Shown piece after piece: positions 1 through 64,000 of a DNA stretch of 64,000 nucleotides. The translations under genes were made by a program, and so were the position numbers. The notes beneath the pieces were generated by a model. It worked only from the letters and a program-made list of their open reading frames with translations. It ran no database searches and was not told the DNA's origin. The stretch comes from Ezakiella peruensis (GTDB taxonomy: Bacteria > Bacillota > Clostridia > Tissierellales > Peptoniphilaceae), in NCBI RefSeq assembly GCF_900215725.1, contig NZ_LT962470.1, forward strand, positions 124,001 to 188,000, given 5' to 3'. Position 1 is the first letter of the stretch; each line of letters begins with the position of its first letter.

Positions 1-1
1 C

Positions 2-778
2 AAGCCAGAAAAAATTACTTGGGCTGCAAACGGCTACGACTACACAGGCTTTGTACTCTTGCCTCAAGGCTTTGACGAAAAGAAAAAATATCCTGCCATC
101 CTTGACATCCACGGTGGACCAAAGACCGTTTACGGGCCAGTTTTTTATCATGAGATGCAATACTGGACCAATCTGGGCTATGTAGTTTTCTTCACCAACC
201 CACGCGGATCAGACGGCTACGGCAATGACTTTATGGATATCTTTGGCAGCTACGGCGACGTTGACTACAAGGACATCATGGACTTTACCGACAGGGTCCT
301 CGATAAATACAAAAATATCTACAAGGATAATGTCTTTGTAACTGGCGGATCCTACGGAGGCTTTATGACCAACTGGATCGTTGGCCACACCGACCGCTTC
401 AAGGCAGCCGCCACCCAGCGTTCAATTTCAAATTGGGTTTCCATGTGGGGAACAACAGACATCGGATATTATTTTGCATCCGACCAAACTCGGGCAGACA
501 TTTGGGATTCACACGACAAAATGTGGGACCAATCGCCCCTTAAATACGCAGACAAGGTCACAACACCGACCCTCTTCATCCACTCAGACGAAGACTATCG
601 GTGCTATCATGTAGAAGGCCTGCAATTCTACACCGCCCTTAAATACCACGGAGTAGACGCAAGATTTGTATGGTTCAAGGGAGAAAACCACGAACTCTCC
701 AGGTCCGGTAAACCCCACCACAGGGTCAGAAGACTCAAAGAAATCACCGAATGGTTTGAAAAATACAAGGACAAATAA
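2..778 (+). CDS. S9 family serine peptidase, C-terminal part (5' end outside window)
   Basis: The reading frame is open from base 2, so this is the 3' part of a longer gene; the visible TTG at 59 is an internal leucine. The product carries the alpha/beta-hydrolase catalytic domain of prolyl-oligopeptidase/acylaminoacyl-peptidase enzymes. It shows the strand motif DIHGGP, the oxyanion and nucleophile region GGSYGGFM with the catalytic serine, an aspartate in HSDEDYR and a histidine in GENHELSR, which together make a complete Ser-Asp-His triad. Family members trim short peptides in the cytoplasm, which would suit an amino-acid-fermenting anaerobe (inference). The missing N-terminal part should be a beta-propeller. 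The gene is followed by a tandem repeat and a terminator. Confidence 0.9.
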   Translation, partial: KPEKITWAANGYDYTGFVLLPQGFDEKKKYPAILDIHGGPKTVYGPVFYHEMQYWTNLGYVVFFTNPRGSDGYGNDFMDIFGSYGDVDYKDIMDFTDRVLDKYKNIYKDNVFVTGGSYGGFMTNWIVGHTDRFKAAATQRSISNWVSMWGTTDIGYYFASDQTRADIWDSHDKMWDQSPLKYADKVTTPTLFIHSDEDYRCYHVEGLQFYTALKYHGVDARFVWFKGENHELSRSGKPHHRVRRLKEITEWFEKYKDK

Positions 779-794
779 AATTTGAAAGCAAAAA

Positions 795-950
795 GCTTTT
801 TAAGATGATTTTTAAAAGGCAAATTAATTTGTAATTCAAAATGCTTTTTAAGATGATTTTTAAAAGCAAATTAATTTATGAACCAAAAGGCTTTTTAAGA
901 TGATTTTTAAAAGACAAATTGCTTTAAAAAACAAAAAGCTTTTCAAAAAC
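795..950. repeat. 48-bp tandem repeat, three copies plus a partial fourth
   Basis: The 20-base core GCTTTTTAAGATGATTTTTA starts at 795, 843 and 890, and a shortened copy (AAGCTTTTCAAAA) begins near 936, giving a period of 47-48 bp. The linkers between cores (CAAATTAATTT...) are also similar. The array lies between the peptidase stop codon and its terminator, so it would be transcribed as 3' untranslated RNA. I see no coding potential. Confidence 0.85.
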
Positions 951-958
951 AAAAATAT

Positions 959-993
959 GCCCTTAGACTAATTCAAAGTCTAAGGGCTTTTGC
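959..993 (+). terminator. Rho-independent terminator after the S9 peptidase
   Basis: An 11-bp perfect stem (GCCCTTAGACT paired with AGTCTAAGGGC, loop of 7) is followed by a T-rich tract. It ends the peptidase transcript about 180 bases after the stop codon, beyond the 48-bp repeats. Confidence 0.85.
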
Positions 994-1073
994 TTTACTT
1001 TTTTACTTATTTGTAGTAAAGTTAAAATATATTATATTATTATGATTAAGTTCGATAATAAGGAGGGTGAGAA

Positions 1074-2792
1074 ATGAAAGCTATAATTAATACTTATAAA
1101 ATTGTCAAAGACAATGCCAAAAATATTTCTCTACTTATCTTGGTCCAAGCACTCTTGTCCGCCCTTGCCAGTCCCCTGATTATCTACTATACAAAAAATG
1201 TGGTGGATTCAATCGCTGGATTTGCGAGCGGCCAAGGCGATCTCAAGCCAATTGTTATCCTCATGGTCCTCTTCGCCTGGAGAGAGCTGGCCAAGTTTAT
1301 TAGAAATATTTTGGATATCAAACTTGAGCAAAGGCTAGAGGAAAATTTGACGACCAAAGTTATGAAAAAACTAAACAATATTAGCATGGAAGACTTAGAA
1401 AATCCGGACTTGCAAGACAAATTAAACAAGATCAAGTCCCGACCTCACATGGATATTATTGAGCTCTTTAACTCGTCCATTGCAATTGTTTCAATCATCG
1501 TTCAAGTAATCGGTATAGCCCTTGTGTTTTTTTCTATCTCGGTTTATCTGGGAATTACTTACCTGGTCTTTGCCAGCCTAGATTCCTTTATGACTTTCAA
1601 GGCTGTGAGCAAAATGGATGCCATGTTTGAAAATACTTCCCACAATGAGCGGGAGATGGACAATATCCTAAGGATTTTAAAAGACAAGGACGCCCTATAC
1701 GAGATCAAAGTTTTTCAAATGAAAAATTTGTTTTTATCAAAGTACAAAAAATATTCGGATGCAGTTTTTGATGAGCGTTTAAAGACGACCATCAGCAGCC
1801 AAAAATTCCTTTTATATTCCTCAGCTATTACTATCATCTGGTTTATCCTTGCCATTGCCTTTGTAATTTTAAAACTCTTGGCCCATACCATTAGCATAGG
1901 TTCTGTGACAGCTGTTATTACATCTGCAGCAAACTCCATAGATATAGCTGAAGAGCTGGTCTATGAGGCTAGCACCATTGCAAACAGCGGATACATGGCA
2001 AATACCCTTGCCCTTATACTCATCTCTAGGGAAAAAAAAGAGACTAACCAAGATATATCTGGTTCAAATATCGACTTTGTCAATGTTTCCTTTTCCTATC
2101 CAGGTTCAAGCGATTTGGTTTTTGACAATCTAAACCTTTCCATAAACAAGGATAAAATCACAGCCATAGTTGGAGATAACGGAGCTGGAAAGACGACCTT
2201 GGTAAAATTGGCAGCTGGCTTGTACAGGCCAGAATCAGGAAAAGTTCTCCTTGCAGGTGCAGATCCAAATCTCCTCAGCTACCAGGACTTATCTAAAGAA
2301 ATGGCCATAGTCTTTCAAGACTTCCAAAATTTTCAGCTAACTATAAATGACAATATAAATTTGGGCAAGGACTATGAAATAAACAATGCCTTAGAGTTAA
2401 TGGGCCTAGACAAGTATGATGGCGAAATTAATATAGGAAAACTAGAAGAAGACGGCGTCTACTTATCTGGCGGAGAAAATCAAAAACTTGCAATTTGCAG
2501 GGCCCTGGCAAAAAATTCAGATTTTCTAATCTTTGATGAGCCAACCGCCTCCATGGATCCGCTAATAGAAGCTAGGATGTACGAGGACATTATAAAAATC
2601 CTGAAAGACCGCGGTGCAATTATCATTACCCACCGCCTGGTATTGTCACGTCTTGCAGATGAAATTATCGTCCTCGACAAGGGCAGAGTTATAGAGAGAG
2701 GAAATCACGAGACCCTAATGCAAGCCAAGAGCAAGTATTACCGTATGTATCAAGAACAGGCCTCGTGGTATAAGGAGGATAGCCATGCTTAA
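1074..2792 (+). CDS. ABC transporter, fused permease-ATPase, first half of a heterodimer
   Basis: The 572-residue protein has an N-terminal exporter-type membrane domain (about residues 1-310, several hydrophobic segments) and a C-terminal ATPase. The ATPase shows Walker A GDNGAGKTT, a Q-loop in FQDFQ, signature LSGGEN and Walker B FLIFDEPTASMD with the catalytic glutamate. A strong AGGAGG lies 8 bases before the ATG. The next gene encodes a similar half-transporter and overlaps by 8 bases, so the two probably form a heterodimeric exporter. The substrate cannot be read from the sequence; peptide or lipid export is typical of such pairs. Confidence 0.9.
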   Translation: MKAIINTYKIVKDNAKNISLLILVQALLSALASPLIIYYTKNVVDSIAGFASGQGDLKPIVILMVLFAWRELAKFIRNILDIKLEQRLEENLTTKVMKKLNNISMEDLENPDLQDKLNKIKSRPHMDIIELFNSSIAIVSIIVQVIGIALVFFSISVYLGITYLVFASLDSFMTFKAVSKMDAMFENTSHNEREMDNILRILKDKDALYEIKVFQMKNLFLSKYKKYSDAVFDERLKTTISSQKFLLYSSAITIIWFILAIAFVILKLLAHTISIGSVTAVITSAANSIDIAEELVYEASTIANSGYMANTLALILISREKKETNQDISGSNIDFVNVSFSYPGSSDLVFDNLNLSINKDKITAIVGDNGAGKTTLVKLAAGLYRPESGKVLLAGADPNLLSYQDLSKEMAIVFQDFQNFQLTINDNINLGKDYEINNALELMGLDKYDGEINIGKLEEDGVYLSGGENQKLAICRALAKNSDFLIFDEPTASMDPLIEARMYEDIIKILKDRGAIIITHRLVLSRLADEIIVLDKGRVIERGNHETLMQAKSKYYRMYQEQASWYKEDSHA

Positions 2793-4500
2793 AATATTAA
2801 AAAAAGTTTTTAAAATATGTCCCCTGGCCCTGACCTATGTTATTTTAAATCATATTATAAATGGATTTTTGATAGCTGGCAATTTGTATGTGACCATGAA
2901 CATTATCGAGTCGGCCTTTGATTTTATCAACAATGAAGCTGGTATTCAGCCGATTATAACTTACAGCCTTTATTTTTTAGGCCTCATATTAATAAGCAGG
3001 ATTTTGGAATATTTTTATGCCATAACAATGAACGGCTATCTGTATGAAAAAACTGGCAAAGAACTTAAATACGAAATGGGTCAAAAACTGATAAATCTGG
3101 ATTTATTAAAGTTTGAGGACAGGGATTTTTTAACCAATATTCAGAGGGCCCACAAGGCTTTGGACGATGAGATTATTAGCACCTGTGCCCACACATTTGC
3201 AAGAATTTTGGGCCATGTCTTCTCCATTGTCCTTATAATTATCAGCCTGGGATCCTATTCAACTAAGCTTATATATCTGGCTGTTTTAACCACGGTCCCC
3301 TATCTAATAACCCGCCTTATCCGTGGCAAGGCTTTTTACGATTTAAAATCTATCCAAGCCTTTGACCAAAGAAAACTAGAATATTTTTACTCTCTATTTA
3401 CAGATACAAAAACCAATCGGGAAATAAAAATAAACGACAGTGCAGACTTTTTCTTAAATAAATATAGAAATGTTTTTCATAGTATGTCAGCAGACTATTA
3501 TAAAGAAAAAACTAAGGACGCCCGTCAGCTCCTCTTCTGCGATATATTAAATGTAATCTCCTACTCCCTGGCCCTCTTTATAACAGTAAATCTCGCTCGC
3601 AAGGGGCAAATTCAAATAGGAATGATGGGAGCGGCATTAATTGCTTACAAAGAAATGCAGGATGCAAGCAAGTATATTATTAGCTCCCTTGGAAATCTGC
3701 CAAGCAAGCTGGCCTTTGCCAATGACTATATGAGTTTCATCAGCCAAGACCTGGACGACAAAGATTATTGTCTGGCCTTTGATGGGATAAGCTTAGAGGA
3801 TGTTAGCTTTTCTTATCCGCATTCAGAAAACGGAATTAAAAATCTTGATATTAAAATCAACAAGGGCGAATCGCTGGCAGTTGTCGGAGAAAATGGGTCT
3901 GGTAAAACCACCTTTAGCAAGGTGTTAACAGGCATTTATACATCAAGCGGAAATATTTATGCGGGCCATAACAAATATGGGGAAGATGCCCTTAGCCTTG
4001 ACGATTTTTCTATCGTCCCACAGACTAGGACTGTCAGCAACCTCACTGTGGGCGAACACGTTGGCGCCAGCCAAGATTACGATCCGGCCAGAGTCAAAGA
4101 CTGCCTAACCTATGTGGGCCTCACGAAACTCGCCAATGACCAAATGCTAACCACCAGGCTGGGCAAAGATTTTGCTGGCATAGAATTATCTGGTGGCGAG
4201 CGCGAAAGATTGGATATCGCAAGGAGCCTTTACAAAAATGCCGACCTGATAATCTTGGACGAACCAACTTCCGCCTTGGATCCAATGGAAGAAAGTCGAA
4301 TTTTAAAACAGTTCCTCCAAGTTTCTAAAAATAAAACTTCAATAATCATCAGCCACAGGATTGGCATCTGTAGGTTTGTAGACAGGGTTGCAGTCTTTAA
4401 AGACGGCAGACTTATAGGACTCGACAACCACGATTCCCTAATGGAGACCTGCCCATATTACAAAGATATGTACCTGGCTCAAAGCAAATTTTATAATTAA
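2785..4500 (+). CDS. ABC transporter, fused permease-ATPase, second half of a heterodimer
   Basis: The 571-residue half-transporter overlaps the stop codon of the preceding gene (ATGCTTAA), which indicates translational coupling. Membrane segments fill about residues 15-300. The ATPase domain has Walker A GENGSGKTT, signature LSGGER, Walker B LIILDEPTSALD and the switch histidine in ISHRIG. Both ATPase sites of the pair look canonical, unlike the pair at 31268-35000. It is followed by a terminator. The exported substrate is unknown. Confidence 0.9.
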   Translation: MLKILKKVFKICPLALTYVILNHIINGFLIAGNLYVTMNIIESAFDFINNEAGIQPIITYSLYFLGLILISRILEYFYAITMNGYLYEKTGKELKYEMGQKLINLDLLKFEDRDFLTNIQRAHKALDDEIISTCAHTFARILGHVFSIVLIIISLGSYSTKLIYLAVLTTVPYLITRLIRGKAFYDLKSIQAFDQRKLEYFYSLFTDTKTNREIKINDSADFFLNKYRNVFHSMSADYYKEKTKDARQLLFCDILNVISYSLALFITVNLARKGQIQIGMMGAALIAYKEMQDASKYIISSLGNLPSKLAFANDYMSFISQDLDDKDYCLAFDGISLEDVSFSYPHSENGIKNLDIKINKGESLAVVGENGSGKTTFSKVLTGIYTSSGNIYAGHNKYGEDALSLDDFSIVPQTRTVSNLTVGEHVGASQDYDPARVKDCLTYVGLTKLANDQMLTTRLGKDFAGIELSGGERERLDIARSLYKNADLIILDEPTSALDPMEESRILKQFLQVSKNKTSIIISHRIGICRFVDRVAVFKDGRLIGLDNHDSLMETCPYYKDMYLAQSKFYN

Positions 4501-4526
4501 TTCTATACAATTATATATTTATACGC

Positions 4527-4575
4527 AAAAATCCTCCGCTGCTCGTGATATACACCCACAAAGCACGGAGGATTT
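4527..4575. terminator. Bidirectional terminator between convergent genes
   Basis: AAATCCTCCG at the left pairs with CGGAGGATTT at the right, with GCT/AGC pairs extending the stem and T-runs or A-runs outside it. It lies between the plus-strand ABC pair and the minus-strand gene that ends at 4581, and could serve both. Confidence 0.7.
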
Positions 4576-4580
4576 ATTTT

Positions 4581-5105
4581 TTAAATATATTTTTTTATGG
4601 CTGCCTCTATGTCTGCAGAATTCCTGATTATTGTCGCAGATTTGTGGGGCTTATATTTTTTCAAATATTTTCTCTCGTCCACAAACCAGCGGGATTCAAA
4701 ATTTTTGTAGGCTTCAGGGCCCACCCGCCTCCTCACTCTTTTTTTGCAAAGATTTTTGTCGGCCTTTAAATAAAGGGACAAGTCCCTATATGAATCAAGG
4801 AGTTTGGTCGAAGAATATGACCCTTCCAGCAAAGTGATTTTTGCCGGTGGCGCGTACTTGATAGAATATTTTTGCTTTTTGCAATCAAAGGCTGGATAAT
4901 AAAAGTCGTCTTCCTTTAAGGCCTTTGGCAGGATATTTTTAATAAAAAAAGGGGCGTTAAAGTTGCCCGCCAGCGGATGTTTCTTTTCGTTTGCAGGATA
5001 AAAGAAATCGTCCGCATGGAGAACTCTAAGGCCGTCAATTTTTAGGCCCTCAGACAAATGGCTTTTGCCAGAGCCCGAGGGTCCATCTAAAGTAACAAAA
5101 ATCAA
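4581..5105 (-). CDS. P-loop kinase of the uridine kinase/pantothenate kinase-like group
   Basis: The 174-residue protein begins with a Walker A motif, DGPSGSGKS, followed by the HADDFFYP segment typical of the uridine kinase-like P-loop fold, and ends with an RVRRR-containing lid-like region. It probably phosphorylates a small molecule in the cytoplasm. Its start codon overlaps the stop of the ECF substrate-binding subunit by 4 bases (ATGA). This coupling suggests that it traps the imported vitamin or nucleoside by phosphorylation (inference). The exact substrate is not recognisable. Confidence 0.65.
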   Translation of the reverse strand: MIFVTLDGPSGSGKSHLSEGLKIDGLRVLHADDFFYPANEKKHPLAGNFNAPFFIKNILPKALKEDDFYYPAFDCKKQKYSIKYAPPAKITLLEGSYSSTKLLDSYRDLSLYLKADKNLCKKRVRRRVGPEAYKNFESRWFVDERKYLKKYKPHKSATIIRNSADIEAAIKKYI

Positions 5106-5629
5106 TCGAAATCCCTTACATACTTTCTCAATAGTAAAATTACAATTGGAACTAAAATTATATGAAGGATAATGGCTGGTAAACCCTTAACAAACATTGA
5201 TGTTACCCATGCACTAACTGAATACGGCTTGCTTATTGTAAGCATAAAAACATATTGGGCAAAACCGTAAACAATCCTACCTGCTACCATAGCCAAGGCT
5301 GTTGAAACAAAGGTGCCAATAGCATCTTTGGTTAGCATTTTTTGGAATAGACCTGAAAACAAACCGTATGAACCACATTCAACCATCATAACAAAGGCGT
5401 ATGGGAATTGTGGCATGCTTGTGATAAGACTTGAAGTGAGAACTGTGAGTACTCCTACCAAAAGTCCATGGATTGGTCCCATAAGAGCTCCAGCAATTAA
5501 GGCTGGGATATGGATTGGTGAAAACATCCTTGACATATTTTCTCCAAGTTGGTGGAAAACCATTGGGAGAATAAGTCCAAGAGCGATAAAAAGTCCAATA
5601 AGAACAATGTCTTTTGTTTTAATTTTCAT
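5102..5629 (-). CDS. ECF transporter substrate-binding (S) component
   Basis: This is a 175-residue, very hydrophobic protein with about six membrane segments and the short N-terminal MKIKTKD start that is common among ECF S components. I chose the ATG at 5629 rather than an upstream ATG at 5647 because GAGGAGG sits 5-6 bases before it. S components bind vitamins or other small molecules and work with a shared EcfA/A'/T module encoded elsewhere. The ligand cannot be assigned; the adjacent kinase hints at pantothenate, nucleoside or a similar phosphorylatable compound. A palindrome in the promoter suggests repressor control. Confidence 0.8.
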   Translation of the reverse strand: MKIKTKDIVLIGLFIALGLILPMVFHQLGENMSRMFSPIHIPALIAGALMGPIHGLLVGVLTVLTSSLITSMPQFPYAFVMMVECGSYGLFSGLFQKMLTKDAIGTFVSTALAMVAGRIVYGFAQYVFMLTISKPYSVSAWVTSMFVKGLPAIILHIILVPIVILLLRKYVRDFD

Positions 5630-5671
5630 AAAAACCTCCTCTGACATAAGTCATTTTTTTATATATAAATC

Positions 5672-5691
5672 AGGGCGCGCCCTAAATTATA
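5672..5691 (-). promoter_or_regulatory. -10 element abutting a perfect 12-bp GC palindrome (candidate operator)
   Basis: On the minus strand TATAAT (5691-5686) is followed after two bases by the perfect palindrome AGGGCGCGCCCT (5683-5672), so the transcription start would fall inside the palindrome. The GC block stands out in very AT-rich surroundings. No good -35 is visible. It precedes the ECF S-component/kinase pair by about 40 bases. Confidence 0.5.
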
Positions 5692-5754
5692 TACTTTGTG
5701 TTAAATAATTTTATTTAAAAATATCACCAATCAACTCTATAATACTAAATATTA

Positions 5755-6972
5755 CTATGATCTAATAAATATATAATAAAGCCCAAACACAATCAAAGCG
5801 ATTGCAAAGGTATACTGGGTTGTTATAACCCCAAGTTCTTTTAATATCCATGCCCCAACAAAGTTTCCTATTGGTATTATGGATGACAATATACTCTCAT
5901 TTATTGTAGCAACCCGGCCCAAGGTATCCTCAGATACACGCGATTGAACCAAGCTTATAAAGATTATATTCATATAGCTAATAAATATGCCGTTTAAAAA
6001 TATTCCAATATAGCTGGCGTAGATAAATCTCTCCGCTAATGTCGGTATTAAGAGCCATGATATCCCCGCCATCATAAGGCAAAATGATACCATTTTCTTC
6101 ATGGATATTTTTTCAATATTTTTTATTTGGCTAAGGCTTGCTCCTAATATTGATCCAATTGCACTAAAGGTCAGGAGTATTCCATAGCCTGTAGCTTCAT
6201 CGCTGATCAATTCTGTCGAAAATCTGGGTAGGCCTACCATTGCTATTGCGTAAAAGAAATTTACAAATATCAATGGGACAATGAGTTTTAAAAGCTCTCC
6301 CTGATTTTTTAATTCAACAAATCCTTCTTTTAAATCCTCAAGATATTCTGAAATTGTTCCCTCTTCTTCGTAATCTTCACATTCCTCAAAATTAAAATTT
6401 TGATCGTAAGTAATTAGCGAATACAATTTGACTGCTACAAAGAATACGACCAGTGTGATAATTAAGTTAATCGGTATCAAGAGTTTTGCAATTAAAATTG
6501 TGGCTATTGCATTAAATAATATATCAAAAACTTTTTCCGATACATGGAACAAGCCATTTACTTTTACCAATGGTACGTCCTTGGCAACCATGGGTATCAT
6601 CTTCATTTGCAAGGGATATAATATCGTGCTTGCAAGCGTTGTGATCGACATGCTTATTACCATTATTATAGCCCAAAATTTATTGGCTTCTATTCCAATT
6701 GTAAAGCTTAAAACAGTTAATACCATTACGTTTATTATTTGTACCAGAGAACAATTTACTAGCAATTTTTTGCTGTTTGAGTTGTCTATTAGTGGTCCAA
6801 ACAAGAAGGATAAAACATCCGCTCCTGATTCAACTGCAAATATCAATCCCAATAAAAATGGGGATTGGAATCGCTCGTTAAAAAACCACATTATAATCAT
6901 ATATTGCAGGGAGTCAGCAATATTTGTGCTTATTCTCCCCCATAAAAGTGCTTTTGTGTCTCTGTTATACAT
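5755..6972 (-). CDS. Major facilitator superfamily transporter (exporter-like)
   Basis: The 405-residue protein has about 12 hydrophobic segments and resembles the MFS_3/enterobactin-exporter and macrolide-efflux-like branch, with GRISTNIADSLQ at the N-terminus and a long acidic cytoplasmic loop near residues 195-215 between the two halves. The substrate is unknown. It lies 40 bases downstream of homoserine dehydrogenase on the same strand, so co-transcription is possible. The ribosome-binding site is weak (AGGAACAG). Confidence 0.8.
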   Translation of the reverse strand: MYNRDTKALLWGRISTNIADSLQYMIIMWFFNERFQSPFLLGLIFAVESGADVLSFLFGPLIDNSNSKKLLVNCSLVQIINVMVLTVLSFTIGIEANKFWAIIMVISMSITTLASTILYPLQMKMIPMVAKDVPLVKVNGLFHVSEKVFDILFNAIATILIAKLLIPINLIITLVVFFVAVKLYSLITYDQNFNFEECEDYEEEGTISEYLEDLKEGFVELKNQGELLKLIVPLIFVNFFYAIAMVGLPRFSTELISDEATGYGILLTFSAIGSILGASLSQIKNIEKISMKKMVSFCLMMAGISWLLIPTLAERFIYASYIGIFLNGIFISYMNIIFISLVQSRVSEDTLGRVATINESILSSIIPIGNFVGAWILKELGVITTQYTFAIALIVFGLYYIFIRS

Positions 6973-7012
6973 AATTATCTGTTCCTATTTCAGTCTTACG
7001 GCCAAAGTCTAC

Positions 7013-8185
7013 CTAGATTACATCCAGATCATCATATATTGCGAAAAAGAATCTTTCGTCTGTTTGTTCTATCTTCCACAACAATTCCAAACAGGTATCC
7101 AAGCCGATTGTCCTGGTTGTTAGAATAAAAGAATCTGCTGTTTCGTAAATGGAATGCACGTATGGGAGCAGGATTCTTTCGATCTTGTAACTGGTTTGAT
7201 CGAAGGAAAAATAAAATTTATAGGAAACTATGGTTTCATCCACTGTTGCGTCGCCAACTTCAAAATGTGGCGATTGTTTTTTATTTAAAACCCTATACAG
7301 ATCAAGGACTATGCCGTTTGCAGCGGAAAATTTGCCCGCACCCTCGCCTATGATTTGAATGTTGCCAACCACGTCTCCGGTAAAGCCTAAGAGGTTGTTG
7401 TTGCCGCCAACATTAGATCTTATCCTTTCATTTTTGTAAAGAACAGGGGCGACGATAGCCGCTATACGATTGTTGTCTATGCAAGCATAGGACATTAGTT
7501 TTGGTGTTAGCTTGTGCCTTTCAAAAAATCCAAAATCCAGATTTCTAATATTCTGTATGCCGTAAGTCGGTATGTCGTCTGGATTTAGTTTGATGTTAAA
7601 GGCCAGCATGGACGAAATGGCCAGTTTGTTTCTGGAGTCCACGCCCGATATATCGTCGAAATAATCTGGCTCCTGGTATCTGAGCATCCTGGATTTTAAT
7701 AGGGCCTCTTCAAAATCTATTCCATCTTTTTTCATCAGGTCCAAGATAAAGTTTGTCGTCCCATTCATGCAACCAAAAACTTCGTCGATCTTATTTATTT
7801 GCTTGTACTCGTTCATCATATCAATCCAAGGAATGCCGGCGCCGACCGTGGATTCAAACAAAAATATTACTCCATTTTCCTCAGCCAGATCCAAAAGTTC
7901 TTTTAAATACCTGCTCACTAGCTCCTTATTTGAAGTGACCACATTTTTTCCAGCCTTCATGGCCGCTGTCACATATTCATAAGACGCCTGGTCGTCGCTC
8001 ATTGTATCGACAATTGTCTCGATAGATTCATCCGATAAAATCTCATCAAAATTCCTGGTAAAGAGCCCACCAGTCCGGTCGTGTTTTACCAGGATTTTTT
8101 TTATTTCAAAATTGTCAGTATGGTTTTGAAGGACTGCGTAAACACCAGAACCAATATTCCCATAGCCGAGCAAAGCAATTTTCAT
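7013..8185 (-). CDS. hom: Homoserine dehydrogenase
   Basis: This 390-residue enzyme reduces aspartate semialdehyde to homoserine for threonine and methionine synthesis. The N-terminus is a nucleotide-binding fold, IALLGYGNIGSGV; the catalytic segment around residues 185-205 contains SGVDSRNKLAI with the conserved lysine. The C-terminal 60 residues are a short, ACT-like or degenerate regulatory tail. I chose ATG 8185 because AGAGGTGG immediately precedes it; a TTG 15 bases upstream lies before that site. No aspartokinase or threonine synthase gene is adjacent. Confidence 0.88.
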   Translation of the reverse strand: MKIALLGYGNIGSGVYAVLQNHTDNFEIKKILVKHDRTGGLFTRNFDEILSDESIETIVDTMSDDQASYEYVTAAMKAGKNVVTSNKELVSRYLKELLDLAEENGVIFLFESTVGAGIPWIDMMNEYKQINKIDEVFGCMNGTTNFILDLMKKDGIDFEEALLKSRMLRYQEPDYFDDISGVDSRNKLAISSMLAFNIKLNPDDIPTYGIQNIRNLDFGFFERHKLTPKLMSYACIDNNRIAAIVAPVLYKNERIRSNVGGNNNLLGFTGDVVGNIQIIGEGAGKFSAANGIVLDLYRVLNKKQSPHFEVGDATVDETIVSYKFYFSFDQTSYKIERILLPYVHSIYETADSFILTTRTIGLDTCLELLWKIEQTDERFFFAIYDDLDVI

Positions 8186-8203
8186 AGTCCACCTCTGCAA
8201 ATA

Positions 8204-8232
8204 ATTATACCATTTATTATAACTTTAGTAAA
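8204..8232 (-). promoter_or_regulatory. Promoter of hom
   Basis: Minus strand: -35 TTTACT (8232-8227), 17-bp spacer, perfect -10 TATAAT (8209-8204), about 20 bases before the hom start codon. No T-box or other leader fits in this space. Confidence 0.6.
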
Positions 8233-8248
8233 GAAAAACAAGGGCCTT

Positions 8249-8878
8249 TTAGCTTTTTGCCTGGGTCCTATTTTTAAATTTATAAATACAAATATAAAGA
8301 GCTAGAGCGCTCGCTGCACCCAGGCTAAGGCCGCCCAAGATGTCCGATAAGAAGTGCACACCCACCATAATCCGGCTCATGGCCATGGCAAACATAAAAA
8401 GGCCTAAGAGGAATTTTAAAATGCGTTTGGTCCTGGCGTCTATTTTAGAATTTTCTACTACGAGCATTAGAGCCACAGAAATCGCCGCGGCCGCATTTGA
8501 GTGGCCACTGGGAAAACTAAAGCCAGACTCATCTATGAGCTTGTAGGCTGGCCTCTCCATCCTAATTAAATTTTTAAAAAGGAAATTTACCAAGGCACCG
8601 ACACCTAAAGACAGGCCAACAAGGCCCCCTTTCCAAAACTTTTTGCAGGCAAAAAATATAAGGGCAATGGCAATTCCAATCCCAGTCGCCATAAGTGGAT
8701 TAAATAGTGATGTAAAGGCCTTTACGATTTTAAAAGCTTCGGGACTTTTTAACAAAAAAGCCTGGCCAAAATCGTGGTCCAAGTCAGCCGTTAAATCAAA
8801 GACAACTAGGATTGACATTAGAGAAAAAAATATTAAAAGGCCAACTAGGACTTTTGTATAAGCTTTGTAGTTTTTCAT
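8249..8878 (-). CDS. PAP2-family membrane phosphatase
   Basis: The 209-residue integral membrane protein carries all three signatures of the PAP2/undecaprenyl-diphosphatase superfamily: KNLIRMERP, FPSGHSNA and SRIMVGVHFLSD with the catalytic histidine. It dephosphorylates a lipid phosphate at the membrane (undecaprenyl diphosphate or phosphatidic/phosphatidylglycerol phosphate). It follows the HAD hydrolase gene by 5 bases on the same strand and is probably transcribed with it. Confidence 0.88.
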   Translation of the reverse strand: MKNYKAYTKVLVGLLIFFSLMSILVVFDLTADLDHDFGQAFLLKSPEAFKIVKAFTSLFNPLMATGIGIAIALIFFACKKFWKGGLVGLSLGVGALVNFLFKNLIRMERPAYKLIDESGFSFPSGHSNAAAAISVALMLVVENSKIDARTKRILKFLLGLFMFAMAMSRIMVGVHFLSDILGGLSLGAASALALYICIYKFKNRTQAKS

Positions 8879-8883
8879 GAATC

Positions 8884-9633
8884 TTATTCCTTGGAAAACA
8901 AAACTGGCTTAACTATGTCTAAAATTTCCTCAGCGGTCGTCGCCCTAGTTACATCGTAATTAACCTTTTGCTTGGAGAAGAAAATTGGATTTAAACCCAC
9001 AGCAAGCGAACCAAAATAATCCGATTGGATATTGTCGCCCACCATAAAGGAATTTTCCACGTCGCATCCAGTTTCTTCTATAATTTTTTTATAAAATCTA
9101 GGGTCAGGCTTGCCGACCTCGTACTCGCCTGAAACAAATATATTATCAAAGTATTTTTCAGCCCCGCATGCTTTTATTTTTTTCCTTTGAGCAGCCTTGG
9201 TCCCGTTGGTAATAATTCCGGTCTTGGCATATTGCCTGATATAAGACACCGCCTCCAAAATTCCAGGCTTGGTCTCAGTGTACATGTCGCCGCCCTTATG
9301 AAAGGCTTCTTCAAAAGCCGCGCGGTCAAAGTCCACTCCCAAGTGATCAGCAAAGTCCCTGTAGACGCTGTCCTTAAAGCCTTGCAGGTCGCCGTAGTCG
9401 TAAGTGTCACCGTCCTCAAAATAAAAATCAATAGGATCAATGCCCACGGATTCGTTCACCACAAAATCCATGTGCCTTAGCATATTTTTCCTCAAAATCG
9501 TCCTCAGTTCTTTTTTAAAATTCACTTCAGACATTTGAATGCCAATAGCCCGTCTAACATTTCTAAATATATTATCATTAGTCTTGATAGTTTCAATTAA
9601 AGTCTCATCAAGGTCAAAAAATACGTAAATCAT
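8884..9633 (-). CDS. HAD-superfamily hydrolase (YjjG-like nucleotidase group)
   Basis: The product is 249 residues when started at ATG 9633, which has AGGAGG six bases before it; an upstream in-frame start lacks one. It has HAD motif I FDLDETL with both aspartates, motif II ITNGT, a lysine near residue 190 and motif IV GDNIQSD. The helical cap lies between residues 15 and 100, as in 5'-nucleotidases of the YjjG type. It probably removes phosphate from nucleoside monophosphates or other small phosphates (family-level inference). Confidence 0.82.
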   Translation of the reverse strand: MIYVFFDLDETLIETIKTNDNIFRNVRRAIGIQMSEVNFKKELRTILRKNMLRHMDFVVNESVGIDPIDFYFEDGDTYDYGDLQGFKDSVYRDFADHLGVDFDRAAFEEAFHKGGDMYTETKPGILEAVSYIRQYAKTGIITNGTKAAQRKKIKACGAEKYFDNIFVSGEYEVGKPDPRFYKKIIEETGCDVENSFMVGDNIQSDYFGSLAVGLNPIFFSKQKVNYDVTRATTAEEILDIVKPVLFSKE

Positions 9634-9653
9634 AAATTTCCTCCTTAAAAAAT

Positions 9654-9682
9654 ATTCTATCATAAAGCGATATCATATACAA
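9654..9682 (-). promoter_or_regulatory. Promoter of the HAD hydrolase/PAP2 pair
   Basis: Minus strand: -35 TTGTAT (9682-9677), 17-bp spacer, -10 TAGAAT (9659-9654), about 20 bases before the ATG at 9633. Confidence 0.55.
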
Positions 9683-9755
9683 GAAAAGATTTGAGAAAAA
9701 ATTTGGTGGGGTGTTCCCAAAAAGTTGGACAAATAATTTGTTCATCTAAAAGAAT

Positions 9756-9866
9756 GCTTTCTACTTGCTAACTAAATTTTTGAATGCGATTGTCAAGGGT
9801 TGCGAAGCAACTTGCATAGCCCTTGACATAAAGCTTATTCAAAAATTTATCATATAGCAAGAAAGC
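9756..9866. repeat. 111-bp palindromic element nested in the IS remnant
   Basis: The two halves are near-perfect inverted copies: GCTTTCTACTTGCTA...AAATTTTTGAAT...GTCAAGGG on the left, and CCCTTGAC...ATTCAAAAATTT...TAGCAAGAAAGC on the right. The tip is TTGCGAAGCAACTTGCATAG, which contains a further small hairpin (TTGCGAAGCAA). It has no coding capacity and looks like a miniature palindromic transposable or extragenic repeat. Confidence 0.75.
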
Positions 9867-9920
9867 TTCTTTATGCTCTTTCTTTTTCTTCGTAATACTT
9901 GGCCCTTTTTTCATTTGGAC

Positions 9921-10112
9921 TTAGGGTAAAGTTAAGGTGTTTCTTTTGTTTGAGTCCATAAAGGCATCTGGTCCGTATTCGTTGTATGTTTGGATCCAAC
10001 CTTGAAGGGTTGTTTTGGGTATGTTGTTAATTTTTACAAATTTTCTAAGTGATAGTTTTGAGTTTAGATATTCTTCTACTTTTTTCTTTTTGTAGTCTTT
10101 GGTGTAGTCCAT
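9921..10112 (-). pseudogene. Transposase OrfA fragment (helix-turn-helix)
   Basis: This 63-residue open frame starts at an ATG preceded by AAGGAGG. It begins MDYTKDYKKKKVEEYL and contains LSLRKFVKINNIPKTTLQGW, a helix-turn-helix of the IS3 OrfA/transposase_8 type. It ends after about 63 residues, where a full OrfA would reach 90-100 residues and be followed by OrfB. It is a remnant, although a short DNA-binding peptide could still be made. Confidence 0.7.
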
Positions 10113-10152
10113 GTTCTCCTCCTTTTGTGTCCAATTTTCGGGGAACAGGACA

Positions 10153-10183
10153 GTCCACATAAAGTGGACCCTACACGCTTCGC
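10153..10183. repeat. Dispersed hairpin repeat, copy 1
   Basis: GTCCACATAAAGTGGAC forms a 6-bp stem with an ATAAA loop and is followed by CCTACACGCTTCGC. The same unit occurs at 26024-26055 and, inverted, at 27571-27594. This copy abuts the right end of the IS3-type remnant, separated by five bases. Confidence 0.75.
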
Positions 10184-10239
10184 GTATTTTTTAGTTTTAT
10201 TATATTTAATTTTTCAATTCTCTCTACCTATATACATAT

Positions 10240-10363
10240 ATTTCGTAGGAAAATTCGATGAGAAAGGCGATGTACAGAAATTTTGCGAATGAGGTGGGCT
10301 TAGTACCCTCCGCAGTGAGCAAACATTTCGAAACAAGCCTTTATCGCGAATTTAACACGAAAT
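10240..10363. other. Structured intergenic element (possible RNA or palindromic repeat)
   Basis: Outer arms pair ATTTCGT (10240-10246) with ACGAAAT (10357-10363) and AAATTCG (10251-10257) with CGAATTT (10347-10353). Inside, TTTGC (10282-10286) pairs with GCAAA (10319-10323) and GAGG (10291-10294) with CCTC (10307-10310). The whole could fold into a long branched hairpin. It lies just beyond the rnpB terminator. A 54-codon open frame starting ATG 10258 crosses it and runs into rnpB; I do not regard that as a gene. Confidence 0.5.
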
Positions 10364-10385
10364 TAACCGCAAATTTTTTCCTAAA

Positions 10386-10408
10386 GCAAAAAAGGACCCT
10401 ACGGGTCC
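10386..10408 (-). terminator. Terminator of rnpB
   Basis: On the minus strand GGACCC-GTA-GGGTCC is followed by TTTTTT, immediately after the 3' end of the RNase P RNA. Confidence 0.8.
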
Positions 10409-10411
10409 TCT

Positions 10412-10740
10412 CCTGGTAAATCTATAAGCCGTGTTCTGTATTAGACAGTTATCTGTCTTGGATATTAGTTACCTAATACCTCTAGCAACCTACCATTCTC
10501 GACTTGCCACGAGCAGCGGCAATTTTGTGTCGCTTCAGTTTTGCTCCGGATGGGGTTTGCATAGCCGATTAGTCGCCTAATCGCTGGTGAGCTCTTACCT
10601 CGCCTTTCCACCCTTACCGCATAAGCGGCGGTATCTCTCTGTTGCACTTTCCTTAGTGTCGCCACCACCGGGGGTTACCCGGCACCCTTGCTCTGTGGAG
10701 CACGGACTTTCCTCTATAAATAGCAACTGTCTGATTTACA
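10412..10740 (-). ncRNA. rnpB: RNase P RNA (bacterial class A-like)
   Basis: On the minus strand the universally conserved blocks appear in the right order and spacing. GAGGAAAGTCCGTGCTCC lies near the 5' end, AGGGTG follows, then AAGGGTGGAAAGGCGAGGTA in the middle, then CTATGCAAACCCCATCCGGAGCA, and ACAGAACACGGCTTATAG sits at the 3' end. These form the catalytic core helix P4 of RNase P RNA, which matures tRNA 5' ends. The 5' end is set from a perfect promoter; the 3' end is approximate. Open frames crossing it are incidental. Confidence 0.95.
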
Positions 10741-10746
10741 TTTTTT

Positions 10747-10775
10747 ATTATAGCATTTTTATCTTTATTTTTCAA
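10747..10775 (-). promoter_or_regulatory. Promoter of rnpB
   Basis: Minus strand: -35 TTGAAA (10775-10770), 17-bp spacer, -10 TATAAT (10752-10747). Transcription should begin near 10740. The -35 directly follows the stop codon of the upstream nif3-like gene. Confidence 0.8.
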
Positions 10776-11537
10776 TTAGCGAAAGGTTTTGTAAGTCTTG
10801 TGGATATTGGAAAAATCTTTTAAATACTCAGCCATTATATCCACAAAATGCATTTCGCTTTGGTCGTGGCCCAGGTCGATTAAATTTAGGTCTAATCTTT
10901 TTGCCAGCTGGGCGTCGTGGTATTTGACATCTCCAGTTATATAAAGATCAGCTCCCTTGGCTGCGGCAGCTCCAATATATGAAGCGCCTGATCCTCCCAT
11001 ATAGGCAATGTGATTTATGGGTTTATCATTTGCCTGATAAATCCTAGTGATATCAGCCAGCTTGTATTTGGCTAGGGCGACTTTGATTACATCTTCAATT
11101 TCTTCCATGCTTTGATTATCGGTCTCCATCATTACGCCAAAGTTCTGGTCTTCATCATTGACAAAATCGTAGTCAACGCTCTTTGCCATCTTTAAAAGCG
11201 GAGTTGCCTTCATGCCATCTTTGCTGGCGTCAAAAGGCGTATGGCAGGCGTAAATGGTGAGATCATTTTTAATAGCCAGGTCAATAATCTCGTAGGGAAA
11301 ATCTCCCTTGACCAAGGACTTTATCCCAGAAAATATAAAGGGATGGTGGGCAAGTATTAAATTCGCCCCCAAGTCTATAGCCTCTTTGACATTGGCCACT
11401 TCTGCGTCCATGCAGATATAAATGCCCTTGAGGTCTGCGTCTAAATCGCCCACTTGAACTCCGCTGTTGTCCCAAGATGATTGGGTGAACAATGGAAATT
11501 TCTCTTCGATTTTATTAATGGCATCTTTAATTTTCAA
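10776..11537 (-). CDS. Nif3-like dinuclear metal-centre protein (YqfO/GTP cyclohydrolase I type 2 family)
   Basis: The 253-residue protein has the family signatures: SSWDNSGVQVGD near the N-terminus, the metal-binding LILAHHPFIFSG, CHTPFDAS, and a C-terminal DLGHDQSEMHF. The histidines and acidic residues bind two metals in a hexameric ring. The biochemical role is unsettled in most bacteria. It is the shorter form without the PII-like insert found in Bacillus YqfO. The apparent start is TTG at 11537 with GGAG upstream; it overlaps trmK by 11 bases, as usual for this gene pair. Confidence 0.88.
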   Translation of the reverse strand: MKIKDAINKIEEKFPLFTQSSWDNSGVQVGDLDADLKGIYICMDAEVANVKEAIDLGANLILAHHPFIFSGIKSLVKGDFPYEIIDLAIKNDLTIYACHTPFDASKDGMKATPLLKMAKSVDYDFVNDEDQNFGVMMETDNQSMEEIEDVIKVALAKYKLADITRIYQANDKPINHIAYMGGSGASYIGAAAAKGADLYITGDVKYHDAQLAKRLDLNLIDLGHDQSEMHFVDIMAEYLKDFSNIHKTYKTFR

Positions 11538-12186
11538 AACGCTCCAACTCCTTTATCTCATTTTCTTTTTCTATAATAGCAGCGTTGTCCTTGCCGCTCT
11601 TGGTTTTTATTTCATTTATAATATTTTTTCTTTTTCTTATCTCATGATTTATATAATCTTTAAAAAGGGGATGGGCCTGCAACAATTTTGTGTAAGTATA
11701 ATCTTCTTCGGCCTGGTCCTCTGTGTCCAGTAATTCAAAGACCATTACAAAATAATAGTGCTTTTTCTCCTTGACAATTAAATCTTGTGTCCGGGTAAAG
11801 CCCAGGTCGTAAAAAGTTTTTCTAACCTTTTCTGGCTCGGTCATGGGTTGAATTATAAATTTCTTTAGAGATTTGGTTTTCTCCTCGTCCGCGCAGACGA
11901 TCTTTGCAATCAAATCTCCGCCCATACCTGCAATTACAAGGGCGTCTGCCTCTGCCTTTTCAATTGGCTTTAGGCCATCGCCCACCCTGCCCTCGTAGTC
12001 ATAGGGCTTGTCTGCAAATAAAAGATTGGATTTTTCCAAGCAGTCGGCAGAAATATCCGTCGCTATTAATTTTTTTATCTTGCCTTTTTTAAAAAGTTCG
12101 AGGCCCACATAGCCGTGGTCGCAACCGACATCGGCTAGGCATTCCTCGAACTCAATCAGGTCAACTATCTGTTCTAGTCTATCCAT
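11527..12186 (-). CDS. trmK: tRNA (adenine22-N1)-methyltransferase
   Basis: The 219-residue protein has a Rossmann methyltransferase fold with the SAM motif ADVGCDHGYVGLEL, ATDISADCLEKS and the catalytic-region segment ALVIAGMGGDLIAKI. It methylates N1 of A22 in tRNA. The rpoD stop and trmK start overlap as TAATG. The C-terminal 60 residues form the family's charged helical extension. Confidence 0.9.
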   Translation of the reverse strand: MDRLEQIVDLIEFEECLADVGCDHGYVGLELFKKGKIKKLIATDISADCLEKSNLLFADKPYDYEGRVGDGLKPIEKAEADALVIAGMGGDLIAKIVCADEEKTKSLKKFIIQPMTEPEKVRKTFYDLGFTRTQDLIVKEKKHYYFVMVFELLDTEDQAEEDYTYTKLLQAHPLFKDYINHEIRKRKNIINEIKTKSGKDNAAIIEKENEIKELERFEN

Positions 12187-13301
12187 TATTCTAAAAAGTC
12201 TTTCAATTTTTCGCTGCGTTTTGGATGGCGGAGCTTGCGCAGGGCCTTGGCTTCGATTTGTCTGATACGCTCTCTGGTAACATCAAAGACCTTGCCAACT
12301 TCTTCCAGCGTTCTCACCTTGCCATCATCCAGGCCAAAGCGTAAACGAATAACCTTTTGCTCACGCTCAGTTAAAAGTGAGAGCGTAGAGAAAAGTTCCT
12401 CGCGAAGCATGGTGTTGGTTGCAGATTCCTGTGGACTTGGGATGTCTTCATCAGGAATAAAATCGCCTAAGTGCGAGTCTTCTTCTTCGCCAATTGGAGT
12501 TTCAAGGCTGACAGGTTCTTGGGCAATTTTTTGAATTTCCCTGACCCTTTCAACATCTATATTCATTTCCTTGGCGACTTCCTCTGGGGTTGGTTCGCGG
12601 CCCAATTCTTGGACCAGTGACCTCTCAACTCTGAGGAGCCTATTGATGGTTTCAACCATGTGGACAGGGATTCTGATGGTCCTGGCTTGGTCGGCAATGG
12701 CACGAGTGATGGCCTGCCTAATCCACCAGGTCGCATAAGTTGAAAATTTAAAGCCCTTTTGGTATTCAAACTTTTCAACAGCCCTCATGAGGCCTAGATT
12801 GCCCTCTTGAATCAAATCCAAAAACGGCATGCCACGATTGATATATCTTTTGGCTATACTTACAACCAAGCGGAGATTGGCCTCTGCCAATTCAGCCTTG
12901 GCCGATTCGTCACCATCTTCAATACGCTTGGCAAGTTCAATTTCCTCGTCCATGGTGAGGAGGTCAACCTTGCCAATTTCCTTTAAGTACATCCTAACAG
13001 GGTCGTCAACCTTGGCTCCCTTTTGAACTTCGGATTCCTTGATTGCTTTTTTGCTATGGGCTTTTTTATCATCGGCCTTTTCCTTTGGAACTATGCCGAC
13101 CGAATAAGACTCTTCGTCTGTTATTTCAATCTTGAGAGCTGCCATCTGATTGTAAATTTTTTCAATCTGCCAGACTTCCAGCTCAAAAGACGAGAGGTTT
13201 TCGTTGATGTCATTGTAGGTGACATGGCCCGTCTTTGTTCCAGCCTCAAACAAAAATAGCAGAGATTCCATTAAAGATTTTTGTTTTTGTATATTTTGCA
13301 C
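12186..13301 (-). CDS. rpoD: RNA polymerase primary sigma factor (sigma-70/SigA)
   Basis: The 371-residue protein has all conserved sigma regions: region 1.2 [18 protein letters not shown], region 2 with [12 protein letters not shown] and [15 protein letters not shown], region 3 [12 protein letters not shown], and region 4 [12 protein letters not shown]...[10 protein letters not shown] chose GTG 13301, just after the dnaG stop, with AAAGGA nine bases upstream; an in-frame ATG at 13319 would overlap dnaG. As the housekeeping factor it should read the TTGaca/TATAAT promoters seen across this window. Confidence 0.95.
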
Positions 13302-13305
13302 TATA

Positions 13306-15030
13306 TCATTTCCTTTCATGCATCTTATCAAGCTCTTCCAAAAGCTTCATCGCATCATCTATATTAGCCGCCGAATCGATCTCGTCTACCAACTTACCGG
13401 TACATTTGTACTCGCTGGCAGCCTTGACCTGGCGGTAAATATCACTTAACATTTTTTCAGTTTCCTTGGCAGTTAAATCCAACTTTTGCAGCCAGAATAA
13501 TTGCTTTGTATTTATCCTGCCCTCTTGGTCCAGAATATTTTTAAGTTCATCAATATCAATTACATCTTCAGTCTCATAGATTTTTAAAATCAAATCGTAA
13601 AGGTATTTGACATTGTTCTCTGCAAGCATATCGCCTAGGCCCATATTGTCAAGATAAAGGGCGTTGGCCTTTTCAGTTACCATTACATTTATCAAAAGAC
13701 GCGGCCACTTGTTCTCAGCCCGTGGAATTGTAAAATCGCTTTCGCTGTCCTCCTCGACCTTGGTGAGGGATGTAAATTCTTCCCTGATGGCGTCCATGCT
13801 TATATCGTAAGTCTTGGACAGGTGTTTTATATAAACGTCTCTTGAGATCGGATCGGGAACTTTTTTTATAAAATCCAAAACCGATCGCACAAAAGATATA
13901 AAGTCATCATGCCTATCCAGGTCCTTGCCCTCCAGACTATAGTCGATTACAAATTCAAAAGGCGACTTGGCAGCTAACAAAAGCGCTTTAAAACCGTCAA
14001 CCCCGTAAGTATTTACATAGTCGTCTGGGTCCAGGCCGCCTGGTATAGAAATTATTTTTGGACTTACTCCTTGGTTTTGCAAAATTTCTATGTCCCGTAG
14101 GGTTGCAGATTTCCCAGCCCTGTCTCCGTCTAGGCACAGGTAAACTTCATTGCCAAAGCGCTTCAAGAGTTGGGCCTGTCTTTCAGTAAAGGCCGTACCA
14201 AGTGCTGCTACTACGTAATTAATACCCATTTGGTGGAGTTTTACTACATCGATATTGCCTTCGACCAACATAATCTTGTCGCGTTTTGTATTTTGCTGAA
14301 CCAGATTTAAACCAAAAAGCATGTTGCCCTTGGTAAATTCCAGGCTATCTCTGGAGTTGTAGTATTTGGGTTCACCTTCACCAATAATCCGACCGCTAAA
14401 ACCGCAGACACGTTTTTTTAAATCTATAATCGGAAAAACCAAGCGTGACCTAAAGAGATCATAGGTGTTTCCAGTTTTTTCGCTCTTGCCAATTAAATTT
14501 GCCTTCAAAAGCTCGTCTTCCCTGTAGCCCTTGGCAATGAGATAATCTTTGAGTGCCGACCATGAGTCGGGTGCGTAGCCCAAGCCAAAACGTTTAGCTG
14601 TGGCTGGCGTAATATTTCTATTTTTCAAATAGGCCATGGCCACTGGAGATTTAAAGAGCTGGTCTAAGTAAAAGTAAGCCGCCTCCCTGTGGATTTCGTA
14701 ATACTTATCATCGGTCTTATGGCTTGGCGCCGCTGATGATTCTTCCAAAGGAATACGCGCTCGGTCTGCCAAAACTCTAATGGCTTCATTGAAGTCCAAA
14801 TTTTCATACTTCATCAAAAATCCAATCACATCACCCGATTCTCCGCAGCCAAAGCACTTAAAAATTCCCAGTGATGGAGTGACCGTAAAGGACGGGGTCT
14901 TTTCTCCATGAAATGGGCAGAGGCCGACATAGGATTGGCCGCGTTTCTTGAGTGAAACATAAGAGCCAATAAAGTCGACAATATCGTTTGCATCTTTAAT
15001 TTTTGCGATTGTATCTTCTGAAATATACAT
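13306..15030 (-). CDS. dnaG: DNA primase
   Basis: The 574-residue primase synthesises RNA primers at the replication fork. The N-terminal zinc ribbon is intact ([11 protein letters not shown] then [11 protein letters not shown]). The catalytic TOPRIM region includes [25 protein letters not shown] and [13 protein letters not shown]. The C-terminal helicase-interaction region is short and divergent, as in other clostridia. It stands in the conserved dgt-dnaG-rpoD order with only 4 bases to rpoD. Confidence 0.95.
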
Positions 15031-15033
15031 TTT

Positions 15034-16044
15034 TTAAACCCTTCTAAAACTTGTTGGTAAAAATAATTCCTTAAACTTCTCAATGGCAAATTGGTCTGTC
15101 ATTCCTGCCACGTAGTCTGTGACAATTCTATCTATATCTTCGTCTTTATCATAAATTTTCAAATGGTCGCCCATGTCTTCTGGATGGGACTTGTAATGCT
15201 TATAGAGAGCTTCCAGGAGATTAAATATTTTTTCTCCTTGGACTGATGATCTCTCGTCTTGGTAAACGTTTTTAAACATAAAAGCTCGAAGGCTAAGCAT
15301 GGCCTCTAATGTTGGGTCGGACATCAAAATATCGTCCTTGCCGTAGGAATTTTTTATAATATCCTTGACCAGGTAATCGATCCTGTCGCTGGGATTGTTG
15401 CCCAAAACCTCAGAAATTTCCTTAGGTATGTCTTCGTTTTTTAAAAATCCAGCTCGAATTGAGTCGTCTATATCGTGGTTGATATAGGCAATCCTATCTG
15501 CAAATTTAATTATCTTGCCCTCCAAAGTCGCCGCTTTGCCATCGCCCGAATGGTTCTTGATGCCGTCACGGACTTCCTTGGTAAGATTTAGCCCACGAAA
15601 ATTTTTGTGAGGCTCGATAAATTCAACCACGCGAAGTGAATGCAAATTGTGTTTGAATTCATACTTGCTAATGGTGTTTAATGCATTTTCTCCGCTGTGG
15701 CCAAAGGGCGTGTGGCCCAAATCGTGGCCCAAAGCAATGGCCTCTGTCAGGTCCTCGTTTAGTCCAAGGGCCCTGGCAATAGTCCGGCCGATTTGTGCAA
15801 CCTCAAGGGTGTGAGTAAGCCTGGTCCTAAAATGGTCACCAGCTGGAGCAATATAGACTTGCGTCTTGTGTTTTAATCTCCTAAAAGATTTTGAATGCAA
15901 AATCCTATCCCTGTCCCTTTGAAAATCTGTCCTAATGGAACACTTTTCCTCTTCCCTGTCCCGGCTTGCAGAATCTGAGAAACAGGCGTAGGGCGAGAGA
16001 ATTTTGTGTTCGTTTGCCTCTAGGGTCTGTCTAATATTAGTCAC
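15034..16044 (-). CDS. dgt: Deoxyguanosinetriphosphate triphosphohydrolase-like HD protein
   Basis: The 336-residue HD-domain phosphohydrolase has RLTHTLEVAQ, ALGHDLGHTPFGHSGE and a later aspartate in DRIAYINHDIDD, giving a complete metal site. Family members cleave triphosphate from dNTPs and help control dNTP pools. The GTG at 16044 overlaps the end of the upstream gene (CGTGACTAA); longer starts would overlap more. Its position directly before dnaG is conserved in clostridia. Confidence 0.88.
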   Translation of the reverse strand: MTNIRQTLEANEHKILSPYACFSDSASRDREEEKCSIRTDFQRDRDRILHSKSFRRLKHKTQVYIAPAGDHFRTRLTHTLEVAQIGRTIARALGLNEDLTEAIALGHDLGHTPFGHSGENALNTISKYEFKHNLHSLRVVEFIEPHKNFRGLNLTKEVRDGIKNHSGDGKAATLEGKIIKFADRIAYINHDIDDSIRAGFLKNEDIPKEISEVLGNNPSDRIDYLVKDIIKNSYGKDDILMSDPTLEAMLSLRAFMFKNVYQDERSSVQGEKIFNLLEALYKHYKSHPEDMGDHLKIYDKDEDIDRIVTDYVAGMTDQFAIEKFKELFLPTSFRRV

Positions 16045-16855
16045 GAATACCAAACCTCGCTTCCATGGTTTCAAGAATAATTTCGGCTGTCTCTTCTATG
16101 GCCTTGTTGGACACGTCAATAACTGTGCAGCCCAGCTCATCCATAACTTTTTTGGAATATTCAATTTCTTTTTCAATTCTGTCGGTCTCTGAGTACATGG
16201 AGTTTGCTGGAAGTCCAAGGGCAAGTAGCCTCTCGGCCCTGATTTTCATCATGGATTCCACATTTGTCTCCAAGCCAAAGACTCGTCTCTTATCTTTTTC
16301 GTAAAGCTCGCGAGCAAGGGGAACTTCAGGAACCAGGGGCACGTTTGCCACATAATAACCCTTGTTGGCCAAGTACATGCTAAGGGGTGTCTTACTGGTC
16401 CGGCTGATGCCGACCAAACAAATATCCGCCTTTAACACACCTCTTGGGTCCTTGCCGTCGTCATATTTAACTGCAAACTCAACTGCATTTACTGTTTGGA
16501 AATATTTTTCATCCATTCTCCTCAAAATTCCAGATTCCCTTATCGGGTTGTCGTGGAGGATATTAGAAATTGCAGTCAGAGGTTTTTTCATTATATCGAT
16601 GGTCGGTATGCCAAGTTTCTTGGCCTGGTTCTCGATAAAATCCTGGTGGTCGGTCATAACCGTACTGTAAATTATAACCGAAGGGATGTCCCTAGCCTCG
16701 TCAATTGCCTCTAGGATTTGGTCCTTGGATAAAATATATGGGTATCTCTTGATTTCGTAATTGCAATTGGGAAATTGGGCCAGACAAGCGCGAGCAAGTT
16801 TGGTTCCCGTTTCTCCAACCGAGTCGCTTAGGACAAAAACTGTAATATCATACAT
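16037..16855 (-). CDS. Pyruvate, phosphate dikinase regulatory protein (kinase/pyrophosphorylase, DUF299)
   Basis: The 272-residue protein begins with the family hallmark VFVLSDSVGETG. It carries a P-loop-like LVGISRTSKTP and, further on, GLETNVESMMKIRAERL. Such proteins phosphorylate and dephosphorylate a threonine of pyruvate phosphate dikinase with ADP and phosphate, switching the enzyme. Its place between glyS and dnaG is typical for Firmicutes (yqfL). The target PPDK gene is not in the window. Confidence 0.9.
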   Translation of the reverse strand: MYDITVFVLSDSVGETGTKLARACLAQFPNCNYEIKRYPYILSKDQILEAIDEARDIPSVIIYSTVMTDHQDFIENQAKKLGIPTIDIMKKPLTAISNILHDNPIRESGILRRMDEKYFQTVNAVEFAVKYDDGKDPRGVLKADICLVGISRTSKTPLSMYLANKGYYVANVPLVPEVPLARELYEKDKRRVFGLETNVESMMKIRAERLLALGLPANSMYSETDRIEKEIEYSKKVMDELGCTVIDVSNKAIEETAEIILETMEARFGIRD

Positions 16856-18637
16856 CTATATCCACCTCCCTTCTAAATTATCTGCAAGGACCAGACTGGA
16901 TTTACTGATTTCAGCCTCCTTATAAGAGTCCTTTAGCTTGTAAAATCTATCCTTGTATTCGTAAAGATGGTTAAAAAATTCCAGAGCATCATTGGACTTG
17001 TCACCTGCGTATTTTATTAAATCTGAAAAATCTGATTCAGATTCTGTAAAGTCGCCCTCTACTGGATCACTTGCTCCACCAATCATCTTCTTGTAAGCAA
17101 TGAGGTCTTTTAAAAATTTCAGCTGGTCTTCGTCCTCAATGTTGGACAGGTCTTTTAAATCCATAAATAATTTATTGATGGGCTTGTCCTCTGTTATTAA
17201 AATATCCTCGTAGAAAATATTATTAATATTATTTTTGTAAAGGGTGTATTTAAATTGCCCTTTAAAAATTTCAAAGAGAGATTTAAAAACCTTGTCAAAG
17301 TCAAAAGCGCCCACAGAATTTTCTGCAAAAGCGTAAAGGCTGCTCTCAATCAAGTCCCTCAGGCTAAGCTCTGGCTTGATGCTTATCATTAGCTTCAAAA
17401 TCTCATAGGCTTCTTTGAAGGCCCAGGAAGATTTTATATTGAGCTCACCCAAAATTTCCAGGCCTGCCAAGTCGTGCATCCTGTCGGCTATGGCCAAAAC
17501 CGCACCGCCAATGGTCTCCGGCTCCCGACCAGTAAAATCTGGCAGGTATTGCTCTTTGATTGCATTTGCTGCAGAGGAATTATCCCTGTTTGCCTCAAAA
17601 ATTTCCCCGCCCACTATGCCGCGGAGATTTTCGTAACATTTAACAGTTTGGGTCGCCAAGTCTGCCTTCATAAATTTGCTGGCCAGTCTTATGTTTTCCT
17701 CCATCTCATCAGCCAGCGACAGCTCGTCAACCAGGGAGCCAATAATGGACTCCAGGCGTTTGGTCTTGTCACTCATTGAGCCCAGGCTCTCTATATCTGA
17801 AATCCAAGATAGTTTCGGCAAATAAGCATCCAAAGTTTCCTCTGTATCTTTTTTAAAGAGCCTAGAAATGTTTTTGAGCTCTTCATTTATCATTTCACTT
17901 AAGCTGTTTTTGACTGGTCCAGGATCTGTACCCTCACGGTAAACTATGAGATAGAAATTTGAAATGGCCCCGTCCAAATAATACATGGCAAAAATTACAT
18001 TGTGCTTGTGAAGGACACTTTCGATAATTGGCTCAGGCAGTTCCAAATAGGCCGCATCAAATTCGACTTCAGCAATGGATAGCTTGGAGTCAATCACAGA
18101 TAAGGCTTCCACCCGTTCGTCCTCGTGCATGAGCTTTTTGCCGTTGGCCATGGCCCGTTTTTTAAGGGCTGTGGACATTTTTTCGTAGCCTTCTTTTTTG
18201 TCAGTGTAAAGGTAGGCCTTCATCTTTTCAAAATAATCTTCAGCAGAATCAATATTAATATAGTCTCTAAAATTTATCAGGTTTTGGTCTGAAGATTTTT
18301 TGCCGCCGATTTCTATGTCAAGCTTTTGATCGCCAAAAAAGGCGACTATATTTAAAATTGGCCTATAAAAAGCCTGGTATTCATTGAAGGTGTCAATGTC
18401 GCTTTGCCTAATGGCCTCAAAGACCTGGCCCAAATTTTCATTTAAAAATTCCGCCGAAGTATCCAAACTTGCTGTAACTACGACCCGATTTTTAAAAACC
18501 CTGACGTGGAGGGCGTTTTGTTTAATTTTTTCACTGAGGAGCCAGATGCGAAATTTTTCTAAAATTTCATACTCAACCAAGTCCACAGACTCAGTTCGAA
18601 TGGGCTCCATGCTAACGTCTAAAACAAATTTCTCCAT
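16856..18637 (-). CDS. Degenerate glycyl-tRNA synthetase beta-subunit homologue (GlyS-like)
   Basis: The 593-residue protein lies where glyS belongs and is about 100 residues shorter than typical GlyRS beta. Remnants of the family align in order: VLDVSMEP at the start where LLEIGTEELP is expected; IDSAEDYFEKMKA; ELPEPIIESVLHKHNVIF for the usual PKEVLITTMKTHQ-type block; LPKLSWISDIESLGSMSDKT; and AIKEQYLPDFTG...GAVLAIADRMHDLAG for the EHYLP...ALADKLDTLVG block. The highly conserved TGSKDPFALRR that should follow is replaced by NIKSSWAFKEAYE. The start overlaps the glyQ-like stop (TAATG). It is translated-looking and intact as a frame, so I call it a diverged gene rather than a pseudogene. Aminoacylation activity is doubtful. 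Confidence 0.7.
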   Translation of the reverse strand: MEKFVLDVSMEPIRTESVDLVEYEILEKFRIWLLSEKIKQNALHVRVFKNRVVVTASLDTSAEFLNENLGQVFEAIRQSDIDTFNEYQAFYRPILNIVAFFGDQKLDIEIGGKKSSDQNLINFRDYINIDSAEDYFEKMKAYLYTDKKEGYEKMSTALKKRAMANGKKLMHEDERVEALSVIDSKLSIAEVEFDAAYLELPEPIIESVLHKHNVIFAMYYLDGAISNFYLIVYREGTDPGPVKNSLSEMINEELKNISRLFKKDTEETLDAYLPKLSWISDIESLGSMSDKTKRLESIIGSLVDELSLADEMEENIRLASKFMKADLATQTVKCYENLRGIVGGEIFEANRDNSSAANAIKEQYLPDFTGREPETIGGAVLAIADRMHDLAGLEILGELNIKSSWAFKEAYEILKLMISIKPELSLRDLIESSLYAFAENSVGAFDFDKVFKSLFEIFKGQFKYTLYKNNINNIFYEDILITEDKPINKLFMDLKDLSNIEDEDQLKFLKDLIAYKKMIGGASDPVEGDFTESESDFSDLIKYAGDKSNDALEFFNHLYEYKDRFYKLKDSYKEAEISKSSLVLADNLEGRWI

Positions 18638-19434
18638 TAATTTCCCCTGTAATTTTCAATCAAACTTCCAATTATATCCTTGTAGTTGGAATTTATGCTT
18701 TCAATGTTTTCCTTGTACTTGTCTGAAAAAGTTCCCGTCTTAATCCGGATATATTCGTTCTGAATAATGGCCTTTAGAAGGGTGTTGTAAGCCAAGATGT
18801 ACCTGGCCTTTTCCTTGTGCATCTCAATATCCAAAAAATATCTTTCTATTATCAAATAAAGATTTTCCAAGGTCCCGTCGTCTTCCATATAGTTTTCGTA
18901 CTCGGCGTGCAGGGAATTTTCATAGTGCTTTTCTTCATTAGTTTCTCCCAAAATTTCCCTGATGGCGTCAATATTATACTCAGCTATCTGATTAATATTC
19001 AGAGTTTGCTCGCCCTTGATGGCCTTGGAATAATTAATAGTGGCAACTTCCTTGCAGTTGACAATAAGTATGGTGGAAACAATCAGGGAGTTTGAAAACC
19101 TGGCCTGATATTCCCTGGTCTCATAGGAAATATAATATTTTTCATCATCCAAACCCAATTCATTTAGGCTTGCAATCAGGTCCTTGACATTTAAATCTCC
19201 TTCCTTGGCATAAATTTTTAGTTTATGGGAAAAATATTTTCCGTTTGTATTGGAATTGTTGTAAAGGTCAGCGTAAGTCCCTTCGGTTGCAATGACATGG
19301 CTATCGCCAAAAGCGTACTCAAAAATCTCCTCAGCCGACAAAATATCGCTAGGAATAATTTCTGGCACGGAAATGTATTTAATTTGCCCGTAAGCTTTGT
19401 AGTAGTCAACAATTTTTGAAATGATATTATTCAT
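18637..19434 (-). CDS. Degenerate glycyl-tRNA synthetase alpha-subunit homologue (GlyQ-like)
   Basis: The 265-residue protein sits at the glyQ position after era-recO and is about 30-40 residues shorter than GlyQ. Overall alignment is still visible: IVDYYKAYGQIKYISVPEI at the start, KLKIYAKEGDLNVKDLIASL matching the usual QVVIKPSPDNIQELYLGSL, and a C-terminal helical domain. But the motif-2 block PSRRPTDGRYGENPNR is replaced by ATEGTYADLYNNSNTNG (residues 49-65). The GMEVTQFTYFQQVGG block is lost, and motif 3 (YGLERLAMY) is replaced near residues 147-163. The start at 19434 has GGAGG four bases upstream and overlaps recO by 8 bases. It is unlikely to bind ATP or activate glycine. Confidence 0.65.
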   Translation of the reverse strand: MNNIISKIVDYYKAYGQIKYISVPEIIPSDILSAEEIFEYAFGDSHVIATEGTYADLYNNSNTNGKYFSHKLKIYAKEGDLNVKDLIASLNELGLDDEKYYISYETREYQARFSNSLIVSTILIVNCKEVATINYSKAIKGEQTLNINQIAEYNIDAIREILGETNEEKHYENSLHAEYENYMEDDGTLENLYLIIERYFLDIEMHKEKARYILAYNTLLKAIIQNEYIRIKTGTFSDKYKENIESINSNYKDIIGSLIENYRGN

Positions 19435-20125
19435 AATACCTCCAATTTTTAAGTAATTCATAAGAATTAATTTTATTTAAATCCAAATTCAAGAGGGCAT
19501 AAAAAACTGCCTTGTCCAAGAGGTCATAAGCCGTGTCTTTTATGTCTGCAAAACGCGAATTCATGGCCCTTACCACCATGTCTCTGTCTAGGCTCGTGAC
19601 TGGTAAAATCATCCCCGACGAATCCATTTCATCCAGGCTGACAATACCGCTTTGGCTCAAGTAAAGAGAGCCCTCGCCCATATTTATATAGGGCTTGTAA
19701 CCAAGTAGGCTCAGGTATTTAAAAATCCAAGCCGCCGTTAGATAATATGCGTTTTCCTCTGTCAGATTTTCCAAATAGGTTTTAGTTAGGGGATAAATGT
19801 TAGTCACTTGATATTCATTTTCCAGAGACTTTAAAAGGATTTCAGCCACTATATGGCCGGCAAAAAACACTTTATGGTCCCTGGCCATGGCCTCCATGCG
19901 GACAGTGGATTCAATCTCATCCAAATAATAAATAGTCCGACCCTCTCTTAAAACAAAATTGGTAATGCTCATCGTCTCAAGAGCCGGTGGGTCCACCCAG
20001 TTTTTGTTCCTGTAAATCCTTTGGCAGTTTATGGAAATCTTGCCCAGGTCGTCTGTAAGGACTGTCGCAATAGCGGATGATTCCTTGTATTTTATTAGCC
20101 TCAGAACAATTCCTTCAACCTTCAT
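19427..20125 (-). CDS. recO: DNA repair protein RecO
   Basis: The 232-residue protein has the OB-fold N-terminus (VEGIVLRLIKYKESSAIATVLTDDLGKI) and the helical C-terminal half of RecO, which loads RecA on SSB-coated DNA. The four zinc-binding cysteines found in many RecO proteins are absent: the equivalent region reads INMGEGSLYLSQSGIVSLDE. It directly follows era (one-base spacing), as in most Firmicutes. Confidence 0.82.
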   Translation of the reverse strand: MKVEGIVLRLIKYKESSAIATVLTDDLGKISINCQRIYRNKNWVDPPALETMSITNFVLREGRTIYYLDEIESTVRMEAMARDHKVFFAGHIVAEILLKSLENEYQVTNIYPLTKTYLENLTEENAYYLTAAWIFKYLSLLGYKPYINMGEGSLYLSQSGIVSLDEMDSSGMILPVTSLDRDMVVRAMNSRFADIKDTAYDLLDKAVFYALLNLDLNKINSYELLKNWRYYE

Positions 20126-20995
20126 CTAAAACCATCTCGAGACAAGTCTGTCTTCCTTTCGCCAATTTTTTCTAGTCTTTATATCGATTTTAATTTTAAC
20201 ATTTTTGCCGCAAAAGTGAGTCATATCCTTTTCGGCATCTTTAATAATTTTATTAATCATAAACCCGTTTTTGCCAATTACAATGGCCTTGTGGCTGTCC
20301 CTTTCTATATACATAATGAAGCGGACTCGTATTTTGTCTTCGGTCTCTTCGTAATCGTCAATATCGATATAAATCCCGTGGGGAATTTCCTCGTCCAAGT
20401 GGATTAGGCATTTTTCCCTCAAAATCTCCCGCATAATATCGCGGACAGGTAGGTCTGTAATAAATTCGTCGTCGAAATATTTTGGGCCTTCGTCTAAAGT
20501 CTCATAAACATAATCCAAGAGCTCGTCAAAGCCATCTCCCCTCAAGGCAGAAATAAAAATCACCCGGTCAAAAATCCCCATATCTTGGTATTTTTCATCC
20601 AAGAGAACTTTTTCTTCTGGGGAAAGTTCATCAGACTTGTTTACTAAAAGCGCCTTGGGAGTTTTGTCCTCAGCCGCCAATTCAAAGACATCTGAATCCA
20701 AGCGACCAGTCTCCAAGGAGTTGTCGACCACATAAAGATTTATATCCCCATCTTTTAAATTGGCCAGGATTTCTTCGTTCATAACCCGATTTAATTTATT
20801 CTTTGGCCTTTGATAGCCGGGGTTGTCAAAAAACACCACCTGCATCCTCTCATCAGTGTAGATGAATTTCATGGGAACCCTGGTCGTCTGTGGCTTATTT
20901 GTAACGATTGCCAGTTTCTCGCCAATTAATCTATTTAAAATCGAACTCTTGCCAACATTGGGTCGGCCGATTAAATTTGCAAATCCGCTTTTCAT
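20126..20995 (-). CDS. era: Ribosome-assembly GTPase Era
   Basis: The 289-residue protein has a complete G domain: G1 GRPNVGKSS, G2 TTRVP, G3 DNPGY (usually DTPG), G4 NKSD and G5 SALRG. A C-terminal KH domain contains AIVIGKNGFMINKI for binding the 3' end of 16S rRNA. It acts in 30S maturation. The replacement of threonine by asparagine in G3 is a mild oddity. The start overlaps the cdd stop by 4 bases. Confidence 0.95.
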   Translation of the reverse strand: MKSGFANLIGRPNVGKSSILNRLIGEKLAIVTNKPQTTRVPMKFIYTDERMQVVFFDNPGYQRPKNKLNRVMNEEILANLKDGDINLYVVDNSLETGRLDSDVFELAAEDKTPKALLVNKSDELSPEEKVLLDEKYQDMGIFDRVIFISALRGDGFDELLDYVYETLDEGPKYFDDEFITDLPVRDIMREILREKCLIHLDEEIPHGIYIDIDDYEETEDKIRVRFIMYIERDSHKAIVIGKNGFMINKIIKDAEKDMTHFCGKNVKIKIDIKTRKNWRKEDRLVSRWF

Positions 20996-21393
20996 TCTTC
21001 CTCCAATCTGAAGCCGTGTGGCAACAAATATTTTATCTTGTAAACTTCAACTTGACTCTCTGATTTCACGACAAAAACAGTGGCCTCAGGGCTGAGTTCG
21101 TAGATAACTTGCCTGCAAACTCCACAGGGAAAAGTAAAATCGTAGTCTCCGCAAACGGCAATCTTGGAAAATTTCCTTACACCCCTTGCCATGGCCCCGT
21201 AAATCGCATTTCTCTCAGCGCAGATGCTGGGAGCCAAAGTCATAGTCTCTATATTTGTGCCGGTGTAAATTTCTCCGTCGTCAGCCAAAATCGCTGCCCC
21301 AACTTTAAACTTAGTAATGGGCACATAGGCGTTTGATTTTACGTTCAAGCAAGCCTTTATTAATTTTTTATCAATTTCGCTAAAATTATACAT
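20992..21393 (-). CDS. cdd: Cytidine deaminase
   Basis: This zinc enzyme of about 133 residues deaminates cytidine and deoxycytidine. It shows the two zinc-site motifs CAERNAI and PCGVCRQ and the substrate-binding KVGAAI...NIE segment. The start is either ATG 21393 or an in-frame GTG at 21399 that overlaps the dgkA stop; GGGTGA fits the ATG slightly better. It is co-transcribed with era and the kinase-phosphatase gene. Confidence 0.92.
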   Translation of the reverse strand: MYNFSEIDKKLIKACLNVKSNAYVPITKFKVGAAILADDGEIYTGTNIETMTLAPSICAERNAIYGAMARGVRKFSKIAVCGDYDFTFPCGVCRQVIYELSPEATVFVVKSESQVEVYKIKYLLPHGFRLEEE

Positions 21394-21395
21394 AA

Positions 21396-22100
21396 TCACC
21401 CAAAAATTAAAAATATAAAAATTCCAATAATAATTCCAAGCATGGCCCCGTAGATGGTGTCCATAGGCTTATGAATCTTGCCCTCAATCCTGGATTCAGC
21501 TACCAGCATAGCTAGGATAAAACCAAGGGTTATCACAAGAGCGCTGTTGGCATTAAATAAAATAATAGTTGCCATCAAAAAAGAAATCGCCGAGTGTCCA
21601 GAGACAACTCCCCCTTGGAAGTAGCTGCCGCGTTCCTTGGAGTACCTGGACTTGAGAGCAATAATAAGTAAAACTGTAAGTCCGACAGCAATTACAGTTA
21701 GGTGGACGGGATTTTGGTGGATGCCGCCCAAAAATCTTCGGCCGGCTGGGACCAGCTTGTCGTAAAAAATCAAATAACCTACAATGCATGCATAAAAAGC
21801 ACTGAGTAAAACAGCTCCTGCTGCCACATCCTTGACCACCTTTACGATTGGATTAAAATCTTTGACCGTTGCATCGACCAGGTATTCGATGGACGTGTTT
21901 ATCATCTCTGCAAAGAGTACAAAGACGATGGCCGTTATGAGCTGGACAAATTCCTGCTTGTTTAAATTAAACATGAGGCCGGCTAGCATGACAAGACCAG
22001 CGACCAGAAAATGAAATTTCATGTTGCGCTCGGTCTTAAAAACCTGCACCAGGCCGTTTGCTGCATTATTAAAAGATTTTAAAAACTTACTATCCTTCAA
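21396..22100 (-). CDS. dgkA: Fused diacylglycerol/undecaprenol kinase and PAP2 phosphatase
   Basis: The 234-residue membrane protein joins two enzymes. Residues 1-115 are a DagK-type lipid kinase (NAANGLVQVFKTERNMKFH and the signature VLFAEMINTSIEYLVD). Residues 130-234 are a PAP2 phosphatase with GVVSGHSA and ESRIEGKIHKPMD. The first PAP2 motif (KxxxxxxRP) is not obvious, and SGHSA is preceded by V rather than P. Such fusions are known in clostridia and imply interconversion of a lipid alcohol and its phosphate in cell-wall lipid recycling. The start is an apparent TTG overlapping ybeY by 11 bases. Confidence 0.85.
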   Translation of the reverse strand: MKDSKFLKSFNNAANGLVQVFKTERNMKFHFLVAGLVMLAGLMFNLNKQEFVQLITAIVFVLFAEMINTSIEYLVDATVKDFNPIVKVVKDVAAGAVLLSAFYACIVGYLIFYDKLVPAGRRFLGGIHQNPVHLTVIAVGLTVLLIIALKSRYSKERGSYFQGGVVSGHSAISFLMATIILFNANSALVITLGFILAMLVAESRIEGKIHKPMDTIYGAMLGIIIGIFIFLIFG

Positions 22101-22542
22101 GGTCCTTCATAATCTCCTTTTCCATCTTTCGCATCAGCTGTTTATCGCGTTTTTCCATATGATCATAGCCCAGCAAATGCAAGACGCTGTGGACAGTCAA
22201 ATAGCTAAGCTCCCTCAGATAAGAATTGCCGTAGGCCTTGGCCTGTCTTGTGAGTCGTTTCTTGCAAACCACAATATCGCCCAGCATTTGGTCATCAATG
22301 GGAAAGCTCAGCACATCGGTCACCCGGTCAATATTTCTAAAGTCGCGGTTAAGGCGTTTAATCTCAGATGGGTCGACCATGGTAAAGCTAAGCTCTGTGT
22401 TTTTTATATGGTGGACAGCCAAAGTTTTTTCTATGGCCAATTTAATGGCCGCGATTTCCTCTTTTGTCATTATAAATCTTGTGAAATTTAAAATCAAAGA
22501 AAAATTCTCAAAGTCAAAGGCCTTTTCATTTGTCGCTTGCAT
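22090..22542 (-). CDS. ybeY: Endoribonuclease/rRNA maturation factor YbeY
   Basis: The 150-residue zinc protein has the signature LTVHSVLHLLGYDH, with three metal-binding histidines, and the upstream FRNIDRVTDVLSFP motif. It is needed for 16S rRNA 3' processing and ribosome quality control. GAGG lies six bases before the ATG, and the gene overlaps the phoH end by 17 bases. Confidence 0.93.
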   Translation of the reverse strand: MQATNEKAFDFENFSLILNFTRFIMTKEEIAAIKLAIEKTLAVHHIKNTELSFTMVDPSEIKRLNRDFRNIDRVTDVLSFPIDDQMLGDIVVCKKRLTRQAKAYGNSYLRELSYLTVHSVLHLLGYDHMEKRDKQLMRKMEKEIMKDLEG

Positions 22543-23542
22543 TTTTATCCTCGTTTTCTTTAGCCTTGCGTTTTTCTATTCTATCTTCAATGGCACGAAC
22601 TTTTTTATCGTCGTTTTCGTAGGCCTCGATTACTCGTCTAACCAGAGGGTGTCTGACTATGTCGACCTTTTGCAATTCGACCATGCCAATGCCCCTTGTG
22701 TTTTTTAAAATATTTATGGCGTGCATGAGGCCAGACTTTTTGCCCCGTGGCAGGTCAGTCTGAGTCAAGTCGCCAGTTATAACCATCTTGGACGAATAGC
22801 CCAGACGAGTTAAAAACATTTTCATTTGCTCAGGCGTGGTGTTTTGCGCCTCGTCCAGAACTATGAAGCTCCTGTCCAAGGTCCGTCCACGCATGTATGC
22901 CAGGGGAGCGATTTCAATAATCCCCTTTTCAATGTATTTAGTATATTTTTCTGCACCCAAAATTTCGAAGAGGGCGTCATAGATTGGTCGCAAATATGGA
23001 TCGACCTTTTCTTGGAGGTCGCCCGGCAAAAATCCAAGGCTCTCGCCAGCTTCAACAGCAGGACGAGTGAGTATTATCCGCTCAAATTGCTTGTTGCGCA
23101 GAGAATGTGCAGCCAAGGCAACGGCCAGATAAGTCTTGCCCGTTCCTGCAGGCCCGGTCCCAAAGACAATATCGTTTTCCATAATGGAATCAATATAGAG
23201 TTTTTGCCCCAAAGTTTTTGGATAAAGGGACTTGCCGTCGGCAGTATAGGCGATTTGTTTGGCATGCAAGTCCAAAACCTCGGCCTCCCTGTGGTCCCTG
23301 GCCAAATTAATTATATAATCAATTTCATTTATGCTGACTTCTTTTTTGGAAGCCTCGATAAACTTGGCCATGGTCTTAAGCACTCTGGCTGCCAGGTCCT
23401 CGTTTTCTCCGCTGACCTCAATAGAATTGTCTACAATCTTTATCTTGGTTCCCAATCTTTCCATCAGGTGGTTTATGTTTTTATCCAAATCACCGACCAC
23501 CATATTTAAAATATCTACATCCGAAATTTCGCTTTTAATCAT
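22526..23542 (-). CDS. phoH: PhoH-family ATPase/RNA-associated protein
   Basis: The 338-residue protein has an N-terminal KH-like region (about residues 15-75) and a P-loop ATPase domain with Walker A GPAGTGKT, the following LTRPAVEAGESLGFLPGD and Walker B FIVLDEAQN. The C-terminal tail is lysine-rich. The order phoH-ybeY is widely conserved and links it to RNA maturation. The pgpH (yqfF) gene that usually separates them is absent here. Confidence 0.93.
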   Translation of the reverse strand: MIKSEISDVDILNMVVGDLDKNINHLMERLGTKIKIVDNSIEVSGENEDLAARVLKTMAKFIEASKKEVSINEIDYIINLARDHREAEVLDLHAKQIAYTADGKSLYPKTLGQKLYIDSIMENDIVFGTGPAGTGKTYLAVALAAHSLRNKQFERIILTRPAVEAGESLGFLPGDLQEKVDPYLRPIYDALFEILGAEKYTKYIEKGIIEIAPLAYMRGRTLDRSFIVLDEAQNTTPEQMKMFLTRLGYSSKMVITGDLTQTDLPRGKKSGLMHAINILKNTRGIGMVELQKVDIVRHPLVRRVIEAYENDDKKVRAIEDRIEKRKAKENEDKNASDK

Positions 23543-23552
23543 CTAACCTCCG

Positions 23553-24137
23553 CTATCTCATGGATACTGGTTTGTTTAATATCTCGCTAAAAATAATACC
23601 CTTTACCAGGTCATCATTTGTAATATTCTCTAGATCCAAACCCTTTTCTCCAGGTACAATGGCCTTGGGATCAGGATTTTTCTTGTGAGTCTTTTTTCTT
23701 CTTGATTTTTTGTTCTCTTCTATCAGGCAGACATCAGCTGCATCATTTTGATTAAGGCTTATCCCCTCTAGGCTCCTGCCTTCCATGCTGCTTCTGCCTT
23801 CCATGCTGTTGCCTGCACCACGCATCTTGATATTTTTATCAGAGCTGACCTTAGGCTTGTCTTTGTCTTTTGACTTCTTAATCTCCTTGATTTTTTCTTT
23901 TTTTAAGCCAGATACATCATCAATCTTCTCAAAGCCTTCTTTGCTATAAGCAGAGTCAACCTCTTTGACAAAGTCATCCAATTTTTTGGACAGGTCTGCA
24001 AAAATTCCGCCCGACCCCCGTGGATTTTTCTTGGGGGCGTAGGGTCTCTCCTTTTCATTTGGCCTAGGACCTGCAAGTTCGCTGAACCTGGAGATTATAG
24101 ACGAAATCAAAAGGAAAATCAACAACATCCTAAACAT
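23553..24137 (-). CDS. Unknown membrane-anchored protein at the yqfC/yqfD position
   Basis: I do not recognise a characterised family. The 194-residue protein starts with a hydrophobic segment (MFRMLLIFLLISSIIS). It continues with a long, lysine- and serine-rich low-complexity region that includes a short repeat (SMEGRSSMEGRS) and a basic stretch (KKSRRKKTHKK). It ends with LVKGIIFSEILNKPVSMR, a conserved-looking tail. It lies 8 bases after floA and 10 bases before phoH on the same strand, exactly where spore formers keep yqfC/yqfD. The tail suggests a partner-binding peptide (inference). Confidence 0.7.
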   Translation of the reverse strand: MFRMLLIFLLISSIISRFSELAGPRPNEKERPYAPKKNPRGSGGIFADLSKKLDDFVKEVDSAYSKEGFEKIDDVSGLKKEKIKEIKKSKDKDKPKVSSDKNIKMRGAGNSMEGRSSMEGRSLEGISLNQNDAADVCLIEENKKSRRKKTHKKNPDPKAIVPGEKGLDLENITNDDLVKGIIFSEILNKPVSMR

Positions 24138-24145
24138 AAGACCAC

Positions 24146-25138
24146 CTATTTATCTTGGTTCTTGCCAATAGAATTTCTCATATCTGTATCCGCTTTTACA
24201 TTTTGCAATTTATAATAATCAACTACTCCAAGATTACCGTTCTTCAAAGCTTCAGCCATAGCAAGTGGGACTTGAGCTTCATTTTCAATAACAAGAGCAC
24301 GTTTTTCTTGAACAGCAGCCTTCATTTCTTGTTCCTTGGCCACAGCCATAGCACGTCTTTCTTCGGCTTTGGCTTGGGCGATTCTCATGTCGGCTTCAGC
24401 TTGGTCAGTCATGAGGTGAGCACCAATGTTTCTGCCAACGTCAACGTCAGCTATATCGATGGACAAAATTTCATAGGCTGTGCCTGAATCCAAACCCTTT
24501 TCCAAAACGGTTTGTGAAATGCTGTCTGGATTTTCCAAAACAGCTTCGTGGGTCATGCTGGAACCAACAGTAGTAACAATACCTTCACCAACACGGGCGA
24601 TGATGGTCTCTTCACCAGCACCACCGACTAATCTTTCGATATTGGCGCGAACTGTAACTCTGGCCTTAACTATAACTTCGATACCGTTTTTACTTACGGC
24701 AGAAATATTTGGAGTTTCAATAACCTTTGGGTTAACACTAACTCTAACAGCTTCCAGCACATCACGGCCTGCCAGATCAATGGCAGCAGCTCTTTCAAAT
24801 TCCAAATCAATATTTGCCCTTTGAGCAGCGATTAATGCGTCAACAAGTGTGTCAACATTACCACCAGCAAGATAGTGAGCTTCAAGCTCGTCAATCTTAA
24901 TATCAATCCCAGCCTTGGTAGCCTTGATCAAAGGATTAATAATCTTGCCAGGTCTAACCCTTCTAAGCTTCATACCGATTAATGAACCAATGCTAACCTT
25001 AACATTTGAGAAAAATGCTGTGATCCATAGGCCAACTGGAACCATAGAGAAGAATATTACTAAAAATATTACAATCAGTCCTATGATAATAGGAGTTCCA
25101 AAACCAGCGCCTAAAGCCAACAAGTTAATTAAATTCAT
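24146..25138 (-). CDS. floA: Flotillin-like membrane-microdomain protein FloA
   Basis: The 330-residue protein has an N-terminal hydrophobic hairpin ([26 protein letters not shown]) and then the FloA-type SPFH region, e.g. [15 protein letters not shown] and [14 protein letters not shown]-like sequence ([14 protein letters not shown]). An alanine/glutamate-rich coiled coil follows ([16 protein letters not shown]). It scaffolds functional membrane microdomains. It overlaps the NfeD-like gene by 4 bases; NfeD and flotillin proteins normally act together. Confidence 0.95.
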
Positions 25139-25812
25139 AATGTCTTCCTCCTTACAATAATCTTGTTATTACTTTCTCCTACAACTACAACCTCAGTTTG
25201 AGCTGGAATAAAATCCGCCTCTGAGTAGAGGTCGTAAACTTTATCTTCAATCACACCCTTGCCAGTAGGCCTTAGGGCAGAAGTGGTAATTCCTTCCTTT
25301 CCGACCAAGGATTCCCGGTCAGGAGTGGCCTTGGATTCTATATCGTCCTTAAGTACAAACTTTTGAAGCGACTTCACCCTGTAACCCTTTTTAGTAAAAA
25401 TATAAATAGTTATTATGGAGAGCAAAATCAAGAGGCCAACAGTAAATATAGCCAGCTCAATCGAGCCAAGCATATTGGAAAGGCCCAAGGCAATTAGTCC
25501 CGCTCCCACAAAACCAAAAACCTGAACGCCCGGGACCATGATTTCCATGGCCAGCATCAAGACGCCCATCAGGCTTACAAAGAGCCAGACAATTTCAAAA
25601 TCTGAGTGCACATAGCACAAATAAAAACAGCCAATAAAACTTGCAAAAGACAAGGTATAAAATAATTTTTTATACACAAACATACCAATGACAAAGGCTA
25701 AACTTGCGAAGATAAATAAAAATAAAGCAAGCTTGAGCTCGTTCATCATCTGGCTATGGTCAGTTGCAAAATTTGCTTGGCCTAAAATAAAATTAAAAAG
25801 TAAATTTTTCAT
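25135..25812 (-). CDS. NfeD-family membrane protein (short form without protease domain)
   Basis: The 225-residue protein has several membrane segments (about residues 20-140) and a C-terminal OB-fold NfeD domain with [20 protein letters not shown] and [14 protein letters not shown]. It lacks the ClpP-like serine protease part of the long form. It partners with flotillins and corresponds to yqeZ. I chose ATG 25812 because GGGGTGG lies just before it. The gene and floA form one transcript. Confidence 0.88.
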
Positions 25813-25828
25813 AATCCACCCCATTTAT

Positions 25829-25858
25829 CTTATACCCAAAAGGCGTCTAACATAACAA
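25829..25858 (-). promoter_or_regulatory. Candidate promoter for nfeD-floA and downstream genes
   Basis: Minus strand: -35 TTGTTA (25858-25853), 18-bp spacer, -10 TATAAG (25834-25829). The leader would be about 10 bases. With the IS element upstream, this may be the only promoter close to the long backbone operon. Confidence 0.4.
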
Positions 25859-26155
25859 GATTGCGGACAAATTCGATTGATCAATCATTCATTAGCCATT
25901 GTATAGCATGGAGTCAATTTATTAGTGAGTCAATTATTAAAAATATCTCACGCATACAAGATGCGATCGATATTTTTCGGGCCACATTCTCCTCAGATTG
26001 TTGTACCCAATTAGGAAAAACTCGGTCCACATAAAGTGGACCCTACACGCTTCGCTGGATTTTTCCTTCGTAAACAACAAACTCAAGTGAGTCAATGCAT
26101 ACCAATCGGTCAATTTTTATACGAGGCGGTGGCTACCATAAAGTGAACTGCCCCT
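25859..26155. other. Intergenic region with hairpins, no gene seen
   Basis: About 300 bases between the nfeD promoter and the IS3-type element. It holds a long hairpin at 25939-25977 (AAAAATATC/GATATTTTT arms with an inner GCAT/ATGC pair), the dispersed GTCCAC hairpin at 26024-26055, several GTGAGTCAAT-like words and, at 26111-26140, the left arm of an inverted repeat that encloses the IS element. No start codon with a ribosome-binding site leads to a convincing protein. Confidence 0.6.
26024..26055. repeat. Dispersed hairpin repeat, copy 2
   Basis: GGTCCACATAAAGTGGACC (7-bp stem, ATAAA loop) is followed by CTACACGCTTCGC. It is identical to copy 1 at 10153-10183 over the shared length. Confidence 0.75.
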
Positions 26156-26619
26156 TGTCAAGTAGACACAACAATTAATTAAAAACACATATTTAAACTG
26201 CATACTCTCTGTACTCCAACGGAGCCATGCAGTTTAATCTTTTCTGGAACCTCTCGTTGTTGTAAAACTCAATGTAATTCATAATTCTTTCTTTTAATTC
26301 TTCTAAAGAATTAAACTCTTTACCATAAAACATCTCTGCCTTTAATGTACCAAAAAACCCTTCCATTGTAAATTCTTTTGAAAAACTTCCGTTTGAAGTT
26401 CTTGACTTTAGAGCCTCTTCTCCTTTTTCCTTGTACTTTACATACCATGAGGCGACAGTTGTATCTCCTGCATTTATTTCCTTGGCTATTTCTATGAATG
26501 ATTTGTTTCCTTTTTCGTATTCTTTACATGCTTGTATTTTTGTTTCTAAGTCAAATTTAATTTTCCCCATTTTTTCTCCTTTTTATGTGTTTTTAATTAA
26601 TTAGACTGTCTACTTTGCA
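26156..26619 (-). mobile_element. Internally deleted IS3-type element (about 464 bp)
   Basis: Terminal inverted repeats start with TG: the left end reads TGTCAAGTAGACA then AATTAATTAAAAACACAT, and the right end, on the other strand, reads TGCAAAGTAGACA then AATTAATTAAAAACACAT; about 27 of the inner 31 bases match. Between them is one open frame joining the start of OrfA to the end of OrfB. No target-site duplication is evident. It differs in sequence from the remnant at 9712-10147. Confidence 0.8.
26193..26570 (-). pseudogene. Transposase remnant: OrfA helix-turn-helix fused in frame to integrase C-terminus
   Basis: The 125-residue frame begins MGKIKFDLETKIQACKEYE, with an IS3 OrfA helix-turn-helix (FIEIAKEINAGDTTVASWYV) to about residue 60. 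It then jumps directly to the last part of the rve integrase (MEGFFGTLKAEMFYG...YIEFYNNERFQKRLNCMAPLEY). The D,D of the DDE catalytic core are deleted and only the final-glutamate region, near FFGTLKAE, remains. The deletion kept the frame. It cannot transpose; a DNA-binding repressor-like product is possible. Confidence 0.85.
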
Positions 26620-26708
26620 TGTATCATACCAAAAGGTAGCCGCTACAATTTTCCGCCTCGTTTTTTAATTGACCTCTTGGGCAGGGTTGCAAAAAATCCC
26701 TCCACAAA

Positions 26709-26743
26709 AAAAGCTCCAAGCTTTTTATTAATTCTTGGAACTT
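26709..26743 (-). terminator. Terminator of rpsU-yqeY
   Basis: Minus strand: AAGTTCCAAG pairs with CTTGGAGCTT across a 13-base loop and is followed by TTTTTTT. The stem begins within the last codons of yqeY. Confidence 0.75.
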
Positions 26744-27180
26744 AATTTTTCTTTTATTATTTCCGACATTCTCTTAGGGGTCGCGCGAGAGCCGATTTGT
26801 TCTTTAGCACTTGCCATAACCTTGCCCATATCCTTGATGGATTCGGCCTTGGTTTCAGCTATTATCTTTTCGATAATTTCTGCCAGCTCGTCGTCAGACA
26901 ATTGCTTAGGAAGATATTTTTCCAAGATTGCAATCTCAGCCTTGGTATCTTCGATTAGGTCATCGCGGTTGGAATCTTTAAGAGATTCAAGCGTGTCGGA
27001 ACGCTCTTTCAATTCTTTTTGAATCATTTGCATAATGAGATCATCATTAGCATCTTCTCGATTATCAACTTCATATTGCTTAATGCGAGACCTGAGCATG
27101 GTGATTGTGTTTTTTCTTAGATTATCTTTTTCTTTCATGGAAGTCTTGAGATCTTCCATCAATATATCTTTAAGTGACAT
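26728..27180 (-). CDS. yqeY: GatB/YqeY-domain protein
   Basis: The 150-residue, mostly helical protein begins SLKDILMEDLKTSMKEKD and contains LRSRIKQYEVDNRE and the C-terminal DMGKVMASAKEQIGSRATPKRMSEIIKEKL. It matches the YqeY family, which shares the GatB tail domain that contacts tRNA. The function is unproven. It follows rpsU by two bases, the standard Firmicutes order. Confidence 0.9.
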   Translation of the reverse strand: MSLKDILMEDLKTSMKEKDNLRKNTITMLRSRIKQYEVDNREDANDDLIMQMIQKELKERSDTLESLKDSNRDDLIEDTKAEIAILEKYLPKQLSDDELAEIIEKIIAETKAESIKDMGKVMASAKEQIGSRATPKRMSEIIKEKLSSKN

Positions 27181-27182
27181 TA

Positions 27183-27365
27183 TTAAAATCCTCTACGTTT
27201 TTTCTTCTTAGCAGCTATAGCCTTGTTTTTTCTTTTAACGCTAGGTTTTTCGTAGTGTTCTCTTTTTCTAATTTCTCCCAATACACCTGCACGTGCACAT
27301 TGTCTTTTAAAACGTTTTAAGGCACTGTCTAGAGATTCGTTTTCTCCTACTCTGATTTCTGACAT
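27183..27365 (-). CDS. rpsU: 30S ribosomal protein S21
   Basis: The 60-residue basic protein reads [20 protein letters not shown], contains [27 protein letters not shown] and ends with KKKKRRGF, all characteristic of S21. The start at 27365 has a GGGGGGAAG site six bases upstream. It is the first gene of the backbone transcript and has a strong promoter. Confidence 0.96.
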
Positions 27366-27407
27366 ACTCTTCCCCCCTCTCATCGGTTGCTTCACCATGT
27401 CTTGTAC

Positions 27408-27436
27408 ATTATACAACTACGGCTCAAAAAAATCAA
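27408..27436 (-). promoter_or_regulatory. Promoter of rpsU-yqeY
   Basis: Minus strand: -35 TTGATT (27436-27431), exact 17-bp spacer, -10 TATAAT (27413-27408). The leader is about 40 bases. Confidence 0.8.
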
Positions 27437-27570
27437 GCCACAGGAAATCTGAAGGGGAAAAGGGGAAAAATAAATTTATTTTATGGGTTTTAATGAATAA
27501 TTTATTATCAAAAATCAAAAATTATATAGCCTCAATCCTTATATTAATTGTGAAATTTATCAGAAGGAAA

Positions 27571-27594
27571 GTAGGGTCCATCTTTATGTGGACC
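27571..27594. repeat. Dispersed hairpin repeat, copy 3 (inverted)
   Basis: Read on the minus strand it is GGTCCACATAAAGATGGACC followed by CTAC, the same unit as at 10153 and 26024 with one extra base in the loop side. It stands alone between the rpsU promoter and the SLH gene terminator. Confidence 0.65.
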
Positions 27595-27667
27595 GCCACA
27601 GCCACGATTCCCTTTAGGGTGAGTGGTTGTGGGAAAAATCGCCTCAATTTTTATTATTTTCATCCAA

Positions 27668-27699
27668 CAAAAAAGAGCCCCGGCTATCTGCCGGGGCTC
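27668..27699 (-). terminator. Terminator of the SLH-protein gene
   Basis: Minus strand: GAGCCCCGGC pairs perfectly with GCCGGGGCTC (loop AGATA) and is followed by TTTTTT. It is the most GC-rich stem in the window. Confidence 0.9.
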
Positions 27700-27733
27700 T
27701 TGTGATTTAAAATTTATTTGCTAATCAAGAGGA

Positions 27734-29971
27734 TTAGTTTAAAGGATTGACAGCAACTCCACCTGCTGAGTATTGAGGCATAGCCCAAATACCGTTAGGT
27801 TGCATGTGAGTTAACCAAACTCTGTTTCCGTTTAATTTTACCTTGTAGGAAATTGAGTTTGTAGCTGTAATAATATCAAAGTAATAATCCATACCGCGTG
27901 TTACGTCGTTGAATTTATTCATTTGATTTGCATACTTGATAATATAATCTTGGTCTGGACCATAGCCTAGAGCACCGTTAAAGATGTGAACTGTTTCAGC
28001 TCTGGTGATTGGAGCGTTTGGTACAAAACCATTCTTGGTATCGAGCCAGCCGTTTACATAAGCTGTTTGGATATAACCTTGAGCCCAGTAGTGGCTTGTT
28101 AGACCAAATACATTACCTGGAGTTGTTTGATAGTTTTTAAGTCTAGCTGCTGTAACAACAAGTTCAGCCTTTGTAACCAATCTGTTTGGTTCAAAGTTGC
28201 CTGCAGGAGTACCTTCCATAATGCCGTATGATGTTACTAAATCAACAGCTCCCTTGTACCATCTGTAGTCTTCAACATCCTTGTATTGTTTTGGATTGTA
28301 AACTGTTGTCTTGCCAGATTGTCTTAGAAGATTTGCAACGATTTGTGCAACTTGAGCCCTGGTTAATTGTTCGTTAGGACCAAAGTTTCCGTTAGAAGTA
28401 CCTTGCATATAAGCACTTCTAATATAAATTGTATTATCTACTAAATCTGCAGCGTTAATAGCAGCTTCCAAATTGTTGTAAGCTGTTGAATATGATGATC
28501 TGCCTCTAAGAGCACGGTAGCCATCATCAATAGCTGCTTGTAAATTGTTTACGATTTGCTTGTCAACATTGCCCTTGACTTCGCCTCTAACTTTTTCAGC
28601 CTTTGAAATAAGATCTCTCATATTTTTAACTTGGCTTGATGTTAGACCATTGTATCCATAGTAATCATAACCATAGTAATAGTCACTTGAGTATGATGGA
28701 TAAGCAAGTCCTGAGTAGTTGATATAGATTGATGAATTTGTAGGATATTCTCTAGCAATAGCTCTGATAGCATCGATCAATCTTTCAAGTCTTGCACGAT
28801 AGTTTGATCCGTAGTAATCATAGTAGCCATTATAGTATCCATCGTATGTCCAACCATAGTATGGATCCCAGTAGCCATAGCCATCTCTATATTTTAATCT
28901 TTCAGATTCGTATGGGTATCTACCAAAAGTTCTGTAGTAATCGCTGTATGAATAAACTTTTCCATTTCTTTCATAAAGGTCTTCATAGTAACCATCATAG
29001 TAGTCACCATAGTAACCATATCTTCTGTAGTTTTCCATATCATATGTGCCATAGCGACTTACATATTCATCAAAAGTATACCAATTGCCATTTCTGTAGT
29101 AAACTCTGTCACCATAGTAATAACCATCGTTGTATCTGCCATCATAATATCCCCAGTACTTATTGTTATACATATCAGCTACATCGCTGTAAGCTGAATT
29201 AAATTCTGTTCTTGCAGCATAGCTTGCGTTTGCAATTTGTGTTGGGTAAGAATTTTTGAAAGCCTTGGCCTTATCCATTGTGTATTCCAATGAAGCTGGT
29301 CTGTAATAACCATAATTGCGATATCTTGGTGTAGATGGATAGCCAACATAAGTCCATTGAGCAAATAAAGCGCTTACTACATCTTCTACTTTTGTGCTAG
29401 AAGAAAGTAGACTTCCACTGCTGCTATATGAAAAACCATTTAATCTATAGCCATCCCTTGAAAGATCAACATCAGCCAAAGTTGATCCATTTAATAGAGT
29501 CTTACTTGTAGTTGATGAATCGCTTGTGCTGTAGTTTAAATAAATTGTGAGTGTAGTGGTTTTATTTTCCGGCTTTGGTTCAGGTTTTGGTTCTGGTTTA
29601 ACTTCTTCCTTTGTGCCCGTCTTAATTTTCGCCCTAAAAGTGCTTGTAGCATTAATAAGATTAAATGTTTCAGAATTTAATTCATCCGCAGTCTTACCTT
29701 CAGCATCTTTTACAGCTTCTGCATCTGAAATTTCATCTGTCAAAGCCTTCATTTCAGCTGATGTTACAAATTTAATTCCTTTTTCAACTTCAGCTTCAGT
29801 CTTATCATCTATTACTTTTGCCTCATCTTTAGCCTTTTTTGCGTCATTAATTGCAAATTCTAAATTTTCTTTTGCTTTTTCTTCTTCTGTAGGCTCTTCA
29901 GCATATATTCCTGCTGGTAGTAGAGCTAAGACCATTAGAAGTGCAATAGCAATACATAAAAATTTTTTCAT
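27734..29971 (-). CDS. Secreted surface protein with InlB-type repeat, tyrosine-rich region and three SLH domains
   Basis: The 745-residue protein has a signal peptide (MKKFLCIAIALLMVLALLPAG, cleavage near YAEEP) and a charged helical region to about residue 125. Next come a PEPKPEPKPE linker and a beta-sandwich resembling the InlB B-repeat (LNYSTSDS...LSRDGYRLNGFSYSS...ALFAQWTY). A roughly 230-residue region is extremely rich in tyrosine, glycine and aspartate (e.g. GYYGDYYDGYYEDLYERNG). The last 190 residues form three SLH domains (QGTSNGNFGPNEQLTRAQ, MEGTPAGNFEPNRLVTKAE and NGFVPNAPITRAE), which anchor proteins to pyruvylated wall polymers. The start at 29971 has GGAGG five bases upstream. 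Confidence 0.9.
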   Translation of the reverse strand: MKKFLCIAIALLMVLALLPAGIYAEEPTEEEKAKENLEFAINDAKKAKDEAKVIDDKTEAEVEKGIKFVTSAEMKALTDEISDAEAVKDAEGKTADELNSETFNLINATSTFRAKIKTGTKEEVKPEPKPEPKPENKTTTLTIYLNYSTSDSSTTSKTLLNGSTLADVDLSRDGYRLNGFSYSSSGSLLSSSTKVEDVVSALFAQWTYVGYPSTPRYRNYGYYRPASLEYTMDKAKAFKNSYPTQIANASYAARTEFNSAYSDVADMYNNKYWGYYDGRYNDGYYYGDRVYYRNGNWYTFDEYVSRYGTYDMENYRRYGYYGDYYDGYYEDLYERNGKVYSYSDYYRTFGRYPYESERLKYRDGYGYWDPYYGWTYDGYYNGYYDYYGSNYRARLERLIDAIRAIAREYPTNSSIYINYSGLAYPSYSSDYYYGYDYYGYNGLTSSQVKNMRDLISKAEKVRGEVKGNVDKQIVNNLQAAIDDGYRALRGRSSYSTAYNNLEAAINAADLVDNTIYIRSAYMQGTSNGNFGPNEQLTRAQVAQIVANLLRQSGKTTVYNPKQYKDVEDYRWYKGAVDLVTSYGIMEGTPAGNFEPNRLVTKAELVVTAARLKNYQTTPGNVFGLTSHYWAQGYIQTAYVNGWLDTKNGFVPNAPITRAETVHIFNGALGYGPDQDYIIKYANQMNKFNDVTRGMDYYFDIITATNSISYKVKLNGNRVWLTHMQPNGIWAMPQYSAGGVAVNPLN

Positions 29972-29996
29972 ATTATCCTCCTTTTGTTTATAAAAA

Positions 29997-30013
29997 CTTG
30001 GGTCTTTCCCAAG
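29997..30013 (-). promoter_or_regulatory. Stem-loop with U-run in the SLH gene leader
   Basis: Minus strand: CTTGGG-AAAGA-CCCAAG followed by TTTTT, between the promoter and the ribosome-binding site. It could be an attenuator or a 5' mRNA-stabilising hairpin. Confidence 0.5.
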
Positions 30014-30036
30014 CATTATAAATATTTCTTACCTAT

Positions 30037-30064
30037 ATTATACACTAATATATAAATATTTCAA
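30037..30064 (-). promoter_or_regulatory. Promoter of the SLH-protein gene
   Basis: Minus strand: -35 TTGAAA (30064-30059), 16-bp spacer, -10 TATAAT (30042-30037). The leader is about 60 bases and includes the stem-loop at 29997-30013. Confidence 0.7.
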
Positions 30065-30067
30065 TTA

Positions 30068-30124
30068 AAAACACACGCCTTTTGAATAAATTTAACACAA
30101 TTGTAACATTATCCAGGCGTGTGT
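30068..30124 (-). terminator. Terminator after the DUF948-like gene
   Basis: Minus strand: ACACACGCCT pairs with AGGCGTGTGT over a loop of about 34 bases and is followed by TTTTT. The large loop makes this less certain. The SLH promoter overlaps its far end. Confidence 0.5.
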
Positions 30125-30127
30125 GTA

Positions 30128-30655
30128 TTAATTGAAGAATCTTCTAATAGATGTTAGAAAGTCTGCTATTTTATTTAATCCGCTTTCTTTAGTTTTTAGA
30201 AATCCTAATTTTGTGTTGGCTCCCAAGAGTTTCAAATTGTCAATTGCATGATCAACTGAGTCTACTGTCTTGTTGCCCAGATTTGCAATGCCGTTTACAA
30301 CTCCAACTACTCCTGTTGTTACAGAGTCCACAGCTTGTTCAGCTGAGTTTGTAATACCAACAGCCTTATCGGATACACTTGATACATTTGCTAAAATCTT
30401 TTTTATTTCTGGTTCGGAATCTTCCAATAGATTTGCAACGCTTATCGTGATGTCATCAACATTCGCAATTACTTGTGGCAATTGGTTTAGACTATCGTCT
30501 ATGTTTCTCTTGTTGTCTTCCGCAATTTTGTTGACCTGTGAAAGGGTCTTTGACAGCTTTACAAACATAATGCCTAGGGCTACAAGTGCAAAGGCACCTG
30601 CCAAAATTAAAATCCAAAGGAGTACGTCCGTTACCATTACAGCTCCTAAAATCAT
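30128..30655 (-). CDS. DUF948-like membrane-anchored coiled-coil protein
   Basis: The 175-residue protein has one N-terminal membrane segment (LLWILILAGAFALVALGIMF) followed by heptad-like helices (LSQVNKIAEDNKRNIDDSL...). This is the arrangement of DUF948 proteins, found in general-stress operons of Firmicutes. The function is unknown. It is 11 bases downstream of the YtxH gene, the usual partner. AAGGAG precedes the ATG. Confidence 0.8.
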   Translation of the reverse strand: MILGAVMVTDVLLWILILAGAFALVALGIMFVKLSKTLSQVNKIAEDNKRNIDDSLNQLPQVIANVDDITISVANLLEDSEPEIKKILANVSSVSDKAVGITNSAEQAVDSVTTGVVGVVNGIANLGNKTVDSVDHAIDNLKLLGANTKLGFLKTKESGLNKIADFLTSIRRFFN

Positions 30656-30666
30656 TGTATCACTCC

Positions 30667-31080
30667 TTACTTAGTATTTTTCTTTTCTTCTTGGACTTTT
30701 TCCTTTGCTTTTTCTGTTTTTTCTTTAGCATCTGCTACTTTTTCATCAGCCTTATCTACTACATCTTCAGCAGCGTCTAGGGCCTTGCTAGCTACTTCGT
30801 CCATTTTTTCCTTGGCGCCTTCAGCTAATTTTGCTTTTTCTTCGTTAATCTTTGTAACAGTTTTGTTGTAACCGTCTTTTACTTTTTCTTTTTGTTCGCC
30901 ATAGAATTCTTTGATGTCTTCTCTGGTTTCTTCACCTGATTTTGGTGCAAACAAAACACCAGCAGCTCCTCCGATTGCTAGACCTGTTGTTAAACCAAGT
31001 ACAACCTTTCCTGCGTTTTCCAATAATTTCTTTCTTCTATCTTCTCTAACTTTTGCTTCAATCATGTCAATTATTTTCAT
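30667..31080 (-). CDS. YtxH-domain (gas-vesicle/stress-like) protein
   Basis: The 137-residue protein has a central hydrophobic, glycine-rich segment (VVLGLTTGLAIGGAAGVLFAPKSGEETR), the hallmark of YtxH proteins. A long lysine/glutamate/alanine coiled tail follows. It probably sits at the membrane with the adjacent DUF948-like protein. AAGGAGG lies upstream of the ATG. It is probably a general stress or envelope protein by family; there is no direct evidence of its role. Confidence 0.85.
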   Translation of the reverse strand: MKIIDMIEAKVREDRRKKLLENAGKVVLGLTTGLAIGGAAGVLFAPKSGEETREDIKEFYGEQKEKVKDGYNKTVTKINEEKAKLAEGAKEKMDEVASKALDAAEDVVDKADEKVADAKEKTEKAKEKVQEEKKNTK

Positions 31081-31150
31081 AATTTTCCTCCTTGTGTTTT
31101 GAAATATTTTCGGCAGTTTCCCTGTCGTTATTTCTTATTTACCCCATTAA

Positions 31151-31179
31151 AATTTAATTTAAACAAGTAAAATTATCAA
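31151..31179 (-). promoter_or_regulatory. Candidate promoter of the YtxH/DUF948 pair
   Basis: Minus strand: -35 TTGATA (31179-31174), 17-bp spacer, -10 TAAATT (31156-31151). Confidence 0.45.
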
Positions 31180-31217
31180 GCGTATTGATAAAAAAATATT
31201 TATTTCGATATTCGAAC

Positions 31218-31246
31218 TTGATTTTTTCTTACATTTATATTATTAT
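31218..31246 (+). promoter_or_regulatory. Promoter of the ABC exporter pair
   Basis: Plus strand: -35 TTGATT (31218-31223), 17-bp spacer, -10 TATTAT (31241-31246), about 20 bases before the ATG at 31268. It is divergent from the YtxH promoter. Confidence 0.65.
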
Positions 31247-31267
31247 TACTTGAGAGGAGGAAGAGAA

Positions 31268-33019
31268 ATGAAATTTTTAAAATCGGTTTCACGATATATG
31301 AAACCTTATTGGAATAAATATATTATCGGTATTTTGTGGCTGATAGTTATAGATACAACCGTTATTTATGTGCCACAAATTATGAGAAATTTCGCCAACG
31401 ATTATCAAAACGGTATGCTCACCAAAGATAGGCTAGTAACTTACGCCCTATTAACTTTGGGTGCAGCAGTATTAATGTCAATCGGCAGATATTTTTGGAG
31501 GGTTTGCCTCTTTGGTTCAGCCAGGCGGATTGAATACGATATTCGAAAAGAGCTTTTTGAGCACTGGCTGGGTATGGACAGGGACTTTTACAATCACAAC
31601 AAGGTTGGAGACCTCATGGCCTATGCCACCAACGATATAAATGCAATTCGCAACTTTACAGGCCAAGGCATTATGATGAGCGTGGACTCTTCATTTATGC
31701 TGATTTTTACTCTTGTAATGATGATTAGGACTTCTGGCCTCAAGTTAACTCTACTTACTTTAATTCCTGTGCCTTTTTCTGCTGCCCTAATTATTTCTTA
31801 CGGAGGAATGTTTTTTAAAATTTTTAAGGACAGGCAGGTCGCCTATGCAAAATTATCCGACACAACCACTGAAGCTTTTTCGGGCATCCAAGTTATCAAG
31901 GCCTTTGTCGAAGAGGACCACGCCAACGATAGATTTGAAGAAGCCAATCAAAATTATTACAAAAAGAATGTCACTGTTATAAAAAAGACAACCTTTTTAT
32001 TTCCTCTGATGGTTTTGATGTCGGGCCTTAGCTACATGCTGGTAATTTATCTGGGCGCACGTTATGTTATAAACGGGACTATCAGTCTGGGTGACTTTAT
32101 CGCCCACTATTCATACGTTGGCATTATCATGTGGCCAGCCAGGAGCTTGGGCATGATTATAAATATGATCCAACAAGGCAGCGTTGGTATGGAAAGAATT
32201 AAATCTATGCTCAAGGTCGAGCCCAAAATCAAAGAACCTGAAAATCCAATCGCCCTTCCAATGAATAAGGCCAGCGTGGAATTTAAAAATGTTTCCTTTA
32301 AATATCCAACGTCTAACAGATATGCTCTAAGAAATGTTTCCTTTAAACTGGAAGACGGCAAGTCACTTGCTCTTGTAGGCAAAACTGGTTCATCCAAGTC
32401 GACAATTTTAAAATTAATTTTTAGAGAATACTTGCCTGATGAGGGGGAAATTTTAATCGACGGCGTAAATGTGGCAGACTTGGATTTAAATATGCTGACA
32501 GAAAAAGCCGGCTATGTACCCCAAGATAACTTCCTCTTTAGCGAATCCATAGCTGAAAATATCGCCTTCGCCTTTGACGAAGAGATTGATCAAAAATATA
32601 TAGAAGACGCAGCCAAGATGAGTGGAGTCTACAATGACATCACTAGCTTTAAAAAAGGCTTCGATACCATCTTGGGTGAAAGGGGCGTCACCTTATCAGG
32701 CGGCCAAAAGCAAAGGGTTTCCATTGCTCGGGCCCTGATTAAAAATCCAAAACTCTTGGTCCTTGACGACAGCTTGTCAGCTGTTGATACGGATACAGAA
32801 AAAGTAATTCTAGAACAAATTGCAAAATTGCAATCGACCATGATTATTGTGGCCCACAGAATTTCTACAATCAAAAACGCTGACGAGATTTTATTCTTAG
32901 AAGACGGGGCTATCAAAGAGCGCGGTAACCACGACCAGTTGGTTGAGCTGGACGGCGAATACAACGAGATGTATCAAAACCAACTCTTGGAAAGCGAAAT
33001 GGAGGCATGGGATGAGTAA
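31268..33019 (+). CDS. Heterodimeric ABC exporter, subunit with degenerate catalytic site
   Basis: The 583-residue half-transporter (BmrC/LmrC/TM287-like) has six membrane helices to about residue 310. Its ATPase domain has an odd Walker A (GKTGSSKST, serine for the usual glycine), canonical signature LSGGQKQ and Walker B LLVLDDSLSAVD, in which aspartate replaces the catalytic glutamate. This is the standard mark of the non-hydrolysing site of asymmetric exporters. I chose ATG 31268 because GAGGAGG lies 7 bases before it. It overlaps the partner gene by 8 bases. Drug or lipid efflux is likely; the substrate is unproven. Confidence 0.9.
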   Translation: MKFLKSVSRYMKPYWNKYIIGILWLIVIDTTVIYVPQIMRNFANDYQNGMLTKDRLVTYALLTLGAAVLMSIGRYFWRVCLFGSARRIEYDIRKELFEHWLGMDRDFYNHNKVGDLMAYATNDINAIRNFTGQGIMMSVDSSFMLIFTLVMMIRTSGLKLTLLTLIPVPFSAALIISYGGMFFKIFKDRQVAYAKLSDTTTEAFSGIQVIKAFVEEDHANDRFEEANQNYYKKNVTVIKKTTFLFPLMVLMSGLSYMLVIYLGARYVINGTISLGDFIAHYSYVGIIMWPARSLGMIINMIQQGSVGMERIKSMLKVEPKIKEPENPIALPMNKASVEFKNVSFKYPTSNRYALRNVSFKLEDGKSLALVGKTGSSKSTILKLIFREYLPDEGEILIDGVNVADLDLNMLTEKAGYVPQDNFLFSESIAENIAFAFDEEIDQKYIEDAAKMSGVYNDITSFKKGFDTILGERGVTLSGGQKQRVSIARALIKNPKLLVLDDSLSAVDTDTEKVILEQIAKLQSTMIIVAHRISTIKNADEILFLEDGAIKERGNHDQLVELDGEYNEMYQNQLLESEMEAWDE

Positions 33020-35000
33020 AACAGAAAATAAAAATAAAAAATCCTTGATGAAGCACCTCTTGAGCTTTGCAAGGCCATATGTAAAACCACTTATCTTGGC
33101 CCTTATCTTGGTAGCATTTTCAACAGTCCTCGAACTAATAAATCCATATTTGGTCAAAGTCGCCATCGACGATTATATCTCAGGCGATATTGTATCAATG
33201 GTTGAGGTTGAAAAGGCAAACGAAGATACAATTCCAATTAACGGGAAAAATTATCTACGCGTCCACCCCAAAGAAAAATCCGCTTACAGCGAGGACACGG
33301 TTTATTATACAATAGAGACCAAGGGCCAAGAACACACGCTTCTTAAAAACGGTGAGGCCTATGAGGACATTAACCACGACGATTATCTAGACATCAGAAA
33401 GAGGGACAACGAAGCAATTATAAAAATCACTCTATTATTTATCCTGGTAATCCTCTTTAACTTTATCTTTACCTGGTGGTTTAACTTCCTCTTAGGGCAA
33501 ACTGGATCCAAGATTATTTACGATATTAGAAAGCAAGTCTTTGACCATATCATTCGTCAATCTTCAGCTTTCTTCAACAAAAAACCAGTCGGCAGCTTGC
33601 TTACAAGAGTTACTTCCGATACGCAAAACCTATCTGAATTTTATTCCAACGTAATGGTAAGCTTTGTCGCAGACCTTGGTATCGTAATCGGCATTATGAT
33701 CCTTATGCTGAGGCTCAATTACAAGCTGGCCCTCATGTGCTTCTTGCTCTTGCCAGTTATTGTGGCCATTTCAATTTTCTTTAGAAACATTCAGTTCAAG
33801 GTCTTCCAAGTCGCCAGAGCTAAACTCTCACGAATTAATTCGACTCTTAACGAATACCTAAGCGGTATGTCTGTTATTAGCATCTTTGGCAAGGAAGAAA
33901 AAATGGCCAGAAAGTTTGACGACCAAAACTCCGGCTACCTAAATACGGTCCTAAAAAACGTTCGAAACCACGCCCTCTTTAGGCCAGCAATCGAAATCAT
34001 TCGGTCACTGGGCGAGGCATTTTTGATCTACTACGGAGGCGGCCAAGTTATCCAAGACAATATCGAGTTTGGTACCCTCTTCCTCTTTATAACTTATCTA
34101 AAAAGGTTTTTCATGCCAATTATGGACATGGCAGAAAAATATAATATCCTGCAAATGGCCATGGCCTCTGTTGAAAAGATTGTAGATATCTTGGACACAG
34201 ACACAGGCATCAAGGCCCTGCCTGAATACGAAAAAAATAATATTCCTGCAGACCTGGGCGACATTGAATTTAGAAATGTAAACTTCTCTTATATACCAGG
34301 CGAGCAAGTCTTAAACGACATTTCCTTCAAGATTAAAAAAGGCGAATCAGTCGCCTTCGTTGGAGCAACAGGCGCTGGCAAGTCTTCGATTTTATCACTA
34401 CTTGCAAGATTTTGGGATATAGATTCGGGCTCAATTACAATTGATGGCGTGGACATCAGGACCATGGACCCAGCAGTTTTGAGAAAGCGTTTGGGCTTCG
34501 TCCTCCAAGATGTATTTTTATTCTCGGGCGATATCAAATACAATATCACCCTAGGCAAGGACTACTCCATGGACGAAATCAAAGACGCAGCCAAGCGCGT
34601 GCGTGCGGACGACTTTATCCAAAAACTCTCAAACACTTACGACACACGGGTCGAAGAACGTGGATCTACACTATCAACTGGTGAACGCCAACTCCTCAGC
34701 TTTGCGCGGACCATCCTCAGAGATCCGGAAATCCTAATCCTCGACGAGGCAACCGCCAGCATCGATACGGAAACAGAGCTCCTCATCCAAGAGGGTCTCC
34801 AAGAGCTCATGAAAAATAGGACCACGATTGCAATCGCCCACAGACTATCAACCGTATCCGACATGGATAGGATCATAGTAATGAACAAGGGCCGCATAGT
34901 CGAAGTCGGCAACCACCATGAACTCATGGAAAAGCACGGCTACTACTACAGGCTCTACCAATTGCAATTAGACCAAGCCCAAGAAAAAGCCAAAGCTTAA
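33012..35000 (+). CDS. Heterodimeric ABC exporter, catalytic subunit
   Basis: The 662-residue half-transporter (BmrD/LmrD/TM288-like) is longer than its partner because of an insertion of about 80 residues after the first membrane helix (residues 45-125), probably extracellular. The ATPase has canonical Walker A GATGAGKSS and Walker B ILILDEATASID with the catalytic glutamate, but an altered signature LSTGERQ. This complements the degenerate site of the partner. ATG 33012 with GGAGG upstream overlaps the preceding stop codon. Confidence 0.92.
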   Translation: MSKTENKNKKSLMKHLLSFARPYVKPLILALILVAFSTVLELINPYLVKVAIDDYISGDIVSMVEVEKANEDTIPINGKNYLRVHPKEKSAYSEDTVYYTIETKGQEHTLLKNGEAYEDINHDDYLDIRKRDNEAIIKITLLFILVILFNFIFTWWFNFLLGQTGSKIIYDIRKQVFDHIIRQSSAFFNKKPVGSLLTRVTSDTQNLSEFYSNVMVSFVADLGIVIGIMILMLRLNYKLALMCFLLLPVIVAISIFFRNIQFKVFQVARAKLSRINSTLNEYLSGMSVISIFGKEEKMARKFDDQNSGYLNTVLKNVRNHALFRPAIEIIRSLGEAFLIYYGGGQVIQDNIEFGTLFLFITYLKRFFMPIMDMAEKYNILQMAMASVEKIVDILDTDTGIKALPEYEKNNIPADLGDIEFRNVNFSYIPGEQVLNDISFKIKKGESVAFVGATGAGKSSILSLLARFWDIDSGSITIDGVDIRTMDPAVLRKRLGFVLQDVFLFSGDIKYNITLGKDYSMDEIKDAAKRVRADDFIQKLSNTYDTRVEERGSTLSTGERQLLSFARTILRDPEILILDEATASIDTETELLIQEGLQELMKNRTTIAIAHRLSTVSDMDRIIVMNKGRIVEVGNHHELMEKHGYYYRLYQLQLDQAQEKAKA

Positions 35001-35010
35001 GATTAATTAA

Positions 35011-35050
35011 AAAACCGTTGTACTTTTAACAGTAAAGCGGTTTTATTTTT
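35011..35050 (+). terminator. Terminator after the ABC exporter pair
   Basis: AAAAACCG pairs with CGGTTTT across a loop of about 20 bases, followed by a long T-run. Confidence 0.65.
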
Positions 35051-35052
35051 TT

Positions 35053-35663
35053 AAAATGAATTACTTTTTGTCTCCCATAAAAAATTGACCTCTGCTAAGA
35101 GTTGTGGAAATAAAACCACAAATTTTTATTGTTCACTTTAGTGGGTTGAGCAAGCGAACGTGGGTCAAATAAAAACCCTTTTACTTTTAATAAATTAAAT
35201 GGATTTTATTTTTTAAGATAAATAACTCTATTTTTATAAACAATTCTATTCTTTATAAATAAGTGTATTTTTATAAACAAGCTAAATTCAAAAAATAAAA
35301 AAGTAAAAGATAAACAAAAGCATTCTACTCGGCAATTGATAAAAGTTATCACTCTCCCATTAGATGTATCTGTTTTTAAAATTTGTCTTTTTAAGTATGA
35401 ATATTAATAGTATGTTATGAATAAAATTGAGAATTAAATTTATAAAGAAATTTAGAAATAAGTTAGCAAAGAGATAATAGTATATTTTCAAGAATAGCAA
35501 TTTTTTGTTTATAAAAAGCAAATCAAATGCGGAAATCGCAAAAAAGAGTTACAAAATCAGATGTATGTTTGACGGCGACAAAATAGTCGACGCATTTGGA
35601 GAAATATTTCCTCCAACTGAAATCTCGCAAAATAAATAGAGTTGATCTAAAATATTGAATTTA
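35053..35663. other. AT-rich gap with repeats and a possible gene fragment
   Basis: About 600 bases without a convincing gene. It holds a small hairpin with T-run at 35102-35130 (TTGTGG/CCACAA), the left copy of a 64-bp direct repeat (35170-35233), stretches of TTTATAAA words and, at 35505-35639, an open stretch ending FGEIFPPTEISQNK that lacks a ribosome-binding site. It looks like eroded or recently rearranged DNA. Confidence 0.6.
35170..35233. repeat. Direct repeat flanking an ABC transporter gene, left copy
   Basis: Starts AAAAACCCTTTTACTT and ends AAATAACTCTATTTT. It matches 37402-37466 in the same orientation at roughly 58 of 64 positions, by eye. Confidence 0.75.
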
Positions 35664-35697
35664 AAAAAGCTGCCCCTTTGGACAGCTTTATTTTTTT
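35664..35697. terminator. Terminator of the ABC transporter gene at 35723
   Basis: AAAGCTG-C-CC / GG-A-CAGCTTT stem with a CTTT loop; T-run on the minus strand (TTTTTT) and also on the plus strand. Confidence 0.75.
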
Positions 35698-35722
35698 GTA
35701 TTTAGTTGTGTGAAGCACAAGG

Positions 35723-37339
35723 TTAAAACTTTTCCAAATCGATTATCTTGTTCGTTATTGAAAGCGGGCTTTTTCTGTGCGTTATGATAATTACAATCTT
35801 TCCTTCGTCGCCAAGCTTTTTTATGTTTTGCACAATTTTATCCTCAGTTTCATTGTCAAGAGCCGACGTAAACTCGTCAAGTATGATTAAGTCCTTGTCG
35901 CTGTAAAGAGCGCGTGCAAGTGCGATTCTTTGTTTTTCTCCACCACTTAAATTTGCTCCCTTCGTTGCAAGCTCGTGGTTGAGCTTCTCGTCTTTTTTCT
36001 CTACAAGATTTGAAAGTTCGCTCTCCCTCAAAACATTTTCGTCGACAACTTCATTGTCAAATTGAATATTTCGAAGAATTGTATCTCTGAAAATAAATGG
36101 CTCCTGCTCAACAAGCGAAAGATTGTCATAGTAGCTCGAACGATTGATTTTTCTGAGCTCAGTGTCATTTACAATGACCTCTCCGCTATATGTGTCCCAA
36201 ATTTTTAAGATAATGTCTATAATCGTCGACTTGCCGGAGCCCGACGGTCCAATGATGCCGACGATGTCTCCCTTTTCAAATTTGAAGTTCACGTTTTTAA
36301 GAACCGGCTTTTGGGAATCATACGAAAAAGAAACGTCTTTGAACTCGATCGAATCTATACTCTGAATCTTCTCTCCACTCTCTTCTTCCATATCGTCCTC
36401 AAGAAAACTCAAAACTCTGTCGCTCATCCCGAGACTGACGTTTATACCCGTGTACCAATCCGAAAGATTTGTCATAGGCTCGTACAAAAAGTCGAGATAT
36501 GAATAAAAAGCAAAGAGATAGCCAAGTGTAAGTTGTCCCTTTATAATTAAAATCGCACCCGAAATAAGCACTACTATCGGAAGGAGCGCCTTTGTAAATC
36601 CGCCCACGCCGTAACTTACTGCGGTGTATTTTTTTATATCCTTTGCCGAATCCGTGTATTCATTTATTGTGTTTTTAAAATTGTCGAGGAAAAATTTTTC
36701 CTTGCCATTGATTTTTATCTGCAAAACTCCGTTCAAATATTCCTGTACGGTTTCGGAAACTCTTGTAAAAAGTCGTCTCTCTTTGTTCGATGCCGTTCTT
36801 ATTTTTTTGTCTATTCTATGGAATGTGAACGTGTATATAGGAACAATCAAAAGAGGTAAAATCGTGAGAATCGGACTCATATAAAACATCAAAACCACGA
36901 CAATTCCAATTCTCAGCACGTTTAAAATGAGCATGGGAAAACCGATTGAAATGTCGTACGAAAGAATTGACGTGTCGTGCAGAATTCTGTTGGTAAAATC
37001 CTCGTCATTCTCTTTGAAAAATTTTACATTCTTTTTGAGCGCAGCTTGGAGCATAATCGTTCTGAAATAGTTCAAATACTCCGTGCTGTACATATGCCAT
37101 ATGTAGTTTTGCATCGAGTTTAAAGTCGCATCTAAAAGTCCGATTATGATTAAAAGTGCTCCGAATTTTAAAATTTCGGCAATAGGCGCACTCACAGTTA
37201 CCATATTGACAAGCTTTCCGATGAAAAATGGCATTATAGAGCCGATTAGTATCGAAGCTGCGCAAAGTACTACCAGCCAAAATCGCCTTTTTCTAAAGGG
37301 TCCTATGTAGCCCAAAAGCTTTCTATATTTTTTAACCAT
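35723..37339 (-). CDS. ABC transporter, fused permease-ATPase (stand-alone)
   Basis: The 538-residue half-transporter has membrane segments to about residue 300. Its ATPase shows Walker A GPSGSGKST, signature LSGGEKQ and Walker B LIILDEFTSALD with the catalytic glutamate. AAGGAGG lies before the ATG. Unlike other exporters in the window it has no partner gene and probably forms a homodimer. It lies between direct repeats (35170 and 37402) and uses CG-containing codons such as TCG and CGT more freely than its neighbours, which suggests a recent arrival. The substrate is unknown; bacteriocin or peptide export is possible. Confidence 0.88.
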   Translation of the reverse strand: MVKKYRKLLGYIGPFRKRRFWLVVLCAASILIGSIMPFFIGKLVNMVTVSAPIAEILKFGALLIIIGLLDATLNSMQNYIWHMYSTEYLNYFRTIMLQAALKKNVKFFKENDEDFTNRILHDTSILSYDISIGFPMLILNVLRIGIVVVLMFYMSPILTILPLLIVPIYTFTFHRIDKKIRTASNKERRLFTRVSETVQEYLNGVLQIKINGKEKFFLDNFKNTINEYTDSAKDIKKYTAVSYGVGGFTKALLPIVVLISGAILIIKGQLTLGYLFAFYSYLDFLYEPMTNLSDWYTGINVSLGMSDRVLSFLEDDMEEESGEKIQSIDSIEFKDVSFSYDSQKPVLKNVNFKFEKGDIVGIIGPSGSGKSTIIDIILKIWDTYSGEVIVNDTELRKINRSSYYDNLSLVEQEPFIFRDTILRNIQFDNEVVDENVLRESELSNLVEKKDEKLNHELATKGANLSGGEKQRIALARALYSDKDLIILDEFTSALDNETEDKIVQNIKKLGDEGKIVIIITHRKSPLSITNKIIDLEKF

Positions 37340-37401
37340 CTTGTCCTCCTTGTATATAAATATTATAGCACATATCGCTCTCGTTTTCTCACATTTCTAA
37401 C

Positions 37402-37466
37402 AAAAACCCCTTTTACTCCTAATAAATTAAAAGAATTTTATTTTTTAAGATAAATAATTCTATTTT
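37402..37466. repeat. Direct repeat flanking an ABC transporter gene, right copy
   Basis: Starts AAAAACCCCTTTTACTCC and ends AAATAATTCTATTTT; the partner of 35170-35233. Confidence 0.75.
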
Positions 37467-37573
37467 AAACTTACACAACTAAGGACTTGAACCCAACAAT
37501 AATAAAAAGAGAAAATAAAAATAGATTGTATATTTTTGCTCATGTTGTGCTTCCCAACACATATTACACAGAC

Positions 37574-37604
37574 AAAAAAAGATGGATATGATCCATCTTT
37601 TAAT
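37574..37604 (-). terminator. Terminator after the unknown membrane-protein pair
   Basis: AAAGATGGAT-CAT-ATCCATCTTT read on the minus strand, followed by TTTT; perfect 10-bp stem. Confidence 0.85.
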
Positions 37605-37616
37605 TTTACATATTCT

Positions 37617-38048
37617 TTATTCAAAGGCGAAGGGGATTTTTACTTCCACGCCCCGGTATCTTATCTTGAGGGTCTTTACCAAAGTGATTTCATCTGCCCT
37701 ATTGTCGATGGCTGTTACCAATGAGTTCATCAGGCTTCTTAAGTATCTTCTGTTCGCTTCGTTGTGTTTAAAATCCTTATCAAAAGTTGCCTTGTCTCTT
37801 AAGTTTTCTGAAAACAAGTTTTCGTCTTTAAATTCTGGACACTTGAGGTCTCCATTATGGGAAGTCGAATTGGCCAAGGCATTGGCGTCTGCCCTTATTA
37901 TTCTTAGCTCATCTTCTGAGATCTGGTAGTCAAACTCTTCTGCTACTAGTTCTTGAATCATATTTCTCTCTTTGATGGTCCTAAAAAGTCCAAGCAAAAA
38001 TATGACTAGGACTATATAAATTAAAGTTTTTACTAGTGGTTTGGCCAT
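37617..38048 (-). CDS. Unknown protein with N-terminal membrane anchor (second of a pair)
   Basis: I do not recognise this family. The 143-residue protein has one hydrophobic segment (LIYIVLVIFLLGLF) and a charged, soluble remainder without cysteine pairs or metal motifs, except an isolated CPEF. It overlaps the preceding unknown gene by 16 bases and is followed by a strong terminator, so the two form their own small operon. A role at the membrane is all that can be said. Confidence 0.65.
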   Translation of the reverse strand: MAKPLVKTLIYIVLVIFLLGLFRTIKERNMIQELVAEEFDYQISEDELRIIRADANALANSTSHNGDLKCPEFKDENLFSENLRDKATFDKDFKHNEANRRYLRSLMNSLVTAIDNRADEITLVKTLKIRYRGVEVKIPFAFE

Positions 38049-38386
38049 ATGAACATCCCATCTAAGGCAATTATAGCCTCTCTATCCCCGAGTTCTGTCC
38101 GCAAAAAGTTATGATATTTTGTAGGATTTTCAGAGTGTTTCTGTCTATAAGGTGTAATTGGATTTGTCGCCATATTAAAATCGGTCAGCGATTTTGGATT
38201 GACAAAATTTTTCAGCTGAATTCCGTGCATGTCCGCATAGACTTGGCTTTTTTCATTTTTATCCACCAAGAGCTCTACTTCTAAAAACCTTCTAGACTTG
38301 AAGAATACTGTGAAGTTTAAAGCCAAGAGGATAATAATTATTGGTAGGAAAAAAGCATCTACTCTTGTAAATTTTTTATTTTCCAT
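38033..38386 (-). CDS. Unknown protein with N-terminal membrane anchor (first of a pair)
   Basis: I do not recognise this family. The 117-residue protein has one hydrophobic segment near the start (AFFLPIIIILLALNFTVFF). A soluble part of about 85 residues ends IALDGMFIWPNH. GGGAGG precedes the ATG. The similar architecture of the two overlapping genes suggests products that interact. They lie downstream of rlmH and the wal cluster but are separated from rlmH by 73 bases. Confidence 0.65.
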   Translation of the reverse strand: MENKKFTRVDAFFLPIIIILLALNFTVFFKSRRFLEVELLVDKNEKSQVYADMHGIQLKNFVNPKSLTDFNMATNPITPYRQKHSENPTKYHNFLRTELGDREAIIALDGMFIWPNH

Positions 38387-38459
38387 AAGTCCCTCCCAAA
38401 TATTTCCTGCCTATAGCTTATCATATATGATCGTACTTTTTCAAGAATATGTGCTAAAG

Positions 38460-38915
38460 CTACTTGTCGTACTTGGCCCCCCGCATGGTTTTTTCTGCCC
38501 GATAAATGGCTTCTACTAGGACCAGGCTGGCCATGTGGTGGAGCATTGTCATCTTGCTTAGGGAAATCTTTTTGTATGACTTTATCATATCGTGGTCAAA
38601 GCCGTAAGAGCCTCCTATAATAAAGGTGAGCGTCTGTCCGATATTTTCGTTTTTTTCTATAAGATCCGTAAATTCATCTGTCGTAAACATTTTACCGTCT
38701 GCGTCCAGAATATAAATTTCCCCCTTGGTTCGACTTAATGCGGCCTCGGTTTCCTTGGTCAGTTTTTCTGGCAGATTGCTCTCGTCGGATTTTAAGCTGA
38801 CTTCCTTGAGCTCAATCAAGTCTATTTTTTGGTAGACTGAAGATCTTTTTATTAAATCATTTATAATTACTCGATATTCTTTGGGGATTTTTCCCGTGGC
38901 AATTATCTGTATCAT
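38460..38915 (-). CDS. rlmH: 23S rRNA pseudouridine-1915 N3-methyltransferase RlmH, divergent
   Basis: The 151-residue SPOUT methyltransferase begins IQIIATGKIP and has the knot region TFIIGGSYGFD, then LSKMTMLHHMASLVLVEAIYRA. It normally methylates m3-pseudouridine 1915 in helix 69 of 23S rRNA. Two usually invariant features differ: GGSYG where GGPxG is normal, and the C-terminal KYDK where PYHK is normal, so the last histidine is missing. It overlaps walJ by 4 bases. Confidence 0.85.
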   Translation of the reverse strand: MIQIIATGKIPKEYRVIINDLIKRSSVYQKIDLIELKEVSLKSDESNLPEKLTKETEAALSRTKGEIYILDADGKMFTTDEFTDLIEKNENIGQTLTFIIGGSYGFDHDMIKSYKKISLSKMTMLHHMASLVLVEAIYRAEKTMRGAKYDK

Positions 38916-39679
38916 AATTCTATCAGCTCTCCTATAGCATCCCTATGGGAAATGCAAATTGGCAGGTCGATGCCCGCATCTGTCAACATGTTTTTAACCG
39001 TCATCAGGGCCAAGACTTCGTTGTTGTTGTCGTGTGACAAGTGACAAAGGACGATTTGCTTGGTCTTTTTGTCTATATTTTTTATTAAAAATTCTGCGCA
39101 GGCTACATTTGATAAATGGCCCTCGGTACTTGCAATCCTTCTCTTCAAATGCAGTGGATAAGGCCCATACTCCAACATATTTAAATCATGGTTGGCTTCT
39201 ATAAAAAACAAGGTCGACCCCTTGGTGGCTTCCATCGCCTCCTCGCTTACAAAACCCGTATCCGTTATAATGGAAATTTTTTTGTTGCCGTAAATTGCAA
39301 AACCAATCGGGTCGATGGCATCGTGGCTGGTGGCGAAGGGTTTTATAAATAAATCCTTAATGGTAAATTCGCCTTCAATAAATCTTCTATTGTGCTTGCC
39401 AATGTCCTTGATAGTCGTGGCTGCCGCCCCGTGGGTCTTGGCCGTGGCGTAGATGGGTATGTCGTGCCGCCTGCTGATTACGCCAGCTCCGCAGATGTGG
39501 TCGGCGTGTTCGTGGGTTATTAAAATAGCGTCAATATCGTCGATATTAACGCCTATCATAGCCAAGCGACTGGCGGTCTGCTTGCCATTAAGGCCGCAGT
39601 CGACTAAAATTTTTGTATCCTTGTATTCAATATATTGCACGTTACCAGTGGACCCACTTTGTAATGAACAAAATTTCAT
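38912..39679 (-). CDS. walJ: MBL-fold metallohydrolase WalJ (YycJ)
   Basis: The 255-residue metallo-beta-lactamase-fold protein has the metal motif THEHADH and further ligands in FATSHDAIDP and LCHLSHDN. The N-terminal SLQSGSTGNVQYIE is typical of YycJ. Homologues are linked to 5'-3' DNA exonuclease activity and to cell-wall/replication coordination. It is the fifth gene of the walRKHIJ cluster. AGGAGATCTT precedes the ATG. Confidence 0.92.
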   Translation of the reverse strand: MKFCSLQSGSTGNVQYIEYKDTKILVDCGLNGKQTASRLAMIGVNIDDIDAILITHEHADHICGAGVISRRHDIPIYATAKTHGAAATTIKDIGKHNRRFIEGEFTIKDLFIKPFATSHDAIDPIGFAIYGNKKISIITDTGFVSEEAMEATKGSTLFFIEANHDLNMLEYGPYPLHLKRRIASTEGHLSNVACAEFLIKNIDKKTKQIVLCHLSHDNNNEVLALMTVKNMLTDAGIDLPICISHRDAIGELIEL

Positions 39680-39692
39680 AAGATCTCCTATT

Positions 39693-40508
39693 CTATTCTA
39701 TAATTATGATTCGCCCATTGTCCAAACTTACACGGAGGGCAAGTTTGGCATCGCCGCTTAAAACCTTGTCTGGGTTGTTGATATAAGGGATTTCGCTGGG
39801 GTCAAATGAATAGCAGTATTCAACGCCCGTCACCGTTCGTCCAGCCACACCCGTCATGTCAATTAGTTTTAAGAGCTTTCTCTTGGGATATTTAATTTCT
39901 AAATTATTTTTTACGCTGTCAACTCTAGCAAAGGACCGCCTGTCCATGCTGACGACCCCATTTTCATTTAAAACCAAATTTATATAAGCAAATTCCAAAA
40001 TGAGATTGGTCTTGGGATCGACTTGTTCAAATTCCAAGTTAAATCTATCATACTTGTTGTCGGAATTGGTCAGGCGCAGATTTTCTTCGCCGAATTTTTC
40101 TTTTAAAAAAGCCTTGCCGGCTTCCTCGGCTTCCTCAACAGTTTTTATCAGCTTGCCCTCTGGCTTTGGCGTATTTGTATAGCGGATATTTTTCCCCTGC
40201 ATAAGATCGACCCTCATGTCCCCTTGGCTAAAAGTTTTCAGCTCTTCTGTCCCACTAATAGTCGGCTTGTCGAAAAAAATCTCCTTGATTTCATCGTCTG
40301 TGTAGACCTTGTAAACCAAACTCTTGCCTTCAAAAGTAGCTGGCTTTGGCACTTCTGCATCCAAATAAATGTCGTGGCTCTTTAAAATTTCAGCCAAGTC
40401 AAAGTCTTCATAGGCTGAGTGCTGGCGCTTGTACAGCATAGCCCCAAGAAAAATATTTAAAACAATAAATACATATATCAGTTGTGTTTTAGCTCTTGCC
40501 CAGTCCAT
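39693..40508 (-). CDS. walI: WalI-like regulator of the WalK kinase (YycI)
   Basis: The 271-residue protein has an N-terminal membrane anchor (IYVFIVLNIFLGAML) after MDWARAKTQL, the typical YycI opening. An extracellular two-domain YycH/YycI fold follows, ending in a beta strand LDNGRIIIIE. With WalH it restrains or tunes WalK at the membrane. It is placed 2 bases after walH. Sequence similarity is low, as usual for this family; gene order is strong support. Confidence 0.8.
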   Translation of the reverse strand: MDWARAKTQLIYVFIVLNIFLGAMLYKRQHSAYEDFDLAEILKSHDIYLDAEVPKPATFEGKSLVYKVYTDDEIKEIFFDKPTISGTEELKTFSQGDMRVDLMQGKNIRYTNTPKPEGKLIKTVEEAEEAGKAFLKEKFGEENLRLTNSDNKYDRFNLEFEQVDPKTNLILEFAYINLVLNENGVVSMDRRSFARVDSVKNNLEIKYPKRKLLKLIDMTGVAGRTVTGVEYCYSFDPSEIPYINNPDKVLSGDAKLALRVSLDNGRIIIIE

Positions 40509-40510
40509 AT

Positions 40511-41614
40511 CTACCTCGTACTCATTGTGGATAAGATGGCCCTGGTCTTGTCAGACTCGGCCTCTGTGTAAATCAAAAAGGGATCGCTGTTGTCCTTGAA
40601 GGCATTCCTATAGTCACTCGCATCTGCCCCCACGAAAAGTGAATCCGCTTTCTTCAAATACTTTGAGCTGTAATAAAAGCTCGTGACCTTGCCGCCAGAA
40701 ATATTAACTGTAATCGGCAGACTATTTGAAACGAAAAAAGGCAGGCTGGAGTTGGCCAGATAAATCAGGGTGTTGTCCTCTGATTCATAAAGGCTTAGAA
40801 TCCTGTAGTTTGAAAAATTTGCTGGAACTTTTTTTATAAAAGCCCTCAGCACTTTTAAGGTCTCGTGCAAGTTGGGTTTGATATCCACTTGTGGGTCGAC
40901 GGACAAATAATGTATGTCCCCGTTTTCAAAAATTCTTAAGGATTCATCGTTACTTGCGTACAAATATGAATCGTCTTCACGAATCTCTGCAACTTCTTTC
41001 TTTAAAAAGCCGTTTGCAATTTGCTGCCTATCGTCTGCAATATATGAGTCTACTGGATTTACAATATCAGCGTAGGAATCTAGGCCCACGATTTTTGTAG
41101 GCATAAATCTCTCGTCGACCTCTACATATTTTTCGTCATTGGTTATAGGCATGGCCAAGCTGTATTTGGATGCAAATTCAAAGACGCCCTTGTCCGTTTG
41201 CAAGAGAATTTTTCCTTCATTTGATATAAAGGCCCTGTCAAAATTTTCAAAGTCAAGCTTGGGGAGTTTTTCTTTAAAGCAAGCAAAGAGCATGCCCACA
41301 GGCACGTCAAAGGCAGAAATAATTAAAAAGCCCTGGTCTTTTAAATCAGTCGAGACCAATTCATCGCCAATCCTTGTCGGATTTGCTCCGACCAAAGACG
41401 AAACGATAAGGGAGTTTATCTCCTTGTTTGGAATTTCCGTGAGAAGTTCGCGGTTTGGATTTACCATGTACATGCGTTTATAACAAATGATTTCCGTTTC
41501 GTCCACGTCGATGGTCTCAAGGGTCAACTCTGGTTTGTCGAAAATCAATTTGTAAGACAAAAACAAGGAGAGGATGACCAAGAAAACTAAAAATAAAGTC
41601 TTATGCCTCTCCAT
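40511..41614 (-). CDS. walH: WalH-like regulator of the WalK kinase (YycH)
   Basis: The 367-residue protein has an N-terminal anchor (LFLVFLVILSLFLSYKLIF) and a large extracellular domain. I chose ATG 41614 because GGGAGG lies six bases upstream; it overlaps walK by 14 bases. Position between walK and walI identifies it; the sequence is divergent and somewhat shorter than the Bacillus protein. Confidence 0.78.
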   Translation of the reverse strand: MERHKTLFLVFLVILSLFLSYKLIFDKPELTLETIDVDETEIICYKRMYMVNPNRELLTEIPNKEINSLIVSSLVGANPTRIGDELVSTDLKDQGFLIISAFDVPVGMLFACFKEKLPKLDFENFDRAFISNEGKILLQTDKGVFEFASKYSLAMPITNDEKYVEVDERFMPTKIVGLDSYADIVNPVDSYIADDRQQIANGFLKKEVAEIREDDSYLYASNDESLRIFENGDIHYLSVDPQVDIKPNLHETLKVLRAFIKKVPANFSNYRILSLYESEDNTLIYLANSSLPFFVSNSLPITVNISGGKVTSFYYSSKYLKKADSLFVGADASDYRNAFKDNSDPFLIYTEAESDKTRAILSTMSTR

Positions 41615-43394
41615 CCTTATCCTCCCTTGCAAAAGAAATCGTAAAGATAGAGCCCTTGGCAACTTCACTTTCCAAGCTGATATCGCCCTTCATGGCGTCG
41701 ACCATTTCCTTGGCTATAGCAAGGCCGAGGCCTGTGCCGCCCATGGCCCGCGACCTGGATTTTTCGACCCGGTAAAATCTTTCAAAAATTCTGGCCTGGT
41801 CTTTTTTGGCAATACCCATGCCGTTGTCCTTGACAGAAATATAATTCTTTCTACCGTCAGTCCAAGTTCCTACATTTATAATTCCACCCGATGGAGTGTA
41901 CTTAACTGCATTTGAAATTAAATTTATAACCACTTGCAGCAAATCTTCTTCGTTGGCATAGGAATAAAGGCCCTCAGAAAAATCAGTGTAAAGGGCTTGG
42001 TTTTTATCAGCAATTGACATCTTCATCCGCTCTGCCGCAGACTTGGCAATGTCTGTTAGATTAACCAGCTTGAGCTCTTTTTCCTCTGAAGAATATTCCA
42101 GAGTTGTCAGAGTTAATAAATCCGAAACAATATGAGCCATCCGGTCTGATTCTTGGTCGATGACCTCCAAGAAATTCATCTTGGTCTCCTCGTCGACGGG
42201 ATATTTCATGAGGGTTTCCGCATAAGATTTGATAGATGTGATTGGCGTTTTTAATTCGTGGCTAACATTGGCCACAAATTCCCTTCTCATTTCTTCCAGC
42301 TTACGCTCCTTGGTCATATCTTGGTAGACAACAATAACGCCGCCAACATTTAAGTTACGGTCTTCAAAAGGCGCATAAATAAATCTATAACTCTTGTTGT
42401 GGAGTTTAATGTCGCCTTCGCCTTCCAGGGAAAATGGATTTGCAAAGTTAATTGAGCTAAGGCCCATATCAGCGAGTCTGAGATCCAAATTTTTAGGTTC
42501 TACATCCAGCGGCTGGTCAAAAAGTTCGCGGGCCCGGTCGTTTAAGTGAATTATTTTTCTGTTGGAGTCAATAGCCACAACCCCTTCGATCATTTGGTTA
42601 AAGATGGTATCCAACTTGGCCCTTTCAATCTCCGTCCGCTCAATATTGCGTTTGAGTTCGGCCGCCAAATAGTTAAACATATCTGCGAAACGACCCATCT
42701 CGTCGTTTGATTTTACCTTTATACGCTCGTCAAAATTGCCCTCACTCATGCTCTTGGCAACCTCTGTCGCCTTTACAATGGGGCTGGTAATTCCGTTTGA
42801 AATAATAAAGGAAAGTACAATTGTGATCCCTAAGGCAATTAAACCTGAGTCAAGCATAATCCTGTTAGCCCGGGTGATGGTGTTTGAAATATTTGAAAGG
42901 TCCATAACAGAATAGACCAGGCCCTTGACGTTTGAGCTTTCGTTTACAATAGGAATGACCAAGTGGGCCTCCCTGTGGGTATCCGTTTCTATAACATCAA
43001 AAACCTTCTCACCCAAATAACCCCTCTTTATTAAAGCGGGGTTAAGTTTCTCAATAGTATATACATTTGTGCCCTGCAGGTCGATTGCATCTGCAGTTTT
43101 TGACGCAAGGATATTTTCAAAATCCTCGCTGCCTATGATGTAAATATCTTCATCATTTTGAAAACCCCGATCGCTAAGGACGGTTTGCAACCACCTTTGA
43201 TTGGGATCTAATATGTCATCTTGAAAGGAAAATCCAGTAGTAATTAAAGAATTAATTTGATTTGTGACGTTGTCCTTCTTCTCTTCTATCAAAGAAGCTT
43301 CCAGCCTGCCGGTGATTGACGAGGCAACCACCAAAAGCACAGCCAAAACCAAGAGAAAATAAACGGCAACAAACCTCCACTTGATCGATTTCAT
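41601..43394 (-). CDS. walK: Sensor histidine kinase WalK
   Basis: The 597-residue kinase has two membrane segments (residues 10-25 and about 180-200) around an extracellular sensor. A HAMP domain, a PAS domain (residues 260-350), HisKA with VANVSHELKTPITSIKSYAETL (phospho-accepting histidine) and a HATPase domain with NLISNAVKYTP, DNGMGIAKKD and GGTGLGLAIAKE follow. It is the master regulator of cell-wall homeostasis in low-GC Gram-positives. It lies one base after walR. Confidence 0.94.
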   Translation of the reverse strand: MKSIKWRFVAVYFLLVLAVLLVVASSITGRLEASLIEEKKDNVTNQINSLITTGFSFQDDILDPNQRWLQTVLSDRGFQNDEDIYIIGSEDFENILASKTADAIDLQGTNVYTIEKLNPALIKRGYLGEKVFDVIETDTHREAHLVIPIVNESSNVKGLVYSVMDLSNISNTITRANRIMLDSGLIALGITIVLSFIISNGITSPIVKATEVAKSMSEGNFDERIKVKSNDEMGRFADMFNYLAAELKRNIERTEIERAKLDTIFNQMIEGVVAIDSNRKIIHLNDRARELFDQPLDVEPKNLDLRLADMGLSSINFANPFSLEGEGDIKLHNKSYRFIYAPFEDRNLNVGGVIVVYQDMTKERKLEEMRREFVANVSHELKTPITSIKSYAETLMKYPVDEETKMNFLEVIDQESDRMAHIVSDLLTLTTLEYSSEEKELKLVNLTDIAKSAAERMKMSIADKNQALYTDFSEGLYSYANEEDLLQVVINLISNAVKYTPSGGIINVGTWTDGRKNYISVKDNGMGIAKKDQARIFERFYRVEKSRSRAMGGTGLGLAIAKEMVDAMKGDISLESEVAKGSIFTISFAREDKDGEA

Positions 43395-43395
43395 C

Positions 43396-44085
43396 CTAGC
43401 CTCCGAAGTAGTAGCCGGCCCCTCTTTTTGTAATTATATACTTGTAGGAACCTTCATCTGCTTCGTCTTCAATTTTTTGACGGAGACGCCTAATAGTAAC
43501 GTCAACTGTCCTGATGTCACCATAGTATTCGTAGCCCCAAACATCTTGCAAAAGTTGCTCGCGGGTGAAAACTTGGTTGGGACTTTCAGATAAATATTTT
43601 AAGAGCTCGTACTCACGCATGGTGAGATTTACTGGCTGGCCATTTTTTCTGACCTCATACTTGCCAGTGTCGATTACAAGTTCGCCAAAGACGCGCTCGT
43701 CATCCATAACCTCTTCGGTCACAGAAAGCCTACGCAAATTGGCCTTGACCCTAGCAATAAGCTCTCTCATTGAATAAGGTTTTACAATGTAGTCATCAGC
43801 TCCAAGCTCCAGGCCCAGAACCTTGTCCACTTCCTCTTCCTTAGCTGTAAGCATAATAATAGGGAAGAAATATTTTTTTCTAAGTTCCTTTAGAACTTCA
43901 AAACCGTCGATACCTGGCATCATAACATCCAAGAGCATTAGATCGCAAGCTTTCTTATCCACTTCCTTGAGGGCTTCATAGCCATCTGCAAGTGCGACTA
44001 CCTCATAGCCCTCTTTTTCTAAATTGAATTTCACTATATCGGTAATAACTTTCTCGTCGTCAACGCAGTAAATTAAATTAGCCAT
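43396..44085 (-). CDS. walR: Response regulator WalR (OmpR/PhoB family)
   Basis: The 229-residue regulator has a receiver domain (VDDEK acidic pocket, phospho-acceptor in LLDVMMPG, IMLTAKEE and VKPYS) and a winged-helix DNA-binding domain (LTMREYELLKYLSESPNQVFTREQLL then IRTVDVTIRRLRQKI). The ATG at 44085 has AAGGAGG upstream. Only 60 bases separate it from the tRNA-Arg genes and I see no terminator between them, so read-through from the tRNA promoter is possible. Confidence 0.95.
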   Translation of the reverse strand: MANLIYCVDDEKVITDIVKFNLEKEGYEVVALADGYEALKEVDKKACDLMLLDVMMPGIDGFEVLKELRKKYFFPIIMLTAKEEEVDKVLGLELGADDYIVKPYSMRELIARVKANLRRLSVTEEVMDDERVFGELVIDTGKYEVRKNGQPVNLTMREYELLKYLSESPNQVFTREQLLQDVWGYEYYGDIRTVDVTIRRLRQKIEDEADEGSYKYIITKRGAGYYFGG

Positions 44086-44145
44086 TGATCCTCCTTTGTA
44101 AAATCTGTTTACGTCTTCAAATAGCTTATAAGTAAAAATATCTAT

Positions 44146-44222
44146 TGGCGCGAATGAGAGGGATCGAACCCCCAACCTTTCCCGTCGGAGGGGAACGCTC
44201 TATCCAATTGAGCTACATTCGC
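44146..44222 (-). tRNA. tRNA-Arg (anticodon CCG)
   Basis: Complete cloverleaf on the minus strand: acceptor GCGAATG/CATTCGC, D-arm GCTC...GAGC, anticodon arm TTCCC-CTCCGAC-GGGAA with anticodon CCG, T-arm GGGGG-TTCGATC-CCTCT, discriminator G and an encoded CCA. It reads the rare codon CGG. Confidence 0.93.
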
Positions 44223-44242
44223 TTGCCAGGCTAATAAAAATA

Positions 44243-44319
44243 TGGCGTGCTTGAGAGGAATCGAACCCCCGACCTACGCCTTAGGAGGGCGCCGCTCTAT
44301 CCAACTGAGCTACAAGCAC
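44243..44319 (-). tRNA. tRNA-Arg (anticodon CCT)
   Basis: Complete cloverleaf on the minus strand: acceptor GTGCTTG/CAAGCAC, D-arm GCTC...GAGC, anticodon loop CTCCTAA with anticodon CCT, T-arm GGGGG-TTCGAAT-CCTCT, discriminator G and an encoded CCA. It reads AGG and lies 20 bases upstream of the tRNA-Arg(CCG) gene. Confidence 0.93.
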
Positions 44320-44336
44320 ATACATATCTACAGGAT

Positions 44337-44365
44337 ATTATACCATTTACCCTGCAAAAAATCAA
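44337..44365 (-). promoter_or_regulatory. Promoter of the tRNA-Arg pair
   Basis: Minus strand: -35 TTGATT (44365-44360), exact 17-bp spacer, -10 TATAAT (44342-44337), about 12 bases before the predicted transcription start and 18 before the first tRNA. Confidence 0.8.
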
Positions 44366-44550
44366 ATACAGAAAAAAGTTTTAGACCACGCCTTTTGAAA
44401 AAATAAAAAAATTTGTGTTATTTTATATATATAAAAGATATATGTAAATATTAGTTTCAGCGCAAAAAGAGAGACTTAAATCAATAAGTCTGCTAAATAT
44501 TTTACATAGAGCCTATTAAGTCCAAGGGCTTAGCTGAATACAAAGAAGAA

Positions 44551-44573
44551 GGAGCAGACAATTTGTCTGCTCC
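44551..44573 (-). terminator. Terminator of the short-chain dehydrogenase gene
   Basis: GGAGCAGACA and TGTCTGCTCC form a perfect 10-bp stem with a 3-base loop, followed on the minus strand by TTCTTCTTT. Confidence 0.8.
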
Positions 44574-44589
44574 TTTCGTATGCATATTG

Positions 44590-45396
44590 TTATTGATACA
44601 TAGACTTTAGTGCTAGTGAAAGTCCTCCATCAACAAGTAGGTCAGTACCTGTTATGAAGCTTGCATCGTCACTTGCTAGGAACTTCACTGCATTTGCAAT
44701 GTCTTCTGGCTTGCCAGTTCTTTGTGCTGGAGTATTTTCTACCATCTTCTCCATGATTTCAGCGTTTTCCTCTTGTGCTTGCTTAGCCATCTCTGTCATT
44801 ATGATGCCTGGGGATACTGTTACGATACGAAGTCCTTTTTTACCAAACTTCATTGCGTTTGCTTTAACCATCTCAATAACGCCAAGCTTTGCAAAGTTAT
44901 ATGCGGTGTCGCTGTTACTATCAACAATGCCAGATAGTTTTTCTATAGCGCCTTCTTTATCAGGTTCTACTAGCTCGTTGATGTAGGTATCGCTTACTGG
45001 AACAATGTGACCCATCATGGAAGCGATTTGAATTAAAACGCCACCTTTGTGCATGTACTCACAAGCTGCATCTGTGACGAATTTTGCTCCCTTTAAATCG
45101 ACGTTTAATACGGCATCTACGCTTGCGCCCACTCCTGAGACACCTGCTGAGTTTACTACAGTCTTAAGTTCGCCTTTTGATGCTGCAAACTTGAATAGCT
45201 CCCTAACACTGTCTTTGTCAGATACGTCGCATGTCTTGTAGCTGTACTCGGCTTTACCGTCCTTGTTTAAGACATCACATGCCTTTTTAAGCTTATCCTC
45301 AGTTCTTCCTGTTATAATAACAAGACCATCTTCAAAAACTTTGGCACTCTTATAGCCTATACCGCTACCGCCGCCAGTAATTACATGAACTTTCAT
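44590..45396 (-). CDS. Short-chain dehydrogenase/reductase
   Basis: The 268-residue Rossmann enzyme has the cofactor motif TGGGSGIG, NSAG, the catalytic serine region QIASMMG and YNFAK with the catalytic tyrosine and lysine, and ends SFITGTDLLVDGG. An insertion of about 35 residues between the catalytic serine and tyrosine resembles that in 3-alpha-hydroxysteroid dehydrogenase/carbonyl reductase enzymes, so a steroid or carbonyl substrate is possible (inference). It is a single-gene unit. AAGGAG precedes the ATG. Confidence 0.85.
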   Translation of the reverse strand: MKVHVITGGGSGIGYKSAKVFEDGLVIITGRTEDKLKKACDVLNKDGKAEYSYKTCDVSDKDSVRELFKFAASKGELKTVVNSAGVSGVGASVDAVLNVDLKGAKFVTDAACEYMHKGGVLIQIASMMGHIVPVSDTYINELVEPDKEGAIEKLSGIVDSNSDTAYNFAKLGVIEMVKANAMKFGKKGLRIVTVSPGIIMTEMAKQAQEENAEIMEKMVENTPAQRTGKPEDIANAVKFLASDDASFITGTDLLVDGGLSLALKSMYQ

Positions 45397-45474
45397 AAAT
45401 TATCATCTCCTTTTGAATGTATATACCCAATTTATGATCAATACATGCCCCTGGCTAGGACCTATTATCTCCTA

Positions 45475-46101
45475 TTATTTATTTTCTTTTTCAATTTTTA
45501 CTCTTTCGATTAGGCCGGCTCGCATTTCTACAATAGTTATATCATAGCCTTGGAATTCAAAGTGTTCGCCTTCTTTAATTTCCTTGTCAGTCCTCTTGCT
45601 GAGCTCATAGATTAAACCGCCAAGTGTATTTTGCTTGGTGTCCAAGTCGATGCCATAGAGTTCTTTGAGGTCAAAGAAATTTATGCCAGCGGAAATTGTT
45701 CCGTCCTTGTCAGATTTTTTGTAAGACTTAACCGTAAAGAATTTCAAAACTACAAAGACCAAGACAATCGAAAGAGTTCCCAATAGGATTTCCGTCATAT
45801 TGTCAGCATAAACCAACATCTTTCGAGCGATAACGTAGAGCACAAGGGTCAGGATGGATTCGTTTTGGTGGTTTATAATCATGGCTACCAATTCCAATCC
45901 GACTACCAACATAAGAGTATGCTTGATAAATTCTGAAAATATTGCGTATGAATATGCACTGTCCGTGGACTTTACATAAAGGACTATATACCTGAGGACA
46001 TCTGGTATCCCGCCGATAACAGCCACCAGTACTATAAGGCTGATGACGATTTCCACAGCGTGGGCTGCCTTTCTGGTAAATGAATTTATATCTGGCTTCA
46101 T
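45475..46101 (-). CDS. Membrane protein with C-terminal CorC/HlyC transporter-associated domain
   Basis: The 208-residue protein has four hydrophobic segments in residues 15-130, in a PsiE-like arrangement. A soluble domain of about 70 residues contains EGEHFEFQGYDITIVEM and IERVKI, which resembles the CorC/HlyC transporter-associated domain. ATG 46101 has GGAGGG four bases upstream. It lies about 50 bases downstream of cobS and might be a read-through member of the cobalamin operon or independent. The function is unknown. Confidence 0.65.
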   Translation of the reverse strand: MKPDINSFTRKAAHAVEIVISLIVLVAVIGGIPDVLRYIVLYVKSTDSAYSYAIFSEFIKHTLMLVVGLELVAMIINHQNESILTLVLYVIARKMLVYADNMTEILLGTLSIVLVFVVLKFFTVKSYKKSDKDGTISAGINFFDLKELYGIDLDTKQNTLGGLIYELSKRTDKEIKEGEHFEFQGYDITIVEMRAGLIERVKIEKENK

Positions 46102-46149
46102 AATTCCCTCCAATGTCTGTTCTTGAATTTATTATAACATAAAACTCCT

Positions 46150-46875
46150 TTAAATTATACAAAGGGTCATAAAAATTATTTCAAAAACTTCAACTATCGT
46201 CCCATAGACATCGCCAGTTAGGCCGCCAAGTTTTTTATAAATCGGTATTAGCAAAATAGAAATGATCCCTGTCGTATAAAGAACTCGGATGGCTATCCAA
46301 GAATTAAAATAAAAGGCAAGGGCAAGGGTCAACAAAAATCCAAGAGTAGCCGGCCACTTCTTCGTGCAAGAATGAAAGTAGGCGGCGAGGCCCGTGTCCT
46401 TGGCTGTCTTTATATAGGTCAAAAAAATTCCTGCCAGAGCCCGGGCAAAAACTGGGGCCAAATAAATGCCCCAAGGATTTGGTCCGATTAGATTTGCGAT
46501 TGCGTAGTACTTAAAGGCCAAAGCCAATACGATGGCCATTACACCAAAGGCGCCTATGTGGGAATCGTCCATGATCTTTAAGGTCTCTTCTCGATTTTTC
46601 CGCGCAGAAAATCCATCGACTGTGTCGGACAGGCCGTCAAAGTGCATGCCTCCAGTTATAAGTATCCAGGCCAGTAAAATCATGAGGCCGACATTTATAT
46701 TTGTCTGGGCAAAAATCCTTGCCACTAGGTAAAGGACTCCGCCAATGGCCCCGCCAACAATTGGAAAAAACAAAAGCGAAAATTTAATATTTTTCTCGTC
46801 CCATTCTATATTTATGGGTAAGTAAAATCTGGATAAAAATTGAAAGGCAACCATAATCCCCTGGAGAAATTTCAT
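46150..46875 (-). CDS. cobS: Adenosylcobinamide-GDP ribazoletransferase (cobalamin synthase)
   Basis: The 241-residue integral membrane enzyme joins adenosylcobinamide-GDP and alpha-ribazole (phosphate) in the last steps of cobalamin synthesis. The signature GGMHFDGLSDTVDGFSA with its metal-binding aspartates and the following DDSHIGAFG are present, with five to six membrane segments. It is the last clear gene of the cobalamin operon and overlaps cobU by 4 bases. Confidence 0.93.
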   Translation of the reverse strand: MKFLQGIMVAFQFLSRFYLPINIEWDEKNIKFSLLFFPIVGGAIGGVLYLVARIFAQTNINVGLMILLAWILITGGMHFDGLSDTVDGFSARKNREETLKIMDDSHIGAFGVMAIVLALAFKYYAIANLIGPNPWGIYLAPVFARALAGIFLTYIKTAKDTGLAAYFHSCTKKWPATLGFLLTLALAFYFNSWIAIRVLYTTGIISILLIPIYKKLGGLTGDVYGTIVEVFEIIFMTLCII

Positions 46876-47408
46876 TTGAGTCTCACCTCATAACCCATTA
46901 CGATTAGATAGGCCCGGTCGCAAATCTCCGCTACCCGGCGGTTGACTCGGCCGACTATGTCCCGGTAGGAACGGGCGACCTTGTTTTCAGGCACAATGGC
47001 CGATCCCACTTCGTTGGTGACCAGGACCAGGTTTTTATTTTTTTCTCGAATTTCGTAAATCAAATTTGCAATTTCCAAATAGGCCTTGTCTTCGATTTTT
47101 TTAATCAAATCTGCCGTCAAGTCCTCCTCGTCCTTGGACAAGTCGTACATGATATTGCTAATTAAAATGGTCATGCAATCCAAAAGATAATTGGCCTCAG
47201 TCCCCATAGCCTGGTGGAGGTCGGTGTAGCCCTCATAGGTCCGCCAGTTTTGATTACGGCTTTCCTTGTGGAGCTTGACCCGGTTTTCCATTTCATCATC
47301 GGCCACTATTGATGTGGCAATATAGCAAACATCATCTGTATTGGCGTAAAGGCTTTCGGCAAAATCGCTTTTGCCCGACCGCGCGCCCCCTGTTACAATC
47401 GTAATCAT
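46872..47408 (-). CDS. cobU: Adenosylcobinamide kinase/guanylyltransferase
   Basis: The 178-residue bifunctional enzyme has the P-loop GGARSGKSDFAE, the guanylylated-histidine region (KLHKESRNQNWRTYE) and LVTNEVGSAIVPENKVARSYRDIVGRVN. It phosphorylates adenosylcobinamide and then transfers GMP to it in nucleotide-loop assembly. It overlaps cobT by 4 bases. Confidence 0.94.
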   Translation of the reverse strand: MITIVTGGARSGKSDFAESLYANTDDVCYIATSIVADDEMENRVKLHKESRNQNWRTYEGYTDLHQAMGTEANYLLDCMTILISNIMYDLSKDEEDLTADLIKKIEDKAYLEIANLIYEIREKNKNLVLVTNEVGSAIVPENKVARSYRDIVGRVNRRVAEICDRAYLIVMGYEVRLK

Positions 47409-48481
47409 TGGTCCTCCCTTATATCGTAAAGCACGTCGTCAATGTAAACGTCGTCCCACCTGCCCATATTTTCCAGGGCGTAAATGCCAGAGTCAATCAT
47501 CTTTATCATGAGTGGACAGCCTGTGCCCTCTCCCAGACGCATGCCCATCATAAGTGGCGGATTGACTCCCAGAAAATCCGTTAAGATTTTCATTTGCCTT
47601 TCGGCGGACATGTGGGATGGAATGAGATAATCTTTTACATTTTCATTTAATTTGACGGCTGCGGCTGCGGCAACAGCGGAAATAAATCCGTCGATTATAA
47701 TTGGTTTTTGTTCGTAAGCTGCCTTTAAAAACACGCCCACAAGTCCACCAATGTCGTAACCGCCAACCGTCCTAAGTATTTCAAAAACATCTTTATTATA
47801 TAAGTCGTATTTTTCAATTGCCTGATCAATGACCTTTATTTTTTTCCTGTAGCCCTCTTCGTCCAAGCCACCGCCCAGGCCCACAGTCATATTTGCTGGC
47901 AGGTCAAAAAGTGCGGCCATTACTGCAGAAGAAGTTGTGGTGTTGCCTATGCCCAGCTCTCCAGTCCCGTAAATATCTGCAGGATACTTGTCGACCATTT
48001 CAAAACCACTTGTCATCGCTTGAAATAATTCCTCCATGGTCATGGCAGGTTCAATTGCAAAGTTTTTAGTCTCAGGATTTATTCGCCTCTTCTCAACCAC
48101 GACTTCGGATAATTTTTTAATTTCGTTTTCTTTTCTAGTTCCCAAGTCTACTACAATGAGTTGCATGTTGGCGTCCCTGCAAAGAGAGGCACAACCGGTC
48201 TTCCCCCTCATCATGGACATGACGAGTTGAGATGTTAAATCGCTGTAGCCAGACGAAATTCCTTCATCGATGACCCCGTTGTCGCTAGCCATGCAAATAA
48301 GTACGCGTTTTTTGATGGATGGGATGGCTCTTCCTTGAATGTTTGCTATTTTTATTGTGGTCTTTTCTAATTCTCCCAAACTCCCTAGCGGATGGGCAAT
48401 TGAATCCCATTCTTTATTTGCCAAACCTGATTTTTCAAGTGGCCTAATGCCCTCAATTATTTTTTTTACTTTGTCTTTCAC
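47405..48481 (-). CDS. cobT: Nicotinate-nucleotide-dimethylbenzimidazole phosphoribosyltransferase
   Basis: The 358-residue enzyme makes alpha-ribazole phosphate from nicotinate mononucleotide and a lower-ligand base. Conserved segments are AHPLGSLGELE, MASDNGVIDEGIS, GELGIGNTTTSSA and the C-terminal EGTGCPLMIKM. The start is a GTG with GGAGG upstream, overlapping cbiJ by 4 bases. Genes for making dimethylbenzimidazole are not in the window, so the native lower ligand is open. Confidence 0.94.
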   Translation of the reverse strand: MKDKVKKIIEGIRPLEKSGLANKEWDSIAHPLGSLGELEKTTIKIANIQGRAIPSIKKRVLICMASDNGVIDEGISSGYSDLTSQLVMSMMRGKTGCASLCRDANMQLIVVDLGTRKENEIKKLSEVVVEKRRINPETKNFAIEPAMTMEELFQAMTSGFEMVDKYPADIYGTGELGIGNTTTSSAVMAALFDLPANMTVGLGGGLDEEGYRKKIKVIDQAIEKYDLYNKDVFEILRTVGGYDIGGLVGVFLKAAYEQKPIIIDGFISAVAAAAAVKLNENVKDYLIPSHMSAERQMKILTDFLGVNPPLMMGMRLGEGTGCPLMIKMIDSGIYALENMGRWDDVYIDDVLYDIREDQ

Positions 48482-49212
48482 GATGTTCCTCCAATTTTTT
48501 TTGCGACTTCCTCTAGGCTATAGCCGTCTTCTATATTTCTCTTAATCACTATGGGGAGTGCCCCAAAGTCCAGAGCCGCCTGAATTTTTTCGTCGATCCC
48601 AGACCCGTCTCCACTGTCCTTGGTGACCAGGTAATCGGCCCCCACCATATCCAGCATGGCCATATTCATATCATAAGTAAAGGGTCCGACCATGGCGATG
48701 ATGTCGTTGATTTTTACTCCCATATCTGTCAAAGCTTTCACAGAGCTAACAGTCGGCAAAATCCTAAAGACAAAGCGATTGTTTCCTTGTATGGCAAAAA
48801 ATTCGTCCGCCCTCTTGGACCCAGTTGTAAATAAAAAATTTCCTTTTAATTTTTTTATAATCTCAAAGGCGTCCTCGTAGGACTTTGCGTATATAATCCG
48901 CTCGTCCTCGACCCTTCTGCCAGCTCGGACAAATCTCAAAAGGGGGATGCCCAAAGACTCGCTCATCATGGCTAGGGACTCGGAAATTCTCGTCGCAAAG
49001 GGATGGGTCAGGTCGACAATTAAACTTATGTCGTGAGCTTTGACAAAATCTGGAATTGTTTCACGCAAAACCGGGCCCACCAAAACTCTGGCGTCCTCCG
49101 GCAAAAATTCCCTGCCCTCATCCGTGGCAACAGTTATTAAAATGTCCTCGTAAGTCCCCAAGAGGTCTAAGAGCTCTCGCGTTTCGTGGGTTCCCCCTGC
49201 TATCCAAATCAT
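48478..49212 (-). CDS. cbiJ: Cobalt-precorrin-6A reductase
   Basis: The 244-residue protein begins IWIAGGTHETRELL, the family nucleotide-binding segment, and has VDLTHPFATRIS and LFTTGSKRADEF. It reduces cobalt-precorrin-6A with NAD(P)H in the anaerobic pathway. It stands in the operon between cobT and cbiH and overlaps both by 4 bases. Confidence 0.9.
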   Translation of the reverse strand: MIWIAGGTHETRELLDLLGTYEDILITVATDEGREFLPEDARVLVGPVLRETIPDFVKAHDISLIVDLTHPFATRISESLAMMSESLGIPLLRFVRAGRRVEDERIIYAKSYEDAFEIIKKLKGNFLFTTGSKRADEFFAIQGNNRFVFRILPTVSSVKALTDMGVKINDIIAMVGPFTYDMNMAMLDMVGADYLVTKDSGDGSGIDEKIQAALDFGALPIVIKRNIEDGYSLEEVAKKIGGTS

Positions 49213-49940
49213 AAGTTCCTGTAACCCCTTGGCGTAATCATCTTACCATTTGCAACAAAGGTTTCTGAGTTGCCGACGATTACGATTGTCTTCATATCCA
49301 CGCTTTCGTAGTCGATGTCATCCAAAGTCGTAATCGTTGTTTCAGTTCCCAGTCTACCAGAATCTTTGACAATGCCAACTGGCGTTGATCCCTTTTGATA
49401 TTTTTTTATCAAATCAAAGGCGTTTTTCAAATGGTCCTTCCTGGTCTTTGAACGCGGATTGTAAAGGGCGATTACAAAATCACCTTGGGCAGCCAGGTCC
49501 ACCCTCTTCATAATTAAATCGTAGGGGGTCAGCAAATCTGATAGAGAAATTGTCGCAATGTCGTGCATGATTGGTGCACCCAAATCTGCGGCTGCAGAAA
49601 ATTGTGCGCTAACACCTGGCACAACAACTACTTCAACGTCTGCCTTTCTCTCTTCGACCAGCTCAAAAATCGGTCCAGCCATGCCGTAGAGTCCTGCATC
49701 GCCAGTTGAAATAATAGAAACATTTTTGCCTTCAAGAGCCAAGTCAATGGCCTGATTGCAGCGTTCGATTTCACCTGTCATTCCAGTTGAAAAAGTTTCC
49801 CTGTCGCCAATCAAGTCTTCGATGTATTCCAAATATGGTTTGTAGCCAACTAGGGCCTGGGAATCTTCAATTGCGTGGACAGCCTCTGGCGTCATCCGCT
49901 CACGGCCGCCTGGGCCAATGCCTATTACATATAATTTCAT
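49209..49940 (-). CDS. cbiH: Cobalt-precorrin-3B C17-methyltransferase
   Basis: The 243-residue SAM-dependent tetrapyrrole methylase has IGIGPGGRERMTPEA, STGDAGLYGMAGP and FVIALYNPRSKTRKDHL, the last characteristic of CbiH/CobJ. It methylates C17 with ring contraction. It follows cbiG by 8 bases. Confidence 0.93.
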   Translation of the reverse strand: MKLYVIGIGPGGRERMTPEAVHAIEDSQALVGYKPYLEYIEDLIGDRETFSTGMTGEIERCNQAIDLALEGKNVSIISTGDAGLYGMAGPIFELVEERKADVEVVVVPGVSAQFSAAADLGAPIMHDIATISLSDLLTPYDLIMKRVDLAAQGDFVIALYNPRSKTRKDHLKNAFDLIKKYQKGSTPVGIVKDSGRLGTETTITTLDDIDYESVDMKTIVIVGNSETFVANGKMITPRGYRNL

Positions 49941-49948
49941 CTTTCACC

Positions 49949-50920
49949 TCAAATATATTTTCTCGCCAGCGAAACGGTAACCCCGTTTTCACTGTACTTA
50001 TCTAGAATCAATTCGTCTGCGCCAAGCATTGCTGCCCTGGACGAAACAGCGTCAACCCCTGTGGTCTGGGCCACAAAGTCACTGGTCTTAAAGTCGCCTT
50101 GGACTTTTAAAAGGGTCTCTGCATCATAAGTTATAAATTTTCTGTTAAAAAAATTCGCCAGCTCTCTTATGCCAGTCTCATCTTTTTTTAAATCGATAGA
50201 CCTAAACTCTGCAATGGACTTCATTGAAATTTTAGAAATATCAAAAGCATTTTTAATGGCCATGTAAATTTCCTCAAAAGTCTTTCCACGTTTACAGCCA
50301 AGGCCCACGTAAATATCCAGAGGCCTGAGATAGGTGACTGGCAGGTCGGTCTCTATAAAATAATCGCCAACGACCAGAGCCGCCTGGGCTTTTTCCATAT
50401 CTCTCGTAATAAACTCGTAGGGATATTTCAAAGACGTATTGGTCGAATAAAAAATATCCTTGCCCTCGACAACCCGACCCATAACAGCGGCAATTGTCGA
50501 CAAGTCTTCTATAATCAAATTATTTTCCTTGGCAAAGATATCTATGGCCGGAACATTTAATACATCGGATGCCGTCGTGATGACGGGAGTCGCCCCAATG
50601 CGGTCGGCAATTCTCTTGGCGACTTCATTTGCCCCGCCCAAGTGGCCCGACAATAATGAAATTACAAAATTTCCTCCCTCGTCAATGACGATCACAGCCG
50701 GGTCCAGGTCCTTGGACTTAATATAAGGGGCAATGTAGCGAACTGCAATTCCAGTCGCAGAAATAAAGACAATATTTTGATAGTCCCTCATGATTTGCGC
50801 CATCATGGGCTTTATTTTTTTGTCTTTGTTGTAAAAATAATCTCCAGCCAAGCGAATTTTGTTGGCCAGGTTTTTTCCACCCTCTGTAAAAAATATGACG
50901 GCTAAATTATTTTTTGCCAT
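49949..50920 (-). CDS. cbiG: Cobalt-precorrin-5A hydrolase
   Basis: The 323-residue protein opens the delta-lactone and releases acetaldehyde. It shows the N-terminal domain LAVIFFTEGGKNLA, FISATGIAVRYIAP and SLLSGHLGGANEVAKRIA, and the C-terminal YVGLGCKRGKTFEEI. ATG 50920 overlaps the cbiF end by 14 bases (ACAGAG before it), so a longer upstream frame is not needed. Confidence 0.92.
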   Translation of the reverse strand: MAKNNLAVIFFTEGGKNLANKIRLAGDYFYNKDKKIKPMMAQIMRDYQNIVFISATGIAVRYIAPYIKSKDLDPAVIVIDEGGNFVISLLSGHLGGANEVAKRIADRIGATPVITTASDVLNVPAIDIFAKENNLIIEDLSTIAAVMGRVVEGKDIFYSTNTSLKYPYEFITRDMEKAQAALVVGDYFIETDLPVTYLRPLDIYVGLGCKRGKTFEEIYMAIKNAFDISKISMKSIAEFRSIDLKKDETGIRELANFFNRKFITYDAETLLKVQGDFKTSDFVAQTTGVDAVSSRAAMLGADELILDKYSENGVTVSLARKYI

Positions 50921-51659
50921 CTCTGTATCCAGTTGTAAATGACGGGTCGTAGAGCTTGGAGTATTCGAAATCAGTGTCGAGGAAATCTCCAACTAGAATT
51001 TGCGCCTGACGATTTATGTCCGCGTCCTTAACTTTTTCTGCAATGTCAGCCAGGGTCCCCTTGACGATTTTTTCATCCGGCCAAGAAGCCCTGTACACTA
51101 CTGCAATCGGCGTGTCCTTGTCGTAGGCGGTCAATAACTCGTCGACGACCTCTGAAATTTTTTGGACCGATAAAAATATGGCCATAGATGCCCTGTGAGA
51201 GGCAAGTTTTTTTAACTCTTCCTTTTCAGGCACAGGTGTGCGACCGGAAATCCTAGTTAAAATAATCGTTTGACTTACGCCTGGCAGGGTCATTTCTTTT
51301 TTGACCGCAGCATTTGCCGCCACAAAAGATGAAACGCCAGGGACCACTTCATAGGAAATATTTTCCCTGTCCAGCTCTCTCATCTGCTCGCCAATGGCCC
51401 CGTAGATGCTTGGGTCTCCTGTGTGCAGACGGACAACGACTTTGCCTGCCTTGTGGGCGGCCAGCATTACTTCCATGACTTCGCCCAGATGCATGGTGGC
51501 TGAATCGTAAAACTCGCATGTCTCTTTGCAAAATTTCAAATGGTCTGGCGTAACCAAACTGCCAGCGTAGATGACCACGTCGGCCCTTTCAAGTAAGTCC
51601 CGGCCCCTGATTGTAATCAAATCAACAGCGCCCGGGCCTGCTCCTACAAAATAAATCAT
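50907..51659 (-). CDS. cbiF: Cobalt-precorrin-4 C11-methyltransferase
   Basis: The 250-residue tetrapyrrole methylase reads YFVGAGPGAVDLITIRG, RLHTGDPSIYGAIGEQM and GVSSFVAANAAVKKEMTLPG, with RISGRTPVPEKEEL identifying the CbiF/CobM group. It overlaps cbiT by 4 bases. Confidence 0.94.
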   Translation of the reverse strand: MIYFVGAGPGAVDLITIRGRDLLERADVVIYAGSLVTPDHLKFCKETCEFYDSATMHLGEVMEVMLAAHKAGKVVVRLHTGDPSIYGAIGEQMRELDRENISYEVVPGVSSFVAANAAVKKEMTLPGVSQTIILTRISGRTPVPEKEELKKLASHRASMAIFLSVQKISEVVDELLTAYDKDTPIAVVYRASWPDEKIVKGTLADIAEKVKDADINRQAQILVGDFLDTDFEYSKLYDPSFTTGYRDGKK

Positions 51660-52198
51660 TTTACACCTCTTAATATAAAAATGGGGTTGTTGCCCCTCAT
51701 CATTCCAATTTTATCGACCTTAGAAGATTGGATTAAATTAATCTCCACGTCTTTAAACAAGTCCTTCATGGCCGCTTGGGCTTGGCCAACATTTTTTAAA
51801 AGAATAAAGCTCATGGCCAAAACTCCGCCCGGCCTTAGTCTGTCGTGAGAAATTTTTATTAATTCCTCCAGCTTGCCACGGGACCCGCCAATAAAAATCC
51901 TATCGAAATCTTGATGAGGAATTCCCTCAGGCGCCATGGCTTGGATGACGTCTACCTTCACGCCAAATTTTTCTGCATTTTCTTTTATGAGGCGTACGCC
52001 CTCGTCCACGCACTCAATAGCAGTGGCCTTGGCACCCCGCATGGCCGCCTCAATGGTGACCGACCCCGTACCTGCGCCTATGTCCAAAAAGTCCTGGCCC
52101 TCCTCGATATCAAGGGCGTCCATAATGAAGACGCGGACCTCGCGTTTAGTCATGGGGACTTCGCCCCTTATAAATAATTCGTCATCTATTGCTCGCAT
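51656..52198 (-). CDS. cbiT: Cobalt-precorrin-6B C15-methyltransferase (decarboxylating)
   Basis: The 180-residue methyltransferase has FLDIGAGTGSVTIEAA for SAM binding and RIFIGGSRGKLEELI. It decarboxylates the acetate side chain and methylates C15, with CbiE performing C5. CbiT and CbiE are separate here rather than fused as in CobL. ATG 52198 has GGTGG four bases upstream and overlaps cbiE by 13 bases. Confidence 0.92.
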   Translation of the reverse strand: MRAIDDELFIRGEVPMTKREVRVFIMDALDIEEGQDFLDIGAGTGSVTIEAAMRGAKATAIECVDEGVRLIKENAEKFGVKVDVIQAMAPEGIPHQDFDRIFIGGSRGKLEELIKISHDRLRPGGVLAMSFILLKNVGQAQAAMKDLFKDVEINLIQSSKVDKIGMMRGNNPIFILRGVK

Positions 52199-52767
52199 AA
52201 AACCACCACACATACTGCCAGAGGACTTGGCTCTTGGCCAGTCTCCCCTAGGTCAAATTCTTCTATCAACTCGTCATCATAGGACAGATTATAGCCTGCG
52301 AAAACTCTTCCCCTCTTGCCCAATTTAAATAATTCTTGGGAAATTCTGTTTGGAGTCATGACCTTGTCAGTCAAAAAAATCGTGTCCCGATTTATATTTT
52401 TTAAATCAAAATCGCGTCCGTGAAGGCTGACCAAATCCATGTCATGCCAGGATTTTTTAATGGCCGCCGCCATGCACTGGATGGATGAAATACCCGGATA
52501 AATTTTCCCCAGGACTCCCATTTTTTTTATATATTCACTAATCCCGTAAAACATTGGGTCGCCAGATGCCAGTACAAGAGCATTGGCCTCCTTGTAAGCG
52601 TCGACTTCTTTTAGAGTTTTAATTTCTATTATATCGGGCCTAATGTCACTTAGGCTTTCCTTGACCCGCTTAAAGGCCAAAACTTTTTCATAAGTCTTGA
52701 TGGCCTCCAAGACCTGACCGGTAATTAAATTTATATTACCAGGTCCAACTCCTGCCACATCAATCAT
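52186..52767 (-). CDS. cbiE: Cobalt-precorrin-7 C5-methyltransferase
   Basis: The 193-residue tetrapyrrole methylase begins IDVAGVGPGNINLIT and has VLASGDPMFYGISEYI, VSLHGRD and IFLTDKVMTPNRIS. ATG 52767 lies within the cbiD end (ATGATTGA overlap), with AAGGAGG nine bases upstream; longer starts lack a site. Confidence 0.92.
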   Translation of the reverse strand: MIDVAGVGPGNINLITGQVLEAIKTYEKVLAFKRVKESLSDIRPDIIEIKTLKEVDAYKEANALVLASGDPMFYGISEYIKKMGVLGKIYPGISSIQCMAAAIKKSWHDMDLVSLHGRDFDLKNINRDTIFLTDKVMTPNRISQELFKLGKRGRVFAGYNLSYDDELIEEFDLGETGQEPSPLAVCVVVLCEQ

Positions 52768-53812
52768 CGACAAGGCCTCCTTCCATAGAATATATATAGA
52801 CCCGGACATTTAAGTCTGGATCCTTTAAATATCTTTTAATCCGCGCCTCGGCCCCCCTTTGCATGTCGATAATGGCTTCCTTGTAGCCCGATTCAACGCA
52901 AAGGTTCATGGCCTCCTCGGCTGTGTTTAAAGATAAAACTTTCATAATAAAATCTCTGGGAGCTCCCAGCAAAAATAAATAAAAGGCAAAGGCCTCCATG
53001 CGGGTGTCACAATTTTTGCTGTGGGTGTTAAAAATTCCCAGGGACAACTTGGAAAACTTTCCAATATGGCCAAGTAGAGTAATATTTCTAAAGCCAGCCT
53101 CGTAGGCATATTTCAAAGCGTCGCCAATATAATTGGACATCTGCACATGAGGAAGGTCCAACTTGTAGGCCTCCCGCATCTTCTCCCCGTAATTGCCGGG
53201 TACCAGGAGAATATTGTCAGTCCCATGTTCTTCCTTGACCACATTTACTTCCAGCTCAATGGTCTTTAACAAGGCATCTTCGCTCATGGGATGTACGATT
53301 CCAGTTGAACCGATAATGGAAATCCCTCCCACAATGCCCAGATTGGAATTGTAAGTCCTCTTGCCGACCGTTTCTCCGTCTGGAACGAAAATAATAATTT
53401 CATAATTATCATCTGATACAGATTGAACAGCTTGCAAAATCATTTTTTTCGGAACGGGATTGATGGCCTTTTCGCCAATTTCTCCGTACAAGCCTTTTTT
53501 TGTAATGGTCCCAATGCCCACTCCGCCGTCAATGGTCGTAGGGTTTTGAGTTTTGCGGATTTTTGCGTAGATTAAAATCTTGTCCGTCACATCTGGATCG
53601 TCGCCCGAATCTTTTCTGATGGCAGCGACCGCCCATTCGCCATCCATGTGGAGGTCCAAGACGTTCAGGTCCACGTCAATTCCCGCCGGCGTTAAAATAT
53701 TTATTTTTTCTCGATTTTCGCCTTCCAGCAAAAGGGCTCCTGCATAGGCCGCACCAGCTGCGCAAGTCCCAGTAGTATAGCCCAAGCGAAGGCCGTTTTC
53801 ATAAAGTTCCAT
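52760..53812 (-). CDS. cbiD: Cobalt-precorrin-5B C1-methyltransferase
   Basis: The 350-residue protein begins with the family hallmark RLGYTTGTCAAGAA. It further shows DPDVTDK, GGVGIGTITKKG and the C-terminal TLLGHIGKFSKLSLGIFNTHSK. It methylates C1 in the anaerobic branch. It adjoins cbiC with a one-base overlap. Confidence 0.94.
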   Translation of the reverse strand: MELYENGLRLGYTTGTCAAGAAYAGALLLEGENREKINILTPAGIDVDLNVLDLHMDGEWAVAAIRKDSGDDPDVTDKILIYAKIRKTQNPTTIDGGVGIGTITKKGLYGEIGEKAINPVPKKMILQAVQSVSDDNYEIIIFVPDGETVGKRTYNSNLGIVGGISIIGSTGIVHPMSEDALLKTIELEVNVVKEEHGTDNILLVPGNYGEKMREAYKLDLPHVQMSNYIGDALKYAYEAGFRNITLLGHIGKFSKLSLGIFNTHSKNCDTRMEAFAFYLFLLGAPRDFIMKVLSLNTAEEAMNLCVESGYKEAIIDMQRGAEARIKRYLKDPDLNVRVYIYSMEGGLVDD

Positions 53813-54450
53813 TACTTGGTCGCGTAAATATCTTGGCGGTTGTTCTCGTAAAGGATGGCGTTAATAATCGAAGCCGCAACATTTGAACCGCCCTTGGTTC
53901 CCACGGTTGTAATTTGTGGAACGTCAACAGTCCTCAGCTCTTCTTTGGATTCAGCCGCCCCGACAAAACCAACTGGGACGCCGATTACAAATAGCGGATC
54001 GCACTTGCCCTCTCTGATGAGCTCGATCAAACGGAAGAGGGCTGTGGGCGCATTGCCAATGGCAAACATGCGGATGCCCCTTGCAACTGCCTCTTCAATG
54101 GCAATGAGGCTCCGGGTTGTGCCCTGTTCTTTGGCCTTGGCGGCTATGTCCTTGTCGCTAACCAAGGTTATTATGTCGCAAGACGCTGCAGCCAGAGCCG
54201 GCTTGTTGACCCCAGCGATTATCATATTGGTATCAGAATAAATGGTCCCGCCATTTTTGATGGCCTCCAGGGCTTTAGCTGAAAAATTATTTTTAAAAGA
54301 AATTATATGCCTGTAGTCCACATCGCCTGTCGTGTGAATCATCCGCCTGGCAATCTGTAGGTCCAGGCCTTCGAAGTCGACATCCTTCAAGGATTCGTCA
54401 ATTATATCCATCGATTTATTTTCAATTTCCATTGGTTTTTGTATATACAT
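53812..54450 (-). CDS. cbiC: Cobalt-precorrin-8 methylmutase
   Basis: The 212-residue protein has RRMIHTTGDVDY with the catalytic histidine, IYSDTNMIIAGV and FAIGNAPTALFRLIEL, then VIGVPVGFVGAAESKE. It moves a methyl group from C11 to C12, yielding cobyrinic acid. AAGGAG lies before the ATG. A 33-base AT-rich gap separates it from cbiA, the only noticeable gap in this part of the operon. Confidence 0.94.
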   Translation of the reverse strand: MYIQKPMEIENKSMDIIDESLKDVDFEGLDLQIARRMIHTTGDVDYRHIISFKNNFSAKALEAIKNGGTIYSDTNMIIAGVNKPALAAASCDIITLVSDKDIAAKAKEQGTTRSLIAIEEAVARGIRMFAIGNAPTALFRLIELIREGKCDPLFVIGVPVGFVGAAESKEELRTVDVPQITTVGTKGGSNVAASIINAILYENNRQDIYATK

Positions 54451-54483
54451 ATAGTCTCCTTTTATTTTTATTATTTATTTTTA

Positions 54484-55773
54484 TTATTTATCTTTGGCAA
54501 AATCAATCAGTCTGTCCATCCAAGTCAGCGGATGGAAGTGGGCGAAAAATCCGTAAGCGTTTTTATATTTGTAGCCGTCCTCCCAAATTTTATCAGTTCC
54601 TGGCTTGGAAATTTCAAAAATAGTCTTCTCATCGCTCTCAAAAATTCCCCGGTGAAATTCCCTGGCCCTTAAAATCTCGCCTGCCTTAGCAAAGCCCAAA
54701 TCTTCTTTTGCTTTGAGTTCGCAGTAGCCAAAATTTTGTAGACGGTCGGTCATCTGAGCAGACCCTTTAAAAATTCCCGCCATATTGTGGCCCTGGGATT
54801 TTTCCGCCAAGTACATGAGGCCGCCACCGTAGGCAATCAGCTTGCCGCCTGCTTCCACATAAGATTTTATGGACTCCTTCATGTCAATATTCATCTCTAA
54901 GTCGGCGATAAAATCTTCTGGGTAGCCGCCACCAATCAAAATCAAATCAGCTTCTGGCAATTTTTTATCCTTGAGAGGTGAAAAGGGAATGAAGTTTTCT
55001 CTTCCCTCAAAATTATAAAAAAATGGAAAGGCCTGGTCGTGGGCGTAGGCGATTTTTATGTCCTTTAAATCATTGACATAATTTTTATTATCATCGTCAA
55101 CTTTTATTTCCTGGCACTGGGCAATCCTATAGAGCTCGTCCATGTCCAAGTGGTGGGCGACAAGTTCGCTTGCCACCTCCAGAAGGTCCATAAAATTTCT
55201 CTGCTCATGAGGCAAAAGTAAGCCTTGGTTTTTGGATTTTATATTTAGCCTATCGTCATAAGGCAGGTAGCCCAGGACTGAAATGCCAATATATTTTTCC
55301 ACCTGGGTCTTCAAGAGCTCGTACATTTTTTGCGAGGTCTTGTTAAAGATTATCCCCTTGATTTGCCCGCCAGAAAAATCCATCATGCCCTTAATCTTAG
55401 GTATGGCCGTGAAGGATTCACCCTTGGGTTCATAGACGATGACGACCGGCGTCTGAGTACGCTTTGAAAGATCGTAGCAGGAATACTCATAAGTATTTTG
55501 CAGGCCGTCAAAATATCCCATGACTCCTTCGATAATTTTAAAACCATCCTTGGCCAGGGCCCTATTTATATTTTTTTCATCCATCAAAAACAAGTCTAGA
55601 TTTTCCGCTGGCCGACTAGCCGCCTGTGACAAATAGTCTGCGTCAATGTAGTCAGGCCCCACCTTGTAGCCGCGGACTTTTTCCTCCCTGCCAATGGCCC
55701 GCAAAAGAGCCAGGGATATAAAGGTCTTGCCCGTGTTTGAAGATGGGGCTGCAATCATAAGTCTCCTATCCAT
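54484..55773 (-). CDS. cbiA: Cobyrinate a,c-diamide synthase with inactivated glutaminase site
   Basis: The 429-residue enzyme has an intact ATP-dependent synthetase domain (APSSNTGKTFIS, GYKVGPDYIDADYL, IEGVMGYFDG) and a C-terminal class I glutaminase-fold domain (from about residue 235). The nucleophile elbow, normally AECGG, reads AYGGGLMYL: Gly316 (codon at 54826-54828) replaces the catalytic cysteine. The histidine region survives as AREFHRG, and HFHP is present near the C-terminus. It therefore should be unable to hydrolyse glutamine but could amidate with ammonia. It overlaps cobD by 8 bases. Confidence 0.92.
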   Translation of the reverse strand: MDRRLMIAAPSSNTGKTFISLALLRAIGREEKVRGYKVGPDYIDADYLSQAASRPAENLDLFLMDEKNINRALAKDGFKIIEGVMGYFDGLQNTYEYSCYDLSKRTQTPVVIVYEPKGESFTAIPKIKGMMDFSGGQIKGIIFNKTSQKMYELLKTQVEKYIGISVLGYLPYDDRLNIKSKNQGLLLPHEQRNFMDLLEVASELVAHHLDMDELYRIAQCQEIKVDDDNKNYVNDLKDIKIAYAHDQAFPFFYNFEGRENFIPFSPLKDKKLPEADLILIGGGYPEDFIADLEMNIDMKESIKSYVEAGGKLIAYGGGLMYLAEKSQGHNMAGIFKGSAQMTDRLQNFGYCELKAKEDLGFAKAGEILRAREFHRGIFESDEKTIFEISKPGTDKIWEDGYKYKNAYGFFAHFHPLTWMDRLIDFAKDK

Positions 55774-56809
55774 TTATAATCTCCTTAAAAGCTTGAATGA
55801 GTTTTGCGTTTTTTTCATGGTCTTTAACGGCAACCCGGATAAAATTGCCCTCTAAGTTTCTATATGAAGAACACTTGCGAACCAAGATCTTCCTATTTAA
55901 AAATTCTTGGAAGACATCTTCTTCCTCGCGGTCGCCCAAATTTATTAGTAAAAAGTCTGCAGATGACTCATAGGTCTTTAAGCTTAATTTCTCAAGCTCG
56001 TCTATTAAAAATTCCCTCTCCTTTTTTATATAGGCCTTGGATTTTTCCCTGAAGTCTTGGTCCATGAAAATCTTTCCCATATTTTCCAAGAGGGCTCCCA
56101 CCGACCAAGATGGGACGAGGCTTCTAAGTCTTTTGATATTTTTCTTTGAGGAAAATGCCATGCCAAGTCTGAGTCCAGGCAGGGAATAAAATTTTGTCGC
56201 CGCCTTTATCAAATAAATATCGTCCCCAATATAATCCATGGCCCTATAGTCCAGGTCTGCAAAATCGTCAAAGGCCTGGTCCAGCATGAGATGGGCAGGA
56301 GATCCTTTAATTATTGAAATTAATTTTTCAAATTCATTTTTTCTTAAAGCCCGGCCGTTGGGGTTATTGGGATTTGTAAGAATAATAAGATCACCCTTTT
56401 TAAAGGCAAACTTTTCTAAATTTTCAAAGTCAAGAGTAAAATCGCTTTTTAAGTCCACTCTTAAAAATTCTTTGCCGTAGACCCTTGCACGAATTTCGTA
56501 TTCAGAAAAAGACGGATCAAAGACGATTGTCCGCTCGTGTTCAAAGATAATCCGGTCAATAAGCTCAATGGCCCCGTTGCCCAGAGCGATTTTATTTTGG
56601 TCCACACCAAAGGCCTTGGAGATATCGGCCATCAAAGACCTGTATTCTATGTCCGGATAGCGCTCGATGGATTTTAAATGATCCTCGATAATATCGTAGA
56701 CATAGGCCGGCGGACCAAGTGGATTTATATTGGAAGAAAAATCCAGAATGTCCCCGTCCTTGGCATATTTAAAAATATTTGCCCCGTGGATCATGGTCTT
56801 ATCTGTCAT
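55766..56809 (-). CDS. cobD: Threonine-phosphate decarboxylase
   Basis: The 347-residue PLP enzyme of the aminotransferase fold makes aminopropanol phosphate for the nucleotide loop. It has DFSSNINPLGPP, ILTNPNNPNGR and the PLP lysine in IKAATKFYSLPGLRLG. The closely related histidinol-phosphate aminotransferase is the alternative, but the operon context favours CobD. It overlaps cbiL by 11 bases. Confidence 0.9.
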   Translation of the reverse strand: MTDKTMIHGANIFKYAKDGDILDFSSNINPLGPPAYVYDIIEDHLKSIERYPDIEYRSLMADISKAFGVDQNKIALGNGAIELIDRIIFEHERTIVFDPSFSEYEIRARVYGKEFLRVDLKSDFTLDFENLEKFAFKKGDLIILTNPNNPNGRALRKNEFEKLISIIKGSPAHLMLDQAFDDFADLDYRAMDYIGDDIYLIKAATKFYSLPGLRLGMAFSSKKNIKRLRSLVPSWSVGALLENMGKIFMDQDFREKSKAYIKKEREFLIDELEKLSLKTYESSADFLLINLGDREEEDVFQEFLNRKILVRKCSSYRNLEGNFIRVAVKDHEKNAKLIQAFKEIING

Positions 56810-57464
56810 TTTTTTCTCTTCTTCCGATTATTAGTGACAAATAATTCTCCTCTGCCAAGATTTCCTGGTCAGTCTCTGCGACTCTTTCGTTGGCAGCGGA
56901 AATATTGGAAATATATTTATAATCAAAGCCATGGGCCTTTAATTTTTTTATAATCTCTTCCTTAGAAGGGTTTTTAAAGGTCTTTAAAATCGCGACCGCA
57001 TCAGCCGCTGATAAAATATTTTCATTTACATCTTCGCAGAGGACAAAGGCTTCGCCCTTTTTAACCAGTGGCACAGACAGCCTGTTGGCCGCAGCCAAAA
57101 AGCTGGGCACGCCTGGGACAAATTCGATTTCCATGTCCCTGGCATAATTAATTGTATTTACCAAAGTCGAATAAACAGTTGCATCGCCAATTGTTACAAA
57201 AGCGCCCGATTTGCCATCTGGAATTTCCTTTTGGATAATTTCAAAAGCCTTTTTATAATGGTCTTCAGTCACAAAGCCCATGGGAAAATCCAAGTAGACG
57301 ATGCGTTTGCCATCTATAAAATCTCTGACCGTGTCCAGGGCCATGTTCTTGCCCTTGTTGTCGGGAGCAAAAATCACATGGGCCTCTTTGAGGGCCTCCA
57401 CAGCCCAAAGGGTCAGATATTTTTTATCTCCTGGTCCGGTCCCAATTGCATAAAGTTTTTTCAA
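56799..57464 (-). CDS. cbiL: Cobalt-precorrin-2 C20-methyltransferase
   Basis: The 221-residue tetrapyrrole methylase begins LYAIGTGPGDKKYLTLWAVE and has FVTIGDATVYSTLVNTI and FVPGVPSFLAAANRLSVPL, typical of CbiL/CobI. It performs the first committed methylation after cobalt insertion and overlaps cbiK by 4 bases. Confidence 0.93.
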   Translation of the reverse strand: MKKLYAIGTGPGDKKYLTLWAVEALKEAHVIFAPDNKGKNMALDTVRDFIDGKRIVYLDFPMGFVTEDHYKKAFEIIQKEIPDGKSGAFVTIGDATVYSTLVNTINYARDMEIEFVPGVPSFLAAANRLSVPLVKKGEAFVLCEDVNENILSAADAVAILKTFKNPSKEEIIKKLKAHGFDYKYISNISAANERVAETDQEILAEENYLSLIIGRREKNDR

Positions 57465-58186
57465 TTCATAATCTCCTTTAGATTTGCATAATACATATCG
57501 CGGACGAATTCCTCTTCGCCTAGGCCAATGAGCTGGGCGTCAACTTTTATACCCTCTCTTTCAAGTATTGACTTCCATGAATCTTCGTCGTCTCCTGCCA
57601 TATCGTTTTTGGCGTGGTCACCTGCCACCAGCATGAGCGGACGGAGAATGACTTCTGTTATGCCAGCTTCTTTTACCCTTGGCAAAATATCTTCGATAGA
57701 CCTTGAGCCTTCAACTGTGCCTACAAAAACCTTATCGTAGCCCAGCTTTTTAAAGGCCTCTTCAACTTCGCCGTAAACCCAGTCGACTTGGTGTTCAGTT
57801 CCGTGGCCCATAAAAATTATGGCCTTGTCCTTGGGTAAATTAATATTTTTTGCAAAAAATTCTATGTCTTCCTTGGTCTCTAAAAGTGGCTTGGCAACTT
57901 TGCCAAGGCCGATCCTCTCAATTTTTTCGTATTCAAAACCCCTTAGGATGTGGAGGGGCAAAATATATATTTCATCGCAAGTCTCTTGGAGCTTGGCGAT
58001 AACTTCCTTTTCATTAAAAACAAATTCTCCGCGTTTTTCTAAAATCCTCTTGATAATTCGGCTGGTAAAGGCCAATTCAGTTTGTCCGTCAAAATTTTCC
58101 TTTAAGTGGTCGTAAATTGGTCTAATGTTTTTTTCATAAGTGTCCTTGTGGCTGGTGCCAAAAGCTATTACAGCGAGTCCTTTCAT
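57461..58186 (-). CDS. cbiK: Anaerobic sirohydrochlorin cobaltochelatase
   Basis: The 241-residue chelatase begins AVIAFGTSHKDTYEKNI and has FMGHGTEHQVDWVYGE and PLMLVAGDHAKNDMAGDD, with the metal-binding histidines. It inserts cobalt into sirohydrochlorin at the pathway entry. Enzymes making sirohydrochlorin are not in the window. Confidence 0.94.
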   Translation of the reverse strand: MKGLAVIAFGTSHKDTYEKNIRPIYDHLKENFDGQTELAFTSRIIKRILEKRGEFVFNEKEVIAKLQETCDEIYILPLHILRGFEYEKIERIGLGKVAKPLLETKEDIEFFAKNINLPKDKAIIFMGHGTEHQVDWVYGEVEEAFKKLGYDKVFVGTVEGSRSIEDILPRVKEAGITEVILRPLMLVAGDHAKNDMAGDDEDSWKSILEREGIKVDAQLIGLGEEEFVRDMYYANLKEIMN

Positions 58187-58189
58187 CTC

Positions 58190-59116
58190 TTACCTCCAAA
58201 TAATTAATAAAACCATGATAATCACAAAAATTATCTCACTAGTGATGGCCGCCCTGTTGGCCCTTGTAATGTCATTGCGGTTAATGGGCCTGCGGTCATT
58301 GCCTATATAGGGCTTGTTGTCCATGTGGCCAAAATATTGGCTGGGTCCTCCCAGGCGCACGCCCAGCATACCAGCCATGGCTGCCTCAGGATATCCTGCA
58401 TTTGGCGACTTGTGCTTGCCGTGGTCTCTAATCATAATTTCATAGGAACCCCTGGCGTCGTAGCCCAAGAGATAAGCCGCACCTACAAAGAGCAGGCCGG
58501 TAATTCTGGCTGGGATATAGTTAACCCAGTCGTCAAAAATTGCGGCCGCCTTGCCCAGGTATTCGTATTTTTCATTCCTATAACCAATGGTCGAGTCCAT
58601 GGTGTTTACAAATTTGTAGGCCATACCGCCCACGGGTCCAAAAAACAATATATAAAAAAGTGGTGCGATTATTCCGTCGCTGGTATTTTCGGCAACGGTT
58701 TCCACTGTGGCTCTGACGATTTTTTCTTCAGATAGATTTGCAGTGTCCCTGCCCACGATCATGGACAGCTGGTATCTGGCTTCTTCAAGGGATTTAAAGA
58801 GGGCAAGCCTAACTGCATTGGCGCATTTTATAAGTTCTCTGCCGGCTATAGCCGAATAAATTAAATACAGAGAAAAAAGTTTGGCACCTGTGTCATTAAG
58901 TAAGGAAAAAATTCCAATTAAGACCAAGATTGTCGCTAGCAAATTAAAAACGAGCATACAAAGTCCGGCCCAGAATAATCCTCTGTCCCCGCTTACATGT
59001 GCTCGTACAAATTTCTCTTCCCTCCTAATAGTTCGCCCCATAATCCTGATGGGATGGTAGTAATAGTTGGGATCACCTATTAAAAAATCCAATAAAACTG
59101 CAAAAACTAAAATCAT
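58190..59116 (-). CDS. cbiB: Adenosylcobinamide-phosphate synthase
   Basis: The 308-residue membrane protein begins ILVFAVLLDFLIGDPNYYYHPIRIMG and contains ETVAENTSDGIIAPLFY and GYPEAAMAGMLGVRLGGPSQYFG, all conserved in CbiB/CobD-type synthases. It attaches aminopropanol phosphate to cobyric acid. The start overlaps the truncated cbiP stop as ATGA. Confidence 0.93.
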   Translation of the reverse strand: MILVFAVLLDFLIGDPNYYYHPIRIMGRTIRREEKFVRAHVSGDRGLFWAGLCMLVFNLLATILVLIGIFSLLNDTGAKLFSLYLIYSAIAGRELIKCANAVRLALFKSLEEARYQLSMIVGRDTANLSEEKIVRATVETVAENTSDGIIAPLFYILFFGPVGGMAYKFVNTMDSTIGYRNEKYEYLGKAAAIFDDWVNYIPARITGLLFVGAAYLLGYDARGSYEIMIRDHGKHKSPNAGYPEAAMAGMLGVRLGGPSQYFGHMDNKPYIGNDRRPINRNDITRANRAAITSEIIFVIIMVLLIIWR

Positions 59117-59955
59117 TTTAAACCACTAATCCTCTTAATAAATTCCATATCCATATTTTCTTGCAAAAGCTTTTCAAGTTTGTCCAGTTCTAAATTGAGT
59201 TCGTCATCACTTTGGTCCTCGTGGTTGGCGTGCTTGTCGTAATCAATCAGGCTATCCTCATCCACCAGTTCAAAGTGCTCATAGGGAATGAGACCTATAA
59301 CGGGAATGCCCGTCAGGTCTTCGATTTTTTCTATGCCAGACTCCAAGAGAGTCGGATCTCCCCTAAATTTATTTATAACCAGGCCCTTGATCCTTGCTCT
59401 TTCTTCTTTCTCAAGGAGCATAACCGTTCCATAAAGGGATGCGAAAACTCCGCCCCTGTCGATGTCGGCCACCAAAATTACTGGCGCGTCAACCATTTCA
59501 GCCAGGCCCATGTTCACTATGTCGTTGTCCCGCAAATTAATTTCCGCCGGACTGCCCGCCCCTTCAATTACTATTATATCATTTTCTCCTTCAATTTGCT
59601 CGAAAACTTCCATAATATGGTCGCGAAGTTTGGGCTTGAAATCAAAATATTCCCGGGCCTGCATGGCCTTGTACTTTTCCCCGTCGATTACAACCATGGA
59701 CCCAGTGTTGGACTGGGGCATGAGTAGGACAGGATTCATCCTAACGTCGGGCTTTAATCCTGCAGAAAAAGCTTGCAAGGCTTGGGCAGTTGAAATTAGC
59801 CTACCGTCTTCAAGCGTGTGGGCCTTTGATGACATATTTTGTGATTTAAAGGGATAGGACTTATATCCACATTTTTTAAAATATCGGACCAGACCAGTCA
59901 CCAGCAAGCTCTTGCCTGCTGATGAGGTCGTCCCCATTACCATTAACTTAGCCAT
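59113..59955 (-). CDS. cbiP: Cobyric acid synthase, truncated: synthetase domain only
   Basis: The 280-residue protein is the N-terminal ATP-dependent domain of CobQ/CbiP: MGTTSSAGKSLLVTGL, PFKSQNMSSKAH, RMNPVLLMPQS, IEGAGSPAEINLRDNDIVNMG, VILVADIDRGGVFASLYGT and VINKFRGDP. Normal cobyric acid synthases are about 490-510 residues with a C-terminal glutaminase domain. Here the protein ends about 45 residues after LIPYEHFELVDEDSL with an acidic, coiled-looking tail. The stop overlaps the cbiB start (ATGA), so no hidden remainder follows. It should amidate side chains b, d, e and g, but its nitrogen source must differ from the usual glutamine channel. Confidence 0.92.
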   Translation of the reverse strand: MAKLMVMGTTSSAGKSLLVTGLVRYFKKCGYKSYPFKSQNMSSKAHTLEDGRLISTAQALQAFSAGLKPDVRMNPVLLMPQSNTGSMVVIDGEKYKAMQAREYFDFKPKLRDHIMEVFEQIEGENDIIVIEGAGSPAEINLRDNDIVNMGLAEMVDAPVILVADIDRGGVFASLYGTVMLLEKEERARIKGLVINKFRGDPTLLESGIEKIEDLTGIPVIGLIPYEHFELVDEDSLIDYDKHANHEDQSDDELNLELDKLEKLLQENMDMEFIKRISGLK

Positions 59956-61106
59956 TATTTGTAAAGATAATCAAAAATCATTTGATAGGCATCAACGTAT
60001 TTTGAATTTGGCTTGTTGTGGAAAAGTCCACGTGGCAAATAATAAACGTGATTGTTAGAAACAGCGTCAATTTTAGCCCAAGCATCGGTTGATGACAAAT
60101 ATTTTTCTACTGATTCTTTGGCGTAGTCTTCTGAATACATGCATTGGATGAAAATATATTCTGGATCCATCATTACAATGTCTTCAATGCTGATGTCAAC
60201 CCTTGGGCTAGCACCCTTTTCAACTTCGCCGCCCAATTGGTTTTGACAACCCAAATCCTGGAGAATTGTGCCCAAGTCAGATTGGGTGTAGTTGCCCTTA
60301 ACACCCTTGGCAACTGGCATGATTGAAAGGACATGAGGCTTGTGGTCTCTAATTGGAACCTCTTCAATAATTTTTGACACGCCTTCGATGGTCTTTAGGG
60401 CCACATTGTCAAATGCCTCTTGATTGTCGTTAAGTGAAGTGTAAATATAAGCCCACTTTGCGTAGTCGCGAACGCCGTTAAAGGAAATGCCAATTACGTC
60501 GATGCCAGCAGCCTTGGCTGGACCTTCGATGGTCTTGTAGGCGTCAGAAGTGATGGCGCAGATAATTAAATCAGGTTTTTCTGCAATAATTTTTTCCACA
60601 TCCCAGTTTTTGCCGCTTGGTGATGTTACGATGACATTTTTGCCCTCGGTAATATCCTTGCCGCGTTGGAATTTATAAACTTCAACTGCGTTGTCGCCGC
60701 CAATAATTAAATCGATTTTACCGCCCAATTCGTCATACATGGATGCGTATGAAGAATAAAATACTGCAACTTTTTGCTGACGCTTTTTAACTGTTACTGA
60801 TTCCCTGCCGGTATCATCTGTAAAAGTCATGGTGTCTGCATCTTCTTGGATTTTTTCTAGTTCTGCAATGGCATCCTTGGCCAGTGTTGATTTTTTGTAA
60901 GTCTCAGCAATTTTTTCTAATTCTGAGATAGCGTGGGCCTTGAAACCAGCTTCTGTATTTGTATTTGTTTCTGCACTCTCAGTCGCATCTGTCTTTTCAC
61001 TAGTCTCTGAAGCCTTCTTATCTTCTCCTGCCTTTTCGTCCTTTGGACTTGTGCAGCCTACCGCCAAAAGTCCTGCCATTAACAAAATAAGTAATTTCTT
61101 TTTCAT
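59955..61106 (-). CDS. Cobalamin/corrinoid ABC transporter substrate-binding lipoprotein
   Basis: The 383-residue lipoprotein has a signal peptide with lipobox LAVGC (cysteine 18), an acidic linker and a helical segment (SELEKIAETYKKS...DAIAELEKIQED) before a BtuF/FecB-type binding domain. The domain has VAVFYSSYASMYDELGG, KIDLIIGGDNAVEVY and EKPDLIICAITSDAYKTIEGP. Location behind the cobalamin riboswitch, with permease and ATPase, makes corrinoid capture the likely role; a siderophore binder is the alternative. It is adjacent to the cbiP start. Confidence 0.85.
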   Translation of the reverse strand: MKKKLLILLMAGLLAVGCTSPKDEKAGEDKKASETSEKTDATESAETNTNTEAGFKAHAISELEKIAETYKKSTLAKDAIAELEKIQEDADTMTFTDDTGRESVTVKKRQQKVAVFYSSYASMYDELGGKIDLIIGGDNAVEVYKFQRGKDITEGKNVIVTSPSGKNWDVEKIIAEKPDLIICAITSDAYKTIEGPAKAAGIDVIGISFNGVRDYAKWAYIYTSLNDNQEAFDNVALKTIEGVSKIIEEVPIRDHKPHVLSIMPVAKGVKGNYTQSDLGTILQDLGCQNQLGGEVEKGASPRVDISIEDIVMMDPEYIFIQCMYSEDYAKESVEKYLSSTDAWAKIDAVSNNHVYYLPRGLFHNKPNSKYVDAYQMIFDYLYK

Positions 61107-61879
61107 AATTTCCTCCTGCCGGGAACCATAATCATCTGCCCATCGTGGTGGATAATTTCGGCATCAAGGGCAAAAATATCCCGGATATTTTCGCTTGTGA
61201 TGACCTCTTCCCGTCTTCCTTCAAATAAAATTTTTTTGTCTTTCAAGGCAAAGAGATAATCTGAATACCTAATTGCCAAGTTTATATCGTGAAGGACAAG
61301 CAAGATGGTCGTACCGTATTCTTCCTTCATCCTCTCGATCAAATCCATAAGCTCAATCTGGTAGCTTATATCCAAGTAAGTCGTGGGCTCGTCCAAGACC
61401 AATATCTCGGCCTGAGTTGCCATGGTCATGGCTATCCACGCCCGCTGGCGTTCGCCTCCCGACAAAGTCCTAAGGGCCCTATGTTCTAAGACACTAAGGC
61501 CAGTAAATTTCAAAACCTCATCAATAATTTCCTCGTCTTTTGCAGATAAGCCCCCCAGCATTGACCTGTAGGGAAACCTACCATTGGCCACCAGGGTTCG
61601 CACGGTCGCATCTGTCGGCGACTTGTGGATCTGCGGCAAAAAGGCAATCTTTTTTGCTAGTTCTTTGGTGTCATAATCGTAAATGGACTTGTCCTTGTAA
61701 ATAACTTGACCATAAGCCGGCGGATTTTTCCTGGAAATCAACCTGAGTAGTGACGACTTGCCAGACCCGTTGGGCCCGATAATGGTCGAAATTTTTCCCT
61801 TGGGCACGTCCATGGACAAATTTTCTATAATGGTCTTGGTCCCGTAATTAATTTTTATATCTTTAAAGCCAAAATACAT
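61103..61879 (-). CDS. Cobalamin/corrinoid ABC transporter ATPase (BtuD/FecE-like)
   Basis: The 258-residue ATPase has Walker A GPNGSGKSS, Q-loop IAFLPQ, signature LSGGERQR, Walker B ILVLDEPTTYLD and the switch histidine VLHDINLAIRYSD. This set is typical of iron-chelate/B12 importers. It overlaps the binding-protein gene by 4 bases and follows the permease by one base. Confidence 0.92.
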   Translation of the reverse strand: MYFGFKDIKINYGTKTIIENLSMDVPKGKISTIIGPNGSGKSSLLRLISRKNPPAYGQVIYKDKSIYDYDTKELAKKIAFLPQIHKSPTDATVRTLVANGRFPYRSMLGGLSAKDEEIIDEVLKFTGLSVLEHRALRTLSGGERQRAWIAMTMATQAEILVLDEPTTYLDISYQIELMDLIERMKEEYGTTILLVLHDINLAIRYSDYLFALKDKKILFEGRREEVITSENIRDIFALDAEIIHHDGQMIMVPGRRKL

Positions 61880-61880
61880 C

Positions 61881-62864
61881 TTAATACCCCTTTCTATACC
61901 TTTCTCTTAAGAGATAGAGGAAGAATGGTGCGCCCAAAAATGCCACGATAACGCTAACTGCAATCTCGCCTATTGGCAAAATTATCCGGCCGACCGCGTC
62001 TGATAGAATTACAAAGGAATATCCCAAGAGCATTGAGGCCAGGGATAGTTTACGATAGTCATTGCCCACAAAAATCCTGGCAATATGCGGTACAATTAAG
62101 CCGACAAAGGAAATTAAACCCGCAATTGCAATGGCCGCCCCAGATAATAAAGATGAAACGATTATAATTAAAAATCTAAAGCGCTCTGTCTTTAAGCCAA
62201 GTGAGCTGGAAAGCTCATCGCCTAACATCAAAACATTCATGTTATTTGACATCATAAGGGCAATTATAATACTTATAATTATATAAGGCGTAGCAAAGAA
62301 AACCTCTCCCCAGCCCAAGCCGTTTAAAGATCCAATGGTAAAGCCAAGTGTAGATGCAAGTCTTTCTGGAAACATGGACCTTAGCATATTGTTAAAGGCC
62401 GTAAACATGGCGCCCACCGCCACACCCGAAAGGACTAAGCGATTTGGATTTATCCCGTCGCTGTAGGCCAAGCGGTAAATAAAAATCGTGGTCAAAAGTG
62501 CGCCGACAATGGTCCCCACCGGCAAAAGATATGCGTAGGCAGGAAAGGCCATTAAAGTCAAGTGGCCCACAAAGCTTGCCCCATTGGTAACGCCGATTAC
62601 AGATGGCGATGCTAAATTGTTTCTCATGACCCCCTGCAAGAGAGCGCCCGAAAGTGCCAAGGCCATGCCGACTAATCCACCACCAATAACCCTTGGCAAT
62701 CTAATTTTAAAAATTATCAAGTGCTCCATGGTCTCGTCGTGGACAAAGAGGCCCTTTAAAACTTGGCCAAAAGAATATTTCATTGAGCCCAGGGACAAAC
62801 CGATTACGGTCGATGCCAGGGCGATTAATATAAAAATAAAAATGTATGAGTCTTTTTTCTTCAA
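61881..62864 (-). CDS. Cobalamin/corrinoid ABC transporter permease (BtuC/FecCD-like)
   Basis: The 327-residue permease has about ten membrane segments and the family motifs IRLPRVIGGGLVGMALALSGALLQGVMRN, ASPSVIGVTNGA and the ATPase-contact loop FVGLIVPHIAR. I place the start at TTG 62864 because AGGAGG ends four bases before it; a further TTG at 62885 lies within the terminator region. It is the first gene after the riboswitch. Confidence 0.9.
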   Translation of the reverse strand: MKKKDSYIFIFILIALASTVIGLSLGSMKYSFGQVLKGLFVHDETMEHLIIFKIRLPRVIGGGLVGMALALSGALLQGVMRNNLASPSVIGVTNGASFVGHLTLMAFPAYAYLLPVGTIVGALLTTIFIYRLAYSDGINPNRLVLSGVAVGAMFTAFNNMLRSMFPERLASTLGFTIGSLNGLGWGEVFFATPYIIISIIIALMMSNNMNVLMLGDELSSSLGLKTERFRFLIIIVSSLLSGAAIAIAGLISFVGLIVPHIARIFVGNDYRKLSLASMLLGYSFVILSDAVGRIILPIGEIAVSVIVAFLGAPFFLYLLRERYRKGY

Positions 62865-62885
62865 GGCTCCTCCTAAAAATTCCAA

Positions 62886-62911
62886 TAAAAAAACATGCTC
62901 TTACAGCATGC
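62886..62911 (-). terminator. Riboswitch-controlled terminator ahead of the cobalamin operon
   Basis: Minus strand: CATGCT-GTAAG-AGCATG followed by TTTTTTT, just before the first gene. Placed here it would stop transcription when cobalamin is bound upstream. Confidence 0.85.
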
Positions 62912-62914
62912 CAA

Positions 62915-63063
62915 AAGAACGCATAATCCCTAACCCAGATTATGCACTCATAGGGTATCCTGACTCTTTCTTCATCCTTTAGGCCGCCTTCCCACGATTG
63001 CGCAGTGGCCTTGGCCCTCGTCCAAAATACAGTAGAGGTAGCTGTAAGGTTTTTCCTTTTCCC
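62915..63063 (-). promoter_or_regulatory. Cobalamin riboswitch
   Basis: Minus strand: the conserved core appears in order. GGCCACTG (63009-63003) is followed by GGGAAGGCGG (63-bp region around 62987-62993), GATGAAGAAAGAGTCAGGATACC with the B12 box (62966-62954) and a downstream hairpin GCATAATC/GGATTATGC whose loop could be the kissing-loop L13. The nucleotides before it (CCTTACAGCTACCTCTACTG) would form the outer stems. It binds adenosylcobalamin or a related corrinoid and acts through the terminator at 62886-62911. Exact ends are approximate. Confidence 0.9.
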
Positions 63064-63070
63064 CACAACT

Positions 63071-63099
63071 ATTTTACCATTAACGGCCCTACTTTTCAA
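63071..63099 (-). promoter_or_regulatory. Promoter of the cobalamin operon
   Basis: Minus strand: -35 TTGAAA (63099-63094), exact 17-bp spacer, -10 TAAAAT (63076-63071). Transcription would start at about 63064, immediately before the riboswitch. Confidence 0.75.
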
Positions 63100-63120
63100 G
63101 ATAAAAGACGCCTTGCCATG

Positions 63121-63141
63121 AATAATAATAATAATAATAAT
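63121..63141. repeat. (AAT)7 trinucleotide repeat
   Basis: Seven perfect AAT units lie between the divergent cobalamin operon promoter and the lipoprotein gene, 26 bases before the latter's start codon. Confidence 0.9.
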
Positions 63142-63167
63142 GGGTATAAGACAAGTGAGGTGATTAG

Positions 63168-63647
63168 ATGAAAAGGAAAAACATAATAATAATTTTAACC
63201 TTAGTCGTCCTTGCAATGACCTTATCTGCATGCGCGACCAAAGAAGAAGCCCTGATAGAAAACTTTATCAAGGACTACTACGCCTACATAGGCCGGGTAA
63301 AATCCGATGAATGCCATGAATTGGCAGCCAAAGAATTGGCCTACGGGGACGAATCGGTCCTCAAAAAATACTTGGACGAAAAAACTGTAAAAATTTTAGT
63401 CGCAGATGTTGACTACCTAAATCCAGTTTATGAAAAACTAGGTGCAGGCCTCGCCACAGTCAAAATGGAGGAGATCAAAAAAGACGAGGCTGGTGATTAC
63501 AGAGTAAAATACCACCTGCACTTCTCCGACAACCATGAGTTAAAGGAGAGCCACGAATTAAGATTGGCCGTTGACGGCGACAAAATAATTATTAAATCAG
63601 GGTCCATGGGACCAACCAAAGAGCTCATGGAAAATTTAATCAAATAA
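63168..63647 (+). CDS. Small lipoprotein of unknown function
   Basis: The 159-residue protein has a lysine-rich signal peptide and lipobox LSAC (cysteine 22). An NTF2-like or DUF4878-like alpha+beta domain is suggested by NFIKDYYAYIGRVKSDECHELAAKEL and the strand pattern VKYHLHFSD...LRLAVDGDKIIIKSGS. No partner gene is adjacent and the substrate or role is unknown. GAGGTGATTAG precedes the ATG. Confidence 0.75.
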   Translation: MKRKNIIIILTLVVLAMTLSACATKEEALIENFIKDYYAYIGRVKSDECHELAAKELAYGDESVLKKYLDEKTVKILVADVDYLNPVYEKLGAGLATVKMEEIKKDEAGDYRVKYHLHFSDNHELKESHELRLAVDGDKIIIKSGSMGPTKELMENLIK

Positions 63648-63652
63648 AAAAC

Positions 63653-63690
63653 AGACGCAAGGAAATTTATTTTTCCCTGCGTCTTTTATA
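63653..63690. terminator. Bidirectional terminator between the lipoprotein and acetyltransferase genes
   Basis: AGACGCA...GGAAA and TTTTCCC...TGCGTCT pair with a short A/T loop; T-rich on the plus side and TTTTTT on the minus side. Confidence 0.75.
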
Positions 63691-64000
63691 TTATAAGTTC
63701 ATAATAACATTCGTAAGCATTTGAAGACATAAGCTTAAAACCCAAACGCATCAAAAGTTTTCTGGACCTGACATTATTAGTATAAGACCGGGCGCAAAAA
63801 TTTTTGGCCCCGTACTCATCAATCATGTAATCCATAATGGCGACCAGGGCCTCGGTCATGAGCCCCTGGCCCCAGCAGTCCTGGCTCATGGCATAGCCTA
63901 TGGAAATAAAATCCTTCTTGTACTTGTCCCAGTCAAAATCAATGCAGCCAATGGCATGGCCGTCGTACTCCATACAGTAGACGGTCTTAAACTCGTGAAA
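63686..64000 (-). CDS. GNAT acetyltransferase (RimJ/RimL-like), partial
   Basis: The frame is open to the window edge, so the N-terminus lies outside. The visible 104 residues hold the acetyl-CoA-binding part: GCIDFDWD, IGYAMSQDCWGQGLMTEAL (the Q/RxxGxG/A loop region) and the C-terminal NNVRSRKLLMRLGFKL, typical of RimJ/RimL N-acetyltransferases. The acceptor (ribosomal protein N-terminus or other amine) cannot be told. Confidence 0.88.
   Translation of the reverse strand, partial: FHEFKTVYCMEYDGHAIGCIDFDWDKYKKDFISIGYAMSQDCWGQGLMTEALVAIMDYMIDEYGAKNFCARSYTNNVRSRKLLMRLGFKLMSSNAYECYYELII

Follow-up and report, generated by a model that had tools for sequence, protein, structure and literature searches.

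What is the role of a pair of glycyl-tRNA synthetase (GlyRS) subunit homologues that lacks the active-site motifs and sits in a genome with another GlyRS? The question is raised by two adjoining genes on the minus strand of the window, the whole 64,000-nucleotide stretch of Ezakiella peruensis DNA that was analysed here. We examined their descent, the selection acting on them, their distribution among relatives, and the parts of the proteins that have been kept.

Two open genes at the glyQS locus

The genes are a degenerate GlyRS beta (GlyS) homologue (16856..18637, minus strand; 593 aa, frame intact) and a degenerate GlyRS alpha (GlyQ) homologue (18637..19434, minus strand). Alpha has 265 aa when read from the ATG at 19434, which is the likelier start because a GGAGG ribosome-binding site lies just upstream; the longest open reading frame extends to 19461 and gives 274 aa. 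The two frames overlap by one base (TAATG), and beta adjoins ppsR (16037..16855, minus strand), whose ribosome-binding site lies inside the last codons of beta. Upstream is recO (19427..20125, minus strand), in the same place as beside glyQS of relatives, and ppsR is also near glyS in most relatives inspected. The order in the Ezakiella genome is thus recO-[alpha]-[beta]-ppsR, and the preliminary description was correct in assigning the pair to the glyQ-glyS position and in reporting intact, tightly overlapping frames with ribosome-binding sites. Most of the family still has an ordinary alpha2-beta2 GlyRS at this locus. A sequencing or assembly artefact is rejected, as the pair is present in six genomes, including that of G005 (98-99% identical, on one contig) and that of E. 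coagulans DSM 20705.

The profile search that had been proposed shows directly that beta is homologous to GlyS, with a PF02092 match that chance does not explain (E 8.8e-51) and a score below the NCBIfam glyS equivalog cut-off (TIGR00211, 182.1 versus 300 bits). Alpha of the window alone matches no GlyQ model, including PF02091, in Pfam and NCBIfam profile searches, and a first contig scan with it alone returned 22 pattern matches, none of them a relative. Its identity as a GlyQ homologue comes from a profile of the six alpha orthologues, which aligns colinearly with GlyQ (hhalign probability 97.1, E 5.4e-11) and has solved GlyQ chains as its top matches (8ie2_B, E 3e-11); in addition, the orthologues of G002 and G004 pass PF02091 with 56.9 and 35.2 bits (cut-off 27). 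The earlier statement that both proteins align with GlyRS along their length needs correction, as alpha of the window aligns only by way of a profile and beta lacks one block in addition to those reported (below). Alignments, locus and shared HD-cavity residues together establish, at the level of sequence comparison, that the ordinary alpha2-beta2 GlyRS of this locus is the ancestor of the pair, which has lost its active-site motifs.

Alignment with real GlyQ confirms the predicted loss of the motif-2 block and of GLER from alpha. Motif 2 of class II synthetases, the DNWE..TLGAWG..EVW block and motif 3 are all absent: at the place of motif 2 (19240..19290, minus strand) the real GlyQ of the family reads SRRPADGRYGENPNR and alpha reads ATEGTYADLYNNSNTNG, and at the place of motif 3 (18955..18981, minus strand) it reads EYNIDAIRE, in which the motif is not recognisable. 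Of 90 residues that are invariant in the catalytic half, Ezakiella alphas keep 12-16. The C-terminal half of alpha (18640..18996, minus strand) is better conserved within Ezakiella than the N-terminal half, with 22% versus 12% of columns identical in at least four of five lineages. The C-terminal helical region of GlyQ makes up 58% of the alpha-alpha interface, as given in excerpted text of PMC4938167.

Losses in beta include parts that read tRNA. The loop H18-19 and helix H19 of real GlyS read the acceptor stem and U73. At their place in beta (17402..17464, minus strand) the loop is missing and F and K take the place of the two arginines, in agreement with the earlier report, which gave as TGSKDPFALRR the motif that is TGSQDPFALRR in real GlyS. 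Also deleted is the block of real GlyS with GP..K..GF..S; the alignment contains no recognisable anticodon-binding residues, and most tRNA-stem contacts are lost in Ezakiella beta. Beta of the window is acidic (pI 4.7, versus 4.9-5.3 in real ones).

A second GlyRS in the genome and purifying selection on the pair

The preliminary description had predicted a single-chain GlyRS, and a search with TIGR00389 finds a complete one in the same genome (538 bits joined, cut-off 243; G000:C1:361704-363068). This alpha2 enzyme belongs to a separate class II family and is encoded elsewhere, outside the pair. Since it is present, the pair is not needed for tRNA charging, which is presumably done by the single-chain enzyme. 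No Rfam T-box reaches the gathering score, either in the window or within the 10 kb surrounding the gene of the single-chain GlyRS, and a scan of 47 loci for tRNA genes, in which the tRNA-Gly discriminator base was sought, returned none.

Both genes of the pair are under strong purifying selection. NG86 dN/dS between G000, the window genome, and G005 (a single strain pair) is 0.029 for beta and 0.032 for alpha, far from 1 and similar to the values for neighbours (ppsR 0.032, dgt 0.034, era 0.017, dnaG 0.060, phoH 0.037, dgkA 0.097, cdd 0.115; recO does not differ between the two genomes). Orphan betas give 0.094, 0.090 and 0.109 in three pairs. Both frames are open in six of six Ezakiella genomes examined, four of which encode proteins with 21-38% identity to those of the window, and at 0.1 or more substitutions per site none of 400 neutral simulation runs retained an open beta frame. 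The dN/dS comparison had been suggested as a check for decay, and the proposal of an early-stage relic does not survive it. The notion of a functionless pair in slow decay, on its way to loss, could draw on the missing active-site motifs, on the lost tRNA loop and anticodon residues, on related genera whose locus has no alpha, and on a related locus from which everything has gone (genus g21, below); the low dN/dS of pair and orphan betas, the frames that remain open after deep divergence, and a cavity conserved residue by residue (below) leave it an almost negligible probability, and we reject it.

Distribution and origins

A single-chain GlyRS is present in 22 of 130 genomes of the family. 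All 22 lack an ordinary GlyS, and a degenerate beta is present in 14 of them: six also have alpha, in seven the locus contains no alpha, and one locus is cut by a contig end. Beta is kept with no alpha at the locus in genera g6, g19, g31 and g29. In all 15 family loci inspected, the window included, ppsR lies directly 3' of the degenerate beta. Genus g21, which has the single-chain enzyme, gave no beta match in any of six genomes, and beta, ppsR and dgt are all missing from the four g21 loci inspected; because g21 has the single-chain GlyRS and no beta, the function can evidently be lost. Among nine order-level genomes with a single-chain GlyRS none has a beta match, and eight of these keep ppsR. 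Outside the family, three f76 genomes have an alpha/beta pair and G343 of f118 has an orphan beta, with no ppsR match within the stretch examined at these loci. Whether the alpha-contact domains of beta are better kept where alpha is kept gave no clear signal.

A tree of neighbour genes rejects the single-chain lineages as one clade (p-AU 1.9e-4), and likewise rejects a g6/g19/g31/g21 clade that includes G033 (p 3.7e-6); an origin of Ezakiella apart from that clade is not established (p 0.10). The beta tree unites the family's 15 degenerate betas (97/96), so that independence of origins rests on the neighbour-gene tree, and a position of the G033 beta next to its sister genus is neither rejected nor shown (p 0.16).

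The HD-domain cavity of beta is retained

The best conserved part of beta is the core of its HD domain (residues 266-395; 17453..17842, minus strand), where 40% of columns are identical in at least four of five Ezakiella lineages, versus 14-29% in other parts. Within it lies a cavity stretch (17474..17767, minus strand) with K291, R294, K324 (with D326), Y364, D385, R386 and H388, which correspond to E. coli K364, R367, K394 (D396), Y434, D456, K457 and D459, the last being changed to H in the window. Cavity residues and tRNA contacts were defined from PMC8464048 and PMC9908026, in excerpts of which the HD cavity of E. coli GlyRS closely contacts tRNA nucleotides 73 and 74. In E. coli numbering, all 19 degenerate betas have R367, K394, D396 and D456, although we note that those of f76 and f118 were found through PF02092, which in degenerate betas covers mostly the HD region and introduces an ascertainment bias. 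At the other cavity positions, K or R is present at 457 in 19, K364 in 17, D459 in 15 (with E in two more) and Y434 in 13.

Residues that read the acceptor and anticodon are less well kept, with G473 kept in one of the 19, D476 in six, R481 in ten, R482 in five, R531 in seven and R585 in four; in GlyS taken as real, G473 is present in 36 of 37 and each of the others in 37 of 37. In ten representatives, retention is 0.87 at the cavity positions; 95 other invariant columns reach 0.38 (permutation P 5e-5), and 35 other columns of the HD domain reach 0.50 (P 0.0025). Conservation of the cavity might be structural, although K394 is missing from three GlyS that were taken as real, of which only that of G429 is seen beside an ordinary GlyQ.

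Possible roles of the pair

We favor, with a probability of roughly 55%, the interpretation that the pair is a non-catalytic binding protein built around the beta HD cavity, and that the job of the cavity is older than the displacement of the enzyme. Beta would bind a ligand through the cavity, most likely either an RNA 3' end or a small molecule bearing phosphate, and the pair would act as a sensor, adaptor or chaperone and not as an enzyme. The contacts of the E. coli cavity with nucleotides 73 and 74 favor an RNA 3' end; the loss of most stem contacts and the acidity of beta in Ezakiella do not favor RNA. In Ezakiella the dead alpha may be retained as a dimerising scaffold for beta, and in the other genera beta would work without it. 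Of the functions suggested earlier, repurposing itself is consistent with the strong purifying selection, glycine sensing is unlikely because the alpha active site is gone and related genera have no alpha at the locus, and in Ezakiella strict reading of tRNA-Gly is unlikely because the U73/acceptor loop and the anticodon residues are gone.

This role of the cavity is probably one that ordinary GlyS already has, as a second, undescribed function. More tentatively, and at somewhat less than even odds, this second function would be separate from glycine charging, and once a foreign single-chain GlyRS encoded elsewhere had taken over charging, selection would have removed the synthetase and spared the second function, in at least two, and perhaps five, parallel separations.

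An alternative explanation is moonlighting in protein-protein contacts: through its HD domain, ordinary GlyS would already support another complex or the product of a neighbouring gene (PpsR, RecO, Era) as a structural partner, and the remnant would be retained for that contact, with the cavity only as its scaffold. The constant position of ppsR after the degenerate beta, the joint loss of beta, ppsR and dgt in g21, and the retention of beta although its tRNA contacts are mostly lost would all fit; however, the neighbourhood is ancestral, f76 and f118 have a degenerate beta with no ppsR match nearby, eight order-level single-chain genomes have ppsR with no beta match, and conserved charged residues in a cavity suggest a bound ligand and not an outer contact surface. 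We consider this explanation unlikely, but retain it as a rival.

Enzymatic explanations fare worse. PoxA is a class II relative with another ligase role. Such shifts, which according to excerpts of PMC9437257 include asparagine synthetase A, raise the idea that the pair still works as an aminoacyl-tRNA synthetase, or as an adenylate-forming ligase, with altered chemistry, its active site having moved or serving another amino acid, but the few invariant catalytic-half residues in alpha, the absence of motifs 2 and 3, and the related betas that g6, g19, g31 and g29 keep at a locus with no alpha make it very improbable. Reversion of the beta HD domain to phosphohydrolase activity, as a nucleotide hydrolase, is suggested by its HD fold and by the similarity of the E. 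coli domain to PgpH and SpoT/RelA (PMC8464048, in excerpt). This candidate is extremely improbable and was rejected: the metal-binding His-Asp doublet is missing, its place reading X-K in 19 of 19 degenerate betas, where X is never His and the K aligns with E. coli K394, and beta of the window has no match to a Pfam HD-domain model.

Relation to known systems and implications

The pair differs from the alpha2-beta2 GlyRS with which it shares descent, locus and HD-cavity residues in lacking recognisable motifs 2 and 3, acceptor-stem loop, anticodon residues and the GP..K..GF..S block, and in having another GlyRS in the same genome for charging. It may be likened to HisZ, the HisRS-derived regulatory subunit of HisG, which is without adenylation activity (PMC9437257, in excerpt): both appear to be non-catalytic offshoots of class II synthetases, and the pair lacks adenylation motifs yet is under purifying selection. 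HisZ is a paralogue beside HisRS, whereas the pair is the displaced orthologue itself, in two subunits, and its best-kept part is the tRNA-binding beta and not the catalytic fold. In open-licence PubMed Central, titles and abstract beginnings among the matches listed report no degenerate GlyQ/GlyS pair and no orphan GlyS.

If correct, the favored interpretation describes an unusual case in which a synthetase was displaced, not duplicated, and was nevertheless retained for another role. It would also serve as a warning that such proteins are easily mistaken for working GlyRS subunits or for hypothetical proteins. The beta HD cavity is among the most conserved surface patches of GlyRS, and lineages that have the cavity without charging make it possible to test its purpose free of an essential synthetase.

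A degenerate GlyRS pair at the glyQS locus

The alpha and beta genes of the window are intact reading frames on the minus strand between recO (19427–20125, minus strand) and ppsR (16037–16855, minus strand); beta spans 16856–18637 (593 aa) and overlaps alpha, whose best start is at 19434 (265 aa). The gene order, phoH-ybeY-dgkA-cdd-era-recO-alpha-beta-ppsR-dgt-dnaG, resembles that around glyQ and glyS in the inspected relatives with an ordinary GlyRS, in some of which an extra gene separates glyS from ppsR, or cdd or ppsR is absent from the locus. The window also carries a class A RNase P RNA (10409–10742, minus strand, 256 bits) and a cobalamin riboswitch (62953–63064, minus strand, 49.9 bits), and all six Ezakiella genomes have, in addition to the full ppsR, a half-length PpsR-like match (G000:C1:851721–852131 in E. 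peruensis; profile positions about 116–255, frames of 145–182 aa).

By sequence, beta clearly derives from GlyS: it matches PF02092 (E 8.8e-51), GlyS by hhalign (E 9.6e-81) and solved GlyRS beta chains, and scores 182 bits, under the glyS naming cut-off of 300. The window alpha alone is too diverged to give a GlyQ match with single-sequence models, but six alpha orthologues jointly align with GlyQ over almost the full length (hhalign probability 97.1, E 5.4e-11) and with solved GlyQ chains (E 3e-11), and two of them pass PF02091 singly. The preliminary description had proposed that the cell uses another, single-chain GlyRS, and the genome (G000; 1.67 Mb, 99.96% complete) indeed encodes one, on a contig other than that of the pair; a search of the genome gave no GlyQ match.

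Distribution of degenerate betas and single-chain GlyRS

Among 130 genomes of the Peptoniphilaceae, an ordinary GlyS hit is found in 105 (above 500 bits; frames broken in a few) and a weak one (153–243 bits) in 15 from six genera, leaving 10 with no hit. In one genome, G021, the ordinary glyS is broken into two frames (L093:4234–6310), and is whole in its genus mate G118. The weak-beta frames are open except in G016, where the match sits at the end of a contig and runs through one stop codon. Single-chain GlyRS is found in 22 of the 130 genomes, 14 of which have a weak beta, and is absent from all 105 that carry an ordinary GlyS; the fifteenth weak beta is that of G016 (81% complete), which gave no single-chain hit. 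Alpha accompanies beta in six of the 14 (Ezakiella). In seven others (genera g6, g19, g29 and g31) the gene in the place of recO, which in g6 has no BLAST match to the window recO, is immediately followed by beta, with no alpha at the locus, and in G120 the contig begins just ahead of beta. A PF02091 search of four genomes with such orphan betas (G010, G023, G033 and G035) found no GlyQ.

Genus g21 has the single-chain enzyme and no beta match in six genomes; at all four inspected loci (L116–L119) dnaG directly follows era-recO, with beta, ppsR and dgt missing, and ppsR lies elsewhere in the one g21 genome searched. In G112 and G116 (single-chain GlyRS; 65–68% complete) neither beta nor era gave a hit, so these assemblies probably lack the locus. 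In other families of the order, single-chain GlyRS occurs in 9 of 24 genomes, none with a GlyQ or beta match; in 8 of the 9 its gene lies less than 1 kb from ppsR, which suggests that it replaced glyQS in place. In G000 and G033 the single-chain gene is on a contig other than that of the old locus.

Further low-scoring GlyS turned up in a sample of 398 genomes from the phylum; 11 were re-examined, and others whose matches were broken or split were left aside. An orphan beta of 619 aa is present in G343 (family f118), and a second instance of a degenerate alpha/beta pair occurs in three genomes of family f76 (G204, G241 and G367). Six of the seven others were counted as real on score and length, with GlyQ seen only for G429; the G384 GlyS is a partial match.

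In a tree built on five neighbour proteins from 44 genomes, with gaps where a protein was missing, single-chain lineages fall in three places, and G033 is sister to G021 (support 100/100), which has ordinary GlyQ and a genus mate with intact GlyS. These proteins reject a single group of all single-chain lineages (p 1.9e-4) and a grouping of G033 with the g6/g19/g31/g21 clade (p 3.7e-6), but not one of Ezakiella with that clade (p 0.10). Counting against several origins, the 15 degenerate family betas group together (97/96), as do the 21 family single-chain enzymes compared, although both results would follow from long branches, from spread of the single-chain gene by transfer inside the family, or from an ancestor with both enzymes. 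The evidence supports two separate displacements as a minimum, and there were likely more.

Catalytic motifs are lost and the HD cavity is kept

Of the residues invariant in five real GlyQ, Ezakiella alphas retain 12–16 of 90 in the catalytic half and 7–16 of 54 in the C-terminal half, and motif 2, the conserved-tryptophan block and motif 3 are absent. Beta lacks the GP..K..GF..S block, the GHRFLG segment and the TGSQDPFALRR loop; in E. coli, according to an excerpt of PMC9908026, this loop acts together with the beginning of the following helix to read U73 and acceptor pairs one to four. In 19 degenerate betas (the 15 from the family and four from two other families), the counts for residues contacting the acceptor stem or anticodon are G473 in 1, D476 in 6, R481 in 10, R482 in 5, R531 in 7 and R585 in 4.

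We scored columns invariant in seven real family GlyS and E. coli in the 15 family betas, two of which are cut at contig ends. Retention is 16–23 of 33 in the HD region (E. coli 341–465), 0–6 of 14 in 1–120, 0–9 of 17 in 121–230, 0–11 of 24 in 231–340, 1–4 of 8 in 466–540 and 0–2 of 5 in 541–689. The seven residues named as the HD cavity in an excerpt of PMC8464048 have a mean retention of 0.87 in ten representatives, compared with 0.38 over 95 other columns (P 5e-5) and 0.50 over 35 others within 341–540 (P 0.0025). This test assumes that columns are independent, and several of the representatives are related by descent; 34 of 102 columns survive in at most one fifth of representatives.

R367, K394, D396 and D456 are present in all 19 betas, as is K or R at 457; K364 is found in 17, Y434 in 13, and D459 in 15, with E in two and H in two (the window beta and its near-copy). 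The betas of f76 and f118 were found through HD-rich homology and cavity retention there is thus biased, while at 13 family loci the gene was confirmed also by its position between recO and ppsR. We took 37 GlyS as real for comparison: 31 come from E. coli and the order, and the phylum contributes six divergent ones. In these, R367, D396, D459, D476, R481, R482, R531 and R585 are invariant, K364 and K394 occur in 34, and D456 and Y434 in 33. In the G429 GlyS (L216:4539–6779), adjacent to an ordinary GlyQ (54% identity), K394 and D456 are both leucine, so a GlyS beside an intact GlyQ can lack both, unlike the 19 degenerate betas, none of which lacks either. Leucine likewise replaces both in the G520 GlyS (L205).

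Selection on the pair

Purifying selection is indicated by the single comparison of G000 with G005, another Ezakiella genome (NG86 dN/dS 0.029 for beta and 0.032 for alpha, inside the 0.017–0.115 of neighbour genes). For orphan betas, three genome pairs give 0.094, 0.090 and 0.109, imprecise at dS of 0.7–1.3 and 1.1 to 2.1 times the values of the adjacent ppsR. Under simulated random substitution at 0.05 substitutions per site, 0.5% of 400 runs kept an open beta frame, and no run did so from 0.1 upward; for alpha the share was 1.25% at 0.1 and zero at 0.2. The recO genes of G000 (19427–20125) and G005 (L092:4041–4739) are identical over 232 codons despite dS of 0.08–0.30 (NG86) in surrounding genes, reflecting either recent recombination or unusual constraint.

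A putative ligand-binding role

The degenerate pair lacks catalytic motifs, is under selection and is most conserved around the HD cavity. The main rival to a ligand bound in that cavity is a role exerted via a partner protein. The C-terminal half of Ezakiella alpha is its best-preserved part, so in the ligand-binding reading this alpha would most likely be a dimerising scaffold. We infer that the HD cavity of beta binds a ligand, with an RNA 3' end as our leading candidate and a small phosphate-bearing molecule as the next. The ranking follows from E. coli GlyRS, where excerpts of PMC8464048 and PMC9908026 report that the cavity closely contacts tRNA nucleotides 73 and 74 and that altering some of its residues reduces charging and leaves glycine activation unaffected. 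Loss of stem contacts and an acidic beta in Ezakiella favour the small phosphate-bearing ligand, and the arginines retained in some orphan betas favour an RNA 3' end.
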